Below are positions 1-38,711 of a DNA stretch of 38,711 bases, piece after piece (the stretch's first letter is position 1; each line of letters begins with the position of its first letter). Source of the DNA: Romeriopsis navalis LEGE 11480 (lineage in GTDB: Bacteria; Cyanobacteriota; Cyanobacteriia; Leptolyngbyales; Leptolyngbyaceae). Below the pieces are notes generated by a model. The model had not been told where the DNA came from and did not search any database. It saw nothing but the letters and a program-made list of their open reading frames with translations. The stretch is taken from positions 1 to 38,711 of the forward strand of contig NZ_JADEXQ010000060.1 of NCBI RefSeq assembly GCF_015207035.1. Reading direction: 5' to 3'. The position numbers and the translations under genes were made by a program.

Positions 1-926
1 CAAGTGCCCTCAGTGCTGGTGCTTTTAGTCATTTTGTTTTTGGCTTGCTATTCCCTGCCTATGCCCAGCATGTAATGTATTGGTCGGGAGCATGGCGTGG
101 TTTAATGACCCACAAAAATTCGCTGGCACAGTTATCCGTCCTCGGTGCTCTGGTGATTCAGATGGTATTGCCATTTCACTACCGCCATAAACGTTGGCTC
201 TGGGCTGGCCTTGCAACTTGCGTAATGCTTGTGCTTTTAAGCACTTCAAAGACCGGCTTTGTCTTATTGCTATTATTGTCACTGCTATTGCCAATTCTGC
301 GATCGCTGCGGGTGAATCGGATTGAAGCAAAGCTGGCTGTCGTGACAATGTTTCTATTTATACTTACATTGATTGCGGCTTTTGTGGGGAACTACGAACT
401 GATCTTGACCAGCCTGGGCCGCGATCCGACCTTGACTGGCCGCACGGATATCTGGGCAGTGTTGCTGGAGAAGGCATCAAAGCATATTTGGTTTGGCTAT
501 GGCTTTGAGGTGTTTTGGTCCGGTGGGATGGATGGAGAAGCCGTTGATCTCTGGTATGTGAATCGCTACATCGTTGATACCGCCCACAATGGATTTCTGG
601 ATATTTTGTTGGAGCTGGGGATAGTCGGTTTAGGCATTTTCCTCGCCAGTGTGGTGATGAATTTTCTCCGAGGATTGCAATGGCTGAGTGGGACACGATC
701 GCCCGAAGGACTTTATCCCTTGGTCGTGATGGCCTATTGGATTGTCTATAATCTGAGTGAGAGCACGGTACCGACCCCGTATAGCATTAACTGGATTTTG
801 TTTGTTTCGGTGGCGACTTCAATGTTGATTTATCGCTTGCCAGGGCGCCGTGCGATCGCGCACAATCAGCCCCGTCAGCGTTTGCATACCACTTATGAAG
901 CCTTACCAGCGCATCCCGATTCATGA
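1..926 (+). CDS. O-antigen ligase (Wzy/WaaL) family membrane protein, 3' part
   Basis: The frame is open at the left edge, so the start lies outside the window. The visible part is very hydrophobic, with about six membrane segments. It carries the HKN motif after WRGLMT, the GRTDIW motif, and AHNGFLDILLELGIVG, the usual conserved core of the Wzy_C/O-antigen ligase family. Members polymerise or ligate lipid-linked glycans at the periplasmic face of the inner membrane. The cytoplasmic C-terminal tail is short and basic. The 3' end overlaps the next gene by 32 nt, which suggests co-transcription. The specific glycan (O-antigen, exopolysaccharide or another) cannot be told from this sequence. The family call is firm; the substrate is unknown. 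Confidence 0.85.
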   Translation, partial: SALSAGAFSHFVFGLLFPAYAQHVMYWSGAWRGLMTHKNSLAQLSVLGALVIQMVLPFHYRHKRWLWAGLATCVMLVLLSTSKTGFVLLLLLSLLLPILRSLRVNRIEAKLAVVTMFLFILTLIAAFVGNYELILTSLGRDPTLTGRTDIWAVLLEKASKHIWFGYGFEVFWSGGMDGEAVDLWYVNRYIVDTAHNGFLDILLELGIVGLGIFLASVVMNFLRGLQWLSGTRSPEGLYPLVVMAYWIVYNLSESTVPTPYSINWILFVSVATSMLIYRLPGRRAIAHNQPRQRLHTTYEALPAHPDS

Positions 927-1602
927 TTCCCATGAGCCCTTACTGGAGTTGCCGGCGGTATTCGCCCGGTTTGATCCCCATCCCTATGCAAAATTGGGTG
1001 CGCCCTACCCGGACTACTCCCCGTTCGCCCTGCGATCCAGTGTCGTAGAGCGGTTGCAGCAGGCCCAAACATATCTACAGCAGCTGCAACCTGGTTGGCG
1101 CCTACAGGTGTTTGATGCCTATCGGCCGGTGCCCGTGCAGCAATTTATGGTCGAGTATACTTTGGCGGTAGTCTGCACCGAACGTGGCTGGGCGGTGGAC
1201 CAAATTACGCCGCAACAACGACAGGAAGCACTGGCTCAGGTGCATCAATTTTGGGCGGTTCCCAATCTGAATCCCCTCACGCCACCGCCCCATAGTACGG
1301 GGGCGGCAGTTGACTTGACGTTAATTGATGCCCAGGGGCGGCCGGTGGATATGGGGGGTGAATTGGATGAGTTGTCGTTACGTTCTTACCCGGACCATTA
1401 CGTTGGGCTAGCGGATGCATCAGCCGAAATGTATGATGCGCATCGCCAACTCCTGAACTACTGTATGGCCCAGGCGGGTTTCGAACGCCATTATCATGAG
1501 TGGTGGCATTTTTCCTATGGCGATCAGCTATGGGCTTGGCTCCGCAATCGACGTCACTTGGGGCAAACATCAACGGCGCAGTATGGGCGATTTGCAGCTT
1601 AA
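895..1602 (+). CDS. ddpX: D-alanyl-D-alanine dipeptidase, VanX/DdpX family (peptidase M15D)
   Basis: This is a zinc dipeptidase of the VanX type, about 235 aa. From the ATG at 895 the expected residues are all visible: Arg77 in DAYRP, zinc ligands His133 and Asp140 in HSTGAAVD, and catalytic Glu202 plus third ligand His205 in HEWWHF. The family hydrolyses D-Ala-D-Ala; outside vancomycin-resistance clusters it usually recycles murein dipeptide. No signal peptide is evident, so a cytoplasmic location is likely. A GTG at 850 would add 15 residues; I prefer the ATG because family homology begins there. It overlaps the upstream membrane gene, and its stop shares four bases with the stop of the convergent lipoprotein gene. 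No vanH/vanA ligase lies nearby, so a resistance role is not suggested. Confidence 0.88.
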   Translation: MKPYQRIPIHDSHEPLLELPAVFARFDPHPYAKLGAPYPDYSPFALRSSVVERLQQAQTYLQQLQPGWRLQVFDAYRPVPVQQFMVEYTLAVVCTERGWAVDQITPQQRQEALAQVHQFWAVPNLNPLTPPPHSTGAAVDLTLIDAQGRPVDMGGELDELSLRSYPDHYVGLADASAEMYDAHRQLLNYCMAQAGFERHYHEWWHFSYGDQLWAWLRNRRHLGQTSTAQYGRFAA

Positions 1603-2915
1603 TCTGTTGCTATAACCAAATGATTCCAAGCAAGTTCGGCGTCATTTAGGGCTTGATCGACGGACTTTTGTTGGAGGGCGGCGGCCTGAAGGTTCTCGTA
1701 AATCAACTTTTGTAATTGTTTTAAGTTGCGCATGACGGGAATTAAGACTTCAGAGTTTGGGAGTTGTTCAGCACTAATGATGCGGGCTTGATCAAGGACC
1801 GTGGGATTCGCTGGGAGTTGACTAAAATATGGGTCTTTCAGGGCAGCTTGGGTCGAGGGCAAAACATTGGCCGCCTTTGCAAAGCTGAGTTGATTCGTGT
1901 TGTTGGTGATAAATAGCGCAAATTTGACTGCGGCATCCGGCTGATCAGTATCGCGGGGAATCACGAGATTCATGACTGCGACATTTTTTTTCCCGGTTTT
2001 GCCGGTCAATTGGCTGGCGGGAATCGTGTTTTTGGCGATCGAGGGGGCATTTTTGGCAATCGCTTGGAGGAATCCTGGGCTAGCTTGCACAACTGCCGAT
2101 TCGCCGCGTTGGAATAGATCAATGCCATAACGTTGGCCTTCGGTTAACACTTCCTTTGGCACCCAGCCATTTTGGTAAAGTTTGACCCAATTGGCAAAAA
2201 TGGCTTTGGTCGTCGGGGTATTAAAGGCGGCGGTGCCGTCGTCGTTGACAAGGGTGACACCTTGTTGGACCAGCGATTCTAGGACTTCGGCGGCATCACT
2301 GGCCACGAGCGTTGAGAAAAAAGCATACTTGCCGGTCGCAGTGTGGAGCGTTTCGGCCGCTTGGAATAAGTCTTTGAAGTTGGCAGGTGGGGTTTCGACC
2401 CCGGCGGTTTTGAGCAGGGCTTGATTGACGATCGCGATACGGGTGGTCAAATACCATGGGATACCGAAACTCTGACCATCAAGTTGGCTGGCTTGCCAAA
2501 TTTTTGGCAGATACTGTGCGCGCACATCAGCGGGAATTCGATCATCAAGGGATAGCCAAGCACCGCGGCCCGCGAGCTGCGACGCAAAATTCGGATTGAG
2601 ATTGACCACATCGGGGGGCGTTTTGGCTACGACAGATGTCAGAATTTTGCTTTCCATCCCGGACCAAGGCACATCAACCCACCGCACCTGAATGCTGGGA
2701 TTCGCGGTTTCAAATTCGTGAATTAACTGATTGAAATAATCCGTGAATTTGGGCTGCAGCTGCATTGTCCAGAACTCAATCTCGGTCGTCCTCCCGCTGG
2801 TTTGTCGCGGATTAAACCCAGTGCAGCTGAAGAGGGTGATGGCCAGCCAACCCAACAGCACAAGGCCGATCAACAATCGCTTGGGGGGATGGTGGCGAAA
2901 TATCCGAAAAGTCAT
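1599..2915 (-). CDS. ABC transporter substrate-binding lipoprotein (family 1, sugar-type)
   Basis: The 438-aa protein begins with a basic n-region, a hydrophobic stretch and a lipobox LFSC with Cys31 as the lipidated residue, so it is probably anchored at the periplasmic side of a membrane. After it comes a bacterial solute-binding family 1 fold: the EFWTMQ start, the PPDVVNLNPNFASQLA region, and the later FITNNTNQLSFAKAANVLPS segment typical of carbohydrate-binding receptors. Receptors of this family deliver oligosaccharides or polyols to an ABC importer. No permease or ATPase gene is adjacent, so its partners must be encoded elsewhere and the ligand is unknown. It stands alone and meets the dipeptidase gene tail to tail. 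No strong Shine-Dalgarno sequence precedes its ATG. Confidence 0.85.
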   Translation of the reverse strand: MTFRIFRHHPPKRLLIGLVLLGWLAITLFSCTGFNPRQTSGRTTEIEFWTMQLQPKFTDYFNQLIHEFETANPSIQVRWVDVPWSGMESKILTSVVAKTPPDVVNLNPNFASQLAGRGAWLSLDDRIPADVRAQYLPKIWQASQLDGQSFGIPWYLTTRIAIVNQALLKTAGVETPPANFKDLFQAAETLHTATGKYAFFSTLVASDAAEVLESLVQQGVTLVNDDGTAAFNTPTTKAIFANWVKLYQNGWVPKEVLTEGQRYGIDLFQRGESAVVQASPGFLQAIAKNAPSIAKNTIPASQLTGKTGKKNVAVMNLVIPRDTDQPDAAVKFALFITNNTNQLSFAKAANVLPSTQAALKDPYFSQLPANPTVLDQARIISAEQLPNSEVLIPVMRNLKQLQKLIYENLQAAALQQKSVDQALNDAELAWNHLVIATD

Positions 2916-3553
2916 AGTTAGTTAAGTTGGGGCACTGTCGAACCAGGACGACTCATAAGCTGTGTTTAGTGTAGTGGACGATGGTGATTTTACCGCTGCT
3001 GTGCCCTGATGGATGTGGCTTTGGCGCCGCAGCACGCGATCAGCAAAATATGTAATTCCCAACACATTTGATCAAAATCCCTGATGGTTGATCAAAATTC
3101 CCGTGCATCTTGAAAAATACTGTGTACTATCCAAATGGGGTGTTAGTGCGGCTTTGCCAGCATTTTTTGAAGTTTTAATCGTTGATTGTTAGTAAATTAG
3201 TTTGCTGGGGATCAATGATTAGATAAAGCGTTGATGCGGCGCTCATCGTAATTTGATGGGTTTGCCTATTTATCGGTAATCGCGCCCACTCCAATACAGA
3301 TCAATTATTTGAGTTGATTGTATTTGAATGTGGTTTTCGATTCAGCTTTGACGCGCTCGATATTTTTGTTGATGCGTCAGCTGTGGTGTCGAAATTTCAA
3401 TTAAATTGCGGCATTCCGAATTAAATTGTGTACTATGCGGTAGCGGTATCAATTGGTCAGGGGACTGAAATGCATTATTTTTTATGCTTTTAACCCGGTA
3501 ATCGAGCTGTTACATCCTGGTTCAAAACTCGTTCATGGTAGGCGCAGTAGGCT
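2916..3553. promoter_or_regulatory. Divergent intergenic region upstream of the pil operon
   Basis: About 640 bp without a convincing gene lie between the divergently transcribed lipoprotein and pilM. The stretch is AT-rich compared with its flanks. It holds a phased direct repeat (listed separately), two copies of TGTGTACTAT at 3121 and 3427, and one copy of ATCCTGGTTCA at 3514, a motif seen again before pilQ. TACTAT at 3431 with TTGCGG at 3406 could be a weak promoter for pilM, but the 19-bp spacing is not ideal. The start of transcription cannot be fixed from the sequence. Confidence 0.4.
3068..3098. repeat. Two direct copies of TTGATCAAAAT, 20 bp apart
   Basis: TTGATCAAAAT occurs at 3068-3078 and again at 3088-3098. 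Both are followed by T/C and C bases, so similarity extends slightly past the 11-bp core. The 20-bp spacing puts both copies on nearly the same face of the helix, as expected for a site bound by a dimer or by two protomers. Each copy contains the palindrome TTGATCAA. It lies 150-180 bp from the lipoprotein start and about 460 bp before pilM, so it could serve the lipoprotein gene as well as pil. The regulator is unknown. Confidence 0.4.
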
Positions 3554-4651
3554 GTGAGTAAAGGGTTATTTGGTAAAAAAACGAAAGGGGTTGGCATCGA
3601 GCTGGCGCCCGATCGAATTAACGTTGCTCAGGTGCGGAAGCAAGGTCAGCGCTACAAGTTGACGAGCTATGCAACCATCCCAGTTCCTGAAGGCATTTTC
3701 CAGGAGGGTCAGATTATTGACACTTCCGGAATGGCTGAACTGATTCAGAGCGCGTTAGGCGAAACAAAGATTAAGGCCAAGCAGGTCGCAACGGCGGTAC
3801 TGGGAGGGCGTGATACGGTCACGCGAATTATTCCAGTACCGGCGGAGCTGGACGATGTCGAGCTGCGAGAAATGGTGTTGAACCAGGAAGCCGGTTTGTA
3901 CCTGCCGTTCCCGCGCGAAGAGGCGGATGTCGATTATCAGAAGTTGGGCTTGTTCGTCGACGAAGATGGCATTGAGAAGGTTCAGGTTTTGTTGGTCGCC
4001 ACGCGCAAGGAGGTGACCGATAGCTATATTCGGGCCTTCGAGCAGGCGGGTATGAGCCTCGATGTTCTAGAGATTAGTAGTTTCTCTTTGATTCGGACGA
4101 TTCGCGATCAGTTGCGGCAGTTCTCGCCCCAGGAAGCGGTGGCGATCGTGGATATCGAGTTCGAGAGCACGGAAATTTCCATTGCTGTCGATGGGGTGCC
4201 GCAGTTCTCGCGGACGGTGCCGATCGGGACATACCAAATTCAAAGCGCTTTATCGCGTGCCATGAATCTGCCGCCTTCCCGCAGTATTGATTTGTTGCAG
4301 GGAATGACGGTGCCGGTGAACCCGATTGATTCAGTCGGTGGTCGGACCGGTGCGGCAAATCCGGGTACAGCTGCCATGCTGCGAGTATTGGGTGAGCTGG
4401 CTGATGAATTACGTCGCTCGATCGATTTTTACACCAATCAAGGTGAAAATCAGGAAGTGGCGCAGCTTTTGCTGGCGGGGCCGGGTGCGACAATTGGTCA
4501 ACTCGATGACTTTCTGACTCAGCGCTTGAGTTTGCCCTGTAGTCTGGTTGATCCGGTTACCGCGTTGGGGCTGGAATCGACTCAGGACATTCCCCCGGCA
4601 GTACGTCCCAGCCTGGGCGTGGTTTTAGGTTTAGGCTTGCGGGAGGCGTAA
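3554..4651 (+). CDS. pilM: Type IV pilus inner-membrane platform protein PilM
   Basis: PilM is an actin-like ATP-binding protein on the cytoplasmic side of the type IV pilus machine. It docks onto the N-terminal tail of PilN and couples the platform to the assembly motors. The 365-aa product begins with a GTG codon and has the family N-terminus VGIELAPDRINVAQV, the ATPase-fold segments EAVAIVDIEFESTEI and QLLLAGPGA, and the usual length of about 350-370 aa. It is the first gene of pilM-pilN-pilO-pilQ and ends three bases before pilN. Cyanobacterial pili of this kind serve phototactic twitching and DNA uptake. The GTG has only a weak ribosome-binding site, but no better start precedes the conserved N-terminus. 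Confidence 0.95.
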   Translation: MSKGLFGKKTKGVGIELAPDRINVAQVRKQGQRYKLTSYATIPVPEGIFQEGQIIDTSGMAELIQSALGETKIKAKQVATAVLGGRDTVTRIIPVPAELDDVELREMVLNQEAGLYLPFPREEADVDYQKLGLFVDEDGIEKVQVLLVATRKEVTDSYIRAFEQAGMSLDVLEISSFSLIRTIRDQLRQFSPQEAVAIVDIEFESTEISIAVDGVPQFSRTVPIGTYQIQSALSRAMNLPPSRSIDLLQGMTVPVNPIDSVGGRTGAANPGTAAMLRVLGELADELRRSIDFYTNQGENQEVAQLLLAGPGATIGQLDDFLTQRLSLPCSLVDPVTALGLESTQDIPPAVRPSLGVVLGLGLREA

Positions 4652-4654
4652 TCA

Positions 4655-5539
4655 ATGTACAACCTAGACATTAATTTTCTAAAGGATCGGCCCGAGTACT
4701 CGGGTGCCTCGGCGACGGCTAGTCGTGGGACATCGCGCCGTGCCGCTGGTGGTGGCGGTGGCGCGAGTAGTGGCGGTGGCGGTGGCCTTAATCCGCTTTT
4801 GATTGGTGCTTTAGTGGGTTTATTGCCCTTGGCGCTAGTTGGGTTGGGTTGGGGATTCCTCACCGTAACCAAAGGTGGTAACGAGCAGCGGTTGGCCGAG
4901 GTAAAGGCCCAAGTTGCGCAAATCGAACAGAAAGAGAAAGAGCGTGATAAAGCCCGGGCCGACTTGCAAAAAGCGAAGGCGCAAATTACGGCTTTAACTG
5001 GCGTGTTCAGTAACATTAAGCCTTGGTCGGCGATGTCACAGGATTTGCGTGACCGGCTGCCGGCCGGTATGCAAATTTCGGAAATTGTGCAGAAGACTAA
5101 GGCGGCGCCGCCACCCCCGGCGGCGACAGCGCCTTCGCCTTCGCCCGGAACGGCCCCGCCGGTAGCTGAGCCCATTGGTCGGATCGAAATTTCCGGTTTT
5201 GCAGATAGTTTTGATAAGGTCAACGATTTCCTGGTGGTGTTGCAAAAGTCGAACTTCTTGACGCCGGAAGCAACGCGCATTGTGGCGGCGGAAAAGCGGG
5301 AAGATACAAAGCTCTCGCCCATCAGTTTGCCGGGACCCGATGGCGATGCTTCGAGTGATGGTCCGACTGTGAATGCGGAAGATTTGCCGAAGTTGCCCGC
5401 GAAAGTTTCGTTCAAGATTGAGACGGAATTAGCCAAAGTTTCCACTGATGAGCTGTTGCGAGAGTTGGATCGCAAGGGTGCGGTGGGTTTGGTGTCGCGC
5501 ATTGAAGCCCTCAAGGAAAAGGGAGTGATTAAGCCATGA
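4655..5539 (+). CDS. pilN: Type IV pilus assembly protein PilN
   Basis: The N-terminal tail MYNLDINFLKDRP is the conserved PilM-binding segment. A glycine-rich stretch at about residues 32-44 links it to one membrane helix (about 47-71), followed by a coiled coil (about 75-115) and a periplasmic ferredoxin-like domain. Residues about 150-175 form another Pro/Ala-rich linker. PilN pairs with PilO to build the inner-membrane alignment ring between PilM and the secretin. The gene starts three bases after pilM and overlaps pilO by 4 nt (ATGA), so translation is probably coupled. The poly-glycine linker is longer than is usual in the proteobacterial protein. The long open frame on the opposite strand here is a codon-bias shadow. 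Confidence 0.92.
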   Translation: MYNLDINFLKDRPEYSGASATASRGTSRRAAGGGGGASSGGGGGLNPLLIGALVGLLPLALVGLGWGFLTVTKGGNEQRLAEVKAQVAQIEQKEKERDKARADLQKAKAQITALTGVFSNIKPWSAMSQDLRDRLPAGMQISEIVQKTKAAPPPPAATAPSPSPGTAPPVAEPIGRIEISGFADSFDKVNDFLVVLQKSNFLTPEATRIVAAEKREDTKLSPISLPGPDGDASSDGPTVNAEDLPKLPAKVSFKIETELAKVSTDELLRELDRKGAVGLVSRIEALKEKGVIKP

Positions 5540-6462
5540 CAGTAAGTGGAGATTATACGCGTAACGATTACGACGCGGCCCCGGAGCCCGCTAAGGTGTT
5601 TGGCTTGCCAATGCCAACTTTCCTGGGTGGTTTACTTGGGATCGGTGGCTTACTCTTGTCTGGTTGGCTGTTGATGAATGTGGTGTTGCCGCTCAATGAA
5701 GAGGCCGCAGCCGTTAAGACGGAGCTGGAGGAAAGCGAACGCCGCGTTGCGGAAGCAGCCGAAATTGAGGATCAGCTGCGTCAAGCCAAAGCTGATCTCG
5801 TTAAGGTTGAACGCCAAAAGCAACAGGTCATGTCCTTGTTTGCTGAGGATAAAGATCTCAAGACGATTCTGCTTGATCTGAACCAGTTGATTGAGAAGAA
5901 TAATGCCGGTGTGATTGCGGCGCGTCAGGCAAAGCTGGCGAATTGTCCGCCGGAAATCCGCCAACAGTACTCAACGCTGGCGCGGCGGCAGAAAATTGAG
6001 TCGCAGCTGCTGAAAGGACCTTTAGTTGCCGAGGCAAAGCTCAAAACCTATAAGCCTGATAAAAAAGGCATTCAGGTTGTGACTGCCGCTGACGTTAGTA
6101 AAGATACATACCTTAAGCCTGCCTTAGCGGGGCAGTTGCGTCGTCAAACGATCGAAGTTTCGATGGAAGGCAACTTTGCCCAGACACAATCCATTTTCCG
6201 TACGATTGAACGTCTCAAGCCGTTGTTGATTGTGAAGGATCTGAAGGTCGTTCGGAAGCGCGCGGTGAGTGGTAGCCAGGTGGATGGCATCTACGCGGTG
6301 ACGCCGGGTGGGGTGCAATTTCTAGCCAATTGTCAGCCGGAAGTCTTAACTATAACTTCCTTCAAGCTGGATGCGTTGTTGCCGCTGAAGCCGGTTGAGC
6401 CGGCGAAGACGGCGGCAAACCCCGCTGCCAGCCCAGCACCGACCGCTTCGCCAGCACCCTAG
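5536..6462 (+). CDS. pilO: Type IV pilus assembly protein PilO
   Basis: PilO has a short cytoplasmic N-terminus, a single membrane helix at about residues 29-51, a coiled coil rich in Glu/Ala/Arg (about 52-105), and a periplasmic domain ending in a Pro/Ala-rich tail (about 285-308). Together with PilN it forms the periplasmic alignment subcomplex. The domain order, position in the operon and 308-aa length fit cyanobacterial PilO, which is longer than the proteobacterial protein. Two cysteines in the periplasmic domain (in ANCPPE and ANCQPE contexts) could form a disulfide. No pilP follows, as is normal in cyanobacteria; the tail may partly replace PilP contacts (inference). Confidence 0.9.
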   Translation: MTVSGDYTRNDYDAAPEPAKVFGLPMPTFLGGLLGIGGLLLSGWLLMNVVLPLNEEAAAVKTELEESERRVAEAAEIEDQLRQAKADLVKVERQKQQVMSLFAEDKDLKTILLDLNQLIEKNNAGVIAARQAKLANCPPEIRQQYSTLARRQKIESQLLKGPLVAEAKLKTYKPDKKGIQVVTAADVSKDTYLKPALAGQLRRQTIEVSMEGNFAQTQSIFRTIERLKPLLIVKDLKVVRKRAVSGSQVDGIYAVTPGGVQFLANCQPEVLTITSFKLDALLPLKPVEPAKTAANPAASPAPTASPAP

Positions 6463-6485
6463 CTGATGAAGTGCTGTTGCAGCAA

Positions 6486-6520
6486 ATCCTGATTCAAAAA
6501 CGTTTCTAAATCCTGGTTCA
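6486..6520. repeat. Repeated ATCCTGRTTCA motif in the pilO-pilQ spacer
   Basis: ATCCTGATTCA (6486-6496) and ATCCTGGTTCA (6510-6520) lie 24 bp apart in the 71-bp gap before pilQ. The second is followed at once by the pilQ ribosome-binding site GAGGAG. The same 11-mer occurs at 3514-3524, 40 bp before pilM, and an inverted near-match (TGAACCAGG) lies just after pilQ at 8629-8637. The recurrence around one operon suggests a protein- or RNA-level site rather than chance. No known function can be assigned. Confidence 0.35.
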
Positions 6521-6533
6521 CAATGAGGAGTGT

Positions 6534-8609
6534 ATGAATAAGCAACTGTTTGGCGCCAGCGCTCTTTTAGCCGCATCGGTTCTTGTAACTGCGGCCCAGC
6601 CAATCTTGGCAAAAGACACCGCGACTACGGCAAAACTGACTGCGAACAATGCCGCAGCGAAAACTTTCAAGTTCAGTAATGGCGGTACCGCCATTTTCGG
6701 TGGGAAGAAGGCGGCTCAGTCGAAGAAGATCGCCCAGGCGACTCGGGTGAATCCCTTAGTGCCGAATCCGACTTTGCAGACGGCACCGCCAACCCGTTCG
6801 AGTGTGCCAGTGCCACCATTGTTGCCGCGGGCGGCGGCGCCACCTGTCGGTGATCTATCGGTTTCGCAGATTGATACAAGCCCGACGGCGATTGATTTGG
6901 GCACAGCTGAGCGCATTCCTCGTTTAGTCTTGCGTGATGCGCCAGTGCGTGAGGTGCTGTCGCTGTTGGCGCGGGCGGCTGGTTTGAACCTGGCGTTTGC
7001 TGAGCAGCCCGGTGCGACTGGTGGTGCAGCTGGTAGTGCTTCCAACTCCGGTGGTCCGACGATTTCCCTCGATATTGAAAATGAATCCGTACAGGATGTA
7101 TTTAATTACGTGTTGCGCATTGCTTGTGTGCCGGTGACAGGTGGTACAGCCGGTAGTAGTGGTGCTTGTGCGAGTCTGGAAGCTAATCGGGTTGGCCGGA
7201 CAATTTTTGTTGGTCCGCGGTTGCCGGATGATGCGCGTAATACCATTTCGCGGACGATTCGCTTGAACCAAGCATCCGTCACTGATGCAGCGGCTTTCTT
7301 GACGACTCAAGGGGCAGAGACGCAGCGCCCGTTTGAGCGGGTGCAGGTGCAAACTGTGGGTGAAGGCGCGGCGGCCCGCACAATTGAAACGCGCGAACCG
7401 ACGATTCTTTCCTTGCGGGCGAATGAAGGGGTTGGACCTTTAATGTTGCGCGGTGTTTCGGTGGCGACAAACGAGCGCTTGAATCAAATCACTTTGGCCG
7501 GTACGCCAAAGAAGATTCAAATGGCCACGGCCTTATTGACTCAGTTGGATGCCCGCAAGCGTCAAGTTGCGATTAACGTCAAAATTGTGGATGTCAACCT
7601 GCTAGGGATTGATGAGTTCTCACCGAGTTTCTCCTTTGGGGTCGGTGATTCCTTCTTCTCCGTTGATGGCGGTGCCGCTCTGTTTAACTTTGGCGGTACG
7701 CGACCTCCGACGAACTTGGAACTACAGGGTAGTGTTACAACGCCGCCTGTGACTTCTGGTTTATTTCCGGAAGGCGCGGAACAGCGGACATTTGTGCGCG
7801 AAAATGGCAATGCCCCGTTTGGGACAACTGGCACGGGTGCGCGTCCGGCATTTGGTACGACCGATAATCCCTTTGCGCCGGGTGCGACATCGATTACGCC
7901 GCCGACCTTTGATGGCACGACTGGGATTATTACTTCGCCTGGTACAACTACGTTTGAATTGCCTTCGTTGTTCCAGTTCCCGACGCGGTTCTTGGCTCGT
8001 CTCCAAGCTCAAGTTACCAGTGGTAATGCCAAGATTCTGACTGACCCGACTGTGGTGATTCAGGAGGGTGAGCGATCGGAAGTGCGATTGACTCAGGACG
8101 TCATTACGAATCAGACAGTGCAAACTACCTTTAACCAAGGTACGGCGATTCAAAATGTCACCTTCGAGCGTGAGCAAGCCGGTCTACAGCTTGACTTGGT
8201 GCTTGATCGGATCGATGACAACGGATTTGTGACGTTGAGTGTTGACCCGAGCGTTACCGCACCGGTGCAGAACATTACCTTGAACAGTGGTGGTGGTAAC
8301 AGTAACCAGGTGACGTTGCTATCACGTCGTTCGATCAAGTCCGGTCGGATTCGGATTCGGGATGGTCAAACCCTTGTGCTAGCCGGCATTATCCAAGAGC
8401 AAGATCGTTCGGAAGTGCGGAAGCTGCCGATTTTGGGCGATATTCCGATCTTGGGCTCTTTGTTCCGTCGGACGACTCGTAACAAGTCCCGGAATGAAGT
8501 CATCGTCATGCTGACGCCGCGGATTATGAACGATACAGACCGTTCGACTTATGGTTACGGTTATACGCCAAGTGCCGATGTCCAGCGTTTGTTGCGTCAG
8601 CAGCGCTAG
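6534..8609 (+). CDS. pilQ: Type IV pilus outer-membrane secretin PilQ
   Basis: PilQ is the gated channel through which the pilus leaves the cell and DNA may enter. The 691-aa product has a signal peptide cleaved near Ala26 (PILA-K), a basic and Pro-rich linker, an STN-like domain (IPRLVLRDAPVREVLSLLA and nearby), an N-domain with DARKRQVAINVKIVDVNL, and a C-terminal secretin domain with TDPTVVIQEGE, RIRDGQTLVLAGI and LPILGDIPILGSLFR. A Gly/Thr/Pro-rich insertion of roughly 80 residues interrupts the area before the secretin barrel. GAGGAG precedes the ATG at good spacing. It is the last pil gene and is followed by a strong terminator. Confidence 0.95.
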   Translation: MNKQLFGASALLAASVLVTAAQPILAKDTATTAKLTANNAAAKTFKFSNGGTAIFGGKKAAQSKKIAQATRVNPLVPNPTLQTAPPTRSSVPVPPLLPRAAAPPVGDLSVSQIDTSPTAIDLGTAERIPRLVLRDAPVREVLSLLARAAGLNLAFAEQPGATGGAAGSASNSGGPTISLDIENESVQDVFNYVLRIACVPVTGGTAGSSGACASLEANRVGRTIFVGPRLPDDARNTISRTIRLNQASVTDAAAFLTTQGAETQRPFERVQVQTVGEGAAARTIETREPTILSLRANEGVGPLMLRGVSVATNERLNQITLAGTPKKIQMATALLTQLDARKRQVAINVKIVDVNLLGIDEFSPSFSFGVGDSFFSVDGGAALFNFGGTRPPTNLELQGSVTTPPVTSGLFPEGAEQRTFVRENGNAPFGTTGTGARPAFGTTDNPFAPGATSITPPTFDGTTGIITSPGTTTFELPSLFQFPTRFLARLQAQVTSGNAKILTDPTVVIQEGERSEVRLTQDVITNQTVQTTFNQGTAIQNVTFEREQAGLQLDLVLDRIDDNGFVTLSVDPSVTAPVQNITLNSGGGNSNQVTLLSRRSIKSGRIRIRDGQTLVLAGIIQEQDRSEVRKLPILGDIPILGSLFRRTTRNKSRNEVIVMLTPRIMNDTDRSTYGYGYTPSADVQRLLRQQR

Positions 8610-8640
8610 ATCAGGTTTCACACTCATTTGAACCAGGTAG

Positions 8641-8668
8641 GCGAGGGCAATGCTGTCCTCGCTTTTTT
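8641..8668 (+). terminator. Rho-independent terminator after pilQ
   Basis: GCGAGG (8641-8646) pairs with CCTCGC (8657-8662) across a 10-nt loop and runs straight into six T residues. It sits 32 bp after the pilQ stop and before hslO, so it should end the pil operon transcript. Confidence 0.85.
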
Positions 8669-8751
8669 CATGGTTTCCGCTGACCCGGTTGGCGAGATTG
8701 CCCCCGATCGCCTTTACAATGTTTAACAGTTGACGATCAGTGAAATAATCC

Positions 8752-9666
8752 ATGGCAGACCAGTTAGTTCGAGCAACAGCCGCCGGTGGTGGCATTCGTG
8801 CTGTCGGTGTGATTACAACTCGGCTGACCGAGGAAGCGCGTCAACGTCACAAACTTTCCTACGTGGCAACTGCTGCTTTGGGGCGGACAATGGCGGGTGG
8901 TTTATTGTTAGCTTCGAGTATGAAGCGACCGGACTCGCGGGTGAATTTGCGCATTAAAGGTGATGGGCCGATGGGTGGCTTATTGGTGGATGCGGGTCTC
9001 GATGGGACAGTGCGGGGCTACGTCGATCGGCCCGAAGTCGAGTTGCCCCTCAATGCTGAAGGTAAGCTAGACGTGGGTGGGGCGATCGGCAAGGAAGGCT
9101 TTCTCTATGCGGTGCGCGATACCGGTGTGGGCTATCACTACTCCAGCACTGTGGAATTAGTGTCCGGTGAAATTGGGGAGGATTTAACGTATTATTTGGC
9201 GACTTCTGAGCAAACCCCATCGGCTTTGTTGGTCGGTGTATTTATGGATGTACCGCAGGATTGTGTCGAATCGGCGGGTGGCTTACTGATTCAAGTTTTG
9301 CCGAAGGCGGCCCAGGATGATTCGCTTGCGACATTATTAGAATCCCGCATTGCGGGTATGCAATCGTTTACGGCGATGCTGCGATCCGGTAAGACATTGC
9401 AGCAGATGATGGAGGCAGTGCTGGGCGATCTAGATTTGCAGATATTCCCGGAGATACAGTTAGTGCGTTTCCACTGTGGCTGCACGAAGGATCGAGTGTT
9501 GAATGCTTTGCCACTGTTGGGGGAGGCGGAGTTGCTCGATATGATTGAGACAGATGGTGGGGCGGAAGCGACCTGTCATTTTTGCAATACGGTGTATACG
9601 GCGGGCCGGGATGAATTGCATGCAATTGTAGCTGAAATGCGATCGCAGCCAGCCGAGGGTGGTTAA
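8752..9666 (+). CDS. hslO: Redox-regulated holdase chaperone Hsp33
   Basis: Hsp33 is a cytosolic holdase switched on by oxidative unfolding. The 304-aa protein has the full N-terminal substrate domain and the C-terminal zinc redox switch: Cys242-x-Cys244 (HCGC) and Cys275-x2-Cys278 (CHFC), spaced 30 residues apart as expected. Under reducing conditions these bind Zn2+; oxidation releases the metal and exposes the binding surface. It is transcribed alone, downstream of the pil terminator and convergent with the PLP enzyme gene. The short 5' region ends in TCCATGG around the start. An oxidative-stress chaperone fits a phototroph, but its regulation is not visible here. Confidence 0.96.
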   Translation: MADQLVRATAAGGGIRAVGVITTRLTEEARQRHKLSYVATAALGRTMAGGLLLASSMKRPDSRVNLRIKGDGPMGGLLVDAGLDGTVRGYVDRPEVELPLNAEGKLDVGGAIGKEGFLYAVRDTGVGYHYSSTVELVSGEIGEDLTYYLATSEQTPSALLVGVFMDVPQDCVESAGGLLIQVLPKAAQDDSLATLLESRIAGMQSFTAMLRSGKTLQQMMEAVLGDLDLQIFPEIQLVRFHCGCTKDRVLNALPLLGEAELLDMIETDGGAEATCHFCNTVYTAGRDELHAIVAEMRSQPAEGG

Positions 9667-9719
9667 TTGCTTTGCCCCGATGGTGCTGTTTCCGGCGGTC
9701 AGTCTGATGCAGGGTCGTC

Positions 9720-10892
9720 TTATTGCGTTAACTGGTCGATCGCCTCAACTAGATGTTGAATTTCTGCATCGGTCGTGAGGTAGTGAGTGCAGGCGCGGAC
9801 GCAGTTGGGATTAAGGAGCAATCGGACGTAGATGCCTTGGTGTTCTAGCCTTTGGACGAGTTGTTTGTGTTGGCCGCTTGCGAGTTGGAAGGCAACGAGG
9901 CCCGAGTCGGGTGTGGTTGGGCGGACGCAAGTGATCGGCTCCAGGCGCTTGAGTTGTTCCCAGAGATTAGTCGCCTGAGCGCAAATTAACTTGTAACGCT
10001 CGACCCCACTGCCGAATGACCGATGGATATTCAAGGCGGCTTCTAGCCCGGCGTATAGTGGCACAGCTGAGGTGGCAACTTCGTAGCGTTCGCTGTTGGG
10101 TTGGAAGCGGGTGGGTTGTCCTTGGGCATTGGTGATCACCGATCGCCAGCCGATAAAGGTGGGCCGCAATCTTTCGCGGACTTCGGGTCGCACGTATAAG
10201 CCGCCAATCCCGGCGGGGCCGCACCACCATTTATGGCCAGTGAAAGCGTAAAAGTCGGCCCCAAGTTCGGTCAGATTTAAGGGTAAAACGCCAACGGATT
10301 GAGCCGCATCAACCATGACTAAAATATTGTGCGCGCGGCAAAGTTCAATGATTTCTGGCAGCGGTAAGACTTGTCCCGTATTCCATAGAATGTGGCTAAT
10401 CACGAGCATTCGCGTATTGGGCTGAATGGCATCGCGAATCACGCTGACGGGATCGCCGCCGTTGACGGTTTCGAGCATTGGGCAAATGTCGATGTCGATC
10501 GCAAATCGGTGTTGGAGTTCTTGGGCAGTGCCGATAATGCCTTGGTGTTCGCAATCGGTGATTAAGATGCGATCGTCTTGGTGCCAGTCGAGCCCCCACA
10601 TGGCGATATTGCAGCCGATTGTCGTGTTTTCGACGATGCTGATGCTGTCTGTGTGAGCGCCAAGTTCGTCGGCCATGAGCGATCGTAGCGCCGCCGTTGC
10701 CTGATTCATCCAGTCATTGGCGGCGTAGGAAAACGGCGAGATTTCCTGCATTTTTAGCTGCGCTTGATACATCGCCTCCAACGCGCGGGCCGGCATACTG
10801 CCTTGGCCGCCATAGTTAAAGTAGGTATAGCGATCAAGGTAGGGAAACTGTTGGCGCTGTTGCTGGATCGTGGCGGATTCGAAAGCGCTCAT
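9720..10892 (-). CDS. Class V PLP aminotransferase, L-cysteine/cystine C-S lyase-like
   Basis: The protein has the fold-type I PLP core of cysteine desulfurases: Asp195 in MVDAAQS, and Lys221 in TGHKWWCGP as the Schiff-base lysine. The TGHKWW-CGPxGIGGLYV signature and the 390-aa length resemble cyanobacterial cysteine/cystine C-S lyase (C-DES), which releases a persulfide from cystine and can support Fe-S cluster formation in vitro. Isopenicillin-N epimerase-like members are a less likely alternative. A TTG at 10907 would add five residues; I use the ATG at 10892. The upstream gene encodes a [2Fe-2S] protein only 18 nt away, so the two are very likely co-transcribed. Family firm, exact reaction inferred. 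Confidence 0.75.
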   Translation of the reverse strand: MSAFESATIQQQRQQFPYLDRYTYFNYGGQGSMPARALEAMYQAQLKMQEISPFSYAANDWMNQATAALRSLMADELGAHTDSISIVENTTIGCNIAMWGLDWHQDDRILITDCEHQGIIGTAQELQHRFAIDIDICPMLETVNGGDPVSVIRDAIQPNTRMLVISHILWNTGQVLPLPEIIELCRAHNILVMVDAAQSVGVLPLNLTELGADFYAFTGHKWWCGPAGIGGLYVRPEVRERLRPTFIGWRSVITNAQGQPTRFQPNSERYEVATSAVPLYAGLEAALNIHRSFGSGVERYKLICAQATNLWEQLKRLEPITCVRPTTPDSGLVAFQLASGQHKQLVQRLEHQGIYVRLLLNPNCVRACTHYLTTDAEIQHLVEAIDQLTQ

Positions 10893-10910
10893 AGGTATAT
10901 TGCACAACGA

Positions 10911-11318
10911 TTACTGCCGTACTACCTTACCGTGAATGACTTGGTGGTTAATGCAGTGTTCTTGGACGATCATTTCGACATCGGCGGCTGTGAGGTTACC
11001 GTAGAAGGTGCGATTCCGAGCAATTTTCTTCTGAATCTTGGTTTGAATTTTGTGGTGGAGTTGTTTTGGGAGAAAGGGCCAGTCCCATAACTTGGTGCGT
11101 TGTGTGGGCTGGAATACCATGGCAACTGCCCCGGCTGTGCAATGATCGAGGCATCCCGCCGCTTTGACTTGTACGCGATCGTGGAGTCCCTGTTGGGCGA
11201 TGGACTGCTTAAATGCCTGATGGATTTCTAGGGCGCCACAGTCAGTGCAACAACCTTCTGGATCGTCTGCTGGGCGCTGCTTAGTACAGACGAAGATGCG
11301 ATATTCAGGAGTGGTCAT
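10911..11318 (-). CDS. Thioredoxin-like [2Fe-2S] ferredoxin family protein
   Basis: The start RIFVCTKQRP and the later AAGCLDHC are the cluster-binding signatures of thioredoxin-like [2Fe-2S] ferredoxins (the NuoE/Shethna type). From the ATG at 11318 the candidate ligands are Cys11, one of Cys23/24/27, Cys56 and Cys60. A basic C-terminal extension follows at about residues 80-135. An ATG at 11378 would add 20 residues outside the fold; neither start has a clear ribosome-binding site. Its electron partner is unknown. The tight spacing to the C-S lyase-like gene suggests that this protein, or its cluster, is linked to the sulfur released by that enzyme (inference). Confidence 0.8.
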   Translation of the reverse strand: MTTPEYRIFVCTKQRPADDPEGCCTDCGALEIHQAFKQSIAQQGLHDRVQVKAAGCLDHCTAGAVAMVFQPTQRTKLWDWPFLPKQLHHKIQTKIQKKIARNRTFYGNLTAADVEMIVQEHCINHQVIHGKVVRQ

Positions 11319-11510
11319 GGTGGTGGATGATGGAAATGCCGGGTTGCCGAGCATGCGTTGGCTAAAGTTGGCGAACATCTGTCTAGATTGCCCGTTTGTG
11401 GTCTGAATAATTGAAATAAAACCAAAGATTTGCTGATGATGGGTCGTGGGGGACTTGCCAAAAATCCACTTTTATCTCCCGATTTGGCCAATCTAGATTA
11501 AACTGGAACA

Positions 11511-11550
11511 CACATATGTGACAATTTGCATTGGCAACGCAATTGTGACA
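11511..11550. promoter_or_regulatory. Palindrome and TGTGACA repeats upstream of the RecB-like gene
   Basis: CACATATGTG (11511-11520) is a perfect 10-bp palindrome. TGTGACA occurs at 11517-11523 and again at 11544-11550, and ACAATTTGC/GCAATTGT form an imperfect inverted repeat between them. The block sits in the divergent spacer between the [2Fe-2S] gene and the nuclease gene, 55-95 bp before the latter. TGTGA half-sites recall CRP-family operators, but the spacing is not the canonical N6, so the regulator remains open. Confidence 0.3.
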
Positions 11551-11604
11551 AACCGTTGAACAAAATTCATCAGTTAGTCCTTACCGCTCCATCAGCTTGC
11601 CATT

Positions 11605-13083
11605 ATGTTGCTGACCGCCGAGATGCTTCTGAATTATCAGCGCTGCAACCGTCGCGCTTTCCTCGATGCCCATGGTGATTCGGGGCGGAAGGATGCGCCT
11701 AGTGATTATTTGCAAAAGTTATTTCAAGATAGTGCCGGCAATCATCGATCGTTGTTGCAGGACAAAGAATATCAACGCCCGATGTTTGATTCGGGGGATT
11801 GGCCGACGGGTGCAGAAAAGACACTGGAGCTTATGCGTCAAGGGGTTGAGACGATTTATCAGCCGATTCTCCTGGCCGAAATTGATGGTGTGACTTGGCG
11901 CAGTGTGCCGGACTTGCTGATTAAACAGCCAGGCCAATCGTATTTTGGCGACTGGATGTATACCTTGCAGGAAATCAAGCTGAGTAAACGTGCGAAGACG
12001 GAATATCAGGTCGTGGTGGCCTATCATACCCGGGCGTTAGCGGAAGTTCAGGGTGCGTGGCCGGAGGAAGCGTTTCTGAATCTCAAGGATAAAGGCTTGT
12101 ATGCCGTCGACCTTTGGGAAATGCTGCCCCGGTTGGCGGAGGTGGTTGACGGCTGTCTGACTGCCCTCAGCGGCGCGACGGAACCGGAGGTGTTTATATC
12201 CCGAAATCGCTGTGGACTCTGTCATTGGTACAACTATTGTTATGACATTGCCAGTACGCAGCAGCATCTGTCGCTGCTGCCCGGTGTGACACAAGGCCGC
12301 TATGCCGAACTCCAAAAACGCAATATTACGACTCTTGAAACCCTGGCATCCATGCCGCCGAAGCGACTGGAAACATTGCCAGGGTTTGGTCTTGAAGCGG
12401 CAACGCGATTAGCGCGACAGGCCAATGTGACATTACATAATCGGGCTTTGCCCGCAGATGGATTTCCCCATGGGGCGCAGTCTGGCCAATTTTTGCAGGA
12501 GCGGCTGCCGACGGCCCCGATCGAGCTATATTTCGATATTGAGTCAGAACCGTCAATGGATCTGATTTATTTGCATGGGGTATTGTTGGTCGATCGGACC
12601 AACAATACCCAGGAATTTCACAAATTCTTGGCGGATAATCCCGATGATGAGCGAAAAGTTTGGGAAGCCTTTTTAGAGTTTGTTTGGATGTACCCGACCG
12701 CGCCGATTTTTCACTTCTGTCCTTACGAAGTGCAAACGGTGAATAAATTAGCGAAGTTGTATGGCACACCGCGGGAGCGGGTGCAGCCGTTGCTGCCGCG
12801 GTTCGTTGACTTGCATGCGATCGCGACCCAGGTGGCGACATTGCCCGTTGAAAGTTATGCGCTGAAAAATATTGCCCGGTGGATGGGGTTTGATTGGCGT
12901 GATTCCAGCGCGAATGGGGCGCAGTCAATCTATTGGTACGCGCAGTGGCTATCGACCCAGGAGCAATCGTTCTTGGATTCGATCGTGGTTTATAACGAGG
13001 ATGATTGTCGGGCGACCTACCACATTAAGGAATGGTTAGTGGATTTTGTCGAAGGGTTTGATCAGGCACTATTGGCGAGTTAG
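11605..13083 (+). CDS. TM0106-family RecB-like putative nuclease
   Basis: This 492-aa protein joins two nuclease-like parts. The N-terminal half has a RecB-type core (Asp103 in PDLL, Glu123-x-Lys125 in QEIK) together with Cys14, Cys203, Cys206 and Cys212 (C-x2-C-x5-C), the pattern used by AddB and Cas4 to hold a 4Fe-4S cluster. A helix-hairpin-helix segment (TLETLASMPPKRLETLPGFG) follows. The C-terminal half is an RNase H-like/DEDD exonuclease domain starting at YFDIESEP, with a late acidic cluster at YNEDDCRATY. The order matches the TM0106 family, whose cellular role is not established. It stands alone and no CRISPR or recombination gene is near. DNA processing is a fair inference. Confidence 0.88.
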   Translation: MLLTAEMLLNYQRCNRRAFLDAHGDSGRKDAPSDYLQKLFQDSAGNHRSLLQDKEYQRPMFDSGDWPTGAEKTLELMRQGVETIYQPILLAEIDGVTWRSVPDLLIKQPGQSYFGDWMYTLQEIKLSKRAKTEYQVVVAYHTRALAEVQGAWPEEAFLNLKDKGLYAVDLWEMLPRLAEVVDGCLTALSGATEPEVFISRNRCGLCHWYNYCYDIASTQQHLSLLPGVTQGRYAELQKRNITTLETLASMPPKRLETLPGFGLEAATRLARQANVTLHNRALPADGFPHGAQSGQFLQERLPTAPIELYFDIESEPSMDLIYLHGVLLVDRTNNTQEFHKFLADNPDDERKVWEAFLEFVWMYPTAPIFHFCPYEVQTVNKLAKLYGTPRERVQPLLPRFVDLHAIATQVATLPVESYALKNIARWMGFDWRDSSANGAQSIYWYAQWLSTQEQSFLDSIVVYNEDDCRATYHIKEWLVDFVEGFDQALLAS

Positions 13084-13091
13084 TTGCCACT

Positions 13092-13145
13092 CTAGACATC
13101 TCTTCTTCTCTCAACTAGACTCTCTTCTGCTCAACTAGACATCTT
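13092..13145. repeat. Imperfect tandem duplication at the era 3' end
   Basis: TCAACTAGAC occurs at 13111-13120 and 13131-13140, each preceded by a TCTCTTCT-like run, and CTAGACATCT occurs at 13092-13101 and 13136-13145. The rightmost copies contain the era stop codon and last codons. The pattern looks like slippage that copied the end of era into the short spacer it shares with the nuclease gene. No stem-loop terminator is seen between these convergent genes. Confidence 0.5.
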
Positions 13146-14100
13146 CCACGCGATAACCCAGCTCCGAGAGCCGTGTCCGGGATTGTCGCCATTTGGGTTG
13201 GACCTTGACGAAGAGTTGGAGGTTGACTTTGCCGGCGATCAGCTTCTGGATTTGTTGGCGCGAGGCGGTGCCAATCTCCTTCAGCATGGAGCCTTTTTTG
13301 CCGATAACGATGCCTTTTTGGGAGTCACGCTCGACGTTGATAATCGCAAAGACGTTGGTGATTTTGGGTTGTTCGTCGACTTTCTCGATCGCAATCGCAA
13401 CAGAGTGAGGTATTTCTTCGCGGGTCATTTTGAGAATTTGTTCGCGAATCAGTTCGCCCATAATGAAGCGTTCGGGTTGATCGGTGACGAGATCGGGTGG
13501 GTAGTAGTAAGGGCCGGATTCTAGGCCATCAATTAAGGCCGTTTGGAGTCCACCCAAACCGGCGGCGGTGACGGCGGAAAATTTGATGATGGGCCAGTTA
13601 TTTTCTTGGGCCAGGGTGTGATAGCCCGTGTCAAGGGGATGGGATTCCAGGGCTTTCTCGGTTTCGTCGTTGGTTTGTTGGTCGGATTTATTGATCCCCA
13701 GGATGACTGGTGTTTCAGTTTTTTGAAGCAATTCGGCAATGTAGCGATCGCCCCCGCCTAATTCGGCTGAACCATCAACGACGAATAGCAGAAGGTCAAC
13801 GGATTGGATGGCGATGCGGGCGTTTTGCACCAACACTTTTCCCAGTTGGTGATGGGGTTTGTGGATGCCGGGGGTATCGACGAAGATGATTTGGGCTTGG
13901 TCAGTGGTGAGGATGCCGCGCAGTCGGTTGCGGGTGGTTTGGGCGATCGGTGAAGTGATGGCGATCTTTTGGCCGACGAGGGCATTCATTAAGGTTGATT
14001 TGCCGACATTGGGCCGACCAATGATACCGATGAAGCCAGATTTGTAACCTTCGGGAGCGGCGGGAATTAACGAATAGCTAGCGGCGAAGTCATCTGTCAT
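13135..14100 (-). CDS. era: GTPase Era
   Basis: Era binds 16S rRNA and supports small-subunit assembly. All GTPase motifs are present: P-loop GRPNVGKS (28-35), QTTRNR switch I region (54-59), DTPG (75-78), NKSD (137-140) and SA (175-176). The C-terminal KH domain has VIGKKGS (264-270). The length of 321 aa is usual, with a slightly extended N-terminus (first ~20 residues). It lies downstream of spoIID on the same strand, but 172 bp away with a large hairpin between, so it may have its own promoter. Confidence 0.97.
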   Translation of the reverse strand: MTDDFAASYSLIPAAPEGYKSGFIGIIGRPNVGKSTLMNALVGQKIAITSPIAQTTRNRLRGILTTDQAQIIFVDTPGIHKPHHQLGKVLVQNARIAIQSVDLLLFVVDGSAELGGGDRYIAELLQKTETPVILGINKSDQQTNDETEKALESHPLDTGYHTLAQENNWPIIKFSAVTAAGLGGLQTALIDGLESGPYYYPPDLVTDQPERFIMGELIREQILKMTREEIPHSVAIAIEKVDEQPKITNVFAIINVERDSQKGIVIGKKGSMLKEIGTASRQQIQKLIAGKVNLQLFVKVQPKWRQSRTRLSELGYRVEDV

Positions 14101-14168
14101 AGGTTGATGGGGGTGAGTCTGCTATGGGGAGCAGGAGGTGGTCCAAGGCATGGAGTCGAAGCGCTGCA

Positions 14169-14202
14169 CAGCGCGGCAGGATAAGTTCAAACTGCCGCGC
14201 TG
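14169..14202. terminator. GC-rich 11-bp hairpin between spoIID-like gene and era
   Basis: CAGCGCGGCAG (14169-14179) and CTGCCGCGCTG (14192-14202) are perfect reverse complements around a 12-nt loop. The stem is strong, but neither strand has a clear T-run after it, so it may be a transcript-stabilising or attenuating hairpin rather than a classic terminator. It lies in the leftward path from the SpoIID gene to era. Confidence 0.4.
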
Positions 14203-14272
14203 CCATCATTTGTGGCAAGCGCTTGTTTGAGGCAGGCGTGAGAATCCGAATCTTGGCCGCTAATCAATACAC

Positions 14273-15589
14273 TTAAAACTCTTGCACAATCTTACCGACT
14301 GCGGTGCTCGGATAGTAGTGTGACAGAATTTGTTCATATTTATAGCCTTGGGTGGCGAGGGACTTGGCGCCCAGTTGGCTCATGCCTTTGCCTTGGAAGG
14401 CTTCCATGACGATCGCGTCGGAAGCAGCATAGAGGGATTCCACAATGCCGCCTTTGTGACTGACGAATTGGCCAGAGGTGGCATCGACGGCTGCGTTAGT
14501 TTCAGGGGCTTCCCGTTCGATGCCGCTATAGACCTGGTAGTACTCGTCGTTGCCCAGGTGGTAGAGCTTGCTGACCGGTTTGAAGTAGTAGGTGAGCGCA
14601 TAGGACCGCGCGGCGACGGCTTGGGCTTTGAGGGCTTCTTTCCCCCAATTGGGTGAGACTTCGCTGGCGACGACGCTTTGGAGGTAGTTGCGCATGTTGA
14701 CGTGGCTGATGGCCCAGAGTCGGCCTTCTTTGGCGACGATGCGGAGTCGCCCCCGATAGGGTCTGCCGCTGACGATGATAATGCCGGTTTTGGGGGCGTT
14801 AAGGTAGATGGTGGCCGGAAGATTTTGATTGCCGAGAGCAATTCCTTGCCCGCTGGGTTGGGCCGTATAGATTTCGTTGGCGGCGAGATTAAACAGAATT
14901 TTGCCCTTGTCGTCGGAGACTTCGACTGTGCTGGCGCCTCCCACAGCGACGGCGGATGTTTTGGTGGCGATCGCCACATGCATTTCAATTTGGGCGTCAA
15001 CGAGCGCGGATGCGCCGAGCAGGGCGGCTTTAGCCCTGGCGTTCATTGCCTTTTGTTGGGGGGTGAGTTTGGTGAGGTCAACGGGTTTGAGGTTGGCGAT
15101 CTTGCCTTTGGCGATCTGTTGGCCTTTGGCTGGGGTTTTGCCTGGGTTGGGGGAAAGTCCGGCTGGCATCGGCAGGGGCGTGCCAGAGACGGCGGGCTGC
15201 ATGAGCGAACCGAGGGAAGTCTGGTTGGTTTGGGGGGATTGGGAGAGCAGGGCAGCATTTTGGGCGGGCGGCGGGCTGGGCCGATTGCGTTCCATATGCC
15301 AAGCGATCGCCGGGAAGATCGCGAGCAATGGGAGGCCAAGCCAGGGGCGCTGTTTGATCCAGTTAGTGGTGGCTCCAGGACGTTGTTTGAGCCAGGTAAG
15401 GACAGCGGCGTTGTCCCGGGTGGCGGGGGTGTTGGTGAGTGTTGTGATCTCCCCGGTGATTAATGCATCGGTAGCGGCGGTCTGGGCCGGCGTGATTGCC
15501 GGAGGAATCTCGGTGGGCGAATCGGTCGCTGGGCTGGCGGCCTCAGCGGTAATTTCTTGTTCGACGCGCTCTAATACCCGATCGTCCAT
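14273..15589 (-). CDS. SpoIID/LytB domain-containing membrane protein
   Basis: The 438-aa product has a long acidic N-terminus, a membrane segment around residues 83-98, a Pro/Ala-rich spacer, and a SpoIID/LytB domain filling the C-terminal half. The conserved core is clear: SVVASEVSPNWGKEALKAQA followed by VAARSYALTYY, then GMSQLGAKSLATQGYKYEQIL and HYYPST at the end. In Bacillus, SpoIID is a lytic transglycosylase acting on denuded glycan; cyanobacterial homologues are taken to be envelope-located murein enzymes or modulators. AAGGA lies a few bases before the ATG. The N-terminal 80 residues are low-complexity and poorly conserved. Fold certain; catalytic activity not provable here. Confidence 0.85.
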   Translation of the reverse strand: MDDRVLERVEQEITAEAASPATDSPTEIPPAITPAQTAATDALITGEITTLTNTPATRDNAAVLTWLKQRPGATTNWIKQRPWLGLPLLAIFPAIAWHMERNRPSPPPAQNAALLSQSPQTNQTSLGSLMQPAVSGTPLPMPAGLSPNPGKTPAKGQQIAKGKIANLKPVDLTKLTPQQKAMNARAKAALLGASALVDAQIEMHVAIATKTSAVAVGGASTVEVSDDKGKILFNLAANEIYTAQPSGQGIALGNQNLPATIYLNAPKTGIIIVSGRPYRGRLRIVAKEGRLWAISHVNMRNYLQSVVASEVSPNWGKEALKAQAVAARSYALTYYFKPVSKLYHLGNDEYYQVYSGIEREAPETNAAVDATSGQFVSHKGGIVESLYAASDAIVMEAFQGKGMSQLGAKSLATQGYKYEQILSHYYPSTAVGKIVQEF

Positions 15590-15784
15590 AGTCCTTGCTC
15601 TATACCGTATTTAGTTAGTAAATAGATGTGTGCAATCCTAAATCTTGTCTAATTTAGCGCGTTGGGGACGCTTCTGGGGGCAAAGTGCTCAGTCCGTTGG
15701 GGCATCGGTTCTCTTTTCGATGGGCTATGGGCGTATCCCGGAATATTTCTGGAACCTGAGGCGCCATTCCCGCGGCCCATTTTT

Positions 15785-18226
15785 TTATCTTCCGCGATTT
15801 AGCTCATTGCGTGCAGCGAGATAGCCCCAGGTATAGGCGGTGGGGCCGATGGTTTGCATAATGGTAAATTCCGACATGCCGACGGAGGTAAAGACATCAA
15901 AATAGGCCTCAGTGGTGGGCCATTTAGACCAAGCAGGGTAGATTGTTGGCTTCATAATTTGGATAAACCAATCGTCGGCAAAGGTTTTGGGATCGAGGGG
16001 ACCATATACGGTGATCCCAGGCGGGGGGGCTTGGCCGGTAATCCGTTGATCGATGATCAGCGGATTGCGGGGACTGCGGTGGCCGACGCCGGTCGTGTAG
16101 ACCAGATTGAGCGGATTCGCCCCGGTGGAGAACTGACTGGCCAGAATTGCGGCGGTGAGATAGCGTTCGTCTTGACTCAGATAATGGGCCCGCAGCAAGG
16201 TGATGGTTTTTGGGGTGCTGAGACTACTGCCCCAGCCGATCGACGCATAATCATTATCCTTGGTCCATTTGTGGGCTGTCCGATCACCGCTTTGACGAAG
16301 CCGATCGGCTTCGCGAAAAAACGCCTGGCGGATATTCTGGCGGAGCTGCGGTTGTGTCAACCGTTCTGCCAACCTGAGATAGAGAAAAGCGGCATCCCGC
16401 TGATCGTGTGTCGCCCATTGGGAAACCGATGCGTTGGGATTACGGAAGACGGAGGTGTCCGCAAATTGCTGATGCCATTTGGGGTCTTCCGTAAGGCGCA
16501 ACATGGAGAGCGCGGCGAGATTACGCGCATCCCAAAGTTGAAAGTGCTGACGACTGTTGTCCGGGACGCTCCAAGTCGATTCGGCATAAGCCATTGCCCG
16601 TTCGGCGCTGGTGCGGTAGATGGCGGACATCTGGCGATCACGATTGCGTAACCAATGGGCAATCTGGGCTGCTCCAGTGACATACACATAGCTGGCCCAG
16701 GGGTCCGGTGCATAGGCGAGGACATCGGCGGTTTCTTGCCAACTTGTCTCTCCAGTTTTGGGATACTGGGCTGATTGAATCCCACCCCGGATGCCCCCGT
16801 TTGGTGCTTGCAATCGCCGGTAAAAGTCGAGATTCCACAGCGCTTCATCAATGATGTCGGGGATTTGGTTTTGGGATTCGGGCAGGTCGAGGTTGAATCG
16901 ATCGAAGAAATCGGGGAACAGCTCGGCCAGCTCAATCAGCGATCGCGAAACCTCCACATGCTGAATCCGCCGATCCCAATCGCCAGCATCAAAATAGCCG
17001 CCCCAGGCATTGGGTAAAGTTTGGGCGGTTTTGCTTTGGGGTAAGACGCTGAGAAAGTTGGGTTGCCCCAAGATGCCTTGATCCGTATCGACTAACCGTG
17101 CTGTTGCCTGATAAATCTTGGCCCCATCGGCGGGGTGAAATGCGCGTGGTCGTTGGTAGTTGGAGTAGGGTGGGCCAATCGCGATGCCACTGCGTTGGTG
17201 ATAGAGTCCCCGGGCCGCGGTGTAGAAGGCAACAGTCCAGACGTTACGCCCGATCTCGAAGGGGAATGAGCAACCAAGCCATTCGACGCAGAGGCGATAT
17301 TTGCCGGGACGGGTGAAGCCTGAAAAGTCCATCATATGGACATCAGTTTGGTTATAGTTGTTGCCGAGTTGGTCTTCGGCTTCCTGGGCACCACGTGATC
17401 GTTGGGTTTGACCATCGAAGACTTTTTGTCCCTGGAGTGTTTCGATCCAGAATTTTTGCTTGGGTGGGTAAGTGACCCCACCCCCATCGCCCATCCACGT
17501 TGAGAGAAAAGCGACTTTTGCTGGTGCATCGGGTCGAAATCCGATGTGTGAGATTTGGATGGCTTCGCTCCGGTCACGGTTGGGCTGATAGGTAAACCGC
17601 ATCGGTGCGACGTTGGCATCGTTGCTTGTGATGGTATAGGTTTTGCCGGGTGTTAGGGCGTAGGGGAGTTGTAAGTAGAAGGTATGCTTGCTGGCCCAGG
17701 AAAACTGCCAGATGTCAGTGCGCGCACTATCGCGGGGGCGGGTTTTGCGATGGATGGTGCGGACGTTGCGGGCGTTGGCGTATAGGGCATCTTGGAAGGA
17801 TTGAATGCGAATATTTGCAGGGTTGCGCCAAGTTTCGAGGTTGATGTTTGGGCCACTGAACCGATCGAAACTATAGAATTTTCGTTGATTACCGCCGACG
17901 ATGACACCGCGTTCATTGCCCTGTTCCAAAATCCAATTGTCTTGATTGATCGACTGAATGTTCTGAAAGAAGGGTTTGGCTTGTTGCGAGATATCTTTTT
18001 GAGTGCCACGGGTGACTTGGCCTGCGTCAATTTCGATCGCGATAATATCTGCTCGTACGGGATAGATCTGCTGGGGTGTCAGTTGTCCCCCATACCCGAA
18101 TGCGATTAATTGTGGTGATTGACGGGGTTTATCCTTGGCCTCGCCGGAAAGCGATTGGCTGGTGCCAGTGATGAGTGCAATGAGGATAGTGAGACTAAGC
18201 GCCGCCCATGAAGTTTGGTTCAACAT
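15785..18226 (-). CDS. Secreted glycoside hydrolase family 9 protein
   Basis: The protein has a signal peptide (first ~30 residues), an extra N-terminal region (to about 215), a CelD-type immunoglobulin-like domain (about 220-325) and a GH9 (alpha/alpha)6 catalytic barrel to the end. DAGDWD (413-418) supplies the nucleophilic-water aspartates; GVGHRSPRNP with His716 and the acid Glu786, nine residues after Asp777, match GH9 spacing. Two usual residues of the second signature (an aromatic and an Asn) are replaced by Val782 and Thr792. GH9 enzymes cleave beta-1,4-glucans such as cellulose. AAGGGG before the ATG at 18226 supports this start over the TTG at 18244. It may trim the cell's own exopolysaccharide; the substrate is unproven. 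Confidence 0.85.
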   Translation of the reverse strand: MLNQTSWAALSLTILIALITGTSQSLSGEAKDKPRQSPQLIAFGYGGQLTPQQIYPVRADIIAIEIDAGQVTRGTQKDISQQAKPFFQNIQSINQDNWILEQGNERGVIVGGNQRKFYSFDRFSGPNINLETWRNPANIRIQSFQDALYANARNVRTIHRKTRPRDSARTDIWQFSWASKHTFYLQLPYALTPGKTYTITSNDANVAPMRFTYQPNRDRSEAIQISHIGFRPDAPAKVAFLSTWMGDGGGVTYPPKQKFWIETLQGQKVFDGQTQRSRGAQEAEDQLGNNYNQTDVHMMDFSGFTRPGKYRLCVEWLGCSFPFEIGRNVWTVAFYTAARGLYHQRSGIAIGPPYSNYQRPRAFHPADGAKIYQATARLVDTDQGILGQPNFLSVLPQSKTAQTLPNAWGGYFDAGDWDRRIQHVEVSRSLIELAELFPDFFDRFNLDLPESQNQIPDIIDEALWNLDFYRRLQAPNGGIRGGIQSAQYPKTGETSWQETADVLAYAPDPWASYVYVTGAAQIAHWLRNRDRQMSAIYRTSAERAMAYAESTWSVPDNSRQHFQLWDARNLAALSMLRLTEDPKWHQQFADTSVFRNPNASVSQWATHDQRDAAFLYLRLAERLTQPQLRQNIRQAFFREADRLRQSGDRTAHKWTKDNDYASIGWGSSLSTPKTITLLRAHYLSQDERYLTAAILASQFSTGANPLNLVYTTGVGHRSPRNPLIIDQRITGQAPPPGITVYGPLDPKTFADDWFIQIMKPTIYPAWSKWPTTEAYFDVFTSVGMSEFTIMQTIGPTAYTWGYLAARNELNRGR

Positions 18227-18589
18227 GCCCCTTACACTAAACAAGCCGGGTGTAAGTTGGGTTCTGACTATGGATAGATTTTATTGAGAAGAAAATGGTT
18301 GGAAGGTTAGATCTATAGCAGCTAATTAGTCATCCCATGGAGTTACGTGTACGCGACTCGATTTGCCTAGAACAGTTTAGGGGCAGGTGAATTGTTGTGG
18401 GGGCGATTGATTTGAATAAATCGAATTTCTGTGTGATGAATGATTGATTGATGTCATTTGATTCGCCTATTTAGGCGTGCTAGTTTGCGGTTTGATGCTG
18501 TTAGGAACCATTGGTTTAGAGTGGTGTATTGTTGTGATCAAAAGTCCTAAACAGGGCCTAAATCGTTACGCTGAAATGGTTGCCGGTTT
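18227..18589. promoter_or_regulatory. Divergent promoter region, GH9 and SUMF1-like lipoprotein genes
   Basis: About 360 bp without a gene separate two divergent genes for exported proteins. The notable element is the 14-bp perfect palindrome CGCCTATTTAGGCG at 18464-18477, a plausible operator about 110 bp before the lipoprotein start. The rest is AT-rich, with no convincing terminator or RNA gene. Confidence 0.35.
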
Positions 18590-19537
18590 ATGGGAGTGTC
18601 AGCATCGGTGAAGCGAAGCAAGCAGTGGTGGTTGGGTTTGACGCTTTTATGCAGCATTTATGGAAGTGGCTGTGGGGCAGAATCTTCGATCGCGACGATT
18701 TCAGCGGAATCTTGTGCCACCGATCCGGCTTTTGTGTGGGTACCGCCGGGACAGTTTGGGCGGGGCAGCGATCAGATGGAGCGGGGTTATGGCTATCGGA
18801 TTTCGGCGATCGCTGCGGCTGATGATAAGACTTCACGGGTGGATGCAGAACAGTTTCTTAGGAAATCAGGTTGGTTTGATCGGGAACCCCAAAAAGCTAA
18901 AGTCGAACTTCCTGGTGTGTGCTTCGGGCGCAATCTCGTGACCAATCAGCAGTATCAGAAATTCATTCAAGCAACGGGACATCGATCGCCGGGGATTTCG
19001 GCGGTGGATTATCAGCGGCAGGGTTTTTTGGTGCATCCTTATGCTGAGGTGAAATCGTTTCTGTGGCAAGGTGAGCAGTTTCCAGAAGGTGAAGCAGAGC
19101 ATCCAGTGGTTTTGGTGTCGTATGAGGATGCGATGACTTTTGCCAAATGGCAGGGTGAGCAAGATGGTAATGTTTATCGCTTACCGACGGCACTGGAGTG
19201 GGAGAAGGCAGCGCGGGGAACCGATGGGCGATATTTCCCGTGGGGGAATGATTGGCGTGATGCTGGGACGAATTGGGGGCAGGATGTGGCGAAAGGTGGC
19301 GGTCGAACGAGTCGAGTGGGCATTTATCCGTTGAGTCGGAGTATTTATGGCGCGGAGGATATGGCGGGGAATGTGTTTGAGTACACGTCAACTTTGCGGC
19401 AGCTCGGACGGGTGTCGGTGCTGAAGGGCTGTTCTTGGGACGATTCTCCAGGGTTTTGTCGGGCGGCGTATGAGCATACTCGGCCTGTGGCGTCGCGCCA
19501 TATTCTGTTTGGATTTCGATTAGTCCGGCTGAAGTAG
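18590..19537 (+). CDS. Lipoprotein with formylglycine-generating-enzyme (SUMF1) fold, altered active site
   Basis: The N-terminus has a basic patch, a hydrophobic run and a lipobox ending at Cys28 (YGSGC), so the protein is probably a lipoprotein. The rest is an FGE-sulfatase domain: WVPPGQFGRGSD, HPVVLVSYEDAMTFAKWQG, YRLPTALEWEKAARG, FPWGND, MAGNVFEY and GFRLVR. True formylglycine-generating enzymes use a Cys pair spaced five residues apart near the C-terminus. Here Cys290 is kept, but the partner position (285) is Asp and a stray Cys sits at 281. It is therefore unlikely to oxidise sulfatases. Relatives with this fold include hydroxylases and ligand-binding proteins. No sulfatase gene is adjacent. 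Fold certain, function unknown. Confidence 0.8.
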   Translation: MGVSASVKRSKQWWLGLTLLCSIYGSGCGAESSIATISAESCATDPAFVWVPPGQFGRGSDQMERGYGYRISAIAAADDKTSRVDAEQFLRKSGWFDREPQKAKVELPGVCFGRNLVTNQQYQKFIQATGHRSPGISAVDYQRQGFLVHPYAEVKSFLWQGEQFPEGEAEHPVVLVSYEDAMTFAKWQGEQDGNVYRLPTALEWEKAARGTDGRYFPWGNDWRDAGTNWGQDVAKGGGRTSRVGIYPLSRSIYGAEDMAGNVFEYTSTLRQLGRVSVLKGCSWDDSPGFCRAAYEHTRPVASRHILFGFRLVRLK

Positions 19538-19628
19538 CTGATGTGATAAGAATTTAGGAAGCACCACACTGCCAATGTTTCATTGCATTGAGCAATCGCA
19601 TGTATACATAACTCCGAGTAATCCCAAG

Positions 19629-20342
19629 ATGACTCCATTCTGTTTGACCAAAAAGTTGACTCTCTTGACGCTCAGCATTGTTGGTATCAGTCAAGCGGTT
19701 ATCCAGATTTCCAAACCAGCAATTGCCCAAGTGCTTGTTCCAGATGCTTTAAATCCGGAACAACGGGCACCGGAAAAGCCTAGCTTGCGACTCTACGGTG
19801 GGCCGCGAACCCGTACTCCATTGGTGCAGTGGTATCTGGAAGAACTCGCAGTCCCCTATCAATATGCTTCTTTAGACATCCGCGCCGCCGAACACCGCCA
19901 GCCGAAATTTCTTGCGATTAATCCGATGGGAAAAGTCCCGGCGATCGTCGATGGCGATTTCAAGTTATGGGAGTCGGGTGCCATTTTGCTTTACTTAGCC
20001 GATAAGCATGGAAAAATGCCGGAATCGATCGAGGAACGATCGCAGATCAACCAGTGGGTGATTTTTGCGAATGCGACATTAGGGCCTGGATTGTTTCGCG
20101 CCGATCGCCGCGATCGTGAAATGCCGCGCCTGCTTCAGCCTCTAAACGATATTCTGGCGCAGCAGCCGTTTATCTTGGGCACTGAGCTCAGTGTTGCTGA
20201 TGTTGCAGTCGGTTCATATCTGTACTTTGCCAAGATCTTATTGCCAATCAATTTGAGTGACTATCCGGCAGTTGATGCCTATCTAAATCGGCTTGCGAAA
20301 CGACCGGCGTTTCAAAAAACACTGGGGCGAAGAACCCCTTGA
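19629..20342 (+). CDS. Glutathione S-transferase family protein with signal peptide
   Basis: From the ATG at 19629 the first 34 residues form a typical cyanobacterial signal peptide (basic start, hydrophobic LLTLSIVGI core, PAIAQ cleavage site). A complete GST follows: a thioredoxin-like domain with LRLYGGPRTRTPLVQW, the cis-Pro KVPAI (Pro104) and the glutathione-binding ESGAILLYLAD (Glu115, Ser116), then the helical domain with LSVADVAVGSYL and RPAFQ. GSTs conjugate or exchange glutathione and are normally cytosolic, so the apparent export is unusual. An ATG at 19575 would add 18 polar residues ahead of the signal; I consider it less likely. The conserved C-terminal helix is present, so the gene is not truncated. 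Confidence 0.78.
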   Translation: MTPFCLTKKLTLLTLSIVGISQAVIQISKPAIAQVLVPDALNPEQRAPEKPSLRLYGGPRTRTPLVQWYLEELAVPYQYASLDIRAAEHRQPKFLAINPMGKVPAIVDGDFKLWESGAILLYLADKHGKMPESIEERSQINQWVIFANATLGPGLFRADRRDREMPRLLQPLNDILAQQPFILGTELSVADVAVGSYLYFAKILLPINLSDYPAVDAYLNRLAKRPAFQKTLGRRTP

Positions 20343-20582
20343 AGAACATTCCGAATGGGAGTCGGCAATAGTTGACGATCCATCAATTGCAAGGCGAATC
20401 GACAAATTGCAAGAATGCAGATCAATGCCTGAATCAAAATGTCCTGGATTCAATTGTGCTAGCAATTTTGAGCCGATATTTTATTCTGGTAGCACTCGAA
20501 TTGCCAGATATAGAAACTGGCGAATCAGACTCAACATGATTCACCAGTATTTGAATGCATCCGCATCGATCGGTCCTGCGCG

Positions 20583-21092
20583 TTAGTTACACGCCTGGCT
20601 GACCAGGGATTGTTCACCGGCACCGTTTGGTCGGAATGCCTGGCTCCACCAAGAACCTTGTTTCTTCACAGCCCCACCAGCTGTCTTGAGCGTGTAGTTT
20701 GTTGGACGAATCATCTGTGTTGGGCAATAGATTCGAAAATCTGCAACGAGTGTATCTCCGTCGGTGTAGCTAACAGTTGCACTGGAAATTACCAATCCGG
20801 GTTTGTCGCCGGACGCAGTGTGACTGATACTTGCCCCAGCTGGATAGCCACCACCGGAGCTAGCGGCTGGTGCTGGTGCCGGTGCTGGTGCCGGTGCTGG
20901 TGCCGGTGCCGCAGCTACCGGTGCTGCTGGCGCTGCGGCTACCGGTGCTGCTGGTGCAACTGGCTGACTTGGTGCTGCTGGTGCAACTGGCTGACTTGGG
21001 GCCGCCGGATTTGAACTGACGTTATTACCGTTGCAAGCAGCACAGGTCAGCCCGACTAAGGTGAGGGCAACTGCGAGATGAGGTCTTTGCAT
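20583..21092 (-). CDS. Pro/Ala-rich putative lipoprotein, small C-terminal domain
   Basis: The 169-aa product starts with a signal sequence ending in a cysteine pair (Cys17, Cys20 in TCAAC), probably the lipidation site. A Pro/Ala/Val repeat linker follows (about residues 29-80), then a compact domain of about 85 residues with ISHTASGDKPGLVISSA, FRIYCPTQMIRP and a terminal Cys; the two cysteines may pair. I do not recognise the domain. The architecture (lipid anchor, PA-rich linker, small C-terminal domain) matches the SH3 lipoproteins at 34-37 kb, although this terminal domain is not SH3. The longer frame from 21143 lacks a signal peptide at its start, so the ATG at 21092 is chosen. Confidence 0.65.
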   Translation of the reverse strand: MQRPHLAVALTLVGLTCAACNGNNVSSNPAAPSQPVAPAAPSQPVAPAAPVAAAPAAPVAAAPAPAPAPAPAPAPAASSGGGYPAGASISHTASGDKPGLVISSATVSYTDGDTLVADFRIYCPTQMIRPTNYTLKTAGGAVKKQGSWWSQAFRPNGAGEQSLVSQACN

Positions 21093-21390
21093 ATCAACTA
21101 GAATTCTGCCTTGATTGATGATTTTCAGGTTTATGATTCCCACTAAACTCTCTTTTTCAACGTCGGGTAATTCTGTAGATGCCGATGACCTTGATGGGTC
21201 GCATGGAAATCGGAAGAACTACAGGGTGCTCTTGAAGTTGAGGTATTTGAAAAGCATACGACTGGCTGACAAGTTTAGGCGCATTTTGGTTTTAAGTTGA
21301 TCGAATCGAAAATACATGCGCCAACGCTAGAGCGAATACTACGCATAAAATTAATGGCTTACTTGTGAAAGCGATCGTTCGCTGGTAATG
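21093..21390. other. 298-bp spacer, no gene seen
   Basis: This gap lies upstream of the leftward lipoprotein gene and downstream of the SDR gene. It should hold the lipoprotein promoter. I see no convincing coding frame, stem-loop terminator or strong repeat. Confidence 0.4.
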
Positions 21391-22332
21391 CTATTGTTTG
21401 ACGCTGGACTGTGCCCCGATGATTTGCTCGTCGATCGAGAAATCAATCTCCCGACTCCGCCGCCCAGAAGTCAAATAATCCGTATGTAGCGAATCCTTCA
21501 GCCCCGAAACGAGATCAAAATGCGGTTGCCAATCAAGATCATGCTTTGCTTTGTCGATCGACGCAAAGAAGTGCTGCACCCGCATCGGGAATGCTTTCTT
21601 CTTCCCAAAGTCAAACTGCTGCGGCTCATAATGTACCAGTTGCAAACTGGATAGATCCTTATCGCAGGCTTTTGCACAGGCTTTGGCTAGGCCGTCAAAA
21701 GTGACGCAGCGATCGCCAGAGATATTGTAGATTTGCCCGATCGTCTTGGGGTTGCCGACCATCTTGACCATCGCTGTGGCCAGATCCTGCACATGCCCAA
21801 ACTGGGTAAAATGTACGCCGATGCTGGGAATGGGAATCGGCCGATCGCGCAGGATGCGATCGAAGAACCAAGCCTCCAAGTCGTTGTAATTTTGCGGGCC
21901 ATAGATATAAGTCGGACGAATCGCGGTAAACGGAATTCCTGACTGAGCGAGGAATGCTTCAGTTTCGTGTTTGCCCTTATGACGACTATTGGGATCGACC
22001 GAATCGCCTTCGATGTGGGGCATTTGTTCCGACTTGAGGTATACTCCCGCCGAACTCATGTAGATAAACTGCCGAATGTGGCCTTTGAAGAGTGTGACCA
22101 GCGGTTCCGTGTCCGTCAGTTCGCGGCCATTATTGTCAAAGATGACATCGAACGATTCGCTGGATAGCTTTCCGAGATCTTTTTTACGATCGCCGATGAT
22201 TGTTTTTACACCATCTACTGGGGATGGACGGTTACCGCGATTAAATAGCACCACCTCATGGCCTTGGGCTACCAACTGCTTCGTTAGGTAAACCCCAATA
22301 AACCGCGTCCCACCCATTACCAAGATTCGCAT
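21391..22332 (-). CDS. CSP41-like atypical extended SDR (NAD-dependent epimerase/dehydratase family)
   Basis: The 313-aa protein has an N-terminal Rossmann motif GGTRFIG (7-13), NRGNRP, and the SSAGVY strand (93-98), but where the SDR YxxxK motif is expected it reads RHKGK, with Arg117 instead of Tyr and Lys121 kept. This glycine motif and the loss of the catalytic Tyr are features of CSP41, the chloroplast stem-loop RNA-binding proteins of cyanobacterial origin. In plants these bind and stabilise plastid RNAs and support transcription and translation. A matching role in cyanobacteria is suspected but not settled. It is transcribed alone. An enzymatic sugar epimerase is the alternative reading and is disfavoured by the missing Tyr. 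Confidence 0.8.
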   Translation of the reverse strand: MRILVMGGTRFIGVYLTKQLVAQGHEVVLFNRGNRPSPVDGVKTIIGDRKKDLGKLSSESFDVIFDNNGRELTDTEPLVTLFKGHIRQFIYMSSAGVYLKSEQMPHIEGDSVDPNSRHKGKHETEAFLAQSGIPFTAIRPTYIYGPQNYNDLEAWFFDRILRDRPIPIPSIGVHFTQFGHVQDLATAMVKMVGNPKTIGQIYNISGDRCVTFDGLAKACAKACDKDLSSLQLVHYEPQQFDFGKKKAFPMRVQHFFASIDKAKHDLDWQPHFDLVSGLKDSLHTDYLTSGRRSREIDFSIDEQIIGAQSSVKQ

Positions 22333-22420
22333 TATTCTGACCTAACTAACCGGCAATCACTTTTTATTGTAGAGGTTGGTGTGTCGCGGCTTCATGCTTG
22401 TGTTGCCGGTTGCGTGAAAT

Positions 22421-22864
22421 TTAATGTCCGGTTCCCTCCTGGAGCATTTGTTGAAATCGCCGCTGCAATTCATCAACGGAAATTGCTTCTTTCTTGCTGG
22501 CCAACAGCCACCGATGGCCAAATGGATCGGTTAAGCTGCCCCGTCGATCGCCATCAAATTGATCTTGTAGGGGCATGGTGACGGTCGCCCCTGCTGCGAT
22601 TGCTCGTTCGAACAAGGCGTCAACATCATCGACATAAAGCACGATCGAAACGGTGGTGCCCCCGACGGCTTGGGGACTGTTGTACCCCATATCCGGAAAC
22701 TCATCCGCTAACATAATCGCCGCATCCCCCAGCCGAATTTCCGCATGCATGATTTTGCCATCGGGGCTGGCTAGTCGCACATGTTCAGTTGTGCCAAATG
22801 CGGTTTGATAAAACGCGATCGCCGCCTTCGCATCCCGCACAACGAGATAAGGGATTGCACTCAT
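22421..22864 (-). CDS. VOC family protein (PhnB/glyoxalase-like)
   Basis: This is a 147-aa vicinal-oxygen-chelate fold protein with two beta-alpha-beta-beta-beta repeats: IPYLVVRDAKAAIAFYQTAF at the start, and VLYVDDVDALFERAIAAGA in the middle followed by DPFGHRWLLA. The PhnB-like subgroup has DPFGHRW. Members are metalloenzymes or binding proteins in antibiotic resistance, glyoxalase and related chemistry, and this one cannot be assigned a substrate. The C-terminus is a short charged helix. It is divergent from the methyltransferase gene, with an 80-bp spacer. Cytosolic, no signal peptide. Confidence 0.85.
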   Translation of the reverse strand: MSAIPYLVVRDAKAAIAFYQTAFGTTEHVRLASPDGKIMHAEIRLGDAAIMLADEFPDMGYNSPQAVGGTTVSIVLYVDDVDALFERAIAAGATVTMPLQDQFDGDRRGSLTDPFGHRWLLASKKEAISVDELQRRFQQMLQEGTGH

Positions 22865-22944
22865 AATCGTCCTCTTTAGTAATACATAAAAACTATATTA
22901 GTCGGATTTGGTCCGACTTTCTATTACGATGATGGGGCACTGGC

Positions 22945-23577
22945 ATGAAGCATTTTCTTTTGGAACAACACGAGCAAATCACGATCGCCGAATACCAAGC
23001 AACCGCTGCGAGTTTTCGTGCTGGGACATGGGACCATGATGTTTCGCAGAATCGTGATGCCTTAGTGGCGGCCATGCCGCGCAATCCGGGGCGAATTTTA
23101 GAATTTGGCTGTGGTCCAGGACGCGATATCGTGGCATTTCAGGCGACTGGTCATGAAGTGATTGGTCTTGATGCCACTCCGGCCTTTGTCGAGATGGCGA
23201 AGCAGGCCGGTGGTGGCGAAGTCTGGCAGCAGAATTTTTTGAATCTCGACTTGCCGGAGCAGTTTTTTGATGGAATTTTTGCCAATGCTTCGTTAATCCA
23301 TGTGCCGCAGACCGAAATGGTGCGGGTGTTGGGAGATTTGCAGCGATCGCTTGTCCCTGGGGGCGCAATTGTGATGTCGCTTGCCCGTGGTGATGGCGAA
23401 GGCTTCGCTCAGCGTCCGACGGGTGCACGGTATACGTCGTTTTGGGAATATGTGACGATCGCCCCACTCATCGAGCAAGCTGGTTTGATCATTAATCATC
23501 ACTACTACCGACCACCCGGTTTGCCCCAAGAAATGCAATCTTGGGTAGCGATCGTCGCGAAACGTGCCCCAGCATAA
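22945..23577 (+). CDS. Class I SAM-dependent methyltransferase
   Basis: The SAM-binding motif I ILEFGCGPGRDIVAF, the acidic motif GLDATPAFVEMA and later FDGIFANASLIHV mark a class I (Methyltransf_11/25-type) methyltransferase of 210 aa. The substrate is unknown. The N-terminal helix EYQATAASFRAGTWDHDVSQN is common in small-molecule methyltransferases of this kind. It lies opposite glmS and shares a bidirectional terminator with it. The neighbouring VOC gene may be related by promoter sharing only. The ATG at 22945 is the first in-frame start with the full domain. Confidence 0.88.
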   Translation: MKHFLLEQHEQITIAEYQATAASFRAGTWDHDVSQNRDALVAAMPRNPGRILEFGCGPGRDIVAFQATGHEVIGLDATPAFVEMAKQAGGGEVWQQNFLNLDLPEQFFDGIFANASLIHVPQTEMVRVLGDLQRSLVPGGAIVMSLARGDGEGFAQRPTGARYTSFWEYVTIAPLIEQAGLIINHHYYRPPGLPQEMQSWVAIVAKRAPA

Positions 23578-23583
23578 ATACAA

Positions 23584-23619
23584 AAAATCCCGCTGGCCGA
23601 AATCAGCCAGCGGGATTTT
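23584..23619. terminator. Bidirectional terminator between methyltransferase gene and glmS
   Basis: A perfect 14-bp stem, AAAATCCCGCTGGC (23584-23597) with GCCAGCGGGATTTT (23606-23619), closes an 8-nt loop. The A-run and T-run at its two ends provide U-tracts for transcripts arriving from either side, fitting the convergent genes. Confidence 0.92.
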
Positions 23620-23635
23620 GAGAAAAGCGTAACTT

Positions 23636-25537
23636 TTATTCCACCGTGACCGACTTCGCTAAGTTTCGTGGTTGGTCAACGTCCAAACCGCGTCGGGCTG
23701 CGATGTGATACGACAACAACTGCATCGGAATCACGGAGACGATCGGCGACAGAATCTCATCCACATGGGGCACCGGAATCAATGTGTCAAACGTTTCTGC
23801 TGCCTCCATTTCGTCCATTGGTGTTACACCGATGAGTCGTGCATCTCTTGCCCGTGCTTCCTGAGCATTTGAGAGTACCTTCTCAAATACGCCACCGGGC
23901 ATGGCGATTGTTACTACCGGCACCTTGGCATCGAGCAAGGCGATCGGACCATGCTTCATTTCGCCAGCGGGATAGCCTTCAGCGTGAATGTAGCTGATTT
24001 CCTTCAGTTTGAGTGCACCTTCCAAGGCGATCGGGAAGTTGATGCCGCGACCGAGAAAAATAAAGTCCTGAGTCTCTGCAAAGTCGTGGGCCAATTCTTC
24101 AATGTAGCGCTCTTGGCTTTCGAGCACGCTTTCGACCTGTGAGGGTAGTTGCCGTAGACCTTCCATGATCTTTTCAATCTGATCAAGGTCGATCGATTGA
24201 CGCCGGAACGCTAAATCTAACGCCAGGAAATAAAATCCCATTAATTGCGCGATGAATGTCTTGGTGGCGGCAACGCCAATTTCAATCCCAGCTTTGGTGT
24301 CAATAATGTGATCGACCATTCGGCCCAGATTACTTTCTGGTCGGTTGGTAATGCCCATGAGCCTTGGTGCGAAGTCACCGCCCTTGGCTGATCGGCGGGT
24401 TTTCTCCATTTCCAGGGCCGCCAAAGTATCCGCTGTTTCCCCTGACTGTGTTACCCCAATAATCAAGGCTTTCTTGGTCATCGGCGGCGGTGAATAACGA
24501 AATTCCGACGCGTATTGTACCGTTGTCGGAATTCCCGCTAGTTGCTCTAGCAAGTATTTCCCCACGAGGCCCGCATGCCAACTGGTGCCGCAAGCCACAA
24601 TATTTATATGTTCGACATCGCTGTAGAAGTCGGACGGAATCCCCAGGTCGATCGGCGATGTGCCAGATTCTGCCGTCCAATCTTTTGTCAGGTAAGCCTC
24701 GAGGCAGCTCCGCACCACACCGGGCTGTTCGTAAATTTCCTTCAACATGAAGTGGCGGAAACCTTGCTTCTCAACCATTACGGGGTTCCAGTTGAGCGTC
24801 TGGGGTGACTTGCGCACCTTATGCCCTTCAAAGGTAAATAGCTCAATCCCCGCAGTGGTCATGCGGGCCATTTCGCTATTATCGAGGGATAAAATCGTGG
24901 TGGTATAGGGCACCAGCGCGGGTGTATCCGAGGCGCAGTAAAATTCACCTTTGCCCACACCCAAAACTAGTGGTGCTTGCTGCCGGGCCACGATCACCTC
25001 ATCGGGAAAATCGGCGCTAATTACGGCGATCGCAAATGCCCCTTCCAGCTCATTCACAGCCAACCGCACCGCATCCATCAGCAGCGAAGGCAGTGTGGCG
25101 GCAGTTCCGGCCGCTTTAAGGGCTTTTAGGTGCTCGGAAATCAGGTGAGGAATGGTTTCGGTGTCAGTCTCGGAGAGGAACTTACAGCCTTTTGCTTTGA
25201 GGCTTTCGCGCAAGTCACGGTAGTTCTCGATAATCCCGTTTTGCACCACGGCAATGCGGCCTTCAGTGTCGCGGTGGGGATGGGCATTATGCTCTTCGGG
25301 TTTACCGTGGGTGGCCCAGCGGGTATGACCAATCCCGATCGCCGCCGGGTTATCTTCTTGTTCGAGCTTTTCTTGCAGGTTGTTTAGCTTACCCTTGGCC
25401 CGGACACAATGGACGGAATCATCGAGCAGAGTGGCAATACCAGCGGAATCGTAGCCCCGATATTCCAGTTTGCGGAGTCCCTCTAGCAAAATCGGACTTG
25501 CTGCCTTTGGCCCGATATAGCCGACAATTCCACACAT
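23636..25537 (-). CDS. glmS: Glutamine-fructose-6-phosphate aminotransferase (isomerizing)
   Basis: GlmS makes glucosamine-6-phosphate from fructose-6-phosphate and glutamine, the first step toward UDP-GlcNAc for peptidoglycan and lipopolysaccharide. The start at 25537 gives MCGIVGYIG with the catalytic Cys2 after removal of Met and a good ribosome-binding site (AGGAGA, 8 nt upstream); an in-frame upstream extension is not plausible because Cys must be N-terminal. The glutaminase domain has GIGHTRWATHG and FLSETDTETI; the two SIS isomerase domains have ACGTSWHAG, SQSGETADTLAA and EGALKLKEISYIHAEG; the end is LAKSVTVE. The length of 633 aa is slightly above the E. coli protein. An 18-bp tandem repeat lies upstream. 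Confidence 0.97.
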   Translation of the reverse strand: MCGIVGYIGPKAASPILLEGLRKLEYRGYDSAGIATLLDDSVHCVRAKGKLNNLQEKLEQEDNPAAIGIGHTRWATHGKPEEHNAHPHRDTEGRIAVVQNGIIENYRDLRESLKAKGCKFLSETDTETIPHLISEHLKALKAAGTAATLPSLLMDAVRLAVNELEGAFAIAVISADFPDEVIVARQQAPLVLGVGKGEFYCASDTPALVPYTTTILSLDNSEMARMTTAGIELFTFEGHKVRKSPQTLNWNPVMVEKQGFRHFMLKEIYEQPGVVRSCLEAYLTKDWTAESGTSPIDLGIPSDFYSDVEHINIVACGTSWHAGLVGKYLLEQLAGIPTTVQYASEFRYSPPPMTKKALIIGVTQSGETADTLAALEMEKTRRSAKGGDFAPRLMGITNRPESNLGRMVDHIIDTKAGIEIGVAATKTFIAQLMGFYFLALDLAFRRQSIDLDQIEKIMEGLRQLPSQVESVLESQERYIEELAHDFAETQDFIFLGRGINFPIALEGALKLKEISYIHAEGYPAGEMKHGPIALLDAKVPVVTIAMPGGVFEKVLSNAQEARARDARLIGVTPMDEMEAAETFDTLIPVPHVDEILSPIVSVIPMQLLSYHIAARRGLDVDQPRNLAKSVTVE

Positions 25538-25652
25538 AAAAGTTTCTCCTGATAGAACAATTGTACGTTTGGGATGCGGCACTCGCCGGGCCCAGGTAAC
25601 GCCATATAAACAGTCAGCGAATAACGTAGCTTTGACGATCAACGGTGATCGG

Positions 25653-25688
25653 GCTTATCTAGTTTTACAGGCTTATCCAGTTTTACAG
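25653..25688. repeat. 18-bp tandem repeat upstream of glmS
   Basis: GCTTATCTAGTTTTACAG (25653-25670) is followed directly by GCTTATCCAGTTTTACAG (25671-25688), 17 of 18 bases identical. It is about 120-150 bp before the glmS start, a position where a transcription factor or a second start could act. A recent slippage duplication is an equally good reading. Confidence 0.6.
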
Positions 25689-25803
25689 GAAAATTTCCTT
25701 CAGTTCAGTCTAATCAATGTCACGGCTCAGCAACGCGGGTGATTTATGCTGTGCATCCCCGCCAAATTACGGAATCTTAACCCCTAGGCCACAGGCGTTG
25801 ACA

Positions 25804-25831
25804 TAAAAAAATGGGGCTAAACATAGCCCCA
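25804..25831 (-). terminator. Rho-independent terminator of psaC
   Basis: On the leftward strand TGGGGCTA (from 25831) pairs with TAGCCCCA (to 25812) across a 4-nt loop and is followed by TTTTTT (25811-25806). It lies about 65 bp after the psaC stop. Confidence 0.88.
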
Positions 25832-25894
25832 CAGTATTGAACCCACATGAATGAAAAAAGTTGCGTATTAACGAATTTCGAGGTGAAATGCCGT

Positions 25895-26681
<787 letters not shown>

Positions 26682-27611
26682 CTATAGTTTCAACTTCCTC
26701 AGGATTGATTGAGTTGGCACAATGTGCCGATCCAGGCCCAACCGCTCCGGATCAACGCCCAAAGCCAGACAAACTAACTGGGGTAAATGCAGAATAGGAA
26801 TGCCAAAAGTTTGACCTGTGACCTTGGCAATTTCGGGTTGGCGTGAATCCAGTTGCATATGACACAGGGGACAAGGCGTGACAATACAGTCGGCACCGGC
26901 ATCAATTGCAGCGCGTAAATGTCCGCCTGCCATGGCAAAAGACTGTTCTGTGGCGTAGCTGGAAATTGGCCAACCGCAGCATTGGGTCCGTCCGGGATAG
27001 ACGATCGCCGCTGCGCCTAAAGCCGTGAAGACATTTTCCATCGACTTTGGATCAAGGGGATCATCAAAGCCATTGTTTTGGCCCCGCAGAATGTAGCAAC
27101 CATAGAACGCGGCGCAGTTTAATCCAGTCAGTTTGTGGGTCACCCGATCGGCTAAAGCCGCTAAGCCATAATCAGCAACCAGTGCCCACAAAATATGTTT
27201 GACGTCACCGCTGCCTTGGTAGGGGGAGCAGCCTTCTTGTTTGAGCAAGCCATTAACTTGCGCAAAATAGCTCGGATCCTCTGCTTTGGCTTGTTTCAAT
27301 CGTTCATCAACATGGCCAATTACGCCTTGGCAAGTGCTGCAATGGGTTAAGAGTGGCAGCCCTAAGGATTCTGAGAGGGCAATATTGCGGGCATTCACGG
27401 TGTCTTCGAGCAATTGCGAATCTTCTTTGAATGTGCCCGATCCACAGCAAGCCGCTTTCTTGAGTTGAACTAGCTCGATCGCTAATTTATCCGCTAATGC
27501 CAGGGTTGAATCATGCAACTCGCGGCAGGCACCTTGCGCGACGCAGCCCGGATAATAAGCGTATTGCAGTTGTTTGGTGGCAGGGGTCGTTGTCATGTTT
27601 GAGCGGGCCAT
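26682..27611 (-). CDS. HdrB-like protein with two CCG (cysteine-rich) domains
   Basis: This protein resembles subunit B of CoB-CoM heterodisulfide reductase and related two-CCG proteins. Counting from the second Met (27596), CCG domain one has Cys18, Cys50-Cys51-Gly52 and Cys86/Cys89 (THCSTC); CCG domain two has Cys161 and/or Cys167, Cys206-Cys207-Gly208 and Cys242/Cys245 (TPCPLC). In methanogens each such domain holds a noncubane 4Fe-4S cluster for disulfide chemistry; similar proteins anchor succinate or other dehydrogenases. No HdrA or HdrC gene is adjacent, so the partner is unknown. The ATG at 27611 has GGTGA at workable spacing; the ATG at 27596 is the alternative. Confidence 0.88.
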   Translation of the reverse strand: MARSNMTTTPATKQLQYAYYPGCVAQGACRELHDSTLALADKLAIELVQLKKAACCGSGTFKEDSQLLEDTVNARNIALSESLGLPLLTHCSTCQGVIGHVDERLKQAKAEDPSYFAQVNGLLKQEGCSPYQGSGDVKHILWALVADYGLAALADRVTHKLTGLNCAAFYGCYILRGQNNGFDDPLDPKSMENVFTALGAAAIVYPGRTQCCGWPISSYATEQSFAMAGGHLRAAIDAGADCIVTPCPLCHMQLDSRQPEIAKVTGQTFGIPILHLPQLVCLALGVDPERLGLDRHIVPTQSILRKLKL

Positions 27612-27908
27612 CCAGCGTGTTCACCACTAATTCTAAAGTTGCTGTGGGACTGGATTGAACTTCCTTAATAAATTCTCTGTGTGGTGATTACGCTAGTTGC
27701 GAGTTATGAATTAGCTTATCGATTGTGGGCAATGGATAAAAAAACTGTTGTTTCCTCAAGCTCTCGGCTTTTCGGTACCTTGGCATGGAATAATTATTAG
27801 CTTGAGAAGGGCGGTGCTGCCGCTTGCAACTTTTTGTGGGGTTGCCCCTCGTATCTGGGTTGTTAATTTCAACCTAACTTCATCAACGGTAAGAGCTAAA
27901 GGAAAGTT

Positions 27909-28151
27909 ATGAGCGACACAGACATTTTCGAGAAAGTCAAAAAAATCGTCACCGATCAACTGGGTGTTGAGGCCGATAAGGTAGTTCCGGAAGCAAGTTT
28001 TCAGAACGACTTGGGTGCTGACTCGCTCGATACAGTGGAACTAGTTATGGCACTGGAAGAGGAGTTCGATATCGAAATCCCCGATGAAGCGGCAGAAAGC
28101 ATTGCAACGGTTCAATCGGCGGTTGACTTTATCAAAGAAAAGTCGGCTTAG
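27909..28151 (+). CDS. acpP: Acyl carrier protein
   Basis: ACP carries growing fatty acyl chains on a phosphopantetheine arm. Ser39 in the [18 protein letters not shown] motif is the attachment site. The 80-aa, acidic, four-helix protein is the normal size. AAAGGA precedes the ATG. It is followed 107 bp later by fabF in the same direction, the usual pairing for type II fatty acid synthesis, and the two probably share a transcript. The 297-bp gap before it should contain the promoter; no clear element was identified there. Confidence 0.98.
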
Positions 28152-28258
28152 GCGCGATCTCGCGGTTTGCGCGATTAGCGTAGTTTCGGTCTAGGGTGAG
28201 TTTATGGACTCACCCTCATCCCTGTTTAATTTTTCGTGATTTGAACAATCCAAGAGAT

Positions 28259-29512
28259 ATGGCAACTACTGAATTAAAGCGCGTTGTAGTGACTGGGCTT
28301 GGCGCGATTACGCCGATCGGCAACACCCTGGATGAGTATTGGGATGGGCTGATGAGTTCGCGTAATGGGGTTGGCGAAATCTCGCTCTTTGATTCATCGG
28401 CGCATGGTTGCCACATTGCGGCGGAAGTGAAAGGGTTTGACCCTGCTGCATATATCTCGGCGAAGGACGCGAAGCGGATGGATCGCTTTGCCCAATTCGC
28501 GGTTTGCGCTAGTAAACAAGCGTTGGCCGATGCGAAATTTGAAATTAATGAATTAAATGCCGAACATATCGGCGTGCTGATCGGTACGGGAATTGGGGGC
28601 TTGAAAGTCCTTGAGGATCAGCATGAAATCTATCGCACCAAAGGCCCGTCCCGTTGTAGCCCCTTTATGATTCCGATGATGATCGCGAATATGGCGGCGG
28701 GTTTGACCGCAATTCAGGTGGGTGCGAAGGGGCCGAACTCTTGTTCGGTGACGGCCTGTGCTGCGGGTTCAAATGCGATCGGTGACGCTTTCCGCTGGGT
28801 ACAGCGTGGGTTTGCCCAGGCGATGATTTGTGGTGGGACGGAAGCGGCGATTACACCATTGTCGATCGCGGGTTTTGTGGCTTGTCGGGCGATGTCTACC
28901 CGGAACGATGATCCACTGCATGCGAGTCGTCCCTTTGATGTCGGTCGAGATGGATTTGTTATGGGTGAGGGGTCGGGGATCCTGATTATTGAAGAAATGG
29001 AGCATGCCTTGGCCCGGGGTGCCAAGATTTATGCGGAGCTCGTGGGCTATGGGGCAAGCTGTGATGCTTACCACATGACGAATCAAACCCCCGGTGGTGC
29101 GGACGCGGCGCGGGCGATGACTTGGTGCTTGAAAGATGGTGGCTTACGGCCTGAGGATGTGAGCTATATCAATGCCCACGGGACCAGCACGCCAGTGAAT
29201 GACCCAACCGAAACGGCGGCGATTAAGAAAGTTTTGGGTGACCATGCGCATAACATCACCATCAGTTCAACGAAGTCGATGACCGGACACTTACTTGGTG
29301 GTGCCGGTGGGATTGAGGGTGTGGCGGCGGCGATGGCGGTGGCGAACGATCGTGTGCCACCGACCATTAATTTAGAAACCCCTGATCCGGAATGTGATCT
29401 GGACTATGTCGCGAATCATAGTCGTGAACAAGAAGTGAAGGTTGCGTTGTCTAACTCCTTTGGCTTTGGTGGTCATAACGTTACGCTGGCGTTCAAAAAG
29501 TTTGAGCAGTAA
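28259..29512 (+). CDS. fabF: Beta-ketoacyl-[ACP] synthase II
   Basis: FabF condenses malonyl-ACP with acyl-ACP and elongates palmitoleate-type chains. The 417-aa product has the catalytic triad Cys167 (TACAAGS), His307 (NAHGTS) and His344 (GHLLGGAG), with Lys339 nearby, and the GFGGHN C-terminal loop. I place the start at the ATG giving MATTELKRVVVTGLG; the frame extends to a GTG at 28196, but that stretch is not conserved-looking and AAGAG lies just before the ATG. acpP is immediately upstream. A GC-rich hairpin follows the gene. Confidence 0.97.
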   Translation: MATTELKRVVVTGLGAITPIGNTLDEYWDGLMSSRNGVGEISLFDSSAHGCHIAAEVKGFDPAAYISAKDAKRMDRFAQFAVCASKQALADAKFEINELNAEHIGVLIGTGIGGLKVLEDQHEIYRTKGPSRCSPFMIPMMIANMAAGLTAIQVGAKGPNSCSVTACAAGSNAIGDAFRWVQRGFAQAMICGGTEAAITPLSIAGFVACRAMSTRNDDPLHASRPFDVGRDGFVMGEGSGILIIEEMEHALARGAKIYAELVGYGASCDAYHMTNQTPGGADAARAMTWCLKDGGLRPEDVSYINAHGTSTPVNDPTETAAIKKVLGDHAHNITISSTKSMTGHLLGGAGGIEGVAAAMAVANDRVPPTINLETPDPECDLDYVANHSREQEVKVALSNSFGFGGHNVTLAFKKFEQ

Positions 29513-29549
29513 GTCTAGGTTGGTACGAGCCAAATATTTGCCTTGCTGT

Positions 29550-29576
29550 AGCGGCGGTGCGATTCGCACCGCCGCT
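29550..29576 (+). terminator. Hairpin after fabF
   Basis: AGCGGCGGTGCG (29550-29561) and CGCACCGCCGCT (29565-29576) form a perfect 12-bp stem with a 3-nt loop, 37 bp after the fabF stop. Only a broken T-tract (TGTTGATTC) follows, so termination is likely but not certain. Confidence 0.6.
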
Positions 29577-29684
29577 TGTTGATTCAGCCTGATGATCGAG
29601 ATGATCTGAAGGAAAAGAGCGTGCAAATTAAAATTTCGTCTGTAGGATATTGATTGCTTCTACTATCGTTCCTGATCAAAGCCT

Positions 29685-30467
29685 ATGAAATCGCAATTCT
29701 CTTCAAGCCTGAGTCTGACCAGTTTGAATCAAGCTGTCCAGTTCATTGAGAAAGTTGAGCAGGATTATCCTGCGGCGACAGCCTATGAAATTGCGAATCG
29801 GCTGCGGGGACATACTAAAAAGGCCTATACGACGAAATTTTGGACGTTAGCCACGGGGTTTCAACAAAAATTTGTGGCCCCTGATTTAGACGGAACAGTA
29901 TCGCTAGCTGAGGAATCTACGGACTTTGGCCATTTCATTGCTGCGTTGTCGGATCAGCTAAATGAACCGGGTATCAAGCTGTCTGATATGACGCAATGGA
30001 CGGCTGACTATACGTCTTGGGCGGGTGATATTGGTTCTTCGATCGTTACCTATACCCGGCAGGCCGATGACTTTTCCTCGGTGATGGAAGCCTTCGATCG
30101 GTTCGCCTCCGATAGTGATCATGTGGCGAATATTGCCGCCTATATTGTGGGCTATTGGCTGAACCAAGATCCGCAGCTCAAAATTTCTCAAGCGATTCGG
30201 AACTTTCATGCCGAAGATTTTTCGATACATGTCATCTCATTTATCACACTGCGATTTGGGGATACCGATCCGGCACCTCAGGTCCGGCAGCAAATTGTCC
30301 GCTATCTGAGCTTGGTTTCTGATTCTGGGCTATGGGGCGTGATGCGGGGCTGGATGCAGGGGCGCTGGTTCGGTTGGAGACAGAAACAATACACCGAGAC
30401 GGAAATTAACCATGGCATTGCCCATTTCCTGAACTTTTTGCAGCGAAAAAGCCAAGCGATTGTTTAG
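29685..30467 (+). CDS. Conserved-looking protein of unknown function, 260 aa
   Basis: I do not recognise this protein. It is soluble-looking, mostly helical by composition, with no signal peptide or membrane segment. The N-terminal part (AVQFIEKVEQDYPAATAYEI, residues about 16-35) reads as a helix; the middle has many Asp/Ser and aromatic residues; the C-terminal part is unusually rich in Trp (LWGVMRGWMQGRWFGWRQ, about 213-230). Codon use matches its neighbours, and no overlapping frame competes. It lies between fabF and tkt in the same direction but with spacers of over 170 and 360 bp, so it is probably its own unit. Confidence 0.7.
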   Translation: MKSQFSSSLSLTSLNQAVQFIEKVEQDYPAATAYEIANRLRGHTKKAYTTKFWTLATGFQQKFVAPDLDGTVSLAEESTDFGHFIAALSDQLNEPGIKLSDMTQWTADYTSWAGDIGSSIVTYTRQADDFSSVMEAFDRFASDSDHVANIAAYIVGYWLNQDPQLKISQAIRNFHAEDFSIHVISFITLRFGDTDPAPQVRQQIVRYLSLVSDSGLWGVMRGWMQGRWFGWRQKQYTETEINHGIAHFLNFLQRKSQAIV

Positions 30468-30832
30468 GGTCAGCCACGGGAGAAACGGCTGGGGGCTTTG
30501 GGCTATCGCTGAGCTAGATCATTGAACTTCGAAGAATCTTTCGAGCGATCCATCCATCAGATCCCCTTTTCCTTAATAATGGTCTAGGCGTACATCAAGA
30601 TATGTTGCCAAAATCTGGCATACTTATACTCAATAAGTATTAATGCTTACGGTTTGATCGCCATGTTTCGGCTTGGCACTGTACAAAGCTCAATTTGTAC
30701 AAACCTGGCATCGTCATAGGAAGCATGTTTCAAGTGGTGACTGTTGACTTTGAAATATGAGTCAAATAGTTTGTACCTGCTGCGTTGCTTCGAATTTCCC
30801 GTATCGCCGTCGTTCAGTACCAAAGAAATATC
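30468..30832. promoter_or_regulatory. tkt upstream region with dyad and TGTACAAA repeats
   Basis: The 365-bp gap holds the perfect inverted repeat ATACTTAT-N5-ATAAGTAT (30620-30640). TGTACAAA occurs at 30680-30687 and 30696-30703 (16 bp apart), with its complement TTTGTAC near 30770-30776. The cluster is 60-215 bp before tkt. A regulator cannot be named. No RNA gene or terminator is seen. Confidence 0.35.
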
Positions 30833-32839
30833 ATGGTCGTTGCAACCCAATCTCTGGAAACCTTGTGTATCAATTCGATTCGCTTTTTAGCGGTCGATGG
30901 GGTCGATAAAGCCAAGTCTGGACACCCAGGTCTTCCGATGGGTGCTGCGCCCATGGCCTTTACCCTGTGGGATAAGTTCATGCGGTTCAATCCGAAGAAT
31001 CCTAACTGGGTAAATCGCGATCGCTTCGTCTTGTCGGCGGGCCACGGTTCGATGTTGCAGTATGCATTGCTGCATTTGTATGGCTATGACAGTGTTTCGA
31101 TCGATGACCTGAAGCAATTCCGGCAGTGGGGTTCGAAGACGCCGGGCCACCCTGAGAACTTCGAGACAAAGGGGATTGAAGTTACAACTGGGCCATTGGG
31201 CCAAGGGATTTGTAACGGTGTGGGCTTGGCGATGGCTGAGGCGCACATGGCAGCGGTTTTCAATAAGCCGGATTGCACGTTGATTGACCAGTATACTTAC
31301 GTGATTCTGGGCGACGGCTGCAACATGGAGGGCGTTTCGGGTGAGGCTTGCTCCTTGGCCGGTCACTTGGGCCTCGGTAAGTTGATTGCGCTGTATGACG
31401 ACAACCACATTTCGATCGATGGTGACACCACCGTTTCCTTTACGGAAGATGTCGGTAAGCGGTTTGAAGCCTATGGTTGGCAAGTGCTTGTAGTGCCCGA
31501 TGGCGACACCAACACGGAAGCAATTGCGGCGGCGATCGAGCAGGCGAAAGCGGAAACTGGCAAGCCGACATTAATTAAAGTTCGGACAACCATTGGTTAT
31601 GGTTCACCGAACCGCGCTGGTACTGCTGGTATCCACGGTGCGGCCCTTGGCCCCGATGAGAATGCGGCAACCCGTAAGAATTTGGGTTGGGAGCATGAGC
31701 CGTTTGTGGTTCCGGCCGATGCTAAAGCTCATTTTGCTAAGGCAGTTGAGCGTGGTGCCGCAGCGGAAGCGGAGTGGAACAAGACTTGGGAAACTTACAA
31801 AGGTAAGTATCCGGAAGAGGCGGCCCGATTCGAGCGTCAGACAAACTATAAGTTGCCTGAAGGTTGGGAAAAGTGTTTGCCGACTTATAGCCCTGGCGAT
31901 AAGGCGCTAGCGACTCGGAAGACTTCCGAAATTACGTTGAATGCGATTGCGGAAGCAGTGCCGGAGCTCGTCGGTGGTTCGGCTGACTTGACCCACTCGA
32001 ACTTGACTTACCTGGAGTGTTCGACGGACTTCCAGAAGGATGCTTATGCCGGTCGTAACCTGCGCTTCGGTGTGCGAGAGCACGGGATGGCGGCGATCGT
32101 GAACGGCATCTACTTGCATAAGACGGGTTTGATTCCGTTTGGTGCGACGTTCTTGGTGTTTGTTGACTACATGCGTGGGGCGTTGCGACTCTCCGCTTTG
32201 GCTGAGACGCAAGCAATTTTCGTCTTGACCCATGACTCGGTGGCTTTGGGTGAAGATGGCCCGACGCACCAGCCGGTTGAGACAATTGCTTCGTTGCGGG
32301 CGATGCCGAACTTGCTGACCTTCCGTCCGGCGGATGGTAACGAGACTTCCGGTGCCTATAAGGTGGCGATCGAGCGACGGACGACTTCCTCGGTCATGGC
32401 GATGAGCCGTCAAGGTTTGCCGCAGCTTGAGGGTTCGAGCATTGAGGGTGTTGAGCGCGGCGCTTACATTATTGATGGTGATTTGGATCTGCCCGACATC
32501 ATCTTAATTGGTACAGGTAGTGAAGTTCAGCTCTGTATCGAGGCGGCGAAGAAGTTGCGCGAAGACGGTACAAAGGTGCGGGTGATTTCGATGCCTTGTA
32601 TGCGTTTGTTCGAACAGCAGGATGACGACTATAAGAATGCGATCTTGCCGAAAGCCACGAAGAAGCGCTTGGTGGTTGAGGCTTTGACGAGCTTCGGTTG
32701 GCACAAGTACATCGGTGACGAAGGCGACATGATTAGCGTCGATCGTTTCGGTGCTTCGGCTCCTGGCGGCATCATCATGGAGAAGTTTGGCTTCACTGTG
32801 GATAACGTTGTGGCGCAAGCGAAGAAAGTGCTTGGCTAA
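30833..32839 (+). CDS. tkt: Transketolase
   Basis: Transketolase moves two-carbon units in the Calvin-Benson and pentose-phosphate cycles using thiamine diphosphate and a divalent metal. The 668-aa protein has all landmarks: [13 protein letters not shown] with His31, the ThDP/metal motif GDGCNMEG (from residue 160), NHISIDG, IHG(A)AL, and catalytic Glu416 in VREHGMAAI. The start is set at MVVATQSLE; an upstream extension of 16 residues (from 30785) is not part of the family. In a cyanobacterium this is a key carbon-fixation enzyme. It stands alone with its own terminator. The preceding gap contains a dyad and repeats. Confidence 0.97.
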
Positions 32840-32864
32840 TGCGTCGCTTCGGTTGATTTCCTTG

Positions 32865-32905
32865 GCCCCTCTGGTTGTGTTTGCAGCCAGAGGGGCTGTT
32901 TGTTT
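32865..32905 (+). terminator. Rho-independent terminator after tkt
   Basis: GCCCCTCTGG (32865-32874) pairs perfectly with CCAGAGGGGC (32887-32896) across a 12-nt loop, followed by the T-rich TGTTTGTTT. It lies 26 bp after the tkt stop. Confidence 0.88.
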
Positions 32906-33055
32906 GGTGGTGTATTGACCGTGCATCCGCTGATCGTATTTTCGCGATCGACGCACTTTTTTCCGCGCTTCCGCTTAATCCCTGATCGCAACCGCGCTGA
33001 CTTCGAAGGGCAGTCTAAGGCAATACAACTGCCTGTCTGCTTGGGGAATATCGCT

Positions 33056-33952
33056 GTGAACAAACGTGCTCGAACGGCTTATCGAAACTGGACTTTCCTT
33101 TGCTTTATGCTGTTTGGATTTGTCCTAACTCTGAATGGATTTGGTGGTGGACTATTTAGTAACGAACCGCTTCCAAGCCAGCAGCCCCAATCATTGCAAG
33201 CGGCCCAACAACCCGTCGCAAAAACGATTCAGACGAATCAGGTGACAGCGGCAAAGGCCCCAGCAGTTGCATCAAAGCCGAAGCCTCAACCGCCGGTTAA
33301 GAAGCCTGCACCGAAGCCTGCACCCGCCGCAAAAACCGGCGTGGCGATCGCCGCGACACCGCAACCCGTACCAACGATCGTTCCGGCCCCAGCACCTGCG
33401 CCCGCACCTGTGCCCGCGCCCGCACCTCAAAAAGTTGCAGCAGCATATCCGGCGAGTACCAAATATGGGCATTTTGCTTATCGTGAAGCCCCGTCTGGCT
33501 CACTGAGCAAAGTTCAGGGCGTCTGGATGCATCGGGAAACCGCCCAAGCCTTTCGTCAAATGGTTGCCGATGCAGAACGTAGCGGTGCTTACATCGTCCC
33601 CGTTTCAGGTTTTCGTGGGGTGAGTTTACAAGGTGAATTATTTGAAAATCAAATTGCTCGCAAAGGTTCCATTCAGCGTGCGGCTTTAGTCAGTGCCCCG
33701 CCAGGACACAGCGAACACCACACTGGGTACGCGATCGATATTGGCGATGCGGATAATCCTGGTACCCATGTTGAAATGTCCTTTGAGCAGACACCATCGT
33801 TTCGTTGGTTGAACCAAAATGCTCCCCGCTATGGTTTTGAGTTGTCATTTCCATTAGGCAATCGCCAAGGGATTAGTTATGAGCCTTGGCATTGGCGCTA
33901 CGTTGGCTCGTCAGCATCGGCAAACGTATTTGCTGTAGCTCGCAACCTCTAG
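33056..33952 (+). CDS. LdcB/VanY-like D,D- or L,D-carboxypeptidase (peptidase M15B)
   Basis: This envelope peptidase starts with GTG at 33056 (GGGGA 9 nt before it) and has a membrane anchor or uncleaved signal at residues 12-31, then a long Pro/Ala/Lys-rich spacer (about 37-125) that could span the periplasm. The M15B zinc domain follows: SEHHTGYAID with His221 and Asp228, and EPWHWRY with Glu276 and His279. The family trims the terminal residue from peptidoglycan stem peptides. It is the wall enzyme nearest to the SH3 lipoprotein array, although transcribed toward it from the opposite side. An earlier frame start at 32900 has no signal-like N-terminus. Confidence 0.87.
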   Translation: MNKRARTAYRNWTFLCFMLFGFVLTLNGFGGGLFSNEPLPSQQPQSLQAAQQPVAKTIQTNQVTAAKAPAVASKPKPQPPVKKPAPKPAPAAKTGVAIAATPQPVPTIVPAPAPAPAPVPAPAPQKVAAAYPASTKYGHFAYREAPSGSLSKVQGVWMHRETAQAFRQMVADAERSGAYIVPVSGFRGVSLQGELFENQIARKGSIQRAALVSAPPGHSEHHTGYAIDIGDADNPGTHVEMSFEQTPSFRWLNQNAPRYGFELSFPLGNRQGISYEPWHWRYVGSSASANVFAVARNL

Positions 33953-34099
33953 TAGTCAGTCAAGCCTGTTTTGAGGGATAGAGCAATTCTGAAAATAATG
34001 TTTTGCTTGAGATTTAAAGAAATCCTAGCTTTCATTTCACGGCTGAAACTGCACTAGCTGATTGTGTCGATCTTATAGTTTGCCTCGCGATGGTCGTCT
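33953..34099. other. Spacer after the carboxypeptidase
   Basis: No gene, stem-loop terminator or repeat is seen in these ~150 bases; beyond them lies the decayed SH3 copy. Confidence 0.5.
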
Positions 34100-34230
34100 T
34101 CCATTGGCGCCACAGGTCTAGCTGCGGGCGCATTACGACTGACATAAGATGCCGAGACTCAACCGCGTTGACCACTCAGGGCGGTGAATTGATCCTATTG
34201 ACCACGCATGTCTGTCGCATCGGGTGTCAC
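34100..34230 (-). pseudogene. Decayed fragment of a fourth SH3-domain lipoprotein gene
   Basis: On the minus strand this segment aligns without gaps to the first SH3 domain of the neighbouring lipoprotein, from VxPxAxDM through SASYVSRNAPA, with roughly 84% base identity by eye over 100 bases. In that frame the two conserved tryptophan codons of the domain are stops: TGG to TAG in GQW-Y and TGG to TGA in RGW-V. Other changes are scattered (for example QVTAQ to QFTAL). The upstream signal peptide and linker are absent; the fragment abuts the terminator of copy A. It is therefore a nonfunctional relic of the array. Any plus-strand open frame over it is a shadow. Confidence 0.82.
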
Positions 34231-34231
34231 C

Positions 34232-34271
34232 AAAAATCCTGCGCTTGTGTTGATGCAAGCGCAGGATTTTT
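34232..34271. terminator. 16-bp hairpin terminator of SH3 copy A
   Basis: AAAAATCCTGCGCTTG (34232-34247) and CAAGCGCAGGATTTTT (34256-34271) are perfect complements around an 8-nt loop, with U-tracts available in both directions. It follows copy A by 40 bp. The CTGCGC/GCGCAG core recurs after copies B and C. Confidence 0.92.
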
Positions 34272-34311
34272 GCTGTTTGCTGCGATCACTTTAGTGTGAT
34301 GAAGCCTTGCC

Positions 34312-34992
34312 TTAACGCAGGTAGCTGACGTTAACCCAGCCTTCTATCCCATCGGCAAATGAGACCTTAGCCCAACTGCCTGAACTTGTGAGAATTTGGA
34401 CCGATGTGCCATTCGGGAGTGCTCCAATTACGCCGCCGCCTGGCCCCGATCGCACGTTGAGTTTCCCATTTGCATCTCGGGTGCTGACCGTACGATACTT
34501 CGAACCACTATAGCTACCGCCACCGCCTGTAGGCGGCGCCGGAGCGGGTGCCGCAGCGACGGGCGCTGGAGCATTGCGACTGACATAGGATGCTGAGACC
34601 CAACCGCGTTGACCACTCTGGGCGGTGACTTGATACCACTGCCCACTCATGTCTTCGGCATAGGGTGCGACTGCGGAACCATGGGGCAATGAACCCACCA
34701 CTGCCGAACTGGTTGAAGCGCTAGCCCGGAGATTCAGTGGTCCGCCACTGCGAGTGGTGACGTATAAGGTGGAATGGCCGGCACTGTAGGGCCGAGTTGC
34801 GGGTGCGGCGGGCGCGGGCGCGGCAACAGGGGCAGGGGCGGCAACGGGAGCGGCGACAGCGGGAGCGGCAACGGGTGCAGCAACGGGTGCAGCAGGAACG
34901 GATGCTTGTGGTGCCGGATTATTGGTTTGTCCGGAGCAGCTCACCGCGAGTGTGCTGACTGCAGCCGTGATCAAAAGCAGGGAATATTTCAT
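34312..34992 (-). CDS. SH3-domain lipoprotein, copy A
   Basis: The 226-aa product has a signal peptide with candidate lipidation Cys19 (LAVSC), a Pro/Ala/Val repeat linker (about 27-66), a first bacterial SH3 (SH3_3-like) domain (about 74-140, with GGPLNLRASAS and GQRGWVSASYV), a second PA/Gly linker, and a second SH3 domain (about 166-226, with GKLNVRSGPGGGVIGALPNG and EGWVNVSYLR). Such domains often bind peptidoglycan or peptides, so an envelope-attached binding protein is likely (inference). Copies A and B differ by one residue through position 140, while the second SH3 domains differ strongly. The gene ends before a strong hairpin terminator, and a dyad lies upstream. Confidence 0.88.
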   Translation of the reverse strand: MKYSLLLITAAVSTLAVSCSGQTNNPAPQASVPAAPVAAPVAAPAVAAPVAAPAPVAAPAPAAPATRPYSAGHSTLYVTTRSGGPLNLRASASTSSAVVGSLPHGSAVAPYAEDMSGQWYQVTAQSGQRGWVSASYVSRNAPAPVAAAPAPAPPTGGGGSYSGSKYRTVSTRDANGKLNVRSGPGGGVIGALPNGTSVQILTSSGSWAKVSFADGIEGWVNVSYLR

Positions 34993-35019
34993 TGAATCAA
35001 AATTTTTGAAAGAGAGCAG

Positions 35020-35059
35020 ACTGACAATTTCGACAACATGGAGTGTGGGAATTGTCAGT
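35020..35059. promoter_or_regulatory. Dyad ACTGACAATT-N20-AATTGTCAGT before SH3 copy A
   Basis: The arms at 35020-35029 and 35050-35059 are perfect reverse complements; the centre is about 48 bp before the copy A start codon. It may be a DNA operator (arms three helical turns apart) or, if transcription begins farther upstream, a stem-loop in the leader RNA. A partial third copy, GAATTGTC, lies at 35067-35074. Confidence 0.45.
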
Positions 35060-35267
35060 GATCGGTGAATTGTCTTACGACCACTATGACGGCTGGTAAA
35101 GTAATTGGCGTCAGTGCTTCCTAGAGGCAGTTTGATGAAGTTTTTGGCGATGAGAACGGCGCAATCCGTATAATCCTTGGAAGATTTCAGCGATATAGCG
35201 TAGTTGGGTAGGTTCAGTGAGATCGCTGACGACTAATTTTGGTGGTGATAATTTGAGCGATGAAAAG

Positions 35268-35295
35268 CTGCGCCTGGATCAAAGCCCAAGCGCAG
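35268..35295 (-). terminator. Hairpin terminator of SH3 copy B
   Basis: CTGCGC (35268-35273) pairs with GCGCAG (35290-35295), with partial extra pairing (CTGG/CCCA) in the loop, and on the leftward strand is followed by CTTTT. It sits 46 bp after the copy B stop and shares its core with the copy A and C terminators. Confidence 0.65.
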
Positions 35296-35341
35296 TATCA
35301 GATGTTTTTTTGAATGAATGTGGTTTGAGTTTGGGGGCTGC

Positions 35342-36004
35342 CTAGCGGAGATAGCGGCCAGCGACATAACCCGAGCCTGAGCCCGAGGATATATAGACCC
35401 ATGTGCCATTGCCACCGATTACTTCAACAGTTTGCCCTTTAGTCAAAGAGCCAATGACTGCTGCCGCTGAACTGGGATCGCTGCGGATATTTAATGTCCC
35501 ACTACTGATGCTGACAGTGCGATATTTCCCGCCACCGCCTGTAGGCGCCGCCGGAGCGGGTGCCGCAGCGATGGGCGCTGGTGCATTGCGACTGACATAG
35601 GATGCTGAGACCCAACCGCGTTGACCACTCTGGGCGGTGACTTGATACCACTGCCCACTCATGTCTTCGGCATAGGGTGCGACTGCGGAACCATGGGACA
35701 ATGAACCAACCACTGCCGAACTGGTTGAAGCGCTAGCCCGGAGATTCAGTGGTCCGCCACTGCGAGTGGTGACGTATAAAGTGGAATGACCAGCACTGTA
35801 GGGCCGAGTTGCGGGTGCGGCGGGCGCGGGCGCGGCAACAGGGGCAGGGGCGGCAACGGGAGCGGCGACAGCGGGAGCGGCAACGGGTGCAGCAACGGGT
35901 GCAGCAGGAACGGATGCTTGTGGTGCCGGATTATTAGTTTGTCCAGAGCAGCTCACCGCGAGTGTGCTAACTGCAGCCGTGATCAAAAGCAGGGAATATT
36001 TCAT
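35342..36004 (-). CDS. SH3-domain lipoprotein, copy B
   Basis: The 220-aa product repeats the copy A layout: lipoprotein signal with Cys19, Pro/Ala/Val linker, first SH3 domain and second SH3 domain. Up to about residue 140 it differs from A at one residue (Pro103 to Ser, in the SLSHGSAV segment), but the second SH3 domain is quite different (SISSGTLNIRSDPSSAAAV and GSGYVAGRYLR) and the linker between is shorter. The near-identity of one half and divergence of the other is a recombination-like signature. The ATG is in the context shared by all three copies (AATATTTCATTGAATCAA on the plus strand). Likely an envelope lipoprotein; ligand unknown. Confidence 0.88.
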   Translation of the reverse strand: MKYSLLLITAAVSTLAVSCSGQTNNPAPQASVPAAPVAAPVAAPAVAAPVAAPAPVAAPAPAAPATRPYSAGHSTLYVTTRSGGPLNLRASASTSSAVVGSLSHGSAVAPYAEDMSGQWYQVTAQSGQRGWVSASYVSRNAPAPIAAAPAPAAPTGGGGKYRTVSISSGTLNIRSDPSSAAAVIGSLTKGQTVEVIGGNGTWVYISSGSGSGYVAGRYLR

Positions 36005-36332
36005 TGAATCAAGTTCCTGAGAGAGCGCGAAATTACGGTTGTGTTAAATCGCAATACGTGGCTGGATTGTCTTTTCTTACTATGGCTTGCCAACATCGAA
36101 TTGACGTCAGTAATATCCAGCGACAGTTGGATAGATTTTGTTTGGATGAGGATATTAAGCTATCCGTGCAATATCCGTCTGTTTTATCCAGATGACGGCA
36201 TCGGAGCGGTACTAGCTTGATATGACTCAGTTTTCGCAACTATCTTGGGAACGAAACAACTGCGCCTAGTTTTGAGCCAGGCGCAGTCTCAGACGTCTCT
36301 ATCCTTCGTAATGTGGATGTTCGTTGAACGAA
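36005..36332. promoter_or_regulatory. Spacer between SH3 copies B and C
   Basis: The 328-bp gap holds the leader of copy B and the terminator of copy C (listed separately). Its leader is not alignable with A or C beyond the first 25 or so bases, and I find no strong dyad at the equivalent place. No coding frame is supported. Confidence 0.4.
36260..36286 (-). terminator. Hairpin terminator of SH3 copy C
   Basis: CTGCGCCT (36260-36267) pairs with AGGCGCAG (36279-36286) across 11 nt, followed leftward by a modest T-rich stretch (GTTGTTTCGTT). It is the third member of the CTGCGC hairpin family in the array. Confidence 0.7.
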
Positions 36333-37061
36333 TTAGCGGATATAACGGCTTGCAACATACCCTTCGCCATAGCCTGTTGCGACTTTCGCCCATCCTGCAT
36401 GTTCGGAAAGGACTTGTACCGCTTCGCCGTTGGCGAGGGAGCCGACCACTGCGGCCTTGGTGCTAGGACCAGTGCGGATATTCAATGTACCGCTGCTGAT
36501 ACTAACGTTTCGGTACTTTGAACCACTATAGCTACCGGAAGCATGAGCGTGGGCCGCGCGACTGGCGGCGGCATTTGCGGCGCTACTTTCACCGAGTGAA
36601 GCCGGTGCTGGGGCGGCGGCGACAGGAGCCGGTGCATTGCGACTGACATAGGATGCTGAGACCCAACCGCGTTGACCACTCTGGGCGGTGACTTGATACC
36701 ACTGACCATTCATGTCTTCGGCATAGGGTGCGACTGCGGAACCATGGGGCAAGGAACCAACCACTGCCGAACTGGTTGAGGCGCCGGCGCGCAGGTTCAG
36801 TGGGCCACCACTACGAGTTGTGACATATAAAGTTTTGTGGCCAGCGCTGTAGGGCCGAGTTGCGGGTGCGGCGGGTGCGGGCGCGGCAGCGGGTGCTGGT
36901 GCGGCGGCGGGTGCGGCGGCGACTGCGGGTGCCGGTGCGGCGGGATTTGCAGCCGGTGCTACGGGTGCGGTAGCCTGGGGTGCACCATTGTTCGCTTGGC
37001 CGGAGCAGCTAACGGCAAGTGCGCTGACTGCCGCTGTGATCAAAAGCAGGGAATATTTCAT
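36333..37061 (-). CDS. SH3-domain lipoprotein, copy C
   Basis: The 242-aa product starts at the ATG at 37061, giving the MKYSLLLITAAVS signal shared with A and B; an upstream in-frame extension from 37091 has no signal character. It has Cys19, a linker that differs from A/B by indels, a first SH3 domain close to A/B, an expanded second linker with a His/Ala-rich SRAAHAHASGS stretch, and a second SH3 domain closer to B (SISSGTLNIRTGPSTKAAV, EGYVASRYIR). It is first in the leftward order and may be the least converted member. Likely an envelope lipoprotein; ligand unknown. Confidence 0.88.
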   Translation of the reverse strand: MKYSLLLITAAVSALAVSCSGQANNGAPQATAPVAPAANPAAPAPAVAAAPAAAPAPAAAPAPAAPATRPYSAGHKTLYVTTRSGGPLNLRAGASTSSAVVGSLPHGSAVAPYAEDMNGQWYQVTAQSGQRGWVSASYVSRNAPAPVAAAPAPASLGESSAANAAASRAAHAHASGSYSGSKYRNVSISSGTLNIRTGPSTKAAVVGSLANGEAVQVLSEHAGWAKVATGYGEGYVASRYIR

Positions 37062-37088
37062 TGAATCAAGTTCCTTAGAAAGAGAGCA

Positions 37089-37132
37089 CAATCACAGTTG
37101 CAAATTAGTATTGAGAACGTTAATTGTGATTG
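37089..37132. promoter_or_regulatory. Dyad CAATCACA...TGTGATTG before SH3 copy C
   Basis: The 8-bp arms at 37089-37096 and 37125-37132 are perfect complements. The centre is about 49 bp before the copy C start, the same distance as the dyad before copy A, although the arm sequences differ. It could act as an operator or a leader stem. Confidence 0.4.
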
Positions 37133-37257
37133 CAGTGTGAATGTTCTCTTATTACTGTGCCCTACTGTGATAGGCCCATGTTTCAGTGCTCTCTAGGTTC
37201 AATTTCACTGAGTTTGCAGTTGGTATCCTTTGCCGATCCGTAGAATCTATTGCAGTC

Positions 37258-37275
37258 TTCCGCCAATTAGCGGAA
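37258..37275. promoter_or_regulatory. Palindrome TTCCGC-N6-GCGGAA
   Basis: The 6-bp arms flank CAATTA at 37264-37269. Its place in the divergent spacer, about 140 bp before the M48 start, makes it a candidate operator. Regulator unknown. Confidence 0.35.
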
Positions 37276-37410
37276 ATTTATGCAGAGTTAATCAGTTTTC
37301 TGCCCAAGTTTCTGCAACGAATCGTTAACTCTGCCGTCCGGTACTTGTCTGCATTTGAAGCCTGATCTCACAATACAAATACGATCGCTGCTTAATGTCG
37401 ATCGTATCGT

Positions 37411-38271
37411 GTGTTTTCTGGACAGCTTGTTGTGAATCTTCTAATTCGACTCCTGCTAGGACTCGTCTTCGTTATTGGCGGGTTATTTAGCTACTTTGGT
37501 AATACGGATATTAATCCTGTGACGGGCGAAAAACAGCGTGTGCAACTTTCGCCTCGTCAAGAAGTAATCATTGGCTTAGAAACGCGGCAAAAAATGGCGG
37601 CGCAGCACGGGGGCTTATATCCCAACGAACGTCTGCAGACCTATGTTGATTCTGTTGGGGCGCGTGTGGTGCAACGATCTGATGCGTCGAAGTCCCCTTA
37701 TCCGTTTGAGTTTCATCTATTGCGCGACTCTCGGACAGTGAATGCGTTTGCCTTGCCTGGGGGGCAGATTTTTATTACGGCGGCATTGCTCAGTCGCATG
37801 AATTCTGAATCCCAATTAGCAGCGGTGTTTGGTCATGAAGTCGGTCACGTGGTGGGCCGTCATGGCGCCGAGCATCTGGCGAAGCAGCAATTGAGTACAG
37901 CCCTAGTTAATGGCGTTGGGATTGCCGCAAGTGGCGGTGATGATGGTGGCCAAAGTGCGGCCATGATTGCCCAAGCGGCCAATCAGTTGGTTAACCTGCG
38001 CTACGGTCGCAAAGATGAATCAGAGAGCGATCGTCTGGGATTTGAATTTATGGTGGATGCCGGTTACAACCCCCGTGGCATTTTGGAACTGATGCAAATT
38101 CTGGCGAAAGCGGGGGGTGGCCAGAGACAACCGGAATTCCTTAGCTCACATCCTGATCCCGGGAACCGCTTACAGGATCTGTCCCGCATGATTAAGGAAA
38201 AATATCCGCAGGGCGTTCCCGCTAATTTGGAAGAAGGGCGTGATCGGTTTGCCCAATATGTCCGCCGCTAG
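37411..38271 (+). CDS. M48 family metalloprotease
   Basis: The 286-aa product has an N-terminal membrane helix (about residues 9-29) and an M48 peptidase domain. His142-Glu143 and His146 in GHEVGHVVGRH are the HExxH zinc site; Glu203 in DESESD is the probable third ligand. SSHPDPGNRL near the end is typical of the BepA/LoiP-like M48C subgroup. Such enzymes work in periplasmic protein quality control. The GTG at 37411 is used; a GTG at 37432 would shorten it by seven residues. The DUF456 gene follows after 19 bp and is likely co-transcribed. Confidence 0.88.
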   Translation: MFSGQLVVNLLIRLLLGLVFVIGGLFSYFGNTDINPVTGEKQRVQLSPRQEVIIGLETRQKMAAQHGGLYPNERLQTYVDSVGARVVQRSDASKSPYPFEFHLLRDSRTVNAFALPGGQIFITAALLSRMNSESQLAAVFGHEVGHVVGRHGAEHLAKQQLSTALVNGVGIAASGGDDGGQSAAMIAQAANQLVNLRYGRKDESESDRLGFEFMVDAGYNPRGILELMQILAKAGGGQRQPEFLSSHPDPGNRLQDLSRMIKEKYPQGVPANLEEGRDRFAQYVRR

Positions 38272-38290
38272 TAGCTAGAGAGTTTAGGTC

Positions 38291-38711
38291 ATGACGTTAG
38301 TGATTTTGTATTGGGTGCTGATCGCGACGATGGTGGTTGGCGTCATCGGGGCAGTTGTGCCGGGCATTCCTGGGCCAAGTTTGATCTTAGCCGCGATTTT
38401 AGTGTGGTGCATCGTGACGAAGTTTGCGATCCCGCTGCTGCCGCTCGGGCTAATTTTTGTGGCGCTGATTTTGAGTGCCCTAGTCGAATGGCTTGGTTCT
38501 TATTGGGGGGCGAAGCAAGTTGGGGCCAGTAAATGGGGCCAATGGGGCATGTTTGCGGGGATGGCGCTGGGGTTCTTTGGCCTGATGCCAGCGTTGCCGA
38601 TCGGTGGTCCGATCGCCGGTGTTTTGCTCGGTGGGTTACTCGGTGGGTTTGTGGGGGAATATCTCTATCGCAGCAATTTACCTACAAATGAACGGGTGAA
38701 GACTGCAGGTA
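38291..38711 (+). CDS. DUF456 family membrane protein, 5' part
   Basis: The ATG at 38291 opens a frame to the window edge, with about 140 codons visible and no stop. The product is highly hydrophobic with glycine-rich loops: VVGVIGAVVPGIPGPSLILA near the start, then LPIGGPIAGVLLGGLLGG later, the pattern of DUF456 proteins with several membrane helices. The function of this family is unknown. It starts 19 bp after the M48 gene. A short open frame in another register over 38311-38532 is a shadow. Confidence 0.85.
   Translation, partial: MTLVILYWVLIATMVVGVIGAVVPGIPGPSLILAAILVWCIVTKFAIPLLPLGLIFVALILSALVEWLGSYWGAKQVGASKWGQWGMFAGMALGFFGLMPALPIGGPIAGVLLGGLLGGFVGEYLYRSNLPTNERVKTAG

What the first reader, a model, noticed from the sequence alone, without database searches (positions are those of the whole stretch)
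34312..37061. SH3 lipoprotein trio: constant N-terminal half, variable C-terminal SH3 domain
Seen: copies A and B are nearly identical from the signal peptide through the first SH3 domain (one residue change in about 140), then switch abruptly to clearly different second SH3 domains and linkers. Copy C has a second SH3 domain closer to B but a first half farther from both. Known: bacterial SH3 domains often bind wall peptides. Inference: gene conversion homogenises the anchor half while the terminal domain diversifies or is exchanged, giving a small set of surface binders. This constant-plus-variable layout in a tandem array is the best candidate for an undescribed system here.
Basis: partly seen in the sequence, partly recalled or inferred. 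Interest (0 to 1): 0.7.

Follow-up and report, generated by a model that had tools for sequence, protein, structure and literature searches.

The report
Tandem double-SH3 lipoprotein genes, half homogenised
Three neighbouring genes encode envelope proteins whose membrane-anchor half is kept nearly identical by gene conversion while their end domain differs; a related pattern, with halves swapped between copies, occurs in a distant relative, and such genes often sit beside a cell-wall trimming enzyme.

Summary
Copies A and B are 97.8% identical over 149 aligned codons (dS 0.067), then 41% identical in protein, with saturated silent sites, in the second SH3 domain. The intergenic DNA upstream is not alike beyond about 20 bases, so this is a conversion tract, not mere conservation. 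C shares only a short tract. A decayed fourth SH3-1 fragment lies downstream of A.

No other genome of the genus was held. In another family (genus code g52) homologous genes also occur in tandem. There the SH3-1 and SH3-2 trees conflict between species: halves have been re-paired. One terminal-domain type is 92% identical between two species, so it looks specialised and stable, not hypervariable. One g52 tandem pair (G107) shows no constant half.

The lipoprotein genes sit beside VanY carboxypeptidase genes in three families. In a tree of 19 VanYs, the six with an SH3 gene within 1.4 kb (plus one at a contig end) form one clade, the 12 others another.

Best reading: lipid-anchored double-SH3 adaptors for a peptidoglycan carboxypeptidase, anchor and first domain homogenised, terminal domain specialised. 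The recombination and the linkage are shown; the adaptor role is inferred. A new variant of a known kind, of moderate interest.

The parts
34312..34992 (-). copy A, double-SH3 lipoprotein gene (226 aa); SH3-1 at 34579-34770, SH3-2 at 34315-34500
35342..36004 (-). copy B, double-SH3 lipoprotein gene (220 aa); SH3-1 at 35591-35782, SH3-2 at 35345-35527
36333..37061 (-). copy C, double-SH3 lipoprotein gene (242 aa); SH3-1 at 36642-36833, SH3-2 at 36336-36518
34516..34992 (-). A half of the A/B conversion tract (start codon to about codon 159)
   Evidence: 97.8% identical to B over 149 aligned codons, dS 0.067; flanks not alike beyond about 20 bases
35528..36004 (-). B half of the A/B conversion tract (start codon to the last codon before SH3-2)
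34106..34226 (-). decayed relic of a fourth SH3-1/linker segment, with stops
   Evidence: 78-79% DNA identity over 121 nt to all three copies (blastn); translated match 61% aa with one TGA and one TAG
34228..34275 (.). strong inverted repeat after copy A, terminator-like
35268..35295 (-). terminator-like hairpin after copy B
   Evidence: 5 terminator-like sites found in the region, 3.2 expected in shuffles
36258..36288 (-). terminator-like hairpin after copy C
32900..33952 (+). VanY-family D,D-carboxypeptidase, convergent neighbour (ORF from TTG; true start probably later)
   Evidence: Pfam VanY 5.5e-43; in the SH3-linked VanY clade

Best explanation
The array is a tandem family of (probably) lipid-anchored proteins: signal/lipobox, a long Pro/Ala tether, SH3-1, a linker, SH3-2. 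SHOWN: recombination between copies (a conversion tract in the window; re-paired halves in genus g52, by conversion or unequal crossing-over) keeps or makes the anchor, tether and SH3-1 alike or shuffles them, while SH3-2 domains keep separate lineages under purifying selection. SHOWN: such genes are linked to one clade of VanY D,D-carboxypeptidases in three families. INFERRED: the common half places every copy in the same spot and docks to a shared target (wall peptide or the VanY enzyme), and the different SH3-2 domains recognise different wall peptides or partners, so the copies act as alternative adaptors that position or tune peptidoglycan trimming.
For: Conversion: A/B dS 0.067 in the constant half against saturated SH3-2; upstream regions unalike beyond about 20 bases before ATG; 1 of 72 nt differs between A and C over A codons 118-141 although the 43 codons before differ at 16 of 129 nt. 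Second case: in G128 an unguided repeat search finds the 5' flank/signal and SH3-1/linker as repeats of the tandem pair, not SH3-2. Re-pairing: SH3-1 rejects G117+G128a (p-AU 0.009 protein, 0.014 DNA) and G107b+G128b (0.012, 0.004); SH3-2 rejects G117+G128b (0.0005, 3e-5), G107b+G128a (8e-6, 2e-6) and A+B (0.037, 0.015). Constraint: G117/G128a SH3-2 57/62 aa, dN 0.037, dS 0.55. Linkage: 6 of 17 PF02557 matches in 10 genomes have a PF08239 match 0.4-1.4 kb away; in a tree of 19 VanYs these six and the one at a contig end are one side of a 100/100 branch, the 12 others the other side. SH3b domains shape substrate choice of wall peptidases in YkfC/AvPCP (PMC2954226, passages read).
Against: No binding, localisation or expression data. 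The G107 tandem pair shows no constant half: SH3-1 35/67 and SH3-2 34/64 aa, and the repeat search finds only a 45-nt repeat there. Two double-SH3 lipoprotein loci (G128:C92, G023:C16) carry no VanY. At G000:C86 and G023:C22 the SH3 gene beside VanY is not this lipoprotein. The family is rare: six of 388 class genomes show full-length matches (which scored only 6 candidates a genome where listed). SH3-1 alone cannot separate A+B from B+C (p-AU 0.42-0.48), so the A+B grouping rests on the whole N-half. The G117 signal region is nearer copy G128a (8 of 9 informative sites), so the mosaic is not one clean crossover. AU groups were named after the identity table was seen.
Confidence: 0.55

Rival explanations
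1. Ordinary partial concerted evolution without functional meaning: conversion homogenises whatever aligns well, and SH3-2 has simply drifted beyond the identity that recombination needs.
For: Divergence of SH3-2 (DNA mostly 40-60% in 30-column blocks) would itself stop conversion. dN/dS cannot be estimated for the saturated window pairs. The G107 pair has no constant half.
Against: pN is well below pS and one SH3-2 type is 92% identical between species; tandem copies with distinct SH3-2 occur in a second family.
Confidence: 0.25
2. In the window lineage the terminal domain was replaced by an SH3 domain of another stock, after which the copies diverged.
For: In two domain trees the window SH3-2s fall outside the SH3-2 clade of the other lineages (a third, agrees but held five misread rows).
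Against: Holding all SH3-2s together is not rejected (p-AU 0.166), nor is A+B+C together (0.10); only 64 columns, long branches.
Confidence: 0.25
3. A surface-variation or polymorphic-tip system (rhs-like C-terminal displacement, vls-like cassettes).
For: Constant N-half with different C-terminal domains; a relic copy downstream.
Against: No dissociated tips or silent cassettes found in the region: the relic is a piece of the constant SH3-1, each of three copies is a complete ORF, and a terminal type is stable between species.
Confidence: 0.05
4. Strong purifying selection on the N-half alone, no conversion.
For: SH3-1 is also protein-conserved between some g52 copies.
Against: Silent sites are nearly as alike as the protein in A/B, while A/C over the same codons has dS 0.65.
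Confidence: 0.02
5. Assembly chimera between repeats.
For: 251-contig draft.
Against: Longest exact A/B repeat 115 nt, differences spread along the tract; a like pattern in another genome.
Confidence: 0.03

Closest known systems
Bacterial SH3 domain proteins (Pfam SH3_3, PF08239)
   Same: All three proteins match SH3_3 above cut-off in two stretches; the model of A has two SH3-like all-beta regions (pLDDT about 79-87 and 64-81) and Foldseek matches to SH3-bearing wall enzymes such as 4krt and 3npf, and to the single domain 2krs at 1.7 A.
   Different: No catalytic domain found; two SH3 on a lipid tether, encoded in tandem.
TIGR04211 SH3-and-anchor family
   Same: SH3 region matches.
   Different: Only C exceeds the cut-off (71.3 vs 65 bits; A 63.1, B 49.8) and the best stretches cover profile positions 9-86 of 198 at most; the C-terminal anchor part is not matched.
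SH3b-NlpC/P60 peptidases (YkfC, AvPCP)
   Same: SH3b domains working with a peptidoglycan peptidase (PMC2954226, passages).
   Different: Here SH3 and peptidase are separate genes and the peptidase is VanY, not NlpC/P60.
rhs C-terminal displacement
   Same: Core and C-terminus evolutionarily decoupled (PMC2935791, outline and abstract).
   Different: No displaced-tip array; tandem paralogues exchange halves; tips are SH3 domains.

Membership tests
SH3_3 domain (PF08239) | profile match above gathering score, two stretches | tested here: met
   98, 95.2 and 109.2 bits against cut-off 27; two stretches in each of three proteins
TIGR04211 SH3_and_anchor | score above cut-off with the C-terminal anchor region | tested here: not met
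   1 of 3 above cut-off, match limited to the SH3 part
Bacterial lipoprotein | signal peptide with lipobox cysteine | tested here: inconclusive
   LAVSC at residues 15-19 in A and B read from sequence and compared with a recalled PROSITE pattern; no predictor, no labelling
VanY D,D-carboxypeptidase (PF02557), the neighbour | profile match above gathering score | tested here: met
   146.3 bits against 25
Tandem paralogues under partial gene conversion | silent-site identity confined to one tract, both flanks divergent | tested here: met
   for A/B; not met by the G107 pair
rhs-like C-terminal displacement | dissociated C-terminal tips downstream | tested here: not met
   the only fragment found between A and VanY is SH3-1, the constant part
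vls-like antigenic variation | one expressed locus plus silent cassettes, variation within a clone | not testable with these tools
   three complete ORFs; no population data

The most novel reading that the evidence does not exclude
A modular adaptor set for a VanY carboxypeptidase clade: lineages keep one lipid-anchored SH3-1 platform and re-pair it with a few stable or newly recruited SH3-2 readers, so that one trimming enzyme is directed to different wall structures.
Probability: 0.25. Interest if true: 0.55.

Novelty: new variant of a known kind. Interest (0 to 1): 0.4.

Why it matters
It gives a compact case in which recombination conserves one half of an envelope protein and lets the other specialise, with re-paired halves in a second family, and it suggests SH3 partners for a VanY clade whose role in these organisms is not known to me. 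A test is direct: do the SH3-2 domains bind different wall peptides, and do they act on the neighbouring VanY?

Tried and rejected
Synteny with the M48 peptidase neighbour: matches in 21 of 42 family genomes (own included) at E<=1e-40, without tracking the SH3 genes, so not followed. Genome-contig scan with A returned one locus, a weak match over residues 169-221 in a Holosporaceae record. Plasmid collection, tblastn with C: no match at 1e-10. Promoter scan: 4 sites against 2.3 expected, not informative. First widened domain tree had five minus-strand loci read in the wrong orientation; redone. The idea that window SH3-2s are foreign is suggestive but not significant. A clade of lipoprotein-linked VanYs without the kinase-linked ones: not in the 12-row tree, not rejected (p-AU 0.129). 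Seven paper searches (terms on SH3, VanY, cyanobacteria, gene conversion, paralogues) listed nothing that by title or abstract start describes such an array; only open-licence papers are held and I read passages of one and the outline of another. The organism was not identified; I take it for a cyanobacterium from gene content, untested (the NtcA_cyano match of a neighbour in G023 was far below cut-off).

Full report
WHAT IS THERE. The window lies on contig 60 of a 6.47-Mb draft genome. Three genes on the minus strand, in the order C, B, A, encode proteins of 242, 220 and 226 aa. All have a signal peptide ending in a lipobox-like cysteine (read by eye), a Pro/Ala tether, an SH3_3 domain, a second linker and a second SH3_3 domain. 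Terminator-like hairpins follow each gene (5 sites in the region against 3.2 by chance), so they may be separate transcription units.

CONSTANT AND VARIABLE HALVES. A and B differ at 10 nt in 149 aligned codons (8 synonymous, 2 not; dS 0.067). In SH3-2 the same pair has pS about 0.8 and 24/59 identical residues. C against A or B has dS about 0.65 in the N-half, but a sub-tract at the end of SH3-1 is nearly identical (1 of 72 nt against A, versus 16 of 129 in the stretch before). The permutation test supports only the A-B tract (0 of 10,000; A-C 4153, B-C 500). Upstream regions share about 20 bases before ATG and little beyond (no statistic computed). Identity bounded on both sides is the mark of conversion; a single unequal crossover would have carried one flank with it. 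Seven of the ten A/B differences are C in A and T in B, unexplained.

A RELIC. 34106-34226 is a decayed copy of the end of SH3-1 and the linker (78-79% DNA identity to all three; two stops). It lies just after the A terminator. The array has probably been larger, and what is left is constant half, not a spare terminal domain.

RELATIVES. No other genome of the genus was held. Of 42 family genomes (own included), 11 have a match to C at E<=1e-8; apart from the own genome only G023's covers the protein, as one gene in another context. A looser match to A in G006 (31% over residues 11-226) is a lipoprotein-like gene whose two SH3 domains are nearly identical to each other. Among 388 class genomes, six show full-length matches: G000, G023, G107, G117, G128 and G233 (the profile was built from these). 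Genus g52: G128 has two tandem copies (a, b) and one elsewhere (c), G107 at least two in tandem with the second cut by the contig end, G117 one, and a fourth genome, G084, none at E<=1e-10 (these drafts are 62-87% complete). Lycopene cyclase on one side and VanY on the other flank the genes in G128 and G117; G107 has the cyclase beside its array and its VanY at the end of another short contig.

RE-PAIRED HALVES. G117's SH3-2 matches G128a (62/67 aa by region; 57/62 by domain), but its SH3-1 matches G128b best (59/66 aa against 54/66), as does its upstream DNA (81% over 108 nt against 71% over 140). G107b leans the other way: SH3-1 like G128a (61/66, against 50/66 to G128b), SH3-2 closer to G128b (40/65, against 36/64 to G128a); the latter clade has modest support (68/48 protein, 77/82 DNA). 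AU tests: of 28 clade questions (7 clades, 2 domains, protein and DNA), 14 were already in the best tree, 14 were tested, 10 gave p<0.05; the four not rejected were G107b+G128a in SH3-1 (0.118, 0.235), B+C in SH3-1 protein (0.479) and A+B in SH3-1 DNA (0.425). The groups were chosen after seeing the identities. The signal region of G117 favours G128a (8 of 9 sites) and its SH3-1 sites are mixed at DNA level (15 for G128a, 22 for G128b), so several events are likely. In G128 an unguided search finds the 5' flank/signal and SH3-1/linker as repeats of the tandem pair, not SH3-2; in G107 it finds only a 45-nt repeat, and that pair has no constant half (SH3-1 35/67, SH3-2 34/64 aa).

STABLE, NOT HYPERVARIABLE. 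The type-1 SH3-2 is 92% identical between G117 and G128. Genes of the same locus range from 96% (ABC transporter ATPase-like) through 88% (lycopene cyclase) to 83% for the VanY catalytic part. Other matched pairs are less alike (G107b/G128b 40/62 by domain). This argues for a specialised domain kept for its function rather than for fast variation.

THE VANY LINK. In 10 genomes (six chosen because they hold the family, G008 for a weak match, three others from the window's family), 17 PF02557 matches were found. Six have a PF08239 match 0.4-1.4 kb away, domain to domain: G000:C60 (the window), G000:C86, G023:C22, G128:C176, G117:C261, G233:C458. One, G107:C193, is at a contig end and cannot be judged; ten have none within 3 kb at E<=1e-5. 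A tree of 19 VanYs (16 of those 17, plus G084, G033 and G097) puts the six and G107:C193 on one side of a 100/100 branch and the 12 others on the other (the first, 12-row tree agreed). At C86 the SH3 gene is a protein kinase with two C-terminal SH3 domains (Pfam), and at C22 a short ORF at a contig start with a similar SH3 domain. So this VanY clade, rather than the lipoprotein alone, keeps SH3 company; and two lipoprotein loci (G128:C92, G023:C16) have no VanY.

MECHANISM. Known: SH3b domains help set substrate choice in YkfC and the cyanobacterial AvPCP (PMC2954226, passages). Inference: here the SH3 modules are separate, membrane-tethered proteins. A shared anchor and SH3-1 would serve one docking site; different SH3-2 domains would read different wall structures or partners; VanY would trim stem peptides nearby. 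None of this binding is shown. The model of A (mean pLDDT 65, pTM 0.38; SH3-1 about 79-87, SH3-2 about 64-81, tether under 50) fits two SH3 folds on a flexible tether. Whole-model fold matches have low TM-scores, as expected for flexibly joined domains; they are led by SH3-bearing wall enzymes, and the single domain 2krs fits at 1.7 A over 64 columns.

VERDICT. The conversion reading is supported, domain re-pairing is supported in a second family, rapid diversification is not. It is a new variant of a known kind of evolution in a plausible but untested envelope role.

Noticed in passing
window 34106-34226: Decayed fourth SH3-1/linker fragment just after the copy A terminator.
   Followed up: yes
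L035 3102-3689 and 6103-6753 (own genome contig 3): Two lipoprotein-like genes share the signal region and RLSN/RLAN repeats, but only one has an SH3 domain; similar RLAN or RLAS motifs occur in the linkers of G023 and G128c.
   Followed up: partly
L037 2035-3954 and 4027-4989 (own genome contig 86): Protein kinase with two near-identical C-terminal SH3 domains beside a VanY; a similar SH3 and VanY pair in G023 contig 22.
   Followed up: partly
L014 1468-2151 (G006): Lipoprotein-like gene whose two SH3 domains are nearly identical to each other: homogenisation within one gene.
   Followed up: no
window 34516-34992 vs 35528-36004: Seven of ten A/B differences in the converted half are C in A and T in B.
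   Followed up: no
window 20583-21143: Pro/Ala-rich lipoprotein-like ORF without a Pfam match at E<=0.01.
   Followed up: no
L058 2456-3520 and L061 2685-3833: Conserved g52 gene near the array with a faint SH3-like C-terminus.
   Followed up: no
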